This document shows, piece by piece, positions 1 through 52,690 of a stretch of 52,690 nt of DNA. The stretch spans positions 1 through 52,690 of the forward strand of contig MNYV01000017.1 in NCBI GenBank assembly GCA_001873285.1, given 5' to 3'. Positions within the stretch are counted from its first letter, which is position 1, and every line of letters starts with the position of its first letter. The position numbers were made by a program, and so were the translations under genes. Below the pieces are notes generated by a model that worked only from the letters and a program-made list of their open reading frames with translations, was not told where the DNA came from and made no database searches. Source of the DNA: Nitrospirae bacterium CG2_30_53_67 (GTDB lineage Bacteria > CG2-30-53-67).

Positions 1-350
1 AGTGGGTGAAAACATCAGGGGTCAAGGATTCCAGGGGTCAAGTGAAGTGCTGAAAACATAAGGGGCCGAGGGTCATAGGGTTCAAGGGTTCCAGTGTTTT
101 TCTCTGGAAATTTTGCTTGCGTTCTTGTACTCGGTTTACCGGTATCAGTATTTCACTTGACCCCTTGAACCCTGGAATCCTCGACCCCAAGATACGTTAG
201 TGTAGTAGCCGTCGCAGACGGTCCCGGCCCGGCAAAAAAAGATTCAAGGAGATGCCGGGATCTAATGACAAAAATAGAGAAAAGCGGGGCACGCGAAGCG
301 TAACCCTGGAATCCTCGAACCCTTTTTACCCACTATATGGGAGAAGAACC
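1..350. repeat. Family 1 dispersed repeat, copy A (non-coding)
   Basis: This is a non-coding stretch built from short motifs of the type GGGGTCAAGGATTCCAGGGG. It starts with AGTGGGTGAAAACAT and ends with TTTTTACCCACT followed by GGGAGAAGAACC, so the ends form an imperfect inverted repeat (AGTGGGTGAAAA against AGTGGGTAAAAA). Near the right end lies an internal module that reads TTACGCTTCGCGTGCCCCGC on the minus strand; copies B and D carry the same module. The left end coincides with the window edge and may be cut. No reading frame in it looks like a gene. The remaining 351-448 gap, between the repeat and the Hsp20 stop, holds only an AT-rich stretch with TTTGATC repeats. Confidence 0.8.
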
Positions 351-448
351 GAAATTAAAGATCAAGAATCAAAAACTTTTGATCTTTGATCAAAAGGCGT
401 GCAAAAAAACCTTTGATTGCCGATTAGAAGAAGAGAGGTCTTGCATGC

Positions 449-889
449 TCACTCCACGTTGACATGAACCTTCTCTTTCTGGCCCGCCTTGGGCAGGCGT
501 ATCTCTAAAACCCCCTGGTCAAAGCGGGCCTGGATCTCGTTTTTTTTAATACTCTGCGGAAGGGTAAAGACCCTATGAAAAACGCCATAGGAACATTCCA
601 TCCTGTAATAATTTTCCTGGTCGGCCTCTTTTTGGAATTTTCTCTCTCCCCTCAGAATCAGGATATCCCCCTCGATCTGTATATCGATATCCTCCCTGCA
701 AACGCCCGGGAGCTCGGCCAGGAGGATCACTTCACTCCCTGTTTCCAGGATATCAACGGGCGGCGTATAGGCGCCTCCCTTCTCCTCACCCAATGCGGGA
801 ACAGAATAGAGCGCCTCTTTGAAGAACTGGCTCAACCTGTCCTGGACCAGGGACAGGTCCTTAAAGGGGTCCCACCTCAGTATCGCCAT
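449..889 (-). CDS. Hsp20/alpha-crystallin small heat shock protein
   Basis: This is a 146-residue ATP-independent holdase of the small heat shock protein family, which binds unfolding cytoplasmic proteins until Hsp70/GroEL can refold them. It has the usual short N-terminal arm (WDPFKDL at about 6-12), an alpha-crystallin domain from about residue 42 (PPVDILET) to 135, including the conserved A-x-x-x-G-V-L region seen as ARFDQGVLEIRLPK, and a short C-terminal VNV that resembles the family's I-x-I oligomer anchor. Length is typical. It stands alone on the minus strand, downstream of the peptide-binding protein gene, with repeat copy A behind it. No HrcA or sigma32-like site was recognised. Confidence 0.93.
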   Translation of the reverse strand: MAILRWDPFKDLSLVQDRLSQFFKEALYSVPALGEEKGGAYTPPVDILETGSEVILLAELPGVCREDIDIQIEGDILILRGERKFQKEADQENYYRMECSYGVFHRVFTLPQSIKKNEIQARFDQGVLEIRLPKAGQKEKVHVNVE

Positions 890-967
890 AAGGATCCTTA
901 TATCAATCTTTCGTCACGCCTGATTAGACTTTAAGAGTCTTCCTTTAACCTGTCAAGTATTTTATGC

Positions 968-2644
968 TCACGGGGTCATGGCGGCGGCATAACGCTGGAG
1001 TTCCTTGGGCGCCCACCATTTTTCAAAATTATACGATATTCCTGCTTTTTCCTGTTTGATCCCATGAAATCTCGCATCCACGACAGGGAGGGCATCCGGC
1101 ACATAAAGAAAACAATAGGGCTGGTCCTCTGCCAGAATGGCATGGATCTTCCGGTAGATGGCCTTTCGTTTTTCCAGATCAAAGGTTCTCCTTCCCTGGA
1201 TCAGGAGTTCATCAATTTCCGGATTGCTGTAGGATACGAAATTGTACTGGTTGGGTCCGGTCTGAGAAGAATGCCACATGATGTAGTTGTCCGGGTCCAG
1301 ACCGATGGACCATCCGAGAATGATGGCCTCGTACTGCCTCTTGTCTACAAACTCGTTGATAAAGGCCTGCCATTCCACAACCTTGATCCTGACATCGAGC
1401 CCTACGGCCTTGAGGTTCTGCTGAATGATCTCCGCCGCCTGTTTGCGTTCATCATTCCCCAGATTGGTGATCATCGTAAACTGGAAAGGCCTGCCGTCTT
1501 TGTCCAGGATCCCGTCCCCATCCGTATCCGACCATCCGGCTTCATGGAGCATGGCCTTGGCCTTTTCCGGGTCATAGGGATAGGTCCGTACACTGGGGTT
1601 GTAAGCCCAGTAATGGGGGGGATACGGTCCTGTGGCGGGTGAACCCAGGCCAAGCCGGACCCCCTTGATGATATCTTCCTTGTTGATGGCATAGGCCAAG
1701 GCCTGGCGGACCCGTTTGTCCGAAAATTTCGGATTTTTTAAATTGTAGCCCAGATAGGTATACCCGTTGGACGGGTATCTGAATTTTTTAAAATTCTCCT
1801 TGAAAAAAGCGCTGTCGGTCTGACGGCTGAACTGAAGAGGCGTGAGGCCCATCATGTCGACCCCTTTGGAGCGCAGTTCCTGAAACATGGTGGCCGGATC
1901 CGGGATGATCCGATAATCATACTCGTCAATGTAAGACCTCCCTTTGAAATACGCATCGTTCGCTGTAAGGACGATCTTCTGACCGGTCAGCCATGCCTTG
2001 AACCGATAGGGGCCTGTGCCCACAGGATGCCGGTTGAACTCATCCGTGTTGATATCCTTTCCCTGGAGAATATGCTTTGGGATGATCCCCATGGTCCAGC
2101 TCTCGAGGGCCGGCGCAAACGGCTCCTTGTACGTCACCCGGAACGTCAGGGGACTCAGGATCTCAGCCTTGGCCACTCTTTGGTAATCCGCCGCGTAGGG
2201 TGTGGCCACATTCGGATCAATGAGTTTCCGGTAGGTAAAAAGGACGTCCTCGGCGGTGAAAGGTTCGCCGTCATGCCAGGTCACTTTAGGCCGGAGATGA
2301 AAGGTGATGACCAGGCCGTCGTCTGAAATATCCCAAGACTCGGCCAGATCCCCTTCGAAATGGAGATCCTTGTCATAACGGATCAGGCCGTTAAAGACCA
2401 GACCATTGATGTCGCCGGAGGCGCTGTCATTGGCAATCACAGGGTTCAACCTCTTGGCATCACCGATCGAGGCCACCACAATGGCATCCCCGGAAACCGG
2501 CTTCTGGGCAAGAGCGGCATCGTTCGAGGATTGCTCTTTGTTTTCCGGGGGGCTGCATCCCGACAGAGCTGAGGAAATAAAGATGCTGATGAAAAGAAAC
2601 CGAAGCGGAACGGTTAGACGTTTTACAGATATCATTCTCATCAT
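968..2644 (-). CDS. Peptide/oligopeptide ABC transporter substrate-binding lipoprotein (SBP_bac_5)
   Basis: This 558-residue protein is a family 5 solute-binding protein, the class that delivers di- and oligopeptides (or nickel and similar cargo) to an ABC permease. A lipoprotein signal peptide runs through residues 14-29 with lipobox LSGC and Cys30 as the lipid anchor. The body shows family hallmarks: the N-terminal DSASGDINGLVFNGLIRYD segment, WHDGEPFTAEDVLFTYRKL at about 125-143, and a late RKAIYRKIHAILAEDQPY stretch. The ABC permease and ATPase genes are not next to it, so the substrate cannot be inferred from context. The start is unclear because three in-frame ATG codons lie within four codons. 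Confidence 0.92.
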   Translation of the reverse strand: MMRMISVKRLTVPLRFLFISIFISSALSGCSPPENKEQSSNDAALAQKPVSGDAIVVASIGDAKRLNPVIANDSASGDINGLVFNGLIRYDKDLHFEGDLAESWDISDDGLVITFHLRPKVTWHDGEPFTAEDVLFTYRKLIDPNVATPYAADYQRVAKAEILSPLTFRVTYKEPFAPALESWTMGIIPKHILQGKDINTDEFNRHPVGTGPYRFKAWLTGQKIVLTANDAYFKGRSYIDEYDYRIIPDPATMFQELRSKGVDMMGLTPLQFSRQTDSAFFKENFKKFRYPSNGYTYLGYNLKNPKFSDKRVRQALAYAINKEDIIKGVRLGLGSPATGPYPPHYWAYNPSVRTYPYDPEKAKAMLHEAGWSDTDGDGILDKDGRPFQFTMITNLGNDERKQAAEIIQQNLKAVGLDVRIKVVEWQAFINEFVDKRQYEAIILGWSIGLDPDNYIMWHSSQTGPNQYNFVSYSNPEIDELLIQGRRTFDLEKRKAIYRKIHAILAEDQPYCFLYVPDALPVVDARFHGIKQEKAGISYNFEKWWAPKELQRYAAAMTP

Positions 2645-2678
2645 TCCGGGATCTCTGGTGAGATCATGTGTCCTTAAT

Positions 2679-3092
2679 TTATTTGGCTTCTGTTTCCGGC
2701 GCAGGGGCCTTCTCCTGAGATGGAGCAGGACTTTCCGGAACGCCTTGCTTCTGTTCGATGGGGGGGAGTGTCTGGTCTATTCCCTCCGGGGCAGGGGCTG
2801 GGATGCTCGAAGATTCCTGCTTTTCGGAGGTCAGGGGGGCCATATTCACCACGGATGAGGCCTTGTTCCCGCCCGATAAATAAGCCAGGCTTAAAGAAGT
2901 GATCATAAAGATCGCCGCACACCAGGTGGTTAACTTGCCCATAAAATCCGTGGGGCCGGAACTGCCGAAAACCGTCTGGCTGGCCCCGCCGAAGCTGGCC
3001 CCGATGTCAGCGCCCTTTCCCCCTTGCAGCAACACGATAAGGATCATGATGATACAGACCGTTATGTGGATGACAATTAATAAAGGAATCAT
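2679..3092 (-). CDS. secG: Preprotein translocase subunit SecG
   Basis: SecG is the small, non-essential membrane subunit that stimulates SecYEG-mediated export. Two transmembrane segments (about residues 3-22 and 55-73) flank the conserved cytoplasmic loop LLQGGKGADIGASFGG, followed by QTVFGSSG, which is diagnostic of SecG. The protein is 137 residues because of a long Pro/Glu/Ala-rich C-terminal tail, a common extension. A strong AGGAGA ribosome-binding site precedes ATG 3092. In many bacteria secG directly follows tpiA. Here tpiA lies about 1.8 kb upstream on the same strand, with a sigma/anti-sigma cassette in between. Confidence 0.95.
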   Translation of the reverse strand: MIPLLIVIHITVCIIMILIVLLQGGKGADIGASFGGASQTVFGSSGPTDFMGKLTTWCAAIFMITSLSLAYLSGGNKASSVVNMAPLTSEKQESSSIPAPAPEGIDQTLPPIEQKQGVPESPAPSQEKAPAPETEAK

Positions 3093-3200
3093 ACCGCTCT
3101 CTCCTTGAAGTATTTTTCAATTTTCATGTTCTATTCATTACCATAAATGGAAGATAAAGACAAGGGATAAAAACCCCGGGATGCACATGAGGCTCTCATG

Positions 3201-3659
3201 CTAAAAGTGCGCTGTAACGGCCAAAACGATAAAACCGGACTGAAATGAAGGGCCCCCGATGATCACGGTCCCATGGTTGGCAATCCGGATCTGCGTTTTT
3301 AGAAGCGAAGTCCCCCCTTCACGGATGTTGACCTGCATGACAATCTTCCCCCGTTCCACACCTGTGGGAGTGAGCTCCATGACCCTTCTCCCGGGTATCG
3401 GCACTTTACCGGTCTGGCCGCCGCCCAATGACAATCCGGTCTGATCAACGAGCTCAAAGGACATGTAGTTGAGGGCAAGAAGATCCTTTTTCAGGTCCAG
3501 AAGCCTCGGGTCAAACCCCTGGTCTGAATTTGAAGCCAGAATGACACGGACCTCCGTATTAAAAACCTCAGCCACAGCGGGACGGGCAAGGCTTATAAAG
3601 CAAATGCCCCCGGCCAGCATGAAAAAGAATGTTTTTCTTAGACGGAATAGGGTGTCCAT
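3201..3659 (-). CDS. Secreted protein of unknown function, coupled to anti-sigma factor gene
   Basis: I do not recognise a named family for this 152-residue protein. It has an N-terminal signal peptide (hydrophobic core about residues 10-27, likely cleavage after AVAEV) and no lipobox. The mature part is beta-rich, with an N-terminal VRVILASNS segment, a PDRLLDLKKDL-like helix (actually DPRLLDLKKDLLAL) and a C-terminal IIGGPSFQSGFIVLAVTAHF. Its start overlaps the end of the anti-sigma gene by 22 bases, so the two are almost certainly co-translated with the ECF sigma factor. A sensor or envelope-stress effector role is inference from position only. Confidence 0.75.
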   Translation of the reverse strand: MDTLFRLRKTFFFMLAGGICFISLARPAVAEVFNTEVRVILASNSDQGFDPRLLDLKKDLLALNYMSFELVDQTGLSLGGGQTGKVPIPGRRVMELTPTGVERGKIVMQVNIREGGTSLLKTQIRIANHGTVIIGGPSFQSGFIVLAVTAHF

Positions 3660-4204
3660 CGCCCTTGCGCCTCCTCATTCGATTCATGATCCGAAGACAA
3701 CCAGATCACCGTCATTTGCGAGTCATGCGTCTTGAACAACATGACCGTGCCGTTTGCGCCTTCAACCGAGTCCACGATGCATTCATTCTTCCCGGAAGTT
3801 TTTATCACAGATGATAGGGGATTGTAAATCTTTAAAACCACCGCTGCAATCAGGACCGCTGCAATAGCTGAAGGGACCAGAATCCTCGACCCCCGGAACA
3901 TGAGGTTTTTGAGCCTCCCACCCCACCATCGTCCTTTGCTCTCCGATTCCTGCAACCGGATCCCGTCTCTAACCCTTGAATGGAGGGCTTCAAGATCCGA
4001 ATTCTCTTCAGCCATCGAGAGAGCAACACCTTGTCGGACTAATCTCCGTGTCTGCCGGAGGCGCTTTAGAGCCGTCCGGCATGAAAGACAATCCTCAAGA
4101 TGCCCCCTGACCCTGGCGCTCCTAAAAGGAGAAAGCTCCCCGTCATCATAGGGGCCGATCCATTGAAGTATCCTGCTGCATCTACTTTTTCTCACGGATC
4201 TCAC
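3638..4204 (-). CDS. Anti-sigma factor with zinc-finger (zf-HC2/ZAS) domain
   Basis: This 188-residue membrane protein probably sequesters the ECF sigma factor encoded directly upstream. The N-terminal domain has the zinc-binding anti-sigma pattern H-x3-C-x2-C (GHLEDCLSC, about residues 34-42), with an upstream Cys9 and the YDDGELSP motif typical of the family. One transmembrane helix follows (VPSAIAAVLIAAVVLKIY, about 112-129), and the C-terminal part would lie in the periplasm. The longest frame begins at GTG 4204 and overlaps the sigma gene. A second GTG at 4195 is better spaced from the AGAAGG ribosome-binding site and is an equally good start. Confidence 0.87.
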   Translation of the reverse strand: MRSVRKSRCSRILQWIGPYDDGELSPFRSARVRGHLEDCLSCRTALKRLRQTRRLVRQGVALSMAEENSDLEALHSRVRDGIRLQESESKGRWWGGRLKNLMFRGSRILVPSAIAAVLIAAVVLKIYNPLSSVIKTSGKNECIVDSVEGANGTVMLFKTHDSQMTVIWLSSDHESNEEAQGRWTPYSV

Positions 4205-4796
4205 CTTCTTTAATATAAGGCATCAGGTTCTTCTGAAGCTCCTGCCTGGCATAATGCAGCCTCGACATCACGGTTCCTTTTCTTATCCTGAGCGTCTTTG
4301 CGATATCCTCATAGGATAGCCCTTCCATCTCCCGGAGGAGGATGACCGATCGGTGTTCCTCCGGCAATGACTGAATGGCATCCATGATCACCCGGTTCAA
4401 TTCTTTCTGTGCCATTTCCTGCCCGGGATGTGAAGAGGATGGAACGCGGATGACAGGATCCTCTTCTTCTGTCAGATCCTGGTTGTCGCGGTATTCCAAA
4501 TTCTTTTTCCGCCATTCCTTCCGCATGAAATCAATGGATAAATTGTACGCGATCCGATAGAGCCATGTATAGAACCCCCCGCCCCCCTGAAACCCTTTTA
4601 GTGAACGAAAGGCCTTGAGAAAGGCCTCTTGGGCGATATCCAGGGCATCCTCCCGGTTCCCGAGCATGCCATACGCCAGGTAATAGACCCTTTTCTGGTA
4701 TTTCCGTACCAGTTCGGAAAAGGCCTCCTGATCCCCATCCTGGGATCTTTGAACCCATTCCAGATCCTCGGATATTGGATCCACCTTTTTATCCAT
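4182..4796 (-). CDS. ECF-type RNA polymerase sigma factor (RpoE-like)
   Basis: This 204-residue sigma70-family protein has the ECF architecture of regions 2 and 4 only. Region 2 is seen as AFSELVRKYQKRVYYLAYGMLGNREDALDIAQEAFLKAFRSL (about 25-66, including the DALDIAQEAFLKAF core). The WLYRIAYNLSIDFMRK stretch follows. Region 4 holds LPEEHRSVILLREMEGLSYEDIA and a helix-turn-helix ending GTVMSRLHYARQEL. It heads a three-gene unit with the anti-sigma factor and a secreted protein, the standard layout of an envelope-signal-responsive ECF module. Autoregulation is likely by analogy, but I did not find a confident ECF promoter. Confidence 0.94.
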   Translation of the reverse strand: MDKKVDPISEDLEWVQRSQDGDQEAFSELVRKYQKRVYYLAYGMLGNREDALDIAQEAFLKAFRSLKGFQGGGGFYTWLYRIAYNLSIDFMRKEWRKKNLEYRDNQDLTEEEDPVIRVPSSSHPGQEMAQKELNRVIMDAIQSLPEEHRSVILLREMEGLSYEDIAKTLRIRKGTVMSRLHYARQELQKNLMPYIKEGEIREKK

Positions 4797-4887
4797 TAGA
4801 CGCCAAAAATTCCAGAAAATTCAAGTAAACATCCGCGGTTGGGCTGGACAACGGCCATTTAAGGCAGCGTTTTCTCTGTTGCCTTTC

Positions 4888-5646
4888 CTATCCACGACTG
4901 GAGAAGATAATCTCTGAGAAGGATTCCACGGTCAGGCTGGCTCCTCCCACCAATGCCCCGTCGATATCCGGCTGATTCATCAGTTCCGCAGCATTGGACG
5001 GCTTCACGCTCCCTCCGTAAAGAATCATCGTCTTTTCCGCAGTCTGGTCATTGACGGCATCAGAGAGAAGGTGACGAAGGTAGGAATGAACTTCGTTGGC
5101 TTGTGCCGGCGTGGCGGTCTTACCCGTTCCAATGGCCCATATCGGCTCATAGGCCATCACGATGTTTCCCATCTCTTTTTCGCTGCATCCGGCAAGACCG
5201 GCCTTAACCTGCCGGCTCACCACTTGGAAGGTCTTCCCGGCATCCCGCTCTTCCAAAGATTCGCCGAAGCACAGGATGGCGGTCAGTCCGGCATTCAAGG
5301 CCGCATGGACCTTTCTGTTGACCATCTCATCGGTCTCTCCGAAGTATCCTCTCCTCTCGGAATGTCCTACGATCACATACTGGCATCCCACGTCCTTGAG
5401 CATCCCGCCGGAAACCTCTCCGGTATAAGCGCCTTCCTTCTCATAAAAGAGGTCCTGTGCGGCGAGCATGATGTTGCTGGATTGAATGGCCTGATAAACC
5501 CTGGCCAGCGACGTGAACGGGGGGGCCACCACCATATCCACATCATCAATCTGATTGAGCTTCTTCTTCAGTCCCTCCACCAGCGCAAGCGCCTCAGTCA
5601 CGGTCTTATACATCTTCCAGTTCCCGGCAATCATCTTTCGTCGCAT
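4888..5646 (-). CDS. tpiA: Triosephosphate isomerase
   Basis: This enzyme interconverts dihydroxyacetone phosphate and glyceraldehyde 3-phosphate in glycolysis and gluconeogenesis. All active-site blocks are present: NWKMYK (catalytic Lys), VIVGHSERR (catalytic His) and AYEPIWAIGTGKTATP (catalytic Glu and loop 6). A C-terminal ILYGGSVKPSN phosphate-binding segment is also present. A longer frame opens at ATG 5661, but ATG 5646 sits eight bases after a GAGGAG ribosome-binding site and gives the expected MRRKMIAGNWK start and 252 residues. It lies 14-28 bases downstream of pgk and is clearly in the same transcript. Confidence 0.97.
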   Translation of the reverse strand: MRRKMIAGNWKMYKTVTEALALVEGLKKKLNQIDDVDMVVAPPFTSLARVYQAIQSSNIMLAAQDLFYEKEGAYTGEVSGGMLKDVGCQYVIVGHSERRGYFGETDEMVNRKVHAALNAGLTAILCFGESLEERDAGKTFQVVSRQVKAGLAGCSEKEMGNIVMAYEPIWAIGTGKTATPAQANEVHSYLRHLLSDAVNDQTAEKTMILYGGSVKPSNAAELMNQPDIDGALVGGASLTVESFSEIIFSSRG

Positions 5647-5674
5647 CTCTTTTCTCCTCATTAAATAAACCGCA

Positions 5675-6871
5675 TTACAAAACCTTCTTTTCGGTCAACC
5701 CTTCAATGCCGGGAAGGCTTTTCCCCTCAAGGAGCTGCAGCGAGGCCCCTCCGCCCGTGGAGATGAAGGTCATGTTATCGGCCTCGCCGGCCCGGTTGAC
5801 CGCATCAGCGGTATCTCCCCCTCCGATAATCGTGGTGGCATAGCATCCGGCCACGGTGTGCGCCAGCGACGAGGTCCCCCGGCTGAAGGCATCGATCTCA
5901 TAGACTCCCATGGGCCCGTTCCAGACAATGGTCTTAGCGCCCTGAAGCGCCAGCTCAAAAAGTTTGCTGGAGGCCGGCCCTATATCCAATCCGTACCATC
6001 CTTGAGGAATCTCCTGGACCGTGACGATCTTGGTATTGGCATGGGCATGAATCCGGTCGGCCACAACCACATCCACAGGGAGGTAGAACTTGACCCCTTG
6101 TTTCCGGGCACGCTTAAGCATGTGAAGGGCAGAATCGACCATCTCCTCTTCAACGAGGGAGTTCCCCACTTCAAGCTGGGAGTCCTTGAGAAAAGTGAAC
6201 ATCATTCCGCCCCCGATGATGATTTTGTCCACCCGGTCTATCAGGTTCTTGATCACACCGATCTTTCCGGAAACCTTGGACCCCCCCAGGATCGCCACAA
6301 AAGGACGCACCGGATTCGTAATGACCTTTTCAAAATATTCGATCTCTTTTTTCATGAGAAATCCGGCCACGGCTACCGGGACAAAGCGGCTGATCCCGAA
6401 GGTCGAGGCATGCGCCCGGTGTGCTGTTCCAAAGGCGTTGTTTACATAGACATCCATGCCCTGGGCCAGCTCTTTGGCAAACCCTTCATCGTTGATTTCT
6501 TCCCCCGGATGGAAACGAAGGTTTTCCAATAAAATGATGTCGCCGTTCCGAAGGGAATCGATCATGGCACGGACTTCCGGGCCCACGCAATCCGGAGCGA
6601 ACCGCACCTCTTTATTCAGGAGACGGTTGAGTCTCTTGGCCGTGGCAGTCAGAGAAAGTTTGGCATTCCGAACCCCCTTGGGCCTCCCCAGATGAGAGGC
6701 GAGAATCACCCTGGCCCCTCGATCAATACAGTAGTTAATCGTTGACAGAGACGCCCGAATCCTTCGGTCATCGGTGATGTTCCCGTCATCGTCCATAGGA
6801 ACATTATAATCAACACGGATAAAAACACGCTTCCCCTCTAATTCCACATCCTCAATCGTCATCTTATTCAC
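5675..6871 (-). CDS. pgk: Phosphoglycerate kinase
   Basis: This 398-residue enzyme carries out the ATP-forming step from 1,3-bisphosphoglycerate to 3-phosphoglycerate. The N-terminal substrate-binding signature is RVDYNVP (about 19-25), followed by TDDRRIRASL and ASHLGRPKG. The nucleotide-binding domain shows ILGGSKVSGKIGVI, GGGMMFTFLK, VWNGPMGVYE and the C-terminal GGGDTADAV and STGGGASLQLLEG motifs. Length is standard. The frame opens at GTG 6871 with GAGG six bases upstream, and ATG 6862 is the alternative. It is first in a pgk-tpiA unit driven by the promoter at 6946-6974. gap is not in this operon but about 38 kb away in the window. Confidence 0.97.
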   Translation of the reverse strand: MNKMTIEDVELEGKRVFIRVDYNVPMDDDGNITDDRRIRASLSTINYCIDRGARVILASHLGRPKGVRNAKLSLTATAKRLNRLLNKEVRFAPDCVGPEVRAMIDSLRNGDIILLENLRFHPGEEINDEGFAKELAQGMDVYVNNAFGTAHRAHASTFGISRFVPVAVAGFLMKKEIEYFEKVITNPVRPFVAILGGSKVSGKIGVIKNLIDRVDKIIIGGGMMFTFLKDSQLEVGNSLVEEEMVDSALHMLKRARKQGVKFYLPVDVVVADRIHAHANTKIVTVQEIPQGWYGLDIGPASSKLFELALQGAKTIVWNGPMGVYEIDAFSRGTSSLAHTVAGCYATTIIGGGDTADAVNRAGEADNMTFISTGGGASLQLLEGKSLPGIEGLTEKKVL

Positions 6872-6945
6872 AGCTCACCTCGTCAAGTTTTCGATCATGT
6901 ATCCTTATGGTCTTTTCCATTTGTCAACCTGAGCAAGCACCTCTG

Positions 6946-6974
6946 TTTATATTAAACCCACAGAATAATGTCAA
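6946..6974 (-). promoter_or_regulatory. Sigma70 promoter for pgk-tpiA
   Basis: On the minus strand, a perfect TTGACA (6974-6969) and TATAAA (6951-6946) are separated by 17 bases. The predicted start lies about 70 bases before the pgk start codon. The spacing and both hexamers match the housekeeping consensus closely. Confidence 0.75.
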
Positions 6975-7005
6975 GATGTAAGCTGTTTTTAAACGGTTTT
7001 TAAAT

Positions 7006-8124
7006 CTAATTCTCTATCGGGGAATTTCTCAACTCAGGATCAAGCTTGACCGCCCATGCCCTCTCCTGCTGAGAGAGGGAGGGATCGCCTTTCCTATGGT
7101 AAATTCTGGAAAGCCCCAGGTGTGCCTGCGCCGCACCGGAATCAGGAGGAGAACCGGATAAATATGCCTGAAATGCCGTCTCGGCTTCGGTCAGATCATT
7201 CCCCATCAGAAAATCCCGTCCGGCTTCAAGGAGGACCCATCGGATGGATGGATCTCCGTCATAGCCGTTATAATAGGTCATCCCGGCATCGAACCATTGA
7301 GACCGGCGCCGATAGATCTTTGCAAGGGGATCCCGGATCAGAAGACATTTCGGACCCTCTTTAAGAAAGGCCTCGCCCATCTTGATCCCCTCGAGATCCC
7401 GGCCTTCTTTTTCGGCAAGAGCAATCAAGGCGATCTTGCATGCAGGAACGGCATAATGCCCTTTTCCCAATGCCGTGCGGATCTCTTCAATCCCCTCCAG
7501 CCGCTGGTCATGGATCAGCGGGAGAAACCAGAGGTACCGGGTCTTGACGCTCCGGAAATACTTATAAAGCCCCGTAGCAAAGTCAACATCATGAATTTCG
7601 GGGTCCATGATCCGCGCCTCTTTAAAATGGGAAAGGGCGGAGATCCCGTGCATAAAAGCGGAAACATAGCGCTGGTGTTCCAACTCATAGAGGCCCTGGG
7701 CGCCGAGCGATCCTCCCATGATATAATGATCCCATGCGGTAAGGTCTGGTTGGTCCTTCATCTTTTTTAGAAGCCGGGTGTTCTTCTTCATCTCGGCCAG
7801 GATCTCCTTTTCAATACGCTCGAATGTCTCGCCCTTCTCTAAAGAGTGTGCCATGAGGATCAGAAGGCGGCCCATGCTCGGCAGAATCGACTCAGGTTCC
7901 TCTTTCTCCATCTGGTCAAAGAGGCCCATGGCCTCATCATAGCGGCGTTCCATCACCAGCGACTCGGCCATGAGGATGATCCGATCTTGTTCAGGGGAAA
8001 TATAATTCAACGGAAAACGTTCCGCTCCATGAAGTGGAGAGACATGGACCAGACCCCATAAGGGGAAAAAAAGGAGAAATACAAAAGTCCTGAAGAATAA
8101 AATCGAGGCTTTATGGTTATCCAC
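7006..8124 (-). CDS. Exported TPR-containing protein of unknown function
   Basis: The protein is about 370 residues, with a signal-peptide-like N-terminus (ILFFRTFVFLLFFPLWGLV followed by SPLHGAE) and then helical repeats. LIMAESLVMERRYDEAMGLFDQME near the start, and EAETAFQAYLSG with AQAHLGLSRIYHRKGD near the end, are tetratricopeptide-type units. The open frame runs on to ATG 8226, but that would put 34 unconserved residues ahead of the signal peptide. The GTG at 8124 gives a normal export signal. Neither start has a good ribosome-binding site. The 5' end overlaps the DnaA-box palindrome at 8114-8151, so start choice and regulation are unsure. Function is unknown; a scaffold or envelope role is typical of such proteins. 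Confidence 0.72.
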   Translation of the reverse strand: MDNHKASILFFRTFVFLLFFPLWGLVHVSPLHGAERFPLNYISPEQDRIILMAESLVMERRYDEAMGLFDQMEKEEPESILPSMGRLLILMAHSLEKGETFERIEKEILAEMKKNTRLLKKMKDQPDLTAWDHYIMGGSLGAQGLYELEHQRYVSAFMHGISALSHFKEARIMDPEIHDVDFATGLYKYFRSVKTRYLWFLPLIHDQRLEGIEEIRTALGKGHYAVPACKIALIALAEKEGRDLEGIKMGEAFLKEGPKCLLIRDPLAKIYRRRSQWFDAGMTYYNGYDGDPSIRWVLLEAGRDFLMGNDLTEAETAFQAYLSGSPPDSGAAQAHLGLSRIYHRKGDPSLSQQERAWAVKLDPELRNSPIEN

Positions 8125-8260
8125 ATCTTGTATATAAGATGTGGATAACCACCATATCTTGAATAAAATGCTATTAGAATTTCCTTTGTTTGTCAGAGGT
8201 TGCAACAAGGGATTCTTTTTCCACATCTTGCGGTTTATCTGTTAGTAAGCCCACATATTG
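8114..8260. repeat. Inverted DnaA-box palindrome and CCACATCTTG repeat cluster
   Basis: A perfect 16-bp inverted repeat (arms 8114-8129 and 8136-8151, 6-base loop) contains two head-to-head copies of the consensus DnaA box TTATCCACA (8117-8125, and 8148-8140 on the minus strand). A third near-consensus box, TTTTCCACA, lies at 8217-8225. The longer motif CCACATCTTG occurs at 8121, 8221, and with one change at 8152 (CCATATCTTG), 8251 (CCACATATTG) and inverted at 8144-8135. The surroundings are AT-rich. It could be a DnaA-binding locus, a replication-origin-like element, or an operator/hairpin at the start of the TPR gene. Confidence 0.6.
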
Positions 8261-8290
8261 TGTTTGATCTCCGAAATGACAAGGTCTTCT

Positions 8291-8794
8291 CTATTCATGA
8301 TCAAAATAGATGATCCTGCCGTTTATTTCATCCGCATCCATTTCTATGAACCCCACAGAGAGCGGGTGTCCATGACTTTTCTTGCCTGCGGTACCCGGGT
8401 TGAAGAAGAGAATCCCGTTGATCCATTGATTGAAAGAATGATGGGTGTGCCCGAACACCACCACGGCAGGCCGGACCTGGAGCAGCCTTTCCTGCAGTTC
8501 CGCGCAAGGCTTCATGGGGTTTCCTACCCGGTGGGTGATCAGGATATTCTTATCCGCCAGACGGCTGACACGGTAAACCGGAACGTCATATGACAAGGGA
8601 GGCGAATCCATATTCCCTCTGACCGCCATGACCGGGGCGATCTTTTTCAGCCTTGACAGCACGTCGTCATCGCCGATGTCGCCGGCATGAAAAATGGCAT
8701 CCACCCCTTCAAAAAGATCAAGAACAGCCTGGTGAAGGACGCCATGCGTATCGGAAAGGATGCCTATCTTCACGTTTCCCACTCTTGCAATCAT
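8291..8794 (-). CDS. YfcE/MJ0936-type metallophosphoesterase
   Basis: This 167-residue calcineurin-like phosphoesterase of the small YfcE family hydrolyses phosphodiester bonds; the natural substrate is unknown. The metal-binding series is complete: ILSDTHG (Asp, His), FHAGDIGDDD, VRGNMD (Asn), ILITHRVG and VVFGHTHHS (two His). The frame opens with MIARVGNVKIGILSDTHG; the alternative start is the GTG of VKIGIL. It follows the Slp gene without a gap on the same strand (Slp stop at 8795), so the two are probably one transcript. Confidence 0.92.
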   Translation of the reverse strand: MIARVGNVKIGILSDTHGVLHQAVLDLFEGVDAIFHAGDIGDDDVLSRLKKIAPVMAVRGNMDSPPLSYDVPVYRVSRLADKNILITHRVGNPMKPCAELQERLLQVRPAVVVFGHTHHSFNQWINGILFFNPGTAGKKSHGHPLSVGFIEMDADEINGRIIYFDHE

Positions 8795-9280
8795 TTAATG
8801 GGTGAATACGGCGCCCACCCCGATCCCTAAATGGATATCGGAAGTTGTTTTTGGATCCCACAACCGGTCGTATAGACGATGGATCACCGGATAGCCATAA
8901 CGGATCTCACCTAAAGGGCGCTCTTGATAACCCTGGACCTCGCCGACCACGGTGATGGCTCTCCCCTTGGCATATCGGACGGGTTCGGCATATCCCGGAT
9001 ACCCAATAAGAAAACGGCCTCGGGTCTGGTCCAGATCTTCAGGGCGGTTCCCTGAATCGAGAGGGGATTCAATCACTTCGATATAGGTTCCTTCCGGGAT
9101 ATTGGAAACCTCCTGAATATATCCACCCCAGGCCACTGTAACGCCGATATATTTTTGAATGTTTGATTTCACTATCGGGTAAGTTGCAGATCGGTCGATC
9201 TTGGAGAGATACTCCATGGGAATGGCCGGGGTACACCCGGTAATAAAAATTAAACAGGCGGCAATATATAAAAACTTCAT
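8795..9280 (-). CDS. slp: Slp family outer-membrane lipoprotein
   Basis: This 161-residue lipoprotein has signal peptide MKFLYIAACLIFITGC with Cys16 as the lipid anchor. The body matches the Slp (starvation-lipoprotein, YeaY) family: VAWGGYIQEVSN near residues 50-61, PEGTYIEVIESPLDSGNRP, GRFLIGYPGY, the VVGEVQGYQERPLGEIRYGYPVI core and a C-terminal LWDP. Slp proteins are outer-membrane-associated in Enterobacteria and induced at stationary phase; their biochemical role is unknown. It is the promoter-proximal gene of the pair with the phosphoesterase, and it diverges from the polyprenyl synthase gene. Confidence 0.9.
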   Translation of the reverse strand: MKFLYIAACLIFITGCTPAIPMEYLSKIDRSATYPIVKSNIQKYIGVTVAWGGYIQEVSNIPEGTYIEVIESPLDSGNRPEDLDQTRGRFLIGYPGYAEPVRYAKGRAITVVGEVQGYQERPLGEIRYGYPVIHRLYDRLWDPKTTSDIHLGIGVGAVFTH

Positions 9281-9503
9281 AACCTTATCATCTCATTTTC
9301 ATCCACTCTACCTTTGCTCCGGATAAAAGTCAAACCAAAATCCACATGCGAATGGAGCGATAAAATCCTATCTATATACCCATACCCTCATGGATCGGGA
9401 GGCGCCGCAAGTCACGTCCATGCTCTCGTTGGTTAAAAAACATGGAGGCTTAGGCGGAGGGTTCCGGCCGTTTCTATCACCCGGATTGGGACCGCCTTAC
9501 ATC

Positions 9504-9532
9504 TTGACAAGCAAGGATCAATGCTCTACTAT
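9504..9532 (+). promoter_or_regulatory. Sigma70 promoter for the polyprenyl synthase gene
   Basis: TTGACA at 9504-9509 and TACTAT at 9527-9532 are separated by 17 bases, with the predicted start about 20 bases before the coding start at 9557. The 9281-9556 gap otherwise holds only this and the unassigned divergent slp upstream region. Confidence 0.75.
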
Positions 9533-9556
9533 CACGTTATTTTATAGGGAATTTTT

Positions 9557-10531
9557 ATGGAAATCGGGGAAGTCTGGAAAAGCTTAGAGAAGGATTTGGC
9601 GGATGTCGAAGCGTGCATCATCACCCATCTTGCGTCCAAGGCCCCGTTGATCCCGGAGGTGGGGTTTCATCTTCTCAAAGGAGGGGGAAAGCGGATCCGG
9701 CCTCTGTTGCTCCTGCTTTCAGCCAGGGCCTGCGGATACAGGGGAAACAGGCATTACCTCCTTGCCGGCATCATCGAATATATCCACACCGCATCTCTGC
9801 TCCACGATGACGTGGTCGATGAGGCCAACATGCGCAGGGGACAAAAGTCGGCTAACCGGGTCTGGGGGAATCAGGCCAGCATTCTGGTGGGAGATTTTCT
9901 CTACTCCAAGGCCCTTTACCTTGCCGTACGAGAGCATAACCAGCAGATCATGGACGTCCTGTCGGAGGCGACCACGACCATGTCCGAAGGCGAAGTGATG
10001 CAGCTCGCCCATATCGGGAACGTCGGTATTACGGAAGAGGAATACATCGAGGTCATCACCTATAAAACGGCGGCCTTGATATCCGCAGCCTGCCGCCTTG
10101 GGACCATTATTGCAGGGGCGCCCCAGGAGATCCGGAACGCCATGACGGCTTTTGGCATGAATATCGGCATCGCGTTCCAGTTGATCGATGATGCGCTCGA
10201 CTATTCCGCCGAGGAGCGCAAACTCGGGAAACAGGTAGGCAAGGATCTTCTCGAAGGGAAGATCACCCTGCCGCTGATCCATACCCTGATGAAATCCGGC
10301 AAGGAGGAGTCTCAAAGGCTGGTCCGGATTTTTAAAAACCGCCGGCCCAAGCCCGAGGATGTTGAATTCGTCTTCGAGTGCATCGCGAACGACAAGGGGG
10401 TGGAATATACAATGGAAAAAACCCAGGGATATATCAAAAAAGCCAAGGCATCCCTGGACTGCTTTGAGCCTTCTCCTGCAAAGAACGCCCTTCTTGCCGT
10501 CTCTGATTTCATTTACAAGCGAGAGCTATAG
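9557..10531 (+). CDS. ispB: Trans-polyprenyl diphosphate synthase (IspB-like)
   Basis: This 324-residue class I isoprenyl diphosphate synthase adds isopentenyl units to an allylic primer, most likely to make the all-trans side chain of a respiratory quinone. GGGKRIRPLLLLLSA (about 39-53), the first aspartate motif LLHDDVVDEANMRRG and the second aspartate motif QLIDDALDY are intact, with GKQVGKDLLEGKITLPLI following. The residues before the first Asp motif are small or Ser (HTASLLHDD), which favours long products of octaprenyl or nonaprenyl type over farnesyl; chain length is inference. It is followed 29 bases later by apbE. Confidence 0.93.
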   Translation: MEIGEVWKSLEKDLADVEACIITHLASKAPLIPEVGFHLLKGGGKRIRPLLLLLSARACGYRGNRHYLLAGIIEYIHTASLLHDDVVDEANMRRGQKSANRVWGNQASILVGDFLYSKALYLAVREHNQQIMDVLSEATTTMSEGEVMQLAHIGNVGITEEEYIEVITYKTAALISAACRLGTIIAGAPQEIRNAMTAFGMNIGIAFQLIDDALDYSAEERKLGKQVGKDLLEGKITLPLIHTLMKSGKEESQRLVRIFKNRRPKPEDVEFVFECIANDKGVEYTMEKTQGYIKKAKASLDCFEPSPAKNALLAVSDFIYKREL

Positions 10532-10560
10532 CCTCGTTAACCCTTGGCAGATTTTATTGA

Positions 10561-11562
10561 ATGAAACCTTTTCGATGCCTGGTCATCTTCATTCTCCTCC
10601 TGCTGCCGGCAGGCGCTGCAGGATGCAGCCCCTCAGCATCGCCCTTAACCACCAGGGAGCAGATGCTCATGGGAACGCTGGTGAGCATCTCCATCTCCGG
10701 AGCCGAACCGAATCTGGCCGACCGGGCCGAAGACCTTGCCTTTCATGAGATCCGCCGCATAGAACAGGTCATGAGCACCTATATCCCTGAAAGCGATATC
10801 TCTTTGATCAACCGTTCAGCCGGCAAGGCGTGGAGGCCGGTCGACCCTGAACTGCTTTTTGTGATTCAGGAATCCCTCCGGTACAGCCGTCTCTCAAACG
10901 GCGCTTTTGACATCACCTTCAAGCCGCTCTCAAACCTCTGGCCTATGGAGCCGGACAGCCGCCCGCCGTCCGAAGAGGAGATCCGGAAGGTTCTTCCTCT
11001 GATCAACTATCACGACGTGCTGATGGATGATCAGGGAAGGGTCTTGCTGAAGAAGCCCGGCATGTCCATCGGACTCGGCGGGATCGCCAAGGGGTATGCC
11101 GTGGACCGGGCCATGGCCGTTCTTAAGGCGCAAGGGATCAAAAACGCCGTCATCAATGCCGGTGGAGATCTCCTGGTGATCGGAAGACGTTCCGACCAAC
11201 AGCCATGGGAGATCGGGATACAGGATCCGAGAAACCGGAACACCCTGATAAAAAAGATGCCGATGACGAACTGTGCCATAGCCACGTCCGGGGACTACGA
11301 ACGGTTCTTCATCTATAACGGTGTCCGGTATCATCATATCATGGACCCGAGGACAGGCTATCCGGCGCAGGGATGCCGGAGCGTCACCATCATCTGCCCC
11401 ACAGTCATTATGGCCGATGCCGTGGCCACTGCGGTCTTTGTCCTCGGGCCTGAAGCCGGAATGGCATTGATTGATAAAATCCCCGATGTGCAGGGGTTGA
11501 TCGTGGACGAACTTGGAGAGATCCACCCATCCAGGGATTTTGACCGGAGGCGTGTCCAATGA
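10561..11562 (+). CDS. apbE: FAD:protein FMN transferase ApbE (lipoprotein)
   Basis: ApbE covalently attaches FMN to a Thr in target flavoproteins such as the NqrB/C or RnfD/G subunits. The 333-residue protein has a lipoprotein signal peptide ending LPAGAAGC (Cys22). The family blocks are MGTLVSISISG, EIRRIEQVMSTY, SLINRSAG, GLGGIAKGYAVDRAM (FAD/Mg binding), NAGGDLLVIG, YHHIMDPRTGYPA and the C-terminal DAVATAVFVLG. Length is normal. Its stop overlaps the ATG of the thioesterase gene by four bases (ATGA), indicating translational coupling. No Rnf or Nqr genes are in the window. Confidence 0.95.
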   Translation: MKPFRCLVIFILLLLPAGAAGCSPSASPLTTREQMLMGTLVSISISGAEPNLADRAEDLAFHEIRRIEQVMSTYIPESDISLINRSAGKAWRPVDPELLFVIQESLRYSRLSNGAFDITFKPLSNLWPMEPDSRPPSEEEIRKVLPLINYHDVLMDDQGRVLLKKPGMSIGLGGIAKGYAVDRAMAVLKAQGIKNAVINAGGDLLVIGRRSDQQPWEIGIQDPRNRNTLIKKMPMTNCAIATSGDYERFFIYNGVRYHHIMDPRTGYPAQGCRSVTIICPTVIMADAVATAVFVLGPEAGMALIDKIPDVQGLIVDELGEIHPSRDFDRRRVQ

Positions 11563-12059
11563 AACAGAGATTAAAAGGAAAAACCGTTTCCGAGTCCATG
11601 GTCGAAAGCACGGAATTGGTCCAGCCCAATGATGCCAATCATCTGGGTAACGTATTCGGAGGCAAGGTCTTATCCATGATTGATCTGGCCGGCGCCATGG
11701 CCGCCATGCGCCATTGCCGTAAAATCGTGGTCACGGCATCCGTGGACCGCGTGGATTTCAAACATCCGATCAAGGTCGGCCACTTTGCCATCATCCGGGC
11801 GCGTCTCAATGCGGCCTTCAAAACCTCGGTAGAGGTGGAAGTGGAGATCTTCTCGGAGCACCCGACCACCGGCGAACGGAGGCAGACCTGCTCCGCACTC
11901 GTCACCTATGTTGCATTGGATGGGAAAGGATGTCCCGCCCGTGTCAATCCTCTGATCTGTATGAGCCGGGATGAGAAGGAACGGCAAAAACTCGCTGAGG
12001 CACGAAAAAGGCTGCGGGACAAGGCCCGGCGCCGCGATCTCGGGCCCTATGAGCCCTGA
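11559..12059 (+). CDS. Acyl-CoA thioesterase, hotdog fold (YciA-like)
   Basis: This 166-residue single-hotdog thioesterase of the YciA/acyl-CoA thioester hydrolase type has the catalytic-loop block QPNDANHLGNVFGGKVLSMID (the Asn/Asp and the GG preceding the helix), then VVTASVDRVDFKHPIKVG and the paired strand VEVEVEIFSEHPTTGERR. It cleaves acyl-CoA to free acid and CoA. It is coupled to apbE and lies about 150 bases ahead of tolQ. In many Proteobacteria the tol operon starts with a different hotdog thioesterase, YbgC. This one resembles YciA more than YbgC. Confidence 0.92.
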   Translation: MKQRLKGKTVSESMVESTELVQPNDANHLGNVFGGKVLSMIDLAGAMAAMRHCRKIVVTASVDRVDFKHPIKVGHFAIIRARLNAAFKTSVEVEVEIFSEHPTTGERRQTCSALVTYVALDGKGCPARVNPLICMSRDEKERQKLAEARKRLRDKARRRDLGPYEP

Positions 12060-12209
12060 ACCCGGCATGGACCGCAGCAACATCTTCGGCAATCCAATCT
12101 ATGAATCGAGATTCGGATCTTGACTTTAGATGACGAGGTATATTAAAGTTTCAAAAAGTTGTTGCAAAACAAGCTGCTGGAAAGAATACCTTTTGAAGGG
12201 ATAACCTCT

Positions 12210-12947
12210 ATGGAAGGCGCCGCAGTAACCCTTGGGAATAACGGAATACTCTCTCTGGTCATGCAGGCAGGCTGGGTGGTCAAGGGGGTTCTCCTGATCC
12301 TGCTGATATTCTCCGTGGCCTGCTGGGCCATCATTTTCTATAAATATCGTGTCATCCGTCTGGCCCGGATCCAATCGAACAATTTTCTCAAGGTTTTCTG
12401 GATGGATCATCCCCTGAATACCCTGATCCGTTCAGCCAAACAATATTCGGCCAGTCCCATCTCAAGACTCTTTGAGGCCGCATATGATGAGCTGAACAAG
12501 ATCATGCAAAAAGAGGCGTTATTAAAAAAGAAGTCTCAAAATTCTGAAGCGCATGTTGAAATGACGGGGATCACCGAGACCATGGGAATTGAGCGCATCA
12601 AACGGGCCCTGAACCGGGCAACCATCTCCGAGATCACGAGGCTGGAGCGATCCATCACCTTTTTAGCCACAACCGGCAGCACCTCGCCGTTTATCGGGCT
12701 TTTCGGCACGGTCTGGGGAATCATGAGCGCCTTCCGCGGGATCGGCGCCCGGGGGTCGGCCAGCCTGGCCGTGGTCGCTCCGGGGATCTCCGAGGCCTTG
12801 GTGGCTACAGCCGCAGGGCTTGCCGCGGCAATTCCTGCGGTCGTGGCCTATAACCATTTTGTTCGCAAGATCCGGGTTCTTGCCAATGAGATGCAAAACT
12901 TTTCTTCCGAATTCATTACGATCGCGGAAAAATACTTGGAGAAGTAA
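12210..12947 (+). CDS. tolQ: TolQ proton-channel subunit of the Tol-Pal system
   Basis: TolQ (ExbB/MotA family) forms the inner-membrane proton channel with TolR and energises outer-membrane constriction at division. The three expected membrane segments are at about residues 17-38 (VVKGVLLILLIFSVACWAIIF), the middle region starting TGSTSPFIGLFGTVWGIM, and the last ALVATAAGLAAAIPAVVAY. The conserved TSPFIGLFGTVWGIMSAF and ATAAGLAAAIPA motifs are intact. An upstream TTG (12159) extends the frame, but ATG 12210 follows a GAAGGG ribosome-binding site at nine bases and gives the normal 245 residues. Confidence 0.95.
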   Translation: MEGAAVTLGNNGILSLVMQAGWVVKGVLLILLIFSVACWAIIFYKYRVIRLARIQSNNFLKVFWMDHPLNTLIRSAKQYSASPISRLFEAAYDELNKIMQKEALLKKKSQNSEAHVEMTGITETMGIERIKRALNRATISEITRLERSITFLATTGSTSPFIGLFGTVWGIMSAFRGIGARGSASLAVVAPGISEALVATAAGLAAAIPAVVAYNHFVRKIRVLANEMQNFSSEFITIAEKYLEK

Positions 12948-12970
12948 AACCTTTTTTTCAAGAACGGACC

Positions 12971-13389
<419 letters not shown>

Positions 13390-13390
<1 letters not shown>

Positions 13391-14211
13391 TGGTGATCAG
13401 GTTTCGCCCTTTTGAAGAAACCGAATTTGACAGGGATTTCTGGCGGATGTTTTGGGTCTCCCTGGCCCTTCACCTTGCCGTAATCTTTTTCATTGCCCTT
13501 GCCCGGAAGATCGCCCCACTTCCCATTTATTATGCCCCGCCTTCGGCTACGACCGTGGATCTGGTTTCCATGGCCGGGCAGGCGCAAAAGAAGGCCGAGG
13601 CCCCGGCCCCGCCACAGGAAAAGGCGGTGATGGTTCCTCCGAAACCAAAGGCTGAGGAGAAGATCCTCATACCCGATGTGAAGAAGGAGAAAAAAGCCCC
13701 GGAAATAGTCAAGAAGGCCGCGCCTGAGGCGGAAAAGGCGGTCAAGAAAAAACCGGTTCCTGAAAAACCGCCGGACAAGGACTACAGTAACAAGGATATC
13801 CGGTCCGCCATTGAGAACCTGAAGAAAAAGATATCCGAAAAGGATGGGGGGGCAGGGAGCGTGGCAGGCCAGGGCCAGCAGCAGGCCATTGCCGGCCGGG
13901 GCGCCATATCCAGCCGGCTGATGGAGATCCGGTATAAAACCTACTATAGCACAATCTGGGAGATTATCCGCGACGCATGGATCATCCCCCAAGGCATATC
14001 CATTGAACGCGATATGGAAACCGTGATCGGCATCGTGATAGAAAAAAATGGGAAAATATCGGACATCACCATTGAAAAAAACTCAGGGAACCAGGCCTTT
14101 GATGATTCGACCATCCGGGCCATTGAAAAAAGCAGCCCCCTTCCACCGATTCCAGGCGAGGAAGAAGAGCTTCCGGTGGGTATCCGTTTTACTCCAGAGG
14201 ATTATCAATGA
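13390..14211 (+). CDS. tolA: TolA/TonB-type periplasmic energy-coupling protein
   Basis: This 273-residue protein with TolA architecture has one N-terminal membrane helix (WVSLALHLAVIFFIALARKI, about 20-39), a Lys/Glu/Ala/Pro-rich periplasmic linker (about 60-140) and a C-terminal TonB-like domain (IGIVIEKNGKISDITIEKNSGNQAFDDSTIRAIEKS, about 210-246). TolA spans the periplasm to reach TolB and Pal. Start ATG 13390 overlaps the tolR stop, and a TTG three bases earlier is the same frame. Its stop overlaps tolB by four bases. By sequence alone it could be called TonB; the operon decides for TolA. Confidence 0.9.
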
Positions 14212-15551
14212 ATAGACATCTTACCCCCTATCTGAAAAAAGTTGCCGTTCTGGCCATGACCTCCATATTTTTTCTTTTTCTCTCGGATGCTTCGGCCGAT
14301 CCCAAGATCTACCTGGATATCAATGCCCCGGTTATCCGGAGGCTCCCTGTGGCCATCCAACTCTTCAAGGATTTGAAACAGGCTCCTGAGGACCTCCCCA
14401 TCGGGAAGGAGCTTCATGAGACCTTAAGCGACGACTTGTCCTTTTCCGGGCTGCTCCAGATCCTGGATCCCACGAGCTTCATTGAAGACCCCGCTGCTTC
14501 GGATACCGATCCGTCCAAGATCCGCTTCGAAGACTGGCGGATCGTGGGTGCCGATGTCCTGATCAAGGGAACCTATCTTCGGAGCGGAGACCAGCTCCAG
14601 ACCATATTTTATCTCTATGATGTGATCCTGCAAAAGCAGATTCTTGCGAAAAAATATTACGGCAAGGTCAGCGAGGTTCGAAGGATGGCCCATCGTTTTG
14701 CAAACGAGATCATCAAACAGATCACCGGAGAGGAAGGGGCCTTCGATACCCGGATCGTCTATCTCTCCATTGCCGGCGGTTTCTATGAGATCCATATCAT
14801 GGACTACGACGGTTATAATGACCATGTCAGTCTGAAGGAAAAACCCATCATCGTTGCGCCCAAATGGTCTACAGACGGCGAAAAGATCGTTTTTACCTCA
14901 TACAGGGAAAAGAATCCCGACCTCTATCAGATCATCGCACAGACCGGCGAAGTCCAGAAAATTTCCGGGGAACCCGGCATCAATACAGGAGGCGTTTACT
15001 CGCCCGGAGGGGGAAGGCTGGCCTACGTCATGAGCAAAGAAGGCAATCCTGAGATCTATATTCTCGACAAGTACTCCAAAACCCCGAGGGCGATGACCAA
15101 AAACTTTGCGACGGATGTATCCCCAGCCTGGTCGCCGGACGGCAAACAAATCGCCTTCATGTCGGATCGGGCAGGGACTCCACAGATCTATATCATGGAT
15201 TACAGCGGCACAAACGTATCCAGGGTCACCTCCCAGGGTAAATACAATGCCTCGCCGGCCTGGTCTCCACGGGGGGACCGGATCGCCTTTTCCAGTCAGA
15301 CCAATGGGCATTTCCAGATCGCAACCATCAAGCCGGATGGGTCCCAGATGATCCTGCTGACGTCCAATGCCGGGAACAATGAGTACCCTTCCTGGTCGCC
15401 GGATGGACGGTTTCTCTGCTTCAGTTCCACACTGGGCGGGAAACCGGACATTTATATCATGAACGCCAATGGCACAAATCTTCGTAAAATCACCTCAAAT
15501 CCGGCTAAAAATACGGCGCCCAACTGGTCGCCAGGCATTTCTGTTGAATAA
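14208..15551 (+). CDS. tolB: Tol-Pal system beta-propeller protein TolB
   Basis: This 447-residue periplasmic protein has a signal peptide ending in the LSDASADPKIYLDI region, an N-terminal alpha/beta domain (to about residue 175) and a six-bladed beta-propeller. The propeller blades repeat the family motif W-S-P-D-G, seen as WSTDGEKIVF, YSPGGGRLAY, WSPDGKQIAFMSDR, WSPRGDRIAF, WSPDGRFLCF and the final WSPG. It binds Pal and is pulled off by TolA. Length is normal. Confidence 0.97.
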   Translation: MNRHLTPYLKKVAVLAMTSIFFLFLSDASADPKIYLDINAPVIRRLPVAIQLFKDLKQAPEDLPIGKELHETLSDDLSFSGLLQILDPTSFIEDPAASDTDPSKIRFEDWRIVGADVLIKGTYLRSGDQLQTIFYLYDVILQKQILAKKYYGKVSEVRRMAHRFANEIIKQITGEEGAFDTRIVYLSIAGGFYEIHIMDYDGYNDHVSLKEKPIIVAPKWSTDGEKIVFTSYREKNPDLYQIIAQTGEVQKISGEPGINTGGVYSPGGGRLAYVMSKEGNPEIYILDKYSKTPRAMTKNFATDVSPAWSPDGKQIAFMSDRAGTPQIYIMDYSGTNVSRVTSQGKYNASPAWSPRGDRIAFSSQTNGHFQIATIKPDGSQMILLTSNAGNNEYPSWSPDGRFLCFSSTLGGKPDIYIMNANGTNLRKITSNPAKNTAPNWSPGISVE

Positions 15552-15571
15552 AAAATTCTTTAAAAAAACTG

Positions 15572-15599
15572 TTTACAAATTAAATTTCTGTATTATACT
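15572..15599 (+). promoter_or_regulatory. Internal sigma70 promoter for pal-cpoB
   Basis: TTTACA (15572-15577) and TATACT (15594-15599) are spaced 16 bases apart in the AT-rich tolB-pal gap. Transcription would begin near 15606, which argues against the upstream ATG at 15605 as the pal start and leaves a leader of about 95 bases. Confidence 0.55.
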
Positions 15600-15700
15600 T
15601 AACCATGTTTGAAAAGGGTGGTACAGCCACGGGGAACAAAGAGGTGGTCTTTTTGTATCTTTGTGGTATTTTTTTTCAACAAGAGAAGGAGGAGCAGCAT

Positions 15701-16210
15701 ATGAAGAAGAACAGATGGATGTCTTTTAGTATCATGGCCATGGCGGTCGTACTCTTATTCGCCTTTGGCGGTTGCGCGAAGAAAGTGGACACGACCAAAT
15801 CAGCCGCAGGGGAAGAAGGCGCCGGCACAGGCATGAAACAAGGCGGTATGGGCTCTGAAGAGATCGAGGCGATCCAACCCAAGGAACTCAAGGATATCTC
15901 TTTTGATTTCGACCGTTTTGATCTCTCTCCGGAAGCGCGTGCAACCCTGGCCGACGATGCTGCATGGCTTGAAAGCAATCCTAATGTCAAGGTGGCGGTT
16001 GAGGGTCACTGCGATGAGCGGGGCACCAATGAATACAACATCGCCCTGGGAGACAGAAGGGCAAAAAGCGCCTATAATTATCTGATCAATTTAGGGATCA
16101 AGGCCGACCGCCTCTCCACCATTTCGTACGGCGAGGAAAAACCCCAGTGTACGGAACATGAAGAGTCCTGCTGGTCGAAAAACAGACGGGCACACTTGTC
16201 CGCGAAGTAA
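15701..16210 (+). CDS. pal: Peptidoglycan-associated lipoprotein Pal
   Basis: Pal is the outer-membrane lipoprotein that binds peptidoglycan and TolB. ATG 15701 follows a strong GGAGGAG ribosome-binding site and gives a clean lipoprotein signal peptide ending LFAFGGC (Cys25). The frame is open back to 15605, but that adds 32 residues ahead of the signal peptide. The C-terminal OmpA-like domain (about 65-169) has the peptidoglycan-binding core VEGHCDERGTNEYNIALGDRRA and the final NRRAHLS. The predicted length of 169 residues is typical. Confidence 0.96.
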   Translation: MKKNRWMSFSIMAMAVVLLFAFGGCAKKVDTTKSAAGEEGAGTGMKQGGMGSEEIEAIQPKELKDISFDFDRFDLSPEARATLADDAAWLESNPNVKVAVEGHCDERGTNEYNIALGDRRAKSAYNYLINLGIKADRLSTISYGEEKPQCTEHEESCWSKNRRAHLSAK

Positions 16211-16278
16211 CTCACAGCTTGGATGTTGAGATTGAAAGAAACCGATAAGCCCAGAGGCACGCTTTAAGGGGAACCGCC

Positions 16279-17166
16279 TTGACGAACATGCACCGAATCC
16301 GGCAGTGGATGATCTTGTCCATGGTAATAGGCCTGTTTTGCGGCTGTGCGGCAATGAACCAGGACGCGCGCATTAACTTTCTTGAAGGACAAATGAAAGA
16401 CGTCCTGCAGAAATCCGCTGAATGGGATGTGTCATCCAAGGATGTCCGCAGGAAGATGGCGGATTTTTCTTCTCAGACGGACTCGATTCAGAATCAAATC
16501 CAGCAGCTTGCCGGACGAGTTGACGAGATTCAGGATAGAAGCGACACTCGTGTGAATACTGCCCCTGTACAACAAGGGATTTCGGAGGAGATTCGGAACC
16601 TGAAGGAACATCTTTCATTCTTAGAAGCCAGAGTGGCGGAACTGGAAAAAACCCTTTCTCCCACAAAGCCGATGAACATGGAGATTCCTTCATCAACCGG
16701 CCCCTCCGAATCCCCTCTGGCGCCTCCACCGGCGGCTGAAATCGAGAGACCGCCTGCGCTGCCGATTGAAGAAACACGGAAAGAGTCCTCACCCCCTGAG
16801 GACGAGCGGGCATACAACGAAGCCATGGATGCAATGAAGCAGAGACAGTATGAGAAGGCCATCCGACAGCTTCGCAGCTTTATCAAGAAATATCCGGGGA
16901 ATGAACTCAATGACAATGCCCAGTACTGGATAGGTGAATCTTACTTTGCGCAGAAGAAGTATGAGGAGGCCATCATCGAGTTCGAAGAAGTGATCACGCA
17001 ATATCCCAAGGGGGAAAAGATCCCGGCCGCCTTGCTCAAGGAAGGGCTTTCATTCCAGGAGCTCAAAGATACCAGCATGGCCCGCCAACTCCTGAAGAAG
17101 CTAGTTGATCAATATCCTGACGCGGAAGAAGCGAAGATGGCCAGGCAGAAATTGAAACAGCTATAG
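16279..17166 (+). CDS. cpoB: Tol-Pal system protein CpoB/YbgF
   Basis: This 295-residue periplasmic protein coordinates peptidoglycan synthesis with Tol-driven constriction. It starts at TTG 16279, with AAGGGG seven bases upstream; ATG 16288 is in the same frame. The signal region ends LFCGCAAM, so this copy may be a lipoprotein, unlike the soluble E. coli CpoB. A coiled-coil (about 25-125) is followed by a Pro-rich linker and three C-terminal TPR units (YNEAMDAMKQRQYEKAI; DNAQYWIGESYFAQKKYEEAIIEF; AALLKEGLSFQEL). It closes the complete tol-pal operon and ends tail-to-tail with the PilZ gene. Confidence 0.94.
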   Translation: MTNMHRIRQWMILSMVIGLFCGCAAMNQDARINFLEGQMKDVLQKSAEWDVSSKDVRRKMADFSSQTDSIQNQIQQLAGRVDEIQDRSDTRVNTAPVQQGISEEIRNLKEHLSFLEARVAELEKTLSPTKPMNMEIPSSTGPSESPLAPPPAAEIERPPALPIEETRKESSPPEDERAYNEAMDAMKQRQYEKAIRQLRSFIKKYPGNELNDNAQYWIGESYFAQKKYEEAIIEFEEVITQYPKGEKIPAALLKEGLSFQELKDTSMARQLLKKLVDQYPDAEEAKMARQKLKQL

Positions 17167-17655
17167 TCCTTTGCCCTTGACGCCCCGCATCAATCTCTGA
17201 ACCCATTTGATTTCTCGGATGTTTTTATAGAACCTCTCCTTCCGGTTCCGGCGCAGGAATTTTTTTAACAGGGCGAGATCCGTCTCGGAAATTTTTCTGA
17301 TCTTAACCCCCACATTATATCGGCAGAAATCCCCCGGCTCAGAAAGATTGTACCAGCATGCCGACCCTTGAATCAGAATTTCACTCTGATCGGGAAGCTG
17401 AATCCTGACCTCCAGGGTATTGTCCGCTCCCCCTGAACTGCCGGCCAGAACATGAAGATCCTCCACCATGGTCATGTCTGTGGCCATACAAAAGCCGGAG
17501 ATAGAGAGATTCTTGACCGACACAGGAATGCGTTTGGTCCTTCTGCCTGTCCTGCCGCAGATAATACAGAAACTGACCTTGAGGTTGGCCTCTAACCGGC
17601 TGGCCGACCTCCTTTCTTCGGAAACTTTATTTTGACCCTTCACGGAAGTTCCCAT
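17161..17655 (-). CDS. PilZ domain protein (c-di-GMP receptor candidate)
   Basis: This 164-residue cytoplasmic protein has the two c-di-GMP-binding signatures of PilZ: RxxxR (RRSASRLEANL, about 16-20) and the NxSxxG form of the second motif (NLSISGF, about 50-56). The C-terminal half (LPDQSEILIQGSACWYN, VGVKIRKISETDLALLKKFL) matches the PilZ beta-barrel end. No partner domain is fused, so the output is unknown. Its stop codon overlaps the cpoB stop by six bases on the opposite strand. Confidence 0.9.
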   Translation of the reverse strand: MGTSVKGQNKVSEERRSASRLEANLKVSFCIICGRTGRRTKRIPVSVKNLSISGFCMATDMTMVEDLHVLAGSSGGADNTLEVRIQLPDQSEILIQGSACWYNLSEPGDFCRYNVGVKIRKISETDLALLKKFLRRNRKERFYKNIREIKWVQRLMRGVKGKGL

Positions 17656-17824
17656 GCGTCCGCGCCTTTCGATTTTTTACAATAAAGGATTTGAAAAATA
17701 AACTCAACTTATTTTTTCAATACGCATTCTGCACTTGATACCGTGCCGTTTTATGTGTAAAATGAACCGGCAACAAAACAAAACCGGTTTCATCACATCC
17801 TCTCGCACCATTCGAAGGAGCCTT

Positions 17825-17908
17825 ATGGGGAAACAATACAACAAAACAGAAAAGAGAAAACGAAGAAAAGCAAGAATCAAACGGCTTAAGCAAAAAAAGA
17901 AAAAATAG
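17825..17908 (+). CDS. Short highly basic micro-protein (27 residues)
   Basis: The frame begins at ATG 17825, five bases after a GAAGGAG ribosome-binding site, and reads MGKQYNKTEKRKRRK, then a Lys/Arg-rich tail to TAG. Most residues are Lys, Arg, Asn or Gln; no membrane segment is present. Such basic peptides resemble small ribosome- or RNA-associated proteins, but I cannot name a family. It lies alone in a 260-base gap between PilZ and the HAD gene, both on the minus strand. The good ribosome-binding site supports translation. Confidence 0.55.
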   Translation: MGKQYNKTEKRKRRKARIKRLKQKKKK

Positions 17909-17917
17909 GAGAGGCTT

Positions 17918-18589
17918 CTAACGAGATACGCCTTGACCGGGAAGAAGTTCCAGAAAATAGATAATAGAAGGGAATTCCGAAGACCCGCGAATGGGCGCCT
18001 GTGTGCTTGGGCGAGCGACAAAAACAAGGTGACGGATACCGGCCTGCCTCGCAGAACGGAGATTGGCTTCGCTGTCTTCGGCCAGAAGCGCACGGTCCTT
18101 ATCAAAACCGAGATGGGACACCAAGGCCTTCCAAAACATAGTATCCTCCTTTGGAACGCCGAAATCATGAGCGGAGATAATCTCATGGAAAAAAGGCCCG
18201 AGAAGGGTCTTCTTCATCTTCAGATCCAGGGTCTTCCCATGCGCATTCGTCACCAGGCAGATTTCCTTTCCTGCATCCCTTAGAAAACACAGAAACCGTT
18301 CTACATAAGGGTGCACCTGGATTAAGTGTTCAACCTGTGTCTTGAGAAAAGGGATGTCGAGACCCAGTTCCTCGGACCAGAAATCAAGATCGGTCCAGTT
18401 CAGCGTCCCTTCCTCTTTTTTGTATCGCGCCGTCAACTCCTTCGCGGCCCTTTCCGTGGAAATGCCGTTGGACTCGGCATACTCCCTCGGAACGAAGACC
18501 TCCCAGAAATAATCATCAAAGTACCGGTCGAGCAGAGTCCCGTCCATATCCAGGAGCACGGTATCGATCTCATCCCACGGCAGATGCAT
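17918..18589 (-). CDS. HAD superfamily hydrolase (YrfG-like nucleotidase)
   Basis: This HAD phosphatase of about 223 residues has the catalytic motif LLDMDGTLLD (Asp nucleophile and general acid), a cap domain, motif II CLVTNAHGKT, the catalytic Lys in LKMKKTLLGPFF and the acidic motif LLAEDSEANLRSA. The segment DRYFDDYFWEVFVPREYA strongly resembles the GMP/IMP nucleotidase YrfG. A longer frame starts at 18664 and would overlap the GroES gene. ATG 18589, giving MHLPWDEIDTVLLDMDG, is preceded by a AAAGGGA ribosome-binding site and avoids the overlap. Confidence 0.88.
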   Translation of the reverse strand: MHLPWDEIDTVLLDMDGTLLDRYFDDYFWEVFVPREYAESNGISTERAAKELTARYKKEEGTLNWTDLDFWSEELGLDIPFLKTQVEHLIQVHPYVERFLCFLRDAGKEICLVTNAHGKTLDLKMKKTLLGPFFHEIISAHDFGVPKEDTMFWKALVSHLGFDKDRALLAEDSEANLRSARQAGIRHLVFVARPSTQAPIRGSSEFPSIIYFLELLPGQGVSR

Positions 18590-18641
18590 GAATTCATTCC
18601 CTTTCTCATGGAGCAGGCGTCCTTTCGAAGGGGATAGGAAT

Positions 18642-18956
18642 CTACAGAGTCCCCAAAATATCACGCTCCCGGACCATCACAAACTCCTCCCCCTTCACCT
18701 TAACCTCATCCACGCCGAATCTTCTGAAAAGGATCTTATCGTCAGGCTTCACCTCGATTTTAATGAATTTCTTCTCTCCGGTCAGGTTTCCCTTCTTGTC
18801 CCTCTCCTCTTCGTAACATCCTCTCCCTGCTGCCACAACGATTCCCCGCGTCGGCTTCTCCTTTGCAGAATCCGGAATCAAGATCCCACCGGAAGAACGA
18901 TTCTCGGAAGGTTCGGGCTTGATGAGCACCCAATCGTTCAAAGGACGTATTTTCAT
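18642..18956 (-). CDS. Solitary second GroES/Cpn10-like co-chaperonin
   Basis: This 104-residue Cpn10-fold protein has the family frame IRPLNDWVLIKPEP, the mobile-loop region with GGILIPDSAKEKPTRGIVVAAG, and a C-terminal LFRRFGVDEVKVKGEEFVMVRERDILGTL. Between strands it carries a charged insertion (YEEERDKKGNLTGEKKFIKIEV, about 49-70) that ordinary GroES lacks. There is no groEL next to it; the groESL pair is at 39.3-41.3 kb. It may pair with the same GroEL for other substrates, or have another role. Confidence 0.85.
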   Translation of the reverse strand: MKIRPLNDWVLIKPEPSENRSSGGILIPDSAKEKPTRGIVVAAGRGCYEEERDKKGNLTGEKKFIKIEVKPDDKILFRRFGVDEVKVKGEEFVMVRERDILGTL

Positions 18957-19081
18957 GGTAGAAATCCCTCCTTCATAATGATTGCAAACAAAATACCTTG
19001 AATATGATCATTCATAACAAAAAATCCATCAAATGGCAAGCTGGTTTTCAACTTCTTTTATTTTTTATGTTTTATTTTTTA

Positions 19082-19110
19082 TTGACAAGGAAAGAATGAT
19101 TTTATATAGT
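19082..19110 (+). promoter_or_regulatory. Sigma70 promoter for the tRNA array
   Basis: TTGACA (19082-19087) and TATAGT (19105-19110) are 17 bases apart, about 110 bases ahead of tRNA-Lys, in an AT-rich non-coding region that starts at 18957. Confidence 0.65.
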
Positions 19111-19220
19111 TATTTTTTCTTTAGAAAGATCTTAAAGGCTTCCGGTCGGAAGAAAATTCCTTTTTGTGTTTGCAGAACGCATCATGCAATTTTAACCGCT
19201 CCCGGAGGATATTCATACTT

Positions 19221-19296
19221 GGGCCGTTAGCTCAGCTGGTAGAGCACCGCCCTTTTAAGGCGGGTGCCGTTGGTTCGAATCCAACACGGCTCACCA
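19221..19296 (+). tRNA. tRNA-Lys (TTT)
   Basis: The acceptor stem GGGCCGT pairs with ACGGCTC, with an encoded CCA end. The anticodon arm is CCGCC-CTTTTAA-GGCGG with anticodon TTT. The D-arm (TAGCTCAGCTGGTAGAGCA) and T-arm (GTTCGAATC loop) are standard. It opens the array. Confidence 0.97.
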
Positions 19297-19388
19297 AAGA
19301 AAAAGGGGGGGGCAAAACATTCACGGACAGGGGCATAACCTGAGAATTTTTTGCCCTCTGAGAAGAAAATGATAAGATCATATATGCC

Positions 19389-19466
19389 GTCCCCATCGTC
19401 TAGCCTGGCCCAGGACACCGCCCTTTCACGGCGACGACGGGGGTTCAAATCCCCCTGGGGACGCCA
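19389..19466 (+). tRNA. tRNA-Glu (TTC)
   Basis: The acceptor GTCCCCA pairs with TGGGGAC, with discriminator G and encoded CCA. The anticodon loop CTTTCAC carries TTC. The outermost pair of the anticodon stem (CCGCC against GGCGA) is a mismatch, a minor oddity. The T-arm is GGGGGTTCAAATCCCCC. Confidence 0.94.
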
Positions 19467-19500
19467 AACAAAAAATTCAAATTTCAAAACTTAGAAGAGA

Positions 19501-19585
19501 GGGCAGATAGCTCAGATGGGAGAGCATCCCGGTTACGACCGGGAGGGTCACGGGCCACTGAGCAACATGTTCGATCAGAAAGAAC
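19501..19585 (+). pseudogene. Degenerate tRNA-like sequence (Arg-ACG-like loop)
   Basis: The first 45 bases look like a tRNA (GGGCAGATAGCTCAGATGGG, D-arm, then anticodon arm TCCCGG-TTACGA-CCGGGA). The arm has a 6-bp stem and 6-base loop, or an 8-base loop if only 5 bp pair, instead of 5/7. No matching 3' acceptor strand or CCA follows, and the T-arm is disrupted, with a stray GTTCGATC at 19569-19576. It sits directly before the tRNA-Val that it resembles outside the anticodon arm. Confidence 0.65.
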
Positions 19586-19661
19586 GGGCGGGTAGCTCAG
19601 CTGGGAGAGCATCGGCCTTACAAGCCGGGGGTCACAGGTTCAATCCCTGTTCCGCCTACCA
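19586..19661 (+). tRNA. tRNA-Val (TAC)
   Basis: The acceptor GGGCGGG pairs with TCCGCCT (two G-U pairs), with CCA encoded. The anticodon arm is TCGGC-CTTACAA-GCCGG with anticodon TAC. The T-arm is ACAGG-TTCAATC-CCTGT. Confidence 0.95.
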
Positions 19662-19693
19662 AGTAATAAGAATTTGAAATTTCAAATTTCAAA

Positions 19694-19937
19694 CCTGCAT
19701 ATTCAGTTGGTTAGAACGTCCCGGTTGTGACCGGGAAGGTCGCTTAGTGGTCCTGTTCGTAAATATGGTAACGTACCGAGAGTGCCGTAGGGCGGCATCA
19801 TCAAGGCGCGCGACTGAGGCGTACCCCCTGCGGTACGTCGCAAGGAGCGGAACGCCGAGGAGGCCGCCCTACGGCACTCGAATGCGACCGTATTTACGAA
19901 TAGGACCACTTAGTCCCATCAACCCCGAGCAGGATAG
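19694..19937 (+). pseudogene. Degenerate tRNA-like sequence (His-GTG-like loop), split by a MITE
   Basis: The left part (19694-19746) has the same D-arm as the downstream tRNA-Asp (TTCAGTTGGTTAGAACGTC, one base different at its start) and an anticodon arm TCCCGG-TTGTGA-CCGGGA. The MITE 19747-19909 interrupts the T-arm region. After it, the sequence resumes and ends CGAGCAGG, which pairs with the 5' CCTGC. Removing the MITE and one TTA restores a tRNA-sized but imperfect cloverleaf. Confidence 0.6.
19747..19909. mobile_element. Family 2 MITE, copy 1
   Basis: This 163-bp non-coding element has inverted ends GTGGTCCTGTTCGTAAATA and, at the other end, TATTTACGAATAGGACCAC (one change). It is flanked by TTA (19744-19746 and 19910-19912), a 3-bp target duplication. 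Internal GTGCCGTAGGGCGGC and its inverse near the right end extend the hairpin. No transposase is encoded. TNA target duplications are typical of some IS5-family (IS1031-type) elements, so a non-autonomous relative is possible. Confidence 0.85.
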
Positions 19938-19942
19938 CTGGG

Positions 19943-20019
19943 GGGGCGGTAGTTCAGTTGGTTAGAACGTCGGCCTGTCACGCCGAAGGTCACGGGTTCG
20001 ACCCCCGTCCGCCCCGCCA
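19943..20019 (+). tRNA. tRNA-Asp (GTC)
   Basis: The acceptor GGGGCGG pairs with CCGCCCC, with discriminator G and encoded CCA. The anticodon arm is TCGGC-CTGTCAC-GCCGA with anticodon GTC. The T-arm is CGGGTTCGACCCCCG. It closes the array. Confidence 0.97.
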
Positions 20020-20046
20020 GATATTCTGCTCTCTCTCCTGAAGGAC

Positions 20047-21509
<1,463 letters not shown>

Positions 21510-21524
21510 TCAAGAATGGATGGA

Positions 21525-23096
21525 TTACAAACGGGCCACCCGGACATCCACTACATTGGGAAGACCGGACAGTTTTTTCAAGAGATTCTTATCCACAGGA
21601 CTGTCGACATTCACGATAGAAATGGCCTTGCCTCCCGGCTCCTCCCGTCCGAATTGCATACGGGCGATGTTGATCCCGGCATCGGCCAGGGCTATTCCCA
21701 CGCTGCCGATCACACCCGGTTTATCATGATTCCGGAAAATGAGCATCTCCCCTTCCGGTATGGCCTCAAGGGGCATCCCGTCCACCATGACGATCCTGGG
21801 GTCTTTGTTGTTGAACAAGGTCCCGGAAATAGAGTTCCGGCCGTATTTCCCACGAATGGTGACCATAATCTTGTTCTGAAAATTCGGCCTTTCGCTCGAC
21901 TTGATTTCAGATATCCTGATACCCAGGTCTTTGGCCAGAAAGGGGGCGCTCACGTAGTTGACATCCGTAAAGTTCGAGAGGAACCCTTTGAGAATTCCAT
22001 TGGAAACAGGATCAGTATTCAATGCCGAGGCATCTCCGAAAAACTCCATGATCACCTCGTCGGCCCTTCCGTCGGCTACCTGGCCGAGGAAGGATCCGAG
22101 CTTTTCCCCCAGTGAGATATACGGCTGGATCTTTTGGAACTCATCCGCGGAAACGGCGGCCATGTTCCGGGCATTCCTTGCCACACCGGTCTTGAGGTAT
22201 TCCACCATCTGTTTGGCCACCATGACAGCCACGTTCACCTGTGCCTCACTGGTGGATGCCCCGAGATGAGGGGTGACCACCACATTTTCAAGCTGCAGCA
22301 AAGGATTGCCCAAGGGGGGTTCGTTCTCAAATACATCCAAAGCGGCCCCGGCTACTTTACCGCTTTTCAGAGCCTCAAGGAGATCCGCCTCCTTGATGAT
22401 CCCGCCGCGGGCACAGTTCACCAGGCGGACACCATTCTTCATCCTGGATATCGTCTCAGAGTTGATCAGGTATCGTGTTTCGGGCGAGAGCGGAGTATGG
22501 ACCGTAATGATATCGGACTGCGCGTAGATCTCATCAAGCGAGACCAGACTCACGCCCAGGGAACGGGCCATCTCCTCGGTCATGTAAGGATCGTATCCGA
22601 TGACGTTCATACCGAGAGATCTGGCACGCTGGGCCAGGTTCTTCCCGATATTGCCCAGACCGATGACCCCGAGGGTCTTCCCATAGAGTTCAATGCCTGT
22701 AAATTTTTTCTTTTCCCACTTGCCGATCTTCAGGCTCGCCGTGGCCTCAGGGATATTGCGGCACATGGACATGATCATAGCCAGGGTATGCTCCGCCGTG
22801 GTGATGGTGTTCCCTCCGGGCGTGTTCATGACCACAATCCCCTTGCGGCTGGCGGCGGCGATATCCACATTATCGAGACCCGTTCCGGCGCGTCCCACAA
22901 CCTTCAGCCGGGCTGCATGTTTAAGGAGTCCTTCGGTCACCTTGGTGGCGCTTCGAATCACCAGACCATCGTATTCCCCGATCATCCCGGCAAGTTCCTC
23001 CGCCGGCGTCGATGTTCTGGCGTCGACCTCCATGCCCGCCTCCTTGAAGATGGTTATCCCTTCAGGGGCCAGGTTGTCGCTGATCAGAATCTTCAT
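21525..23096 (-). CDS. serA: D-3-phosphoglycerate dehydrogenase
   Basis: SerA oxidises 3-phosphoglycerate to 3-phosphohydroxypyruvate, entering serine synthesis. This is the long type I form (523 residues). It has a catalytic and NAD-binding core with LGVIGLGNIGKNLAQRA (about 145-161), the NCARGG catalytic Arg region, FENEPP (Glu) and VVTPHLGAST (His). An intervening ASB domain follows, and a C-terminal ACT domain (EMLIFRNHDKPGVIGSVGIALADAGINIARMQFGRE, about 451-486) probably mediates serine feedback. It lies between the aminotransferase (19 bases away) and purA. Confidence 0.97.
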   Translation of the reverse strand: MKILISDNLAPEGITIFKEAGMEVDARTSTPAEELAGMIGEYDGLVIRSATKVTEGLLKHAARLKVVGRAGTGLDNVDIAAASRKGIVVMNTPGGNTITTAEHTLAMIMSMCRNIPEATASLKIGKWEKKKFTGIELYGKTLGVIGLGNIGKNLAQRARSLGMNVIGYDPYMTEEMARSLGVSLVSLDEIYAQSDIITVHTPLSPETRYLINSETISRMKNGVRLVNCARGGIIKEADLLEALKSGKVAGAALDVFENEPPLGNPLLQLENVVVTPHLGASTSEAQVNVAVMVAKQMVEYLKTGVARNARNMAAVSADEFQKIQPYISLGEKLGSFLGQVADGRADEVIMEFFGDASALNTDPVSNGILKGFLSNFTDVNYVSAPFLAKDLGIRISEIKSSERPNFQNKIMVTIRGKYGRNSISGTLFNNKDPRIVMVDGMPLEAIPEGEMLIFRNHDKPGVIGSVGIALADAGINIARMQFGREEPGGKAISIVNVDSPVDKNLLKKLSGLPNVVDVRVARL

Positions 23097-23115
23097 GTTT
23101 AATCCTCACATTCTC

Positions 23116-24258
23116 TTATACTTCAAAAAGGACCTTCTCTGCTGCGCGTAAGCCCGCACCGAGTTCAAAGGAATACCCGAATTCCTTGAGTCCTCTCTCT
23201 ACGGAAGCCACGGCATTGATCACGTCCAGCACGTCCGCATAGCCGAGATGGGCGACCCGGATGACCTTCCCCTTGAGCTTGTCCTGCCCTCCGGCAATGG
23301 TTACACCATAATGATCCCGCAATTTTTTGTTGAAGGCCCCGCCATCGATACCGTCCGGCAGATAGACGCCGGTTACGGAATTGCTCGGAGAGTCCACGGC
23401 CAGGAGACGAAGCCCCAAGGCCCGAAAGGCCTCACGCGTGGCGTGAGCAAGCTTCTCATGCCGGGCGAAGATCTGCTTCAGCCCCTCCTGCTTCATCATC
23501 TCCAAAACCTTTCTCAGACCGATGATCATTGAAACCGGGCTGGTGAAGTTGGTCTGCCCGGTCTCGGCCTTGGCCTTTTCCTTCCTGAGGTTGAAATAGA
23601 AACGGGGGCATTTGGCGGACTCGTTGAAACGCCAGGCCTTGTCGCTGACACTGAGGAATGCCGCACCGGGAGGGAGCATGAGCGCCTTCTGAGAGCCGGT
23701 GATACAGATGTCGATCCCCCATTCATCCACAGGAAGGTCCACCACCCCGAGCGCCGTAATGGCATCCACGACCAGGATGGTATGCTCCCGCTTGCGGACA
23801 ATCTCCGCGATCTCCTTGACCGGATGGGCCACGGCCGTACAAGTCTCACTCGCCTGAACGTAAACCGCCTTGATGGACGGGTCTTTTTCAAGGGCCTCTC
23901 GAACGGCATCAGGTTTCACGGCCTCGCCCCAGGGGACGTCGATGTTGACCGGGGTCACTCCGTAGGCGTGGCAGATCTCGGCCCAGCGCTCCCCGAACTT
24001 CCCGCCGCGGACGCAGACGGCACGATCCCCAGGGGAGAGGAAATTGGTGACCGCGGCCTCCATGCCGCCGGTCCCTGATGAACTCAGAATCAACACCGTA
24101 TTCTTAGTCTGGAATAACCACTTCAGCCCTTCCAGTACCTCCTTTAAAATAGCAGCGAATTCCGGAGACCGGTGGTGAATCACCGGCTCCGACATGACCG
24201 AAAGAACCTCCGGCGGGACCGGTGTAGGTCCTGGGGCAAGCAGATATTTCTTTTTCAT
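23116..24258 (-). CDS. Class V aminotransferase (serine/alanine-glyoxylate or phosphoserine type)
   Basis: This 380-residue PLP enzyme starts KKYLLAPGPTPVPPEVLS, followed by HHRSPEFAAI, which is the signature of the serine-pyruvate/alanine-glyoxylate aminotransferase group. The PLP Lys is in CITGSQKALMLPPG (about 187-200) and the PLP-ring Asp in LVVDAITALG. With serA directly downstream, it most likely serves serine synthesis as the phosphohydroxypyruvate transaminase, replacing a classical SerC; this is inference. A sigma70 promoter lies about 70 bases upstream. Confidence 0.92.
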   Translation of the reverse strand: MKKKYLLAPGPTPVPPEVLSVMSEPVIHHRSPEFAAILKEVLEGLKWLFQTKNTVLILSSSGTGGMEAAVTNFLSPGDRAVCVRGGKFGERWAEICHAYGVTPVNIDVPWGEAVKPDAVREALEKDPSIKAVYVQASETCTAVAHPVKEIAEIVRKREHTILVVDAITALGVVDLPVDEWGIDICITGSQKALMLPPGAAFLSVSDKAWRFNESAKCPRFYFNLRKEKAKAETGQTNFTSPVSMIIGLRKVLEMMKQEGLKQIFARHEKLAHATREAFRALGLRLLAVDSPSNSVTGVYLPDGIDGGAFNKKLRDHYGVTIAGGQDKLKGKVIRVAHLGYADVLDVINAVASVERGLKEFGYSFELGAGLRAAEKVLFEV

Positions 24259-24326
24259 GACCTCCCTTTCTTAACCTTTCTTATTAAATTTAACCGTCTT
24301 TTTCCGGCGATATGACAGAAGTTAAA

Positions 24327-24355
24327 TTGTTAACATAGGGGTTTTTTATTGTCAA
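24327..24355 (-). promoter_or_regulatory. Sigma70 promoter for the aminotransferase-serA-purA run
   Basis: On the minus strand, TTGACA (24355-24350) and TAACAA (24332-24327) are 17 bases apart. The -35 match is perfect and the -10 moderate. The predicted start is about 60 bases before the gene. Confidence 0.6.
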
Positions 24356-24371
24356 GACAAAACCCAGACGC

Positions 24372-24399
24372 GGGTGCGCGACAAATTTGTCGCAGACCC
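24372..24399. repeat. Family 3 repeat, ends-only copy
   Basis: The 28 bases are two family 3 ends joined head to head: GGGTGCGCGACAAAT followed by TTTGTCGCAGACCC. The centre is a perfect 16-bp palindrome (24378-24393). The same ends border the 27528-27689 element. It lies between the EamA transporter stop and the aminotransferase promoter. Confidence 0.6.
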
Positions 24400-24440
24400 C
24401 CCAGACGCTACCCCTGAATAGGGCCTTTTCAAATCACTTT

Positions 24441-25295
24441 TCAGATCGTCACGGAGGCCGCCGGCTCCGTGGTCTGCAGCCGGTCCTTAATCAGCCATAA
24501 GCCGCCTGCAATAATCAATCCCCCGCCGGCCCAGGCGAGGGGGTGCGGAACCTCCCCCCAAAAAACATAGCCATAGATCACGGATACAATGACCGTTAAA
24601 TAGCCGGCCGAGGCCACGGCCGGCGCGCGGTCCCTCTGGTACGCCAGGGTCATCAGGAGCTGGCCCAGACTGGCAAAGAGCGCCGCCCCGGAGAGAAAGA
24701 ACCACTGCCGGAGGTCAGGCATCACGAATGTTGGAAGGACCGGGAACGAAGTCAAAACGGCCGTCAGCAAAGTAAAGTTGAACACGATAACCAGAGGCGA
24801 GTCCGTGGCATTGAGACGCCGGACCAAAAGATGGGCCATGGCCGAAGCCGCTGATGCCCCGAGGGCCACCCAGGCGGCTGTGGGCCAGGCCATGGCCGGC
24901 TTCATGATCACGGCTACACCGGTCAGACCGGCAAAAATGGCGATCCATGCCGATCTCGGGGTCCTCTCTCCGATGACAAACGGAGCGAGGAGTGAAAGGA
25001 TCAGCGGATGCGAACTCCCGATGAACATGCACTCGGCAAGCGGCATGTGGGTCAGGGCATAAAAAGATCCGGTCATGGCCGCCATCCCGAAAAGGGTTCG
25101 GAAGAACATGACGTGCCCCGCCCTGACCCAAAGAGGTTTTTTACGCAATCGGACAAACAGAAACAGGAGAGGGATGGAGATTAAACAACGCAGGAAGACC
25201 AATTCCATCGGAGAGATCCCCGGACCCACCGCCTTGATCAGCGCGGACATGGTCGCAAAGCAGACGGAAGCAAAAAGCATGAAGATAATGCCCAT
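24441..25295 (-). CDS. EamA/DMT family transporter
   Basis: This 284-residue inner-membrane protein has ten predicted helices in two EamA repeats (about 3-137 and 148-272). The repeats are recognisable by FATMSALIKAVG, ELVFLRCLISIPLLF and the second-repeat PAVASAGYLTVIVSVIYGYVFWGEVPHPLAWAGGGLIIAGGLWL. Members of the drug/metabolite transporter superfamily export amino acids, nucleotide-type metabolites or unknown solutes. Nothing here fixes the substrate. Proximity to the serine genes is only suggestive. Confidence 0.9.
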   Translation of the reverse strand: MGIIFMLFASVCFATMSALIKAVGPGISPMELVFLRCLISIPLLFLFVRLRKKPLWVRAGHVMFFRTLFGMAAMTGSFYALTHMPLAECMFIGSSHPLILSLLAPFVIGERTPRSAWIAIFAGLTGVAVIMKPAMAWPTAAWVALGASAASAMAHLLVRRLNATDSPLVIVFNFTLLTAVLTSFPVLPTFVMPDLRQWFFLSGAALFASLGQLLMTLAYQRDRAPAVASAGYLTVIVSVIYGYVFWGEVPHPLAWAGGGLIIAGGLWLIKDRLQTTEPAASVTI

Positions 25296-25409
25296 GACCC
25301 ACCATAAGATTTTAAAGATTCATGATATATTAAGGGTCTCATAACAATTTTAAGACCGTTAATGAAGTTGAAATCATAACATAAGATTTGGATAAACCAT
25401 CAAGGAAAA

Positions 25410-25631
25410 ATGCACAGTCCCCCTCCGGCCATTCTTCCAGAACCCCATATTTCCTCTCTTGAGGAGACTTGGACGTTACACAAGCTGGGGCTGTTTCAGG
25501 AGATCTGCAGAAGCCTGAAGACCAGCAACTGCATCGAGTCGCTCATGTCCCTGATCGGTCAGAAGCTGGGCATCGAATGGGTATGTTACCCCAAACACCC
25601 CTCTGTCTGTTTTTCCTTGAAGTTTTTCTAA
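25410..25631 (+). CDS. Short ORF, possibly the 5' fragment of a sensor protein
   Basis: ATG 25410 with AAGGA four bases upstream opens a 73-codon frame. Its middle (LGLFQEICRSLKTSNCIESLMSLIGQKLGIEW) resembles the amphipathic N-terminal helix of GAF domains, after which the frame becomes unlike any domain (VCYPKHPSVCFSLKFF) and stops. It may be a truncated remnant of a GAF/response-regulator gene or a chance frame. The 25296-25719 gap around it shows no other gene and no recognisable riboswitch ahead of the permease. Confidence 0.3.
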   Translation: MHSPPPAILPEPHISSLEETWTLHKLGLFQEICRSLKTSNCIESLMSLIGQKLGIEWVCYPKHPSVCFSLKFF

Positions 25632-25719
25632 TGCCTTGATATAAAAGTTTTAACCATAACGTCTTCGGTGATCACGGCCGTTGTTTTGACGCCATTCTTC
25701 GTCGGGGAAAGGGGACCAC

Positions 25720-27276
25720 ATGGCAGAGTTCAGATACCGCTGGGCCCGGATCGGGGACATCAACGCCTTTTTCGGGCTGATGCTGGACAACATGTCCGAT
25801 CTGGTGATCATGGCCGGGATCCTGATCGGGGTCTTCGGCTTCCCCAAGGAGATCGTTCTTTACCGGATGCTTCCGGGCACGGCGATCGGCGTGCTGTTCG
25901 GGGACCTGATCTATACCTTTCTTGCCTTTCGCCTGGCGCAACAGACGGGCCGAGACGATGTGACGGCCATGCCGCTGGGACTCGATACGCCCTCCACGTT
26001 CGGGCTGGCCTTCGGCATCATCGGCCCGGCCTACCTCAAGTTCAAGGACCCGATCCTGGTCTGGCACATCACCACGGCGGTCATCATCCTCATGGGGATC
26101 ATCAAGATCATCGGGGCCTGGACCGGTCCTGCGATACGAAGGCTCGTGCCGCGGGCCGGGCTCCTCGGTTCCATTGCCGCCGTGGCCATGATGCTGATCG
26201 CCTTCTTCCCTTCACTCAAGATTTTTTCCAATCCTATTGTCGGTTTTGTCTCTCTGGGGATCATCCTGATGACCCTGATCGGAAAGATCAAGTTCCCCTT
26301 CAGGATGCCGGGCGCCCTGGCCGCCGTCCTGATCGGAACGGTGATCTATTATCTCCTTCACCTGACCGGTATCTCGGTGATTCCGGAAGAGCATCTGCCG
26401 AGACTCCATCTAAGCGTGGGGTTTCCTCTGCCCACACTCGGCTTCATGGAAGGAATGACTGAGGCCCTGAAATATCTCCCCATTGCCGCGCCTTTTGCGC
26501 TTGCGATTGTGGTGGGAGGGATTGATGTCACCGAATCCGCGGCCGCGGCCGGGGATGAGTACGACAGCAGGACGATCATCCTGACCGACGGGATCGGGAC
26601 CATCCTTGCGGGCCTCTGCGGCGGAATCCTTCAGAGCACCCCCTATATCGGCCATCCGGCCTACAAGGATATGGGAGGGAGGTCCGCATACACCCTGGCG
26701 ACCGCGGTCTTTATCGGCCTAGGCGGTATCCTCGGATACCTCTCCTTTTTCGTTAATCTCCTCCCGGAAGCGGCCGTGGCCCCGATCCTGGTCTTTATCG
26801 GGCTCGAGATCACGGCCCAGGCCTTTGAGTCCAGTCCGGCCCGTCATGCCAAGGCCGTGGCCATGGCCTTCATCCCGGTGATCGCCAATCTTCTCTTTAT
26901 CGAGATCGGAAGCCATATCACCAACCTCGGGAAGGAAGCCTCGGATCTGACCGGTGAGGTGGCCGTCACGTTTCAGACCATCATGATGATGGGAAACGGT
27001 TTCATCCTCTCATCGCTCCTCTGGGGCTCCATCACCGCCTTTATTATTGATAGAAAGCTCAAGATCGCCGCGGCATTTCTCTTGACGGCTGGGGTTTTCT
27101 CGCTTTTCGGAATCATCCACTCCCCCTTTGCAAGCGGCGAGATCTTTCTCCCCTGGCAGATCCAGACCACGGCCCATTACAAATTCTTCGCCGCTTACCT
27201 TCTCACCGGACTCCTCTTGTTCGCCCTGGACGGCCCCTCCAATGCCGACACGGGACCCGGCAAAAAAAGTCAGTGA
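25720..27276 (+). CDS. NCS2/xanthine-uracil permease-like membrane transporter
   Basis: This 518-residue protein has about 13 hydrophobic helices. The fold and motifs fit the nucleobase:cation symporter-2/AzgA side of the SLC23-like families: MPLGLDTPSTFGLAFGIIGPAYLKF (half-helix TM3 region), VVGGIDVTESAAAAGDEYDSRTIILTDGIGTILAGLCGGILQSTPYIGHPAYKDMGGRSAYT (the acidic helix and TM10 region), and ILVFIGLEITAQAF. Classical purine/uracil motifs are diverged, so the substrate could be a purine, pyrimidine or other anion. It stands alone between two gaps; ATG 25720 has a GGGGAAAGGGGA upstream. Confidence 0.85.
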   Translation: MAEFRYRWARIGDINAFFGLMLDNMSDLVIMAGILIGVFGFPKEIVLYRMLPGTAIGVLFGDLIYTFLAFRLAQQTGRDDVTAMPLGLDTPSTFGLAFGIIGPAYLKFKDPILVWHITTAVIILMGIIKIIGAWTGPAIRRLVPRAGLLGSIAAVAMMLIAFFPSLKIFSNPIVGFVSLGIILMTLIGKIKFPFRMPGALAAVLIGTVIYYLLHLTGISVIPEEHLPRLHLSVGFPLPTLGFMEGMTEALKYLPIAAPFALAIVVGGIDVTESAAAAGDEYDSRTIILTDGIGTILAGLCGGILQSTPYIGHPAYKDMGGRSAYTLATAVFIGLGGILGYLSFFVNLLPEAAVAPILVFIGLEITAQAFESSPARHAKAVAMAFIPVIANLLFIEIGSHITNLGKEASDLTGEVAVTFQTIMMMGNGFILSSLLWGSITAFIIDRKLKIAAAFLLTAGVFSLFGIIHSPFASGEIFLPWQIQTTAHYKFFAAYLLTGLLLFALDGPSNADTGPGKKSQ

Positions 27277-27434
27277 CCTCGGAGGCTTGACGTTTGCCGG
27301 CCCCTCAAATGGGCTTATTCGCAAACGGTTAAGAACACCCTCCCCTTAATCCCCTCCCATCAAGGGAGTGGAAACCATATGGCAGTTCCCTCGCCCCTTG
27401 TGGGAGAGGGGTAAAGCATTTCGGTTAACTGCAT

Positions 27435-27462
27435 ACTCCCGGAATGGCCAAACTCCGGGAGT
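27435..27462. repeat. Hairpin downstream of the permease gene
   Basis: A perfect 9-bp inverted repeat, ACTCCCGGA / TCCGGGAGT, has a 10-base loop and is followed at once by a second GC-rich hairpin (CCCCC-GGCAGAGTC-GGGGG). There is no T-run, so it is a weak terminator candidate. Confidence 0.4.
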
Positions 27463-27527
27463 CCCCCGGCAGAGTCGGGGGTTTACCTAAATGCAATTAC
27501 GAGTAAATCCGCCCCGGAGCCCCGGAA

Positions 27528-27689
27528 GGGTCTGCGACAAAAATGCCTGTCCTCCGACCGGACAATCCATGGTTCGACAAGCTCACCATGACAATTGTCA
27601 CCCTGAGCCTGTCGAAGGGTGGATTCCCCGATCGAGTCGGGGAATGACGCTCTTAGAGAAATATTTGCCCATAAATTTGTCGCACACCC
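27528..27689. mobile_element. Family 3 MITE-like repeat
   Basis: The inverted ends GGGTCTGCGACAAA and TTTGTCGCACACCC enclose about 162 bp. Inside lies the widespread genomic hairpin motif TTCGACAAGCTCACC paired with CCTGAGCCTGTCGAA, and then ATTCCCCGATCGAGTCGGGG. Nothing is coding. The full 27277-28144 gap has no gene: it contains this element, the hairpin at 27435, and family 1 copy B. Confidence 0.6.
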
Positions 27690-27774
27690 GCCCCGGAAAA
27701 ACAGCCCCGGAAAAACATATTGAACAATTTTTATTAAAATGTTAATTTTATTATTCATCTTTTAAGAAAGGGTC

Positions 27775-28121
27775 TTCACCAAAAGAGTGAGTGAAAACAA
27801 AAGGGGCCAAGGGGTCAAGGATTCCAGGGGTCAAGTGAAGTGCTAAAAACATAAGGGGCCGAGGGTTCAAGGGTTACGCTTCGCGTGCCCCGCTTTTCTC
27901 TATCATCTTTGCCGTCTGCGACGGCTATTACACCAAGGTATCTTGGGGTCAAGGGTTAGAGTGTTTTTTTCTGGAGATTTTGCCTGCGTTTAAGTATTTC
28001 ACCCTGTTAGAGAGCTCGTCTCTCTAACGGGGTTCACTTGAACCCTTGGCCCCTTGACTCCTATAACCCTATGGTTCTTGAATCCTCGAACCCTTTTTAC
28101 CCACTAAATGGGAGAAGAACC
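27775..28121. repeat. Family 1 dispersed repeat, copy B
   Basis: It starts TTCACCAAAAGAGTGAGTGAAAAC and ends TTTTTACCCACTAAATGGGAGAAGAACC. It contains the internal TTACGCTTCGCGTGCCCCGC module and a separate 10-bp hairpin GTTAGAGAGC/GTCTCTCTAAC near 28008-28031. It carries no four-helix-bundle remnant. It ends 23 bases ahead of the radical SAM start codon, so it forms that gene's 5' leader. Confidence 0.8.
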
Positions 28122-28144
28122 TTAAGAATAAGGCGATATTCCAT

Positions 28145-30712
28145 ATGACAGAAAAAGACCTTGCCCGTGTGTCCAGGCCGTCCCGTTATATCGGCTCGGA
28201 GATCAATGCCGTTAAAAAGGACCACCAACGAGTGGATATCAAGGTGGTCTTGGCCTTTCCTGACGCCTATGAGATCGGGATGTCTCATACCGGGCTCAAG
28301 ATCCTCTACGAAATCCTGAATAACCGAAAAGATACGGCGGCTGAACGCGTCTTTGCCCCATGGAAGGACATGGAACAACTCCTGCGTTCAGAAAAGAGGC
28401 CTCTCTGCTCTCTGGAGTCCGGTATTCCCCTCCGGGATTTTGATATCCTCGGATTCACGTTGCAGTACGAAATGAGCTATACCAACATCCTGAATATGCT
28501 CGATCTTGCGGGGATCCCTCTGTTCTCGGCTGAGCGGGATGGATCCTTTCCCCTGATCATCGGCGGGGGACCCTGCGCCTTCAACCCAGAACCTCTTGCC
28601 GGCTTCTTCGATCTCTTCGTGATCGGGGACGGCGAGGAGGTGATCGGGGAGATCGTGGACCTTTTCAAAAAATACCGGTCCTTGAATCGCGAGACCCTCC
28701 TCGGTCATTTGGCCGAACTGGAGGGTGTCTACGTCCCTTCCGACTTTGAGATCCTGTATGCCCCTGACGGGCCAATCCGGGAAATCCGAAGGACCCGGCC
28801 GGGGCCGGAGCGGATCCGAAAACGGATGGTCAAGGACTTAAACAGGGCGCCCTACCCGCGCTCCCCTCTCCTTCCCTATATGAAGATCGTCCATGACCGT
28901 GTGGCCCTGGAGATTTCCCGGGGCTGTACACGAGGGTGCCGTTTTTGTCAGGCAGGCATGATTTACAGGCCCGTCCGGGAAAGAGACGTGAAGACCATCA
29001 TCGGTTATCTGAAAGATTCCGTTCTGAGCACAGGATACGAGGAAATATCCCTGACCTCACTCTCCAGCGGCGATTATACCGAGCTGCCAAGACTCGTCAA
29101 GGAAGCGGTTAGGTTTTCCGAGAAGAGGCATGTGAGCGTCGCTCTTCCGTCCCTGCGGCCGGGGACCCTCTCTTCAGAGATCATCGCAGAAATTCAAAAG
29201 ATCCGCAAGACCGGATTCACGATTGCGCCTGAAGCAGGAACGCAGCGGCTCAGGGATGTCATCAACAAAGGGGTGACCGAGGAAGACCTGCTCACCACGG
29301 TGCAGAAGGTGTTTTCCGCCGGATGGGAGATCCTCAAGCTCTACTTCATGATCGGGCTCCCCTCTGAAACCGAGGAAGACGTCAAGGGAATCACGGATCT
29401 CACGTTCAAGGCATTGAAGATTGCGAAGCAAGCCAATCCGAGGTTCAAGCAGATCCATGTCAGCGTCTCTCCCTTCGTCCCCAAGGCCCATACCCCTTTC
29501 CAATGGTCCCGGCAGAACCGGCCGGAAGAGATCGCGGATAAATACCAATTTCTAAAGAGGGGCTTCAAGCACAAGAAGCTCTCTTTGAAATGGCATGAAC
29601 CGGGGATCAGCAGGCTTGAAGGGATCTTTTCACGCGGAGACCGCAGGCTCGGCCTTGTTCTCTGCGAGGCCTGGCGGCTGGGCTGCCGTTTCGACGGCTG
29701 GACCGATGAATGCGACCTTGCAAAATGGGACCTCTCTTTTCAGAACACAGGGATCACCCCCGACTTCTATCTCTACAGGGAGAGGGACCTGGCCGAGATC
29801 CTTCCATGGGATCATATTGAAAGCGGCGTGACCAAGACCTTTCTGGCCGAGGAATATAGGCAATCCCTTAAAGGGGAGATCACACCCGACTGCCGTTACG
29901 GGGCCTGCACGCTCTGCGGCGCCTGCGGACAGGAACCGGGTTTTGCGCTTGCCCGCTCCGGAGAAGAGACCGGAATCAAGGTTTGCTCTCCCCGGCCGAA
30001 CCTACCGGTCGTGAAACGGTTCCGGATCCGATACTCCAAGGGGGGGCGCCTTAAATTTCTCTCTCACCTGGAACTGATCAACACCATGGTGCGGTCATTC
30101 GCCCGCGCCGGAATCCCCCTGGAGTACTCCCATGGATTTCACCCGCATCCGAAGATGGCCATGGGGCCGGCTCTCCCCGTGGGGGTATCGGCCATGGCCG
30201 AATACCTGGACGTCAACGTGATCGGATCCGTATTCGAGGAGACCCTCGCGGCCGGATTAAACCAGGTCCTCCCCGATGGGATCCGGGTCACTGGAGTCAA
30301 CTGGATTCCGGCACAGGCCCCGGCCATCTCTTCGGTGATCCGCTTCGGGGAGTATCTCCTGGATCTTCCCCGCTCCGCCTTCCGGGAAGATCCGTCTCTT
30401 GCAGTGCAGGAGCTTATGGGCCGGCATGAGATCCTGATCACCAGGGATCAGAAGGACCGGATCAAAACCCTGGATATCCGGCCGATGATCGAGGAAATGG
30501 AGATCCATTCCATGGACGAAGAACAAGTGATCGTAAGACTCATCGTTCAAACCGGAGACCAGGGGGGCGCCCGTATTGATGAAGTGCTGCAGACGCTGTT
30601 AAATCAGCCGGCATCAAACCTTCAGGACGTCCGGATCACTCGAACGGGTCTCTATACAAACCGATATCGCGCCATCCCATTTCAGGAAACAAAGGTTGAG
30701 ACGGCCCATTAA
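28145..30712 (+). CDS. B12-binding-type radical SAM protein fused to DUF2344 (TIGR03960-TIGR03936)
   Basis: This 855-residue protein combines two families. Residues 1-210 form the B12-binding-like TIGR03960 N-terminus (KVVLAFPDAYEIGMSHTGLKILYEILN, FTLQYEMSYTNILNMLDLAGIPL, IIGGGPCAFNPEPLA). Residues 250-480 are a radical SAM core with the 4Fe-4S motif SRGCTRGCRFCQ (CxxxCxxC). The last 230 (about 625-855: FRIRYSKGGRLKFLSHLELINTMVRSFARAGIPLEYSHGFHPHPK) form the TIGR03936 domain. The two families are either adjacent or fused across bacteria and often lie beside RNase G, as here (rng starts 19 bases later). The reaction is unknown to me; an RNA-modification role is inference from the neighbour. 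Confidence 0.93.
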   Translation: MTEKDLARVSRPSRYIGSEINAVKKDHQRVDIKVVLAFPDAYEIGMSHTGLKILYEILNNRKDTAAERVFAPWKDMEQLLRSEKRPLCSLESGIPLRDFDILGFTLQYEMSYTNILNMLDLAGIPLFSAERDGSFPLIIGGGPCAFNPEPLAGFFDLFVIGDGEEVIGEIVDLFKKYRSLNRETLLGHLAELEGVYVPSDFEILYAPDGPIREIRRTRPGPERIRKRMVKDLNRAPYPRSPLLPYMKIVHDRVALEISRGCTRGCRFCQAGMIYRPVRERDVKTIIGYLKDSVLSTGYEEISLTSLSSGDYTELPRLVKEAVRFSEKRHVSVALPSLRPGTLSSEIIAEIQKIRKTGFTIAPEAGTQRLRDVINKGVTEEDLLTTVQKVFSAGWEILKLYFMIGLPSETEEDVKGITDLTFKALKIAKQANPRFKQIHVSVSPFVPKAHTPFQWSRQNRPEEIADKYQFLKRGFKHKKLSLKWHEPGISRLEGIFSRGDRRLGLVLCEAWRLGCRFDGWTDECDLAKWDLSFQNTGITPDFYLYRERDLAEILPWDHIESGVTKTFLAEEYRQSLKGEITPDCRYGACTLCGACGQEPGFALARSGEETGIKVCSPRPNLPVVKRFRIRYSKGGRLKFLSHLELINTMVRSFARAGIPLEYSHGFHPHPKMAMGPALPVGVSAMAEYLDVNVIGSVFEETLAAGLNQVLPDGIRVTGVNWIPAQAPAISSVIRFGEYLLDLPRSAFREDPSLAVQELMGRHEILITRDQKDRIKTLDIRPMIEEMEIHSMDEEQVIVRLIVQTGDQGGARIDEVLQTLLNQPASNLQDVRITRTGLYTNRYRAIPFQETKVETAH

Positions 30713-30730
30713 AGATGAACGCGTGCAGCC

Positions 30731-32269
30731 ATGACCACAGAACTGATTGTTAACTCCACATCCTATGAGACGCGGGTTGCCCTGCTTGAGAACAACAATG
30801 TGGTTGAGATCTACATCGACCGCAAAAAGGGGCGCGGCGTGGTGGGAAACATCTACATGGGACGCGTCATCAAGGTTCTTCCCGGCATGCAGGCGGCGTT
30901 TGTCGATATCGGCCTGGAAAAATCCGCTTTTCTTTATGTCGCCGACATCTACAGCAAAATAGAACATTATTCTCAGGCCATCCCGGGGAATGAATTTGAG
31001 GATGAGGAGATCGACGAGGAGGTCGGTGAAGAGATCAAAGAGGAATATACAAAGGTCCCTTACGCCACGCCCATAGAGGATCTGCTCAAGGAAGGGCAGG
31101 AGATCATCGTACAGGTCGCCAAGGAGCCGATCGGGACCAAAGGGGCCCGCGTCACATCTTACATCTCTCTGCCCGGCCGTAATCTGGTCTATATGCCTTC
31201 CGTGGATCACGTGGGGATCTCAAGAAAGATCAGCGATGAGAAGGAGCGTGATAGGCTGAGGGGAATCATCAAGGGTCTGAAAGGCACTGGAGAAGGGTAC
31301 ATCGTGCGGACGGTCAGCGAAGGAAAAAACGACGAGGAATTCCTGGCGGACAAGCAGTTCTTAAAACGTCTATGGGGCGATGTTCAGAAGAAAGTCGAGA
31401 AAGCCTCGGCCCCTTGTCTTCTCCACAGCGACCTGGACCTGGTATTCCGGGTGATTCGAGACCTCTTTACAACTGAAGTGGACCGGATGGTCATTGATTC
31501 ACCTTCCGAGTACTACCGGGTCAAGGAGTTCGTGGGAACGTTTCTTCCCAACCTGATGAGCAAAATCGAACTGTATGACGGGGCCGAGCCGATCTTCGAT
31601 GCCCAGGGCGTGGAAGTGGAAATTTCACGCGCATTGAAAAGGCGCGTCTGGCTGAAATCCGGAGGGTACATCGTCATTGATCAGACCGAGGCCCTGGTGG
31701 CCATTGATGTGAATACCGGACGTTATGTGGGCAAGCGAAACCTGGAGGAGACCATCTTCAAGACCAACATGGAGGCCGCCCGGGAAATCGCCTATCAGCT
31801 CAGGCTCCGGAACATCGGAGGGATCATCATCATCGATTTCATCGACATGGAAGACAAGAAAAACCGGATGATGGTCTTCAATGCCCTGCAAAAAACCCTC
31901 ATGAACGACAAGGCCAGAACCACGATCTATGAGATCTCGGAACTCGGCCTGATCCAGATGACGCGCAAACGGGTCCGGGAAAATCTCGGAAGGGTCCTCA
32001 TGGAGCCATGCAGTTACTGCGAAGGGGAAGGATACATCAAATCCAAGATCACGGTCAGCTATGATATCTTCAGGGAGATCAGCAGGATCGCCCCGTTGAC
32101 TAAGGAAAAGAAAATTCTGGTCGTTGCCCAGATCGATGTGGCAGATATGCTCTACGATGAGCAGAGAAGAGAGGTCGAAGAGCTGGAGAACAAATTCAAG
32201 AAAAGAATCGTCATTAAGGGAGAGCCCGACTTCCATCAAGAGCAGTTTGAAGTCATGCTGACCAGCTGA
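30731..32269 (+). CDS. rng: Ribonuclease G/E family endoribonuclease
   Basis: This 512-residue single-strand-specific endonuclease of the RNase G type processes rRNA and mRNA 5' ends. An interrupted S1 RNA-binding domain lies at about 36-125 (GNIYMGRVIKVLPGMQAAFVDIGLEKSAFLYVADI), with an acidic insertion EDEEIDEEVGEEIKEEY. The DNase I-like catalytic region has IDQTEALVAIDVNTGRYVG (catalytic Asp) and GGIIIIDFIDMEDKKNR (second Asp). The Zn-link is PCSYCEGEG. It lacks the long C-terminal degradosome scaffold of RNase E, so rng is the better name. Confidence 0.95.
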   Translation: MTTELIVNSTSYETRVALLENNNVVEIYIDRKKGRGVVGNIYMGRVIKVLPGMQAAFVDIGLEKSAFLYVADIYSKIEHYSQAIPGNEFEDEEIDEEVGEEIKEEYTKVPYATPIEDLLKEGQEIIVQVAKEPIGTKGARVTSYISLPGRNLVYMPSVDHVGISRKISDEKERDRLRGIIKGLKGTGEGYIVRTVSEGKNDEEFLADKQFLKRLWGDVQKKVEKASAPCLLHSDLDLVFRVIRDLFTTEVDRMVIDSPSEYYRVKEFVGTFLPNLMSKIELYDGAEPIFDAQGVEVEISRALKRRVWLKSGGYIVIDQTEALVAIDVNTGRYVGKRNLEETIFKTNMEAAREIAYQLRLRNIGGIIIIDFIDMEDKKNRMMVFNALQKTLMNDKARTTIYEISELGLIQMTRKRVRENLGRVLMEPCSYCEGEGYIKSKITVSYDIFREISRIAPLTKEKKILVVAQIDVADMLYDEQRREVEELENKFKKRIVIKGEPDFHQEQFEVMLTS

Positions 32270-32302
32270 TCTCATAGCCCGTTATGGAGACGGACGGATC
32301 GT

Positions 32303-34447
32303 ATGATAAAGCGTTTTTCCATCCGGATAAAATTAATCGCCGCCTTCATCATCATCGGCGTCTTCCCCATGCTTCTCGCAACGTATATCGGAGTCGAGAT
32401 CGCTTCAGGAAGGCTGGAGAAGGGGATTGAGGAACGCATCAACTACGCGGGAAAATCCGCCGTTTACCTGATTGCCAAGAAGAAGACGGAACTCGAGGGA
32501 GTGGCCCGTTCTTTTTCCGGGGATCCGAGACTCAGAAAGGTCATCCAGGGCGGAGTGAACATCAAATTCCTCTGGTTTGACACGCCGCTCCAGGTTTACC
32601 TTTTCAATCATGAAAACCATATGATCTTCACCAGCACGGGCGAGAAATTCACCCGTCCGAAAAATCCGGCGGAGGGGATGACCTTGCTCCGGACACAATC
32701 CGGCAGCGAACCGTGGCCGCTCCTGGTCTTTCTTCTGCCTGTGTCGGACCAGGGACGTCCCATCGGGACCATCATGACCGGCTATCCGCTCGGCAATGAA
32801 TTTCTCAACGACCTCAAGAGCGTGACCGGCGTGGAGTCCATGCTTTTCAAACAGGACCCGTCCGGGGGGTACTTCTCCATAGAGACAAAAGGGAGGCTGG
32901 ACCTCCCCGATGAAATCCTAAAAAGTGTGGCAACCCATGGCCGCCAGGCATTCACCAAGTCTTCGAGGATCCGGCTTGAAGAGAAAGAGGAAGAGTATCA
33001 CGCCCTTTTAACCCCCTTGCCGGATGCCGACGGTCGTGTATCGTATATATTATTCAACGGCATATCCTCCTCCGAGACCCTGAGCCGGAAGCTCGCCTCA
33101 ACCCGCTTCTACTATATCCTGATTTTCATCGGTGTGCTCCTTTCCGTCATCGCCGGATCGGCTTTGGGCACGGGGATCTCCTGGCCTATCCTTCGGTTGT
33201 CCAGCGGGGTGAAGGCCATCAGCGCGGGCGATTACAACCAGAAAATACAAGTCCGGAGCCGGGACGAGATCGGAGAACTGGCTGGATCCTTCAACCTCAT
33301 GACGGATCGTCTCAAGGCGACCATCGCCAAACTGGTGGAAAACCAGAACTATACCGAGAATATGCTTCGCAGTCTCCTCAATGGAGTGATGACGATTGAT
33401 CCGGATTCCATGATCATCAGAATAAACCGATCGACCGAAAACATCCTGAACTTGCCGGCGGAGAGGATGGTAGGCAAAAAGATTTCCGCCGTCTTTGATC
33501 AGGATCCATCGATCCTTGCATGGATTCAGGAGGGTCTCGAACGCCGCCAGGTCAAGGAAGGCATGGAAACCATCCTCCACCGGAGAGACGGGGCGATCAT
33601 CCCGATCGAGCTCTCCCTCTCCCCGTTGGAAGATCCGGTCAGACCCGCAGGCTCCAAAACCGGACTGGTGGTCCTGATCCGGGATCTCACCGAGATTCAG
33701 GCGCTCAAGGAACATATCCGCAGGCAAGACCGTCTTGCGGCGCTTGGGGAACTTTCTGCAGGGATTGCCCATGAGATTCGTAACCCCCTCGGAATCATCA
33801 AGGGAGCTGCCGGCATCCTCAAGAAGGACTCGAGCTCACAACCCCCGAGATTTGACGAACTCTGTTCGGTCATCCTGGAGGAGGTCGACCGTTTGAACGA
33901 TGTGATCAACGATTTTCTGGAATTCGCCCGGCCGAGACCACCGCAGTTCAAGCCGCAGAACATCAATGAATTGATCCGCGGAACCATTCAAATGACCGCG
34001 CTGCAGATAGAAAAAAATAAAATCTGCATCCATGAAAACCTTAAATCGGACCTCCCCCTGATCATGGCGGACGAACACCAGATCCACCAGGTCTTTTTAA
34101 ACCTGATTCTGAACGCCCTGCAGGCCACGGACCAGGGGGATTCTCTGGAGATCACCACACGCCATCTTAAAGAATTGAATCAGATCGAAATCATTTTTGC
34201 GGACACCGGAATCGGCATTCCTGAGGATAACCTGAATAAGGTGTTCAACCCATTCTTCACCACGAAAGAACAGGGAACCGGACTTGGACTCTCCGTGGTC
34301 AGCAAAATCATCGAAAACCATCATGGCAAGATTTTCCTGGCCAGTGACGCCGGGAGGGGGACGCGGTTTAACATCCACCTGCCCGTGGCAGAGAAGTTTG
34401 ACAGCGCTGATCAGGAAGATGCCGTGAGAACCGGCTCCGCTAAATAA
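32303..34447 (+). CDS. Membrane sensor histidine kinase (HAMP-PAS-HisKA-HATPase)
   Basis: This 714-residue kinase has TM1 at about 8-28, a periplasmic sensor domain of about 240 residues, TM2 (YYILIFIGVLLSVIAGSAL, about 268-286), HAMP (WPILRLSSGVKAISAGDYNQ), a PAS domain (SLLNGVMTIDPDSMIIRINRSTENILNL), the H-box AHEIRNPLGIIKG and an ATPase domain with NALQATDQGD (N box), DTGIGIPED (G1) and GTGLGLSVVSKI (G2). The partner is the NtrC-type regulator just downstream, now separated from it by repeat copy C. The signal sensed is unknown. Confidence 0.94.
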   Translation: MIKRFSIRIKLIAAFIIIGVFPMLLATYIGVEIASGRLEKGIEERINYAGKSAVYLIAKKKTELEGVARSFSGDPRLRKVIQGGVNIKFLWFDTPLQVYLFNHENHMIFTSTGEKFTRPKNPAEGMTLLRTQSGSEPWPLLVFLLPVSDQGRPIGTIMTGYPLGNEFLNDLKSVTGVESMLFKQDPSGGYFSIETKGRLDLPDEILKSVATHGRQAFTKSSRIRLEEKEEEYHALLTPLPDADGRVSYILFNGISSSETLSRKLASTRFYYILIFIGVLLSVIAGSALGTGISWPILRLSSGVKAISAGDYNQKIQVRSRDEIGELAGSFNLMTDRLKATIAKLVENQNYTENMLRSLLNGVMTIDPDSMIIRINRSTENILNLPAERMVGKKISAVFDQDPSILAWIQEGLERRQVKEGMETILHRRDGAIIPIELSLSPLEDPVRPAGSKTGLVVLIRDLTEIQALKEHIRRQDRLAALGELSAGIAHEIRNPLGIIKGAAGILKKDSSSQPPRFDELCSVILEEVDRLNDVINDFLEFARPRPPQFKPQNINELIRGTIQMTALQIEKNKICIHENLKSDLPLIMADEHQIHQVFLNLILNALQATDQGDSLEITTRHLKELNQIEIIFADTGIGIPEDNLNKVFNPFFTTKEQGTGLGLSVVSKIIENHHGKIFLASDAGRGTRFNIHLPVAEKFDSADQEDAVRTGSAK

Positions 34448-34460
34448 TTTTTTTTAGACC

Positions 34461-34689
34461 ATCTCCAAAAGAGTGGGTGAAAACATAAGGGTTCAAGGGG
34501 TCAAGGATTCCAGGGGTCAAGTGAAGTGCTCAAACACGATAAGGAGTTAAAGGTTTGGCAGAAGTCTTATCAATTATGCTTGGAGATTTACAAAATAACA
34601 AACTGATCAAATCACTGGAAAACAAACACTTGACCCCTTGACCCCTGGAACCCTCGAACCCTTTTTACCCACTAAATGGGAGAAGAACC
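34461..34689. repeat. Family 1 dispersed repeat, copy C, with a four-helix-bundle gene remnant
   Basis: It starts ATCTCCAAAAGAGTGGGTGAAAAC and ends TTTTTACCCACTAAATGGGAGAAGAACC. Between the ends, the plus strand at 34547-34606 reads LKVWQKSYQLCLEIYKITN then stop, which is the start of an S23-type four-helix-bundle protein. After a deletion, the C-terminal piece KLIKSLENKHL follows in another frame. It fills the 301-base gap between a histidine kinase and its regulator; no other gene is in that gap. Confidence 0.8.
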
Positions 34690-34748
34690 TCATTTTAAAA
34701 AGTTGTATGCTTTCTACCGATCCAGGCTACTAAAAAAAAGGTGCACAC

Positions 34749-36113
34749 ATGGAAGAGATCCTGGTCATTGATGATGAAAAAAAGATGCATCGGATCCTCC
34801 AGATCTCCCTGGAAGGGCTGGGATTTCATGTCATCCCTGCCAGCACGGGACTTGAAGGGATAGAACGGGCCAAGACACTCACCCCTTCATTGGTGATCAC
34901 GGACATGAAGATGCCGGGCATGTCCGGAATGGAGGTCCTTCATGAGATCAAAAACATAGGCGAGGAAATTCCCGTGATCATCATGACGGCCTACGGCACG
35001 GTGCAAACCGCCGTGGAAGCCATGAAAGCCGGGGCCTTTGATTACATTCTGAAACCCTTTGACATTTCAGAGATGGAAATCATTGTAGAGAAAGCCGTCC
35101 GTTACCGAAGGCTTGCAAGAGAAAACGAACAGCTCAGATCCGAGCTTCAGTCAAAATACCGGTTCGATAACATCATCGGCAGGAGTAATCCCATGCAGCG
35201 GATTTTCCAGCTGATTAATCAGATCGCCCCCACCAAAAGCACGATTCTGATCCGGGGAGGAAGCGGAACCGGCAAGGAGTTGGTTGCCGGGGCCGTTCAT
35301 TACCACAGCAACCGATCGTCCATGCCTTTCATCAAACTGAACTGCGGCGCCATCCCCGGCACCCTCCTGGAGTCCGAACTTTTCGGGTATGAAAAAGGGG
35401 CCTTCACCGGAGCGGAACGGCAAAAACCGGGGCGTTTCGAGCTGGCAGACGGCGGGACCCTTTTTCTGGATGAGATCGGCGATATGGATACGCTTCTTCA
35501 AGTAAAAATCTTAAGGGTCCTTCAGAACGGGGAGTTTGAACGTCTTGGCGGCACACAAACGATCCGGGTGGATGTGAGGATGATCGCGGCGACCAACACC
35601 GATCTGGAACAGAGAGTTCGGGAGGGCCGCTTCCGCGAGGACCTCTATTACCGGATTAATGTGGTTCCCATCGAAATTCCCCCTCTCCGGGAACGCCGGG
35701 AGGACATCCCCCTTCTGGTCCATCACTTCATTGATAAATACTCGGAGGAGACCCATCAGACGAAAAAAACCATACTACCTGAGGCCATGGATTTGTTAAT
35801 TCATTATGATTGGCCGGGAAACGTACGAGAACTTCAGAATTTGATCGAGCGGGCCGTCGTATTGACCCGCTCCGATACCTTAACCCCGAAATCGTTTACA
35901 TTCCCTGACCGTCCCAGAAAAACCGCCGCATCCCTAAATGAGATCATCATCCCGGAACAAGGGATTTCTCTATCCGATGTGGTGGAAGAGTTGGAGAAAT
36001 CTTACATCAAAAAGGCGTTGATCCAGGCCGAAGGTGTCCAGATCCGGGCCGCAGAACTCCTCCATACGACCAGAAAGATCCTCCGCTATAAAATGGAAAA
36101 GTACGGAATTTAA
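34749..36113 (+). CDS. NtrC-family sigma54-dependent response regulator
   Basis: This 454-residue three-domain regulator has a receiver with the phospho-Asp in [12 protein letters not shown] (about D53) and Lys in ILKPFDI. The AAA+ domain has [16 protein letters not shown] (Walker A), [18 protein letters not shown] (GAFTGA loop that contacts sigma54), [12 protein letters not shown] (Walker B) and [28 protein letters not shown] (sensor/Arg finger region). A Fis-type HTH follows ([23 protein letters not shown]). It activates sigma54 promoters when phosphorylated. Repeat copy C lies between it and the kinase, so their coupling may be altered. Confidence 0.96.
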
Positions 36114-36197
36114 GCACTACCCCCTTCTAACTCAACCATTTCTTTTTGAGCATACGAGCAGCCCTCTATTTTTTTGTCAATAATTTGATAATTTTTC

Positions 36198-36226
36198 TTG
36201 ACATCCACGCTTATTTTGTCTATCTT
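36198..36226 (+). promoter_or_regulatory. Sigma70 promoter ahead of parA-CBM48
   Basis: TTGACA (36198-36203) and TATCTT (36221-36226) are 17 bases apart. Transcription would begin near 36233, about 185 bases before the parA start. The 36114-36416 gap holds this promoter, the palindrome at 36228-36245 and two tiny overlapping frames. Confidence 0.65.
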
Positions 36227-36227
36227 T

Positions 36228-36245
36228 TACACCATATATAGTGTA
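36228..36245. promoter_or_regulatory. Operator-like palindrome over the transcription start
   Basis: TACACCATATATAGTGTA is an 18-bp palindrome with a single mismatched pair, located directly after the -10 box. Its position over the start site suits a repressor. ParA proteins often autoregulate, but the binder is unknown. Confidence 0.45.
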
Positions 36246-36416
36246 TCTTTCATCAATAAACACAAAATAGGACGGAGGAGGGAATCTGTCCTGCATGAAC
36301 ATAACGAGGAGGTGATGCAGAAAAGACACCATGAATGGTTCTGACCTGCTTTTGAACTTCCAAGGGAAGATCGTATGTCTATAGCAGAGAGTCAGCGAAC
36401 CTGAAAGGAGCAGGCT

Positions 36417-37562
36417 ATGAAAACAATAGCAATTGTCAACCAAAAAGGAGGCTGCGGTAAGACAACAACGGCCATCAATCTTTCAGCATCTCTTGCTTCT
36501 TTGGGTAAAAGGGTCTTGCTGATCGATATGGATCCACAGTCACATGCATCATTAGGGCTCAATGTCAGTCCAAAAGAACTCGAAATTTGTCTTTATGATG
36601 TCCTCCTCTCGATCGATGAGGTGGATAGGCCTATACTGGAAGACATTATCTCCCATGTAGGGGAAAATCTCGATCTGATCCCTTCCAATATAGTCCTGTC
36701 TGTCTTTGAACAAAAAATGGCCAACGCTCCGGGGAGAGAAACCCGGCTCCTGCAGGCCATCCAGAGAATGAAGAAAGAATATGATTATATTCTCATTGAC
36801 TGTCCGCCTTCTGTGGGACTTTTGTCCTTCAATGCCTTGATGGCATCCCAGTATGCGATCATCCCCGTTGAACCGAGTTTTTTCTCACTCCACGGTCTTG
36901 GGAAACTCACGGAGACCATCCAGCTCTTTGCTGAAAAATTAAGTCACAACATTCATATTCATATTCTGCTCACCATGTTCGATAGAAGAACAAGGCTTTC
37001 GAGCGAGATCTTTGAGGAGATCAAAAAACATTTCATGGAAAACACGTTCCAGACGGTCATTCACTTTAACATCCGCCTCAAAGAGGCAGCCAGTTTCGGC
37101 TCTCCCATCACCGAGTTTGACAAGCATTGCATCGGATACAAAGATTTTCTTTCCCTTGCACAAGAGGTTCTTCAAATTCCCGAAAAGGAAGCGCAGGAAC
37201 AGACCGCGAAGATCCTCGGCCCTCGTCCGGTGCAAAACGGCGTCCTTTTCTCCTACAAGGGAGCCGATATACAATCCCTGAAACTGGTGGGAGACTTTAA
37301 CAACTGGACGCCGGATCCGTCTTCCGAACTTCAGAAAGAGCCGGATGGGACCTGGAAAAAATTGGTCTCCCTGCCGCCCGGAACCTACCATTACAAGTTC
37401 ATCGCGGATGGAGAGTGGAAGGAGGACCAATATAATCCCAAATACATCATCAACGAGTTCGGCGGGATTGACTCGGTTGTGGAAGTCCCTTACTGGGAAC
37501 GCCATCAGCAAAAAGGGAGTGACCCCGCATCCGATATGAACGCATCATGCCGGCTCCAATGA
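36417..37562 (+). CDS. ParA-family ATPase fused to a glycogen-binding (AMPK-beta/CBM48) domain
   Basis: This 381-residue protein has a complete ParA/Soj ATPase at residues 1-250: MKTIAIVNQKGGCGKTT (deviant Walker A with the signature Lys10 and Lys15), LLIDMDPQSHASLGL (A'), and DYILIDCPPSVGLLSFNAL (Walker B). After a short linker, residues 268-365 form a CBM48-type domain, seen in VLFSYKGADIQSLKLVGDFNNWTP, PDGTWKKLVSLPPGTYHYKFIADGEWKEDQYNP. This is the glycogen/alpha-glucan-binding module of AMPK beta and branching enzymes, with its key Trp residues present. ParA proteins move cargo such as DNA or protein clusters along the nucleoid. Start ATG 36417 follows AAAGGAG. Confidence 0.9.
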   Translation: MKTIAIVNQKGGCGKTTTAINLSASLASLGKRVLLIDMDPQSHASLGLNVSPKELEICLYDVLLSIDEVDRPILEDIISHVGENLDLIPSNIVLSVFEQKMANAPGRETRLLQAIQRMKKEYDYILIDCPPSVGLLSFNALMASQYAIIPVEPSFFSLHGLGKLTETIQLFAEKLSHNIHIHILLTMFDRRTRLSSEIFEEIKKHFMENTFQTVIHFNIRLKEAASFGSPITEFDKHCIGYKDFLSLAQEVLQIPEKEAQEQTAKILGPRPVQNGVLFSYKGADIQSLKLVGDFNNWTPDPSSELQKEPDGTWKKLVSLPPGTYHYKFIADGEWKEDQYNPKYIINEFGGIDSVVEVPYWERHQQKGSDPASDMNASCRLQ

Positions 37563-37609
37563 CCCTGAAGGTCATTCAGTGAAGCAGGCCGGATCTTCCA
37601 TTTATCTAA

Positions 37610-37770
37610 GTGGTCCTGTTCGTAAATATGGTGGCGTACCGAGAGGGCCGTAGGGCGTCTCATCTCCGCGCTCGACTGAGGCGTACCCCTCTGGTACACC
37701 GTAAGGAGCGGAACTTTGATCCGACCGCCTTACGGCACTCGAATGCCACCGTATTTACGAATAGGGCCAC
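37610..37770. mobile_element. Family 2 MITE, copy 2
   Basis: This 161-bp copy has ends GTGGTCCTGTTCGTAAATA and TATTTACGAATAGGGCCAC, flanked by TAA (37607-37609 and 37771-37773). Internal sequence matches copy 1 with scattered changes. It lies in the gap between parA-CBM48 and the MinD-like gene. Confidence 0.87.
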
Positions 37771-37791
37771 TAAGGTCAAAAAGGAGATACC

Positions 37792-38676
37792 ATGTCAGGG
37801 CGGCGGTTGGGAAGAGGGCTCGAGGAGATATCCCATGTATTCCTCTCAACTGAATCCTCAACGAGATCAACCGATAACCCACTCGGTCGGAACGTGCAGG
37901 AGTTTGATTTAAGATGTGATGCGATGCCTGAAATTCACACGATCGGAATCACGGGCGGCCCCATGGAGAGGATGGGCATCTTTGCCATCTGCAACATCGG
38001 GATCGAGCTGGCCAGACAGGGGTACCGGGTGCTGGTGATCGACGAGGATCCCGGAAGTTTGAACGTGACCCGGCTCATGGGGGTGACCGACATTGAGAAC
38101 GCCGCCGAACCCATCTTGATCCATGCCCCCATGGGTGTCCGCATTGCCTACCGCACTCCTTTTCTCAGCCATCTCATGTCTTACAGGGAACTCATCCGGG
38201 ATGGGAGGCGTTGTCCCTGGCCTGAAGAATATCAAAAATATGATTTCATGATTTTTCACATCCCATCCACCCGGTTGGAAGAACTGGGGACCCTGCTCAG
38301 ACAGATCTCCCTCTGTATTGTCATCTCGCCTTCCGACCGGGCAGGTATGCTCAAATCCTACTCTGTGATCAAGGCTCTCCATCAGAAGTCTGGAGAGATT
38401 CAAACCGGCCTGATTGTTTATTCTGAAAAAGGTGAGCAGGATGCGGAAGACGCCTTTTTCAAAATGGCCAAGAATGCAAAACGGTTTTTGGAAAAAGATC
38501 TTGTCAGCTATGCTTTTATACAGAAAGGAGAGGAGATCGACGAATCCATATCCCAAGGGGTCCCATTGGTATTGAAATGGCCGAGTTCCGAGATACGAAG
38601 ACAAATGTATAATATCAGCAGATTGATCATTGAGGATGATGACCGGAGGCGCAGTTCCGATGGAAATATGGAATAG
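37792..38676 (+). CDS. MinD/ParA-like protein lacking Walker A, with a ParB-like N-terminal peptide
   Basis: In this 294-residue protein, residues 45-290 follow the MinD/ParA/FlhG fold (HTIGITGGPMERMGIFAICNIGIELARQGYRVLVIDEDPGSLNVTRLMGV; YDFMIFHIPSTRLEELGTLLRQISLCIVISPSDRAGMLKSYSVIKAL). The P-loop is GGPMERMG in place of KGGxGKT, so ATP hydrolysis is probably lost. The first residues, GRRLGRGLEEI, resemble the N-terminal GLGRGLDAL peptide by which ParB stimulates ParA. ATG 37792 follows AAAAAGGAGA. It is followed 20 bases later by the third gene of the cassette. Confidence 0.8.
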   Translation: MSGRRLGRGLEEISHVFLSTESSTRSTDNPLGRNVQEFDLRCDAMPEIHTIGITGGPMERMGIFAICNIGIELARQGYRVLVIDEDPGSLNVTRLMGVTDIENAAEPILIHAPMGVRIAYRTPFLSHLMSYRELIRDGRRCPWPEEYQKYDFMIFHIPSTRLEELGTLLRQISLCIVISPSDRAGMLKSYSVIKALHQKSGEIQTGLIVYSEKGEQDAEDAFFKMAKNAKRFLEKDLVSYAFIQKGEEIDESISQGVPLVLKWPSSEIRRQMYNISRLIIEDDDRRRSSDGNME

Positions 38677-38696
38677 GAAGGATTAAAACAAAACGG

Positions 38697-39263
38697 ATGC
38701 CATTTAAACAAATCCATCTGAACAAGAAACAAGACCTGATCCAGCTCATCAGGAACACCTCAACCCTGATTGAACAGGGGGTTGAAATTCTCGGCGGCCC
38801 GATCGGAACGGAGGAATTCCCCCTGATTGATCTGGTAATGAAAGATAGAAATAGAAGGCCTCTGCTGATTCTTGCTGATGTCGGACCGGATGAAAACGCC
38901 CTGTTGAATGCGGAATCTCAATCGGACTGGTTTGTAAAAAACCTCTCCATGCTCAGGCAGTTGTTCCCGATCCTTGACTTGAACAAAACGGTTTCCCCCC
39001 GGGCTGCCCTGATCTACCCGGAATTTCCTATGCTGATGAAAAGGTCCCTCAGGGCAGCCCCTCTCCTATCCCCGCTGTTTTATCAATATCGCTGTTTTGA
39101 GGTTCTTGATCAAAGGTTTCTCTATCTGGAGCGGTTTCAAACGAACCCTGAAAAACAGGGCTCGAGCGGAGAGTATATTGAAGGTCTTCACCCTTTCCGG
39201 AAAGGCCTTGCCGGAAAAGAGGTGGAGATCACGGCAGAGGAGAGAGAGGCTTTTCTCTCCTGA
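38697..39263 (+). CDS. Protein of unknown function, third gene of the ParA-CBM48 cassette
   Basis: This soluble protein of 188 residues has no signal or membrane segment. The central FPLIDLVMKDRNRRPLLILADVG (about 43-65) has the strand-turn-strand look of restriction-endonuclease-like domains, where an Asp is followed by a second acidic residue, but the usual E-x-K is A-D-V, so it would be inactive if related. The C-terminal half has RYCFEVLDQRF-like aromatic residues (YRCFEVLDQRFLYLERF). I do not recognise a named family. It is 20 bases downstream of the MinD-like gene and ends before a two-way terminator. Confidence 0.7.
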   Translation: MPFKQIHLNKKQDLIQLIRNTSTLIEQGVEILGGPIGTEEFPLIDLVMKDRNRRPLLILADVGPDENALLNAESQSDWFVKNLSMLRQLFPILDLNKTVSPRAALIYPEFPMLMKRSLRAAPLLSPLFYQYRCFEVLDQRFLYLERFQTNPEKQGSSGEYIEGLHPFRKGLAGKEVEITAEEREAFLS

Positions 39264-39277
39264 TCCAGGGAAACCAC

Positions 39278-39318
39278 AAAAAAAGACCCCCCGCCTCCAT
39301 AGCAGGGGGTCTTTTTTA
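39278..39318. terminator. Bidirectional rho-independent terminator
   Basis: A 13-bp perfect stem (AAAAAAGACCCCC at 39279-39291 with GGGGGTCTTTTTT at 39305-39317) ends in T-runs on both strands. It separates the convergent cassette and groEL. Confidence 0.9.
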
Positions 39319-39342
39319 ATTGAAGATTTCTGCAAGTACGGC

Positions 39343-41276
<1,934 letters not shown>

Positions 41277-41359
41277 ATTGATTCTCCTTTCATTTCAATG
41301 AGTTACTATTAAACATCACCATTTTCCCATTTTAACGGCTTAAAAGATTAGTGGAATTG

Positions 41360-41386
41360 TTAGCACTCAGCAATGAGGAGTGCTAA
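41360..41386. promoter_or_regulatory. CIRCE operator (HrcA binding site)
   Basis: TTAGCACTC and GAGTGCTAA are separated by exactly nine bases, a perfect match to the CIRCE consensus. It lies just downstream of the groESL promoter, so heat-shock control by HrcA is expected. hrcA itself is not in the window. Confidence 0.97.
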
Positions 41387-41396
41387 TAGAGTTGAA

Positions 41397-41425
41397 AATA
41401 TAGTCACCCCGCATGAAAATTGCAA
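41397..41425 (-). promoter_or_regulatory. groESL promoter
   Basis: On the minus strand, TTGCAA (41425-41420) and TATATT (41402-41397) are 17 bases apart, immediately upstream of CIRCE. The rest of the 41277-41576 gap is the groESL leader and the Clp-like gene's upstream region. Confidence 0.7.
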
Positions 41426-41576
41426 CCCCTCTTTAGGATTATTTATTATAAATAAACACCGGCTCGGTTCTTGAATCATCCAAGAATCCTCTCAAGTTCC
41501 GGGCCATGAGATCCGATAAAATATTCATAAAAGCATGAGAATGACGTCCTGAGATATGGATAGGGAGGAACCATCC

Positions 41577-42938
41577 ATGCAGTTCAAATCAAGCCTCAAA
41601 ATGAGATATTGTCCGATGATCGACTCCTTCATCAAGGTCAAAGAGCTGACCCAGGAAGAAATGGACCTGTTTTTTCAAAACGCAGACATGAGGGATAAAA
41701 GCTCATACCAGGAGCTGGTTATCAAGGCGTCTATTCCTGAGTACGATGAAGAGGTCCGATCCTTGATCCATCGTGAATATGACCGGGAGGTCGACATTGA
41801 AAGCGCCATCGAGGAACTCTACCGGATGTGTATCAAGGTGAACCCGTCTTTGAATATCTACAATGTCAATATACCCGTGCAGGAAAAAAATGAGCGATCC
41901 TCTTTGCTCCTCTCTACAGGGGGAAAAGACCTCTGGACCTGCATACGGGAAATCCATGGAATCGAAGACTCGTTAAGAAAGAGGATCATAGGACAGGATG
42001 AGGCCATTAACAAGATCGCCCAGTCTATCAAAAGCGCAAAGGTCGGGATCAAGGATTCAAACAGGCCGGTGGGATGTTTCCTTTTCATCGGGCAGACCGG
42101 CGTAGGCAAGACCGAACTGGCCAAGGCCCTGGCCGAGTTCTTGACCGGGGATGAGAAAAATATGGTCCGGGTGGACTGCTCGGAGTTCTCGCAGCCCCAT
42201 GAATATGCCAAGCTGATCGGCGCCCCTCCGGGTTATGTAGGATACGATGACGGCGGGAGCCTTAGCGAACAGATGCTGAAACGGCCGGTGAATGTGGTCC
42301 TCTTCGATGAGATCGAAAAGGCAAACCCCATGATCCACAACCTGCTTCTTCAAATCATGGATGAGGGGATTCTCACCGACAATAAAGGGAGAAAAATCCC
42401 CTTCCAGGATGCCGTGATCATCCTCACGAGCAACGCAGGCGTTGAAGGAATTGAGGAGATGAAAAGCGCCGTAGGATTCACGAGACAGGACGTCTTGAAT
42501 CGTAACGTGGTCAGGCGTGAGACCCTGAAATCCCTTGAGAAGATCTTCCGCCCTGAATTCCTGAACCGCATTGACGAGATCATTTGTTTCAACCCGCTCG
42601 GACACAAGGAAACACGAAGGATTGTCCAACTGCAGCTTGAACACCTGCAGCGGAAACTCAGCGGGATGAAGATCCATCTCCGGTTCAGCAGGAATGTCAT
42701 CAATTTTCTGATCCGCGAAGGCGCCGATCCGCGTTATGGAGCAAGACCTTTGAAGCGCGCCGTCAAAAAGTTCATTGAAGTACCGCTGGCTGAAAGAATT
42801 CTGAGCGGACCGGCTTCGTTACCTGCAAAAATTCTGGCGGTGATGTCGGAAGAAAAAAGCGTCACCTTTGTGGATCCGGCGCCTCGGCAAAAATCATCAA
42901 AACGGGGAAAAGAAATCAGGAACCAGGTTACCCCGTGA
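41577..42938 (+). CDS. Single-AAA+ Clp/Hsp100-like ATPase with a novel N-terminal domain
   Basis: The protein is about 453 residues. Its C-terminal 310 residues correspond to the second AAA+ module (D2) of ClpA/ClpB/ClpC: FIGQTGVGKTELAKALAEFL (Walker A), GAPPGYVGYDDGG (pore loop), NVVLFDEIEKANP (Walker B), VIILTSNAG (sensor 1), FRPEFLNRIDEIICF and the D2-small domain GADPRYGARPLKRAVKKFIEVPLAERIL. AVGFTRQD sits where ClpA/ClpC have their ClpP-docking loop. The first 130 residues match neither a Clp-N nor a zinc-finger ClpX domain. ATG 41577 follows GGGAGGA; the upstream ATG 41556 has no ribosome-binding site. It diverges from groESL. Confidence 0.85.
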   Translation: MQFKSSLKMRYCPMIDSFIKVKELTQEEMDLFFQNADMRDKSSYQELVIKASIPEYDEEVRSLIHREYDREVDIESAIEELYRMCIKVNPSLNIYNVNIPVQEKNERSSLLLSTGGKDLWTCIREIHGIEDSLRKRIIGQDEAINKIAQSIKSAKVGIKDSNRPVGCFLFIGQTGVGKTELAKALAEFLTGDEKNMVRVDCSEFSQPHEYAKLIGAPPGYVGYDDGGSLSEQMLKRPVNVVLFDEIEKANPMIHNLLLQIMDEGILTDNKGRKIPFQDAVIILTSNAGVEGIEEMKSAVGFTRQDVLNRNVVRRETLKSLEKIFRPEFLNRIDEIICFNPLGHKETRRIVQLQLEHLQRKLSGMKIHLRFSRNVINFLIREGADPRYGARPLKRAVKKFIEVPLAERILSGPASLPAKILAVMSEEKSVTFVDPAPRQKSSKRGKEIRNQVTP

Positions 42939-43311
42939 GTACGACCATGGCTGCGGCATAATTATGAGAATGAGAAACGGAAACAAACGCCTCCTTCCCT
43001 CCTGATGCGTCTAAGATCTCCCCGGCCTTTCCATGAAAGAACAACTCCGGCTTTCCGGAGGACCCATGGATCAGCTCAATCTCTGAAAAACCGATCCCTT
43101 TGCGCCACCCCGTCCCCAGGGCCTTCATGGCCGACTCCTTGGCGGCAAAACGTGCGGCATAGTGCTGATATTTTTTCCTCTTCTTCTCGCAGTACTCCAC
43201 CTCACGGTCCGTGAAGGTCCGATGACGGAAACGGTCGGAACCCTTCTGCATGGCCTTCTCGATCCGTGCAATTTCGATGATATCAATCCCGATGCCAATG
43301 ATCCGGCTCAC
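42928..43311 (-). CDS. acpS: Holo-[acyl-carrier-protein] synthase
   Basis: AcpS transfers 4'-phosphopantetheine from CoA to a Ser of acyl carrier protein. The 127-residue protein begins IIGIGIDIIEIARIEKAM (metal-binding Asp), has FTDREVEYCEKK, and the second motif RFAAKESAMKALGTGW (Glu, Lys). Ends in VSVSHSHNYAAAMVVL. Length is standard. Its start overlaps the manC stop by four bases, and it ends tail-to-tail with the Clp-like gene (11-base overlap). Confidence 0.96.
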   Translation of the reverse strand: MSRIIGIGIDIIEIARIEKAMQKGSDRFRHRTFTDREVEYCEKKRKKYQHYAARFAAKESAMKALGTGWRKGIGFSEIELIHGSSGKPELFFHGKAGEILDASGGKEAFVSVSHSHNYAAAMVVLTG

Positions 43312-44366
43312 AGATACTGATCCAACCCCTTCTTTTTCAGAAGATCCACGACCGTTCTGACTTCCTGGGACCGATTCTTCCGGCAGACCAGGAGCGCATC
43401 CCCGGTCTCCACCACCACCAGATCCTCCACCCCGATAGCCGCAATCATCCTCCCTTCGGAATAGAAGATGCTTCTCCGGGTATCCAACAGGATAGAATCC
43501 CCATGGACCACGTTCCCGTTTTTATCCTTGCCTGAAAGTTCATCCAAAGCGCTCCACGAACCCACATCATTCCATCCAAGATCCACAGGGATCACCAGGA
43601 TGTTGTCCGCCTTCTCCAAAACCCCATAGTCGATGGAATCTCCCCGGATCTTTTTATAAACCCGGCTGATCGTCTGTGCCTCTTTCTCTGTTCCCAGAGC
43701 TTTTTCGATCTTAATCAGCCCTGGGTAGAGTTCCGGGCAGAAGCGTTGAATCGCAGAGAGGATATCCGCCGCCTTCCAGATGAACATTCCACTGTTCCAT
43801 GAAAACCTCCCGGTCTTCAGAAACCTTTCGGCGGTTCTACGAACCGGTTTTTCGGTGAACCGCCGCACCCGGAAGACCCCGTCTTCAAATTCCTTCCCTT
43901 GTTCGATATATCCATATCCGGTCTCCGGACGAGTGGGACTGATCCCAAGGGTAATCAAGACCTGATGTTTTCTCACGATCCGATCCCCTTTCTTCAAGCC
44001 CTGCAGCAGGCGGCTTTTTTTACGGATCACATGATCCGCCGGCAGGATGACCATCACTGCGTCAGGGTCCCTTTTTTTCAGGACCATAGCCGCAAGGCCG
44101 ATGGCGGGGGTGGTATTTCGCCCTACAGATTCGATGAGAAGATTCTCCCTGGGGAGTTCAGGGATTTCCTGCTTCACCATTTCCACAAGTTCAGAGCTGG
44201 AAACGATGAGGACCCGTTCGTAAGGAATGAGCGTGAGGACCCGCTCCACGGTCTGCCGGAGCATGGATGTGAGACCGACAATGTTCAGGAGCTGTTTGGG
44301 TCTTCTCCGCCGACTTTTGGGCCAGAACCGGGTGCCGCTTCCCCCGGCCAGGATCACAGCATACAT
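43308..44366 (-). CDS. manC: Mannose-1-phosphate guanylyltransferase
   Basis: This enzyme makes GDP-mannose from GTP and mannose 1-phosphate for surface polysaccharides. The 352-residue protein has the nucleotidyltransferase pattern LAGGSGTRFWPKSRRRRPKQLLNI, PADHVI, TLGISPTRPETGYGYI, FTEKP and FSWNSGMFIWK. The C-terminal LGWNDVGSWSAL is typical. It has the GMP (transferase) part only, with no fused phosphomannose isomerase. It is in an overlapping pair with acpS. Confidence 0.95.
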   Translation of the reverse strand: MYAVILAGGSGTRFWPKSRRRRPKQLLNIVGLTSMLRQTVERVLTLIPYERVLIVSSSELVEMVKQEIPELPRENLLIESVGRNTTPAIGLAAMVLKKRDPDAVMVILPADHVIRKKSRLLQGLKKGDRIVRKHQVLITLGISPTRPETGYGYIEQGKEFEDGVFRVRRFTEKPVRRTAERFLKTGRFSWNSGMFIWKAADILSAIQRFCPELYPGLIKIEKALGTEKEAQTISRVYKKIRGDSIDYGVLEKADNILVIPVDLGWNDVGSWSALDELSGKDKNGNVVHGDSILLDTRRSIFYSEGRMIAAIGVEDLVVVETGDALLVCRKNRSQEVRTVVDLLKKKGLDQYL

Positions 44367-44465
44367 GGTTTTTGCGCCTAAAAATATGCCGGCAGAACAA
44401 GGGATCCGCTCTAAGCGAGCCTTCGGCCGGCATGGAAATAAATCACAAATCCTTCTTTTCTGAAG

Positions 44466-45482
<1,017 letters not shown>

Positions 45483-45539
45483 TTATTCTTGATTCTTAGG
45501 ATATCATGCTTAAGAAATGATCACTCTGAAATTTTTTTC

Positions 45540-45567
45540 AGTTTACAATAATCTTCAAAAAAGTCAA
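45540..45567 (-). promoter_or_regulatory. Probable gap promoter
   Basis: On the minus strand, TTGACT (45567-45562) and TAAACT (45545-45540) are 16 bases apart, about 65 bases upstream of gap. Confidence 0.5.
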
Positions 45568-45579
45568 TAGGATTTAGCC

Positions 45580-45609
45580 TTGACAAGGGAATTTTCTCAA
45601 TGCTATATT
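45580..45609 (+). promoter_or_regulatory. tRNA-Ala promoter
   Basis: TTGACA (45580-45585) and TATATT (45604-45609) are 18 bases apart, with an extended -10 TGC just ahead of TATATT. The start would fall about ten bases before the tRNA. Confidence 0.75.
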
Positions 45610-45626
45610 GATTTTATATTTAATTC

Positions 45627-45702
<76 letters not shown>

Positions 45703-45711
45703 AAAAGTATC

Positions 45712-45745
45712 AGGAGCCGGCCGTCAGAGGCCGGCTCCTTTTTTT
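45712..45745 (+). terminator. Rho-independent terminator after tRNA-Ala
   Basis: An 11-bp perfect stem, AGGAGCCGGCC with GGCCGGCTCCT, encloses GTCAGA and is followed by seven T residues. Confidence 0.95.
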
Positions 45746-45843
45746 ATCTCTCCCCTCGGTTCCATAGCCGACGAGATCCGATCCGGCCCTTGGAGATCAT
45801 CGTCAACCCTGCTTAAGAGCAAAGTATGGGGGTGTTTTACATA

Positions 45844-45872
45844 TGGACATTTCCCCCCCGCTGGGTTATAAT
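45844..45872 (+). promoter_or_regulatory. Promoter for the NtrY-like kinase gene
   Basis: TGGACA (45844-45849) and TATAAT (45867-45872) are 17 bases apart; the -10 is a perfect consensus. It lies 57 bases ahead of the gene. Confidence 0.7.
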
Positions 45873-45928
45873 TTTTTGAAATTTTACAGGAACATGAAAG
45901 GATAACCGCATTTCAAAGGAGGAAAAGC

Positions 45929-48151
45929 ATGGCGGATCGGCAATCCGGATCCGAGAGATCCCATTCCTCCCATCGCTTCCGTCCGAAACTGTTTGTCATC
46001 CTCGGCATCCTGGCCTTGATCGGGTTCTTTTTCAGGTTCAGATCGAAGCTTGAGAACTCGGAGAAGATCCGGATCCCGGTCTCCGATTACAGCATCCTTC
46101 TTGCTCTGGCCGTGATCATCACCATCCTCTCCCTTGTGCTCATCCTTATGGTTTTTCGAAACCTGATCAAGTATTACTTCGAGGGGAGAAAGGTTCTGCC
46201 GAGGGCCAGAATCAAGACTAAGCTCATCATCGCCTTTATCGGTTTCTCCGTGATTCCTTCCGTGCTTCTGTTCACCATCGCCAGTTTCCTGATCACCACG
46301 AGCATAGACAACTGGTTCAATAAACGCGTGGAGGATTCCCTGGAGGAGTCCATGGACGTGGCCAAGGTCTACTATAAGAATTCCGAGCTGAACGCCCTCT
46401 ATTACGGACGGCAGATCAGCGAACAGATCACGGAAAACAAGCTGCTCAACGAGGTGAATCTGAAGCGGCTTCGGGAACTCATCAACCAGAAGCAGAAAGA
46501 GTACAACCTCGGTGTGGTGGAGGTCTTTTCGGCCACGCACGAAGAGTTGGTCAAGGCCATGAACCCGGAGGTCCCTTCAAAGACCTTTGTGGGGCCGCGC
46601 TCTGAGATCATCGAGATCGGATTCAAGGGCAAGGAACACACGGAAAGCGAACCCATGGGAGAGGGGGATATCATCCGGGGCGTGGTGCCGGTGGTTTCCT
46701 CCTTTAACCGCACGGATGTGGTCGGGGTGATCGTGGTCAACTACTATGTCCAGAAGAGCCTGGCCAACAAAATGATGAACATCATCAGCGCCTTTGATGA
46801 ATATCGCAGGCAGGCAAGTTTAAAAAATCCCAAAAAGGCCCTCTACATCATGGTTCTTTTCCTGGGCACCCTGGTGATCGCCTTCTCGGCCATCTGGGTG
46901 GGGCTTTATCTGGCCCGCAAGATTACGATCCCCATCCAGGAGCTGACGGGGGCCACGCACCGGATTGCGGAGGGGGATCTGGACTTTGTGATTGATGTGG
47001 ACGCCAAGGATGAACTGGGTGTTTTGATGGACTCCTTCAACCGGATGATGAGCGATCTCAAGGGAAGCAAGGAAAATCTCGAGCGGACGAACATCGAACT
47101 CAAGGTTTCGAACGAAGAGCTGGACAGAAGGAGGAGTTACATCGAGACCATCCTGCAGAATATCGATACCGGAGTCATCTCCATGGACTGGCAGGGGCGC
47201 ATCACCACCATCAACCGGGCAGTGGAACAGATGCTGGGGATTCGGATGGTGGACGCCAGAGGAAAAGATTACCGGGACATCTTCAAGTTTCCCAAACTCC
47301 TGGAGAGCATCCAGATGGTGACGACCGGACATCAAAAGAGCTTTGGCAGGGATCTTAAGATTTCGACCGAACAAAAGACCCTGCATGTCAAGGGCCATGT
47401 CACATCGCTGGAAGACGACCGGGGAAACTATCTGGGCGCGGTCGTGGTCCTGGATGATTTCACCGAGCTGGCCAAGGCCCAGAAAGCGGCGGCATGGCGC
47501 GAGGTAGCCCGCCGGATCGCCCATGAGATCAAAAACCCGCTGACTCCGATCCAGCTTTCGGCCCAGCGGCTGCTGCGCAAGCACGAAAAGAAATCCGAGG
47601 ACCTGGATGAGGTGATCCGGGATTGTACTTCAACGATTATCAGCGAAGTGGAAGGAATGAAAAAGCTGGTGAACGAATTCTCCGAGTTCGCCAAGATGCC
47701 GGATGCGCAGCCCTCGCCCAATGATCTCCACGTCATCGTCGAGGAGGCTGCCACCCTCTATGAAGGGCACAAAGGGATCGAAATCATCAAGGAGCTGGAC
47801 GAAAAACTCCCCATCCTGAATATAGACAAAGAACAGATCCGAAGGGCCTTGATCAATCTGCTGGAGAATGCGGTGGAAGCCATGAGCGATCATGGAAGGA
47901 TCTGGATCAGAACCTGCTTCAATCCCGGCCTTAAAATGGCTACCCTGGAGGTGCGGGACGAGGGGACCGGGATCCGTCCGGAAGACAAGGAGAAACTCTT
48001 TTTGCCTTACTTCTCGAGAAAAAAATCCGGCACCGGCCTGGGGCTCTCCATCGTGGACCGTATTGTCAAGGATCATGGAGGGTATATCCGGGTGAAGGAC
48101 AATAAACCCAAGGGGACCATGTTTGTGATAGAGCTGCCGGTCGCGGCTTGA
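45929..48151 (+). CDS. NtrY-like transmembrane sensor histidine kinase
   Basis: This 740-residue kinase has the NtrY-type layout. The N-terminal TM helices are about 16-30, 46-70 and 95-118, followed by a periplasmic domain and another TM (ALYIMVLFLGTLVIAFSAIWVGLYLA). The cytoplasmic part has a HAMP (ITIPIQELTGATHRIAEGDLDF), a PAS (ILQNIDTGVISMDWQGRITTINRAVEQMLG), H-box ARRIAHEIKNPLTPIQLSAQRLLRKH, and ATPase motifs LLENAVEAM, DEGTGIRPED and GTGLGLSIVDRI. It begins with AAAGGAGGA upstream and ends at the hairpin before the partner regulator. Confidence 0.95.
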   Translation: MADRQSGSERSHSSHRFRPKLFVILGILALIGFFFRFRSKLENSEKIRIPVSDYSILLALAVIITILSLVLILMVFRNLIKYYFEGRKVLPRARIKTKLIIAFIGFSVIPSVLLFTIASFLITTSIDNWFNKRVEDSLEESMDVAKVYYKNSELNALYYGRQISEQITENKLLNEVNLKRLRELINQKQKEYNLGVVEVFSATHEELVKAMNPEVPSKTFVGPRSEIIEIGFKGKEHTESEPMGEGDIIRGVVPVVSSFNRTDVVGVIVVNYYVQKSLANKMMNIISAFDEYRRQASLKNPKKALYIMVLFLGTLVIAFSAIWVGLYLARKITIPIQELTGATHRIAEGDLDFVIDVDAKDELGVLMDSFNRMMSDLKGSKENLERTNIELKVSNEELDRRRSYIETILQNIDTGVISMDWQGRITTINRAVEQMLGIRMVDARGKDYRDIFKFPKLLESIQMVTTGHQKSFGRDLKISTEQKTLHVKGHVTSLEDDRGNYLGAVVVLDDFTELAKAQKAAAWREVARRIAHEIKNPLTPIQLSAQRLLRKHEKKSEDLDEVIRDCTSTIISEVEGMKKLVNEFSEFAKMPDAQPSPNDLHVIVEEAATLYEGHKGIEIIKELDEKLPILNIDKEQIRRALINLLENAVEAMSDHGRIWIRTCFNPGLKMATLEVRDEGTGIRPEDKEKLFLPYFSRKKSGTGLGLSIVDRIVKDHGGYIRVKDNKPKGTMFVIELPVAA

Positions 48152-48181
48152 AAATGCAAAGCATCCGCTTTGCATTTTCAA
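48148..48181. promoter_or_regulatory. Perfect hairpin between the NtrY-like and NtrX-like genes
   Basis: A 15-bp perfect inverted repeat (TTGAAAATGCAAAGC / GCTTTGCATTTTCAA) has a 4-base loop, ATCC. It includes the kinase stop codon (TGA 48149-48151) and ends about 30 bases before the regulator start. Without a T-run it is not a normal terminator; it may limit read-through, stabilise the upstream RNA or be an RNase site. Confidence 0.6.
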
Positions 48182-48211
48182 TGGGAAAAGAACCTCAATG
48201 AAGGAATGTCT

Positions 48212-49588
48212 ATGGCCAAGGCGCGGATTCTTTTAGTGGATGACGAAGTCAGCATCTTGAAATCTCTGACCCATGTGCTCGAGGACGAGGGGTATGAGGT
48301 GGTCTCTGCCGGGTCCGGGGAAGAAGCGCTGAAGATTTTCGGGGATGTGTCGCCCGATGTCACCCTTCTGGATGTCTGGCTCCCGAGTATGGACGGGATC
48401 GAGGTCTTAAGAAAGATTAAGGAAAACGACCCGGATGCCGTCATCATCATGATGTCCGGTCATGGCACCATCGATACGGCCGTCCGGTCCACCAAGTTCG
48501 GCGCCTACGACTTCATCGAAAAACCCCTATCCGTGGACAAGCTGGATATCGTGATCCAGAACGCCCTGGAAAAGAAGAGGCTCGAAGATGAGAACCGCGC
48601 CCTCCGAGGGCGTCTGATCCAGGGGTATGAGATTGTTGGGGAGACGCCGGTCATACTCGAATTAAAAGAGCAGATCAAGATCGCCGGGCCCAGTAACGGC
48701 AGGGTCCTGATCTACGGAGAGAACGGGACCGGCAAGGAACTGATCGCCCGCCAGATCCATTTCCAAAGCGATCGGAGGGATAATCCCTTTGTGGAGGTCA
48801 ACTGCGCGGCCATCCCGCAGGAGCTGATCGAATCGGAACTCTTCGGCCACGAGAAAGGATCTTTCACCGGGGCGACCAGCATGCGGAAGGGGAAGTTCGA
48901 ACTGGCGGACCAGGGGACGCTCTTTCTGGACGAGATCGGCGATATGACTCTGGCCACACAGGCCAAGGTCCTCCGCGTCCTGCAGGAGCAGACCGTCCAG
49001 CGGGTGGGGGGGACCAAGACCATCGAAGTGGATGTGCGCGTAATTGCCGCCTCAAACAAGGACCTTGAAAAGGAGATCAAAGAAGGGCGTTTCCGGGATG
49101 ATCTTTTCTACCGGCTGAATGTCATCCCCATGTATATGCCTCCGCTCCGGGAAAGGCCCGGGGACATCCCTCTTCTGGTTCAGTATTTTATCCATGAGTA
49201 TGCGCAGAAGAACGGGGTCAGGCCCAAAGAGATTCTCAAGGAAGGGATGAACCTCCTGATGCAGTACGACTGGCCGGGAAACGTGCGGGAGCTTAAGAAC
49301 ATCGTGGAACGGATCATGATCATGGTGCAGCAAGATACGATCGGACCGGAGAATATTCCCGTGGGGATCCGCGGTGCGGCCGGCAGGGCCAAGGTCATGC
49401 ATTATTCCGGGACCCTGAGAGAGGCCAGGCAGGAATTTGAGCTGGACTATATCCTCCAGAAGCTTCAGGAGAATGACTGGAATATCTCCCAGACCGCGAA
49501 GGTCCTGGAGATCGAGAGAAGCAATCTTCACCGGAAGATCAAAAAACTCGGACTGGAAGAGAAAAGGTCTTCGGGGATGCAGCGCTAA
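48212..49588 (+). CDS. NtrX-like sigma54-dependent response regulator
   Basis: This 458-residue regulator starts MAKARILLVDDEVSILKSL at ATG 48212, six bases after AAGGA; an upstream ATG at 48170 lies inside the hairpin and is unlikely. The receiver has TLLDVWLPSMDG (phospho-Asp) and FIEKPLSVDKL. The AAA+ domain has YGENGTGKELIARQIH (Walker A), ESELFGHEKGSFTGATS (GSFTGA in place of GAFTGA, with the sigma54-contacting Thr kept) and [12 protein letters not shown] Fis-type HTH (NISQTAKVLEIERSNLHRKIKKLG) follows. Partner of the upstream kinase. Confidence 0.95.
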   Translation: MAKARILLVDDEVSILKSLTHVLEDEGYEVVSAGSGEEALKIFGDVSPDVTLLDVWLPSMDGIEVLRKIKENDPDAVIIMMSGHGTIDTAVRSTKFGAYDFIEKPLSVDKLDIVIQNALEKKRLEDENRALRGRLIQGYEIVGETPVILELKEQIKIAGPSNGRVLIYGENGTGKELIARQIHFQSDRRDNPFVEVNCAAIPQELIESELFGHEKGSFTGATSMRKGKFELADQGTLFLDEIGDMTLATQAKVLRVLQEQTVQRVGGTKTIEVDVRVIAASNKDLEKEIKEGRFRDDLFYRLNVIPMYMPPLRERPGDIPLLVQYFIHEYAQKNGVRPKEILKEGMNLLMQYDWPGNVRELKNIVERIMIMVQQDTIGPENIPVGIRGAAGRAKVMHYSGTLREARQEFELDYILQKLQENDWNISQTAKVLEIERSNLHRKIKKLGLEEKRSSGMQR

Positions 49589-50697
49589 CAGGATGCCGCT
49601 TCCAGGGGGATCGTGACTTCCCGGGTCAGATCCTCAATGAGATCCTTGACATGGACCAGTTTTTTAATACGCCACCCGTTACTCCCGGAGAAGAACAGCC
49701 CGGTATCCACCTTCCCCCATACGGCATCGCCTAATCTATCGGCAATGCAAAAGCCCACCTGTTTGGACTTTTCCCCGTGGTTGCAGACCGAGATGCAGTT
49801 GGAGATGCACTGGATTTTTGGAGAGGAGCCTTGCTTGATGGCATGGTGGAGAGGGGTGAGGATGCCTCTTGCAGGATACCCTACCGGGGATTTCATCAGG
49901 AAAATATCCTGCTTCCTTGAATTTACGATGACCTGTTTGAATTCATCCGGCGCGTCGCACTCGTAGGTTCCGATGAACCGGGTGGCCATCTGAACACCGG
50001 CGGCCCCCTTCGAGATGAACTTTTCGATATCCGCCCTATCCCAGATCCCGCCCGCAGGGATGACCGGGAAGTCGCCCCATTTCCTGGCCTCGTCCAGGAC
50101 CTTGGGAAAGATATTTTCTAAAGCGTATTCAGGATCTTCACACTGCTCAAACGTATATCCCTGGTGTCCGCCGGACTTGGGTCCTTCCATGACCACCGCA
50201 TCGGGAAGGCGGTTGTAGCGGCGGAGCCAGCTTTTGCAGATGATGCCGAGAACCCGTGCCGATGAGACAATGGGAATGAGGGCGATATCCGCATCGCCCG
50301 CATATTCGGGAAGACGCAACGGGATTCCTGCGCCGGAGATGATCAGATCGGCCCCCGCATCTATCGCATCCCTGACCACCCTTCCGTAATCCGTGATGCA
50401 GTACAGGATATTCACCCCGACCGCTCCGTTCCCCTCGGCGATCTCCTTGGCTCGTTTGACAATCCGGATCAGGGATTCGCGATGGTGCAGATTGGCCGGG
50501 CTCAACGGCCGCCCCTGGAAAGTCTTCACAAAGTCGGGATACCGATAACCGGTGCAGACCCCTGAGACGATCCCGATGCACCCGTTTTTAGCCACGTTTC
50601 CAGCGAGGTTATCCCAGGATATGCCGACCCCCATCCCTCCCTGGATAATCGGACGGGGCACATGGATATTTTTGATTTTCAACGATGGAAGCTTCAA
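49585..50697 (-). CDS. Nitronate monooxygenase / FabK-like flavoprotein
   Basis: This FMN-dependent TIM-barrel enzyme has the group's signature IQGGMGVGIS, GIVSGVCTGYRYPDF, GVNILYCITDYG and a GGHQGY (His) site, and the C-terminal ISVCNHGEKSKQVGFCIADRL region. It could oxidise nitronates or act as an enoyl-ACP reductase. The frame is open to ATG 50784, but that start lies in repeat copy D. The TTG at 50697 follows AGGAG at five bases and gives the family-normal start LKLPSLKIKNIHVPRPIIQGG, with 370 residues. The gene ends tail-to-tail with the NtrX-like gene (4-base overlap). Confidence 0.9.
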   Translation of the reverse strand: MKLPSLKIKNIHVPRPIIQGGMGVGISWDNLAGNVAKNGCIGIVSGVCTGYRYPDFVKTFQGRPLSPANLHHRESLIRIVKRAKEIAEGNGAVGVNILYCITDYGRVVRDAIDAGADLIISGAGIPLRLPEYAGDADIALIPIVSSARVLGIICKSWLRRYNRLPDAVVMEGPKSGGHQGYTFEQCEDPEYALENIFPKVLDEARKWGDFPVIPAGGIWDRADIEKFISKGAAGVQMATRFIGTYECDAPDEFKQVIVNSRKQDIFLMKSPVGYPARGILTPLHHAIKQGSSPKIQCISNCISVCNHGEKSKQVGFCIADRLGDAVWGKVDTGLFFSGSNGWRIKKLVHVKDLIEDLTREVTIPLEAASC

Positions 50698-50771
50698 TAA
50701 TGCTCCTGCTTTAAAACATTGATCCTGCAGGTGGGGATGATTGGATACAAATGCGCCTTCTTTTAATTTAA

Positions 50772-51126
50772 GTTCTTCTCCCATATAGAGGGTAAGAAGG
50801 GTTCGAGGATTCCAGGGTTACGCTTCGCGTGCACCGCTTTTCTCTATCCTTGCCGTCTGCGACGGCTACTACACTGAGGTATCTTGGGGTCAAGGGGTCA
50901 AGTGTTTGTTTTTCAGTGATTTGATCAGAGCCTTGAGCATTCGCTCAACCTCCTCGATATCACTATCTTTTTCAGGAAATTTTTTTGCTATTTTGTAAAT
51001 CTCCAAGCATAATTGATAAGACTTCTGCCAAACCGTTAACTACCCTGTAGTATTTGATCGCTTCACTTGACCCCTGGAATCCTTGACCCCTTGACCCCTG
51101 ATGTTTTCACCCGTTCTTTTGGAGAT
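50772..51126 (-). repeat. Family 1 dispersed repeat, copy D, with the longest four-helix-bundle remnant
   Basis: In the minus orientation it runs from ATCTCCAAAAGAACGGGTGAAAAC to the end AGAGGG-type TIR with GGGAGAAGAAC. It includes the internal TTACGCTTCGCGTGC module and, at 51039-50890 on the minus strand, a 49-codon frame without a start codon (LTVWQKSYQLCLEIYKI to EEVERMLKALIKSLKNKHLTP). It fills the gap upstream of the FabK-like gene; no other gene is in 50785-51274. Confidence 0.85.
50890..51039 (-). pseudogene. Four-helix-bundle (23S rRNA intervening sequence, S23) protein remnant
   Basis: The frame reads LTVWQKSYQLCLEIYKI, KKFPE, then EEVERMLKALIKSL. The first part is the diagnostic start of S23-type four-helix-bundle proteins (L-x-V-W-Q-K-S), and the last part matches their C-terminal helix (normally EI-x-x-ML-x-x-LI-x-x-L). 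The two middle helices are missing, and a TAG precedes it with no start codon, so it is an internally deleted pseudogene within repeat copy D. Confidence 0.7.
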
Positions 51127-51274
51127 GATTTTTAATTCGGAAATGCACAATAGCATAATTCATCGCCGTTTCAAAGGAAAAAATCAACGTGAGGCGGAGA
51201 CATTTATGGACAGGGAGTTGAAGGAACAGGCAGGGTGGTTCAGGGACTGAGAAAGACCTTGAATTAAAGGGATA

Positions 51275-51610
51275 TTACCTGGGCTGGCCCGCCCCGGCCA
51301 AGGCCCGGATGAAGGCGTCCACGACCGATGGATCGAACTGTCTCCCCTTGTTCCGGATAAGTTCTTCAACGGCTTCCTTGTCTCCTCTGCCTTTGCGGTG
51401 CGACCTGTCATGGCACATGGCCACATAGGCATCGGCAACGGCGATGATCCGGGCTCCGATGGGGATCCTCTCCCCGCGGATCCTGGAGGGATATCCCGAA
51501 CCGTTAAACCACTCGTGGTGGTGCAGGATGATCAGCCGCTCCCGGTCGAGGAAGCTGACGTGCTGAAGCATGGTCACGCCGATAGCAGGATGTTTCCGGA
51601 TGCATTCCAC
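51275..51610 (-). pseudogene. HD-GYP domain protein, C-terminal fragment
   Basis: The 111-residue frame is the second half of an HD-GYP c-di-GMP phosphodiesterase domain: KHPAIGVTMLQHVSFLDRERLIILHHHEWFNGSGYPSRIRGERIPIGARIIAVADAYVAM. The HHE-x3-GxGYP signature and later helix are kept. The N-terminal HD pair is missing; a TAG lies just upstream in frame, and the frame starts at GTG with no ribosome-binding site. It is a remnant. The 51127-51274 stretch holds nothing recognisable. Confidence 0.75.
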
Positions 51611-51790
51611 GATGATTTGCTATCCATTTAGTCTTTTAGTATCTTTATTTATTTTATCTATCGGATAAAATGGGCCAGAACTTGAGCAGGTCTGGAAAAA
51701 TCAGGTCAGCCGCCCTGGCCCCGGATTTTTACCTGGATTCTTACAGGAATGGCTTGGCGGGAAGGATGACATGGGGTATACTCCCCGCAG

Positions 51791-52639
51791 ATGAGAAAAT
51801 TCTTATTTTTCAACTGGATATTACTGGTTGTCATGGGATGCAGCGTGCCGATTGAGAGCGGATTCATCTACTTCCCGGATGCTCATGTGGCCGGCACGCC
51901 CTCGGATGTGGGGCTTGCCTATGAGGAGGTCTTTATCCGGACCGGAGACGGGGTCAGGATTTGCGCCTGGTATGTTCCCTGTGAAGGGGCGGAAGCGACC
52001 CTGCTCTGGTTTCACGGAAATGCCGGGAACATCGGGGACCGTGTGGAACTGCTCAAAATTTACCATGATGCGTGGCGGGTCAATCAGATGATCGTGGACT
52101 ACCGGGGGTATGGGAAGAGTGGCGGGAAGGTCTCTGAACAGGGGACCTATGAAGATGCCCGTTCAGCCCTCCGCTATCTTGCCTCGGACAAGGGGGTCTC
52201 GCCTATGGCGTTGATCCTCTTCGGGGAATCCCTCGGGTCAGCCGTGGCCGTTCAGATGGCCATGGAGTCTCCCTGCGCAGGCCTGATTCTGGAATCGCCC
52301 TTTACCTCGGTCCGCGACATGGCGGAGGTCCACTATCCCGTTCTGGGCCGTCTTATCCCCTTCCGCATCCGCTACGATTCCATCGGAAAGATCGGCAAGG
52401 TTCATGTTCCCCTGTTGATTCTCCACGGGGACCGGGATGACATCGTTCCCTATAAACTGGGAAAGAGGCTTTTTGATGCAGCCAATGAACCCAAGACCTT
52501 TTTCACGGTCCGGGATGCCGGACACAACGATATCCTGGTCTGGGTGAAGGAGTCCTTCCATGAGACGGTGAGAAAATTTATTCATGACTCGCTTAGTGGT
52601 CCTGTTCGTAAATATGGTGACGTACCGAGAGGGTCGTAG
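51791..52639 (+). CDS. Alpha/beta hydrolase lipoprotein (BEM46/YfhR-like)
   Basis: This 282-residue serine hydrolase of the BEM46/YfhR type has a lipoprotein signal peptide MRKFLFFNWILLVVMGC (Cys17). The core motifs are LLWFHGNAGNIGDR (oxyanion), DYRGYGKSGG, the nucleophile elbow FGESLGSA (Ser147), LILHGDRDDIVP (Asp) and AGHNDIL (His). Substrate unknown. The last 14 residues (SGPVRKYGDVPRGS) and the stop codon come from MITE copy 3 inserted at 52596, so the native C-terminus is cut, probably by only a few residues. Confidence 0.85.
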   Translation: MRKFLFFNWILLVVMGCSVPIESGFIYFPDAHVAGTPSDVGLAYEEVFIRTGDGVRICAWYVPCEGAEATLLWFHGNAGNIGDRVELLKIYHDAWRVNQMIVDYRGYGKSGGKVSEQGTYEDARSALRYLASDKGVSPMALILFGESLGSAVAVQMAMESPCAGLILESPFTSVRDMAEVHYPVLGRLIPFRIRYDSIGKIGKVHVPLLILHGDRDDIVPYKLGKRLFDAANEPKTFFTVRDAGHNDILVWVKESFHETVRKFIHDSLSGPVRKYGDVPRGS

Positions 52640-52690
52640 GGTGGTCTCATCAAGGCGCGCGACTGAGGCGTACCCCTCTGGTACACTGTA
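52596..52690. mobile_element. Family 2 MITE, copy 3 (cut by window end)
   Basis: The left 95 bases match copies 1 and 2, starting GTGGTCCTGTTCGTAAATA after TTA (52593-52595). The right end lies beyond the window. It is inserted in the 3' end of the hydrolase gene. Confidence 0.85.

Follow-up and report, generated by a model that had tools for sequence, protein, structure and literature searches.

What does a ParA ATPase do when it is joined to a glycogen-binding domain? ParA-type switches position DNA and organelles, but the placement and sharing of bacterial glycogen, unlike those of carboxysomes, PHB, and polyphosphate, are absent from the positioning literature that we found. The question is raised by one gene in the window, the 52,690-nucleotide stretch of DNA from Nitrospirae bacterium CG2_30_53_67 (contig MNYV01000017.1) that was analysed here. 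The original prediction, made from this sequence, was that the gene encodes an intact ParA that continues in one frame into a C-terminal glycan-binding domain of the CBM48 type, and that the product may place or partition glycogen granules or couple a partition motor to the carbohydrate state. The system to which this gene belongs may be a machine that handles cellular sugar stores.

The fusion protein and its two domains

36417-37562, plus strand: ParA-CBM fusion, 381 aa, consisting of a Soj-like deviant Walker A ATPase (residues 1-255), a short linker (256-268), an AMPK-beta-type CBM (269-358), and a disordered tail
36417-37181, plus strand: ParA ATPase domain, with a KGGCGKTT Walker A motif that contains the signature lysine and a LLIDMDPQSH Walker A' motif
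37221-37490, plus strand: AMPK1_CBM domain, in which W297, K327, and W334 are the equivalents of AMPK beta-1 W100, K126, and W133

The fusion is a single unbroken reading frame with an AGGAG-type ribosome site 5' of its ATG. Profile searches and structure prediction bear out the predicted arrangement of an intact ParA and a glycan-binding domain in one frame. In Pfam, residues 1-181 match AAA_31 (E 6.4e-57) and residues 286-357 match AMPK1_CBM, PF16561 (E 4.7e-11; 43.2 bits versus a curated cut-off of 26.8). When the C-terminal 120 aa are compared with PDB sequences, the top matches are the glycogen-binding domains of AMPK beta-1 and beta-2 (2e-8). The AlphaFold model, built with 21 orthologues, predicts both domains with confidence (mean pLDDT 85), with a low-confidence linker at 258-264 between them, and its ParA part adopts the Soj fold, aligning with Soj/ParA chains at TMt 0.93 (Foldseek). 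A small correction concerns the subtype of the second domain: it is of the AMPK-beta type, PF16561, rather than the branching-enzyme type, PF02922. (It should be noted that a search with the CBM_48 profile PF02922 is uninformative, because that profile cross-matches the AMPK domain itself.)

The ATPase domain has what defines a ParA/Soj deviant Walker A ATPase: a KGGxGKT Walker A motif, a DxDPQ Walker A' motif, and a Soj-type fold. K10, G11, G12, G14, K15, D37, D39, P40, and Q41 are invariant in the alignment of 21 fusion orthologues. The sequence DPQSH, which replaces the DPQ(G/A)N of Soj/ParA, is a signature of the lineage, present in 22 of 24 fusions. Identity with BcsQ, the MinD-like protein of cellulose systems, is not indicated, since the score with NCBIfam TIGR03371 is 74 bits, below the cut-off of 157.85.

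Within AMPK beta-1, residues W100, K126, W133, L146, and T148 contact glucan, and their mutation weakens glycogen binding (PMC2642990). The equivalents of W100 and W133 are tryptophan in all 21 fusion orthologues, and the K126 equivalent is K or R in 20 of the 21; the L146 equivalent is F or Y, and the T148 equivalent is variable. The tryptophans are also largely kept in a further set from the Phycisphaerae (40 loci retrieved, ParA found in 39, which are the basis of the counts given here): the first is kept in 39/39 loci and the second in 36/39, and all 39 have an FNxW-type CBM motif. The prediction was to be doubted if homologues had lost the aromatic residues that bind glucan; both are retained. 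Given this conservation of the contact residues, the fusion probably binds carbohydrate, and glucan in particular. The domain resembles the AMPK beta-subunit module in family and in its main contact residues, but its neighbour in the protein is a P-loop switch of bacterial type, whereas the AMPK module belongs to a kinase complex. At the level of sequence, the fusion, its ATPase motifs, its glucan-contact residues, and their conservation are well supported, and both the ATPase and the CBM are evidently under selection.

The ParA domain may no longer ride on the nucleoid. Four lysines of HpParA bind DNA (PMC11229316). These residues, K199, K227, K230, and K247, were mapped onto the fusions and compared with 8 canonical ParAs. 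The K227 equivalent is R in 8/8 canonical proteins versus only 5/24 fusions, while the K230 equivalent is K or R in 20/24 fusions; positions K199 and K247 are unconserved even among the canonical ParAs. Overall net charge does not differ between fusions and canonical ParAs (p 0.44), and an argument for lost nucleoid binding from overall charge was dropped for this reason. The basic patch thus appears to be partly eroded in the fusions, and the usual nucleoid-riding model may not apply. With the K227 position mostly lost, K230 kept, and charge equal, nucleoid binding by the fusions is uncertain, and glucan may serve as the replacement surface.

The partner gene and the third gene

37792-38676, plus strand: partner gene, 294 aa, in which a ParB-like peptide at the disordered N-terminus precedes a MinD/ParA fold that is catalytically degenerate and lacks the Walker A lysines
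37792-37851, plus strand: partner N-terminal motif MSGRRLGRGLEEISHVFLST, an LGRG ParA-contact peptide plus a conserved (D/E)(I/V)SHxFLS box
38697-39263, plus strand: third gene, 188 aa, a domain without Pfam or PDB match that is fused to the partner in Phycisphaerae

As a rule, the partners of ParA/MinD ATPases act through an N-terminus that is disordered and charged (PMC10241942). Neither the partner gene described here nor the third gene figured in the original prediction. In the case of HpParB, residues 1-10 are MAKNKVLGRG, the LGRG arginine binds ParA at the dimer interface, and the same ParB tail stimulates ParA in other systems (PMC11229316). The gene downstream of the fusion encodes such an N-terminus: its disordered, positively charged segment RRLGRGLEEISHVFLS bears LGRG, the peptide by which ParB contacts ParA. 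In the predicted structure (model pLDDT 64), residues 1-46 are disordered with pLDDT under 50, and the rest has an FlhG/MinD-like fold. Similarity of the partner to CbiA/AAA_31 is weak and below the Pfam cut-offs; hhalign relates it to the ParA part of the fusion at 85%. No ParB domain (CTPase/HTH) is found by Pfam in the protein adjoining the fusion, and so a ParB encoded alongside, as in ParABS, is missing; the ParB of this genome accompanies another ParA (L002).

The box is tightly associated with the fusion. In its strict form, [DE][IV]S[HDN][VLIY][FY][LFM]S, it occurs at 10 independent loci (a raw count of 17 included duplicate copies), each time in the gene that adjoins the fusion, and 0 times elsewhere in 4,364 ORFs; variants of it are present in at least 23 of the 39 additional Phycisphaerae loci. 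The full LGRG form is confined to the window's own family and L014; elsewhere the box is retained and other basic residues precede it. The bodies behind the motif vary: in the own family the motif is followed by a degenerate ParA, in L014 and L106 by a small cysteine-containing domain, and in Phycisphaerae by a diverged pseudo-ParA. No motif-bearing partner adjoins the fusion at L015, L019, L023, or about 15 of the 39 Phycisphaerae loci. For Omnitrophota, the gene upstream of the fusion encodes an apparent membrane protein with a short N-terminal box of weaker resemblance (DHLAKVYLGKR, NHIADTYFYQK), possibly an analogue of the adaptor:

L018, 5383-5985: apparent membrane protein upstream of the fusion
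L020, 174-911: apparent membrane protein upstream of the fusion
L096, 8469-9167: apparent membrane protein upstream of the fusion

Judged by its ParB-like peptide, the partner is likely to activate the ATPase of the fusion. Soj/ParA, the type Ib chromosome partition ATPase that works with ParB/Spo0J, is alike in its ATPase fold, its motifs, and a downstream partner with an LGRG-type N-terminal peptide. It differs in that the fusion adds a C-terminal glucan-binding domain and has as its partner a degenerate MinD-fold protein, whereas the partner of Soj/ParA is the DNA-binding ParB. The McdA/McdB carboxysome positioning system and other orphan ParA/MinD systems likewise pair an ATPase with a non-ParB adaptor that has a charged disordered N-terminus, but here the ATPase itself carries a polysaccharide-binding domain.

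The pairing of the third gene with the partner is seen again in the own family and in L017. In Phycisphaerae, the C-terminal domain of the partner matches the third protein along 118 alignment columns (hhalign 91.9%, E 9e-8), and the preceding part of the same protein aligns with gene 2 (hhalign 99.0%, E 5e-17). Genes 2 and 3 are thus one protein in that group, a Rosetta-stone pattern that supports a three-part system; like the ParB-like peptide, the three-component association is well supported. Suspected by eye to be a dead PD-(D/E)xK-like nuclease fold, the third protein gains no support for this from Pfam or PDB and represents an orphan family.

The glycogen link and the possible roles of the system

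The genome of the window encodes a GT5 glycogen-synthase-type protein (contig C90), a phosphorylase (C146), a CBM48 protein whose 744 aa fit the size of a branching enzyme (C68), and an AMPK-type CBM of 96 aa that stands alone (C60). Co-occurrence with glycogen genes is seen in most fusion genomes, but these genes are also common in controls and, with one exception, do not adjoin the fusion. Phosphorylase-type matches are found in 19/22 fusion genomes versus 6/12 non-fusion genomes (Fisher p about 0.04), a difference that, with draft genomes and common genes, gives weak support; GT5 synthase, in 21/22 versus 12/14 controls, is uninformative. Since glycogen genes are near-universal, their co-occurrence with the fusion is weak evidence, and one genome (G021) has the fusion with neither a GT5 nor a phosphorylase match. 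A motif scan of the fusion loci found no adjoining glycogen enzyme except a GH13 gene in L089. This gene (14083-16596), in the genome of L017, encodes a GH13-type enzyme with an N-terminal AMPK-type CBM and lies ~3 kb upstream of the fusion; the genome has 8 AMPK-CBM matches. In two fusion genomes, G004 and G013, free-standing AMPK-type CBMs lie ~1-3 kb from GT5 or phosphorylase genes, which indicates that this type of CBM accompanies glycogen metabolism in fusion-bearing genomes. (The small proteins concerned, of about 100-130 aa, are at L107, G004:C186, and L108, G013:C2.)

With about even confidence, we propose that the fusion is the ATPase of a ParA/MinD-type ATPase-plus-adaptor system with an alpha-glucan-binding arm, which would link and space, partition, or regulate glucan stores. 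ATP binding would dimerise the ParA domains, and the two CBMs, so paired, would form a bivalent glucan binder on glycogen. The disordered basic N-terminus of the partner, with its LGRG, would dock on the ParA dimer as ParB does, stimulate hydrolysis, and set the dimer free. A second attachment would come from the body of the partner (a pseudo-ParA fold plus the third domain, or in Omnitrophota possibly a membrane protein). As a result, glucan stores would be linked to another structure and be spaced, partitioned, or locally regulated in an ATP-dependent manner. In this scheme the binding to glucan, the stimulation of the ATPase, and the resulting positioning or regulation are inferred. The domain calls stand, and the predicted placing or partitioning of glycogen granules is plausible, but it is still inference, and glycogen positioning as such is a tentative reading that we hold at somewhat below even. 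Glucan might also be a surface rather than a cargo. In this less likely variant, glycogen would be the working surface in the nucleoid's stead: the ATP-dimerised ParA-CBM would clamp a glucan particle, and the partner, anchored elsewhere, would ride on or release the clamp.

A sensor rather than a positioner is unlikely, yet several features fit it. The CBM would read the level or branching of glycogen and gate the ParA switch, through which the partner would control an enzyme, a membrane protein, or the cell cycle. The homologous AMPK domain is a regulatory glycogen sensor (PMC2642990), and the partner's fold is nearest to structures of FlhG/MinD, whose type of switch works by such control. 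The candidate partner next to the Omnitrophota fusions resembles a membrane protein, a sensor kinase and a sigma-54 regulator immediately precede the fusion in the own family, and part of the nucleoid-binding patch has been lost. However, a ParB-like activator peptide is typical of partition and positioning systems, and no regulated target is evident around the fusion.

Less likely still is that the CBM-like domain has turned into a protein-protein module without a role in glucan binding, the cargo being an unrelated protein or DNA. In two Phycisphaerae lineages, L037 and L042, the CBM has been lost and ParA remains, as does a partner with the motif, which shows that these lineages can do without the CBM. 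Such a module would also fit the L146 and T148 positions, which are unconserved, the distance of the glycogen genes from the fusion, and G021 with its lack of GT5 and phosphorylase matches. But the two glucan-touching tryptophans and the basic residue are kept across phyla, for which a mere scaffold would have no need, and the genomes of both CBM-less lineages also have no phosphorylase match.

If the proposal of an ATPase with a glucan-binding arm is correct, ParA systems would extend, in a form conserved across phyla, to a polysaccharide store as matrix or cargo. A ParA system for glycogen is mentioned neither in a 2025 review of organelle positioning (PMC13052382, in which the word 'glycogen' occurs 0 times) nor in PMC10241942, and a literature search for ParA combined with CBM48, AMPK1_CBM, or glycogen granules found no relevant paper. 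The granule tethers PhaM/PhaF/PhaH and AlgP also connect storage granules with some other structure in the cell; unlike the fusion, they are neither ATPases nor glucan binders but passive tethers of PHB or polyphosphate to DNA (PMC13052382). A conserved ATPase that combines a positioning motor with an AMPK-like glycogen-binding domain and has a recognisable activator partner is a concrete, testable candidate. Its genetic signature for finding the system in isolates is a DPQSH ParA, a CBM, and a partner with (D/E)ISHxFLS.

Origin, distribution, and surroundings of the fusion

Among GTDB representatives, a scan identified 51 loci. Full-length fusions are present in the own lineage (where one relative bears the label Nitrospirae), Desulfobacterales, Omnitrophota, Krumholzibacteriota, Phycisphaerae (Planctomycetota), and one unclassified MAG, so that the search for further ParA-CBM fusions yielded orthologues in five named phylum-level groups. 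Among relatives, the fusion is found in the genome itself, a congener, 3/4 other genomes of the family, 1/2 in the class, and a single genome further away; a strong match, one per genome, is present in 53 of the 101 Phycisphaerae genomes that were sampled. In an IQ-TREE phylogeny of 61 ParA domains, all 24 fusions form a single clade (support 100/99) with one CBM-less pair nested inside it, and all canonical ParAs, including the ParB-linked ParA of the same genome (L002), fall outside. This topology gives one gain of the CBM and one later loss. With full-length orthologues from independent genomes in one clade, the fusion is neither chance nor misassembly, and the latter is refuted. It is ancient and common to bacteria of at least five phyla. 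That the gene is a standard chromosomal or plasmid ParA to which a C-terminal extension was added by accident or misassembly is extremely improbable: the best Foldseek match is a Soj model (46% identity), but the fusions form one cross-phylum clade apart from L002 and have no ParB neighbour, and the CBM part has no plasmid match at 80% coverage and none in phages. A plasmid or phage origin is likewise unsupported by these searches.

One element lies between the fusion and its partner:

37601-37779, no strand assigned: MITE-like repeat, about 170 bp long, whose 35-nt terminal inverted repeats are imperfect and which has inserted between the fusion and the partner gene

At least 40 copies of this repeat occur in the genome (86-93% identity), and one of them, on contig C83 (26002-26171), immediately precedes the canonical parA; the repeat does not belong to the fusion system. 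Immediately upstream of the fusion, 32303-36113 encodes a histidine kinase paired with a sigma-54 response regulator; this pair is syntenic in L011-L013, and groES/groEL lie downstream on the opposite strand. Further along, 41556-42938 encodes a 460-aa ClpA/ClpB-D2-like AAA+ protein (a single AAA_2 plus ClpB_D2-small) in which no N-terminal Clp domains were found; its synteny is also kept in L011-L013.
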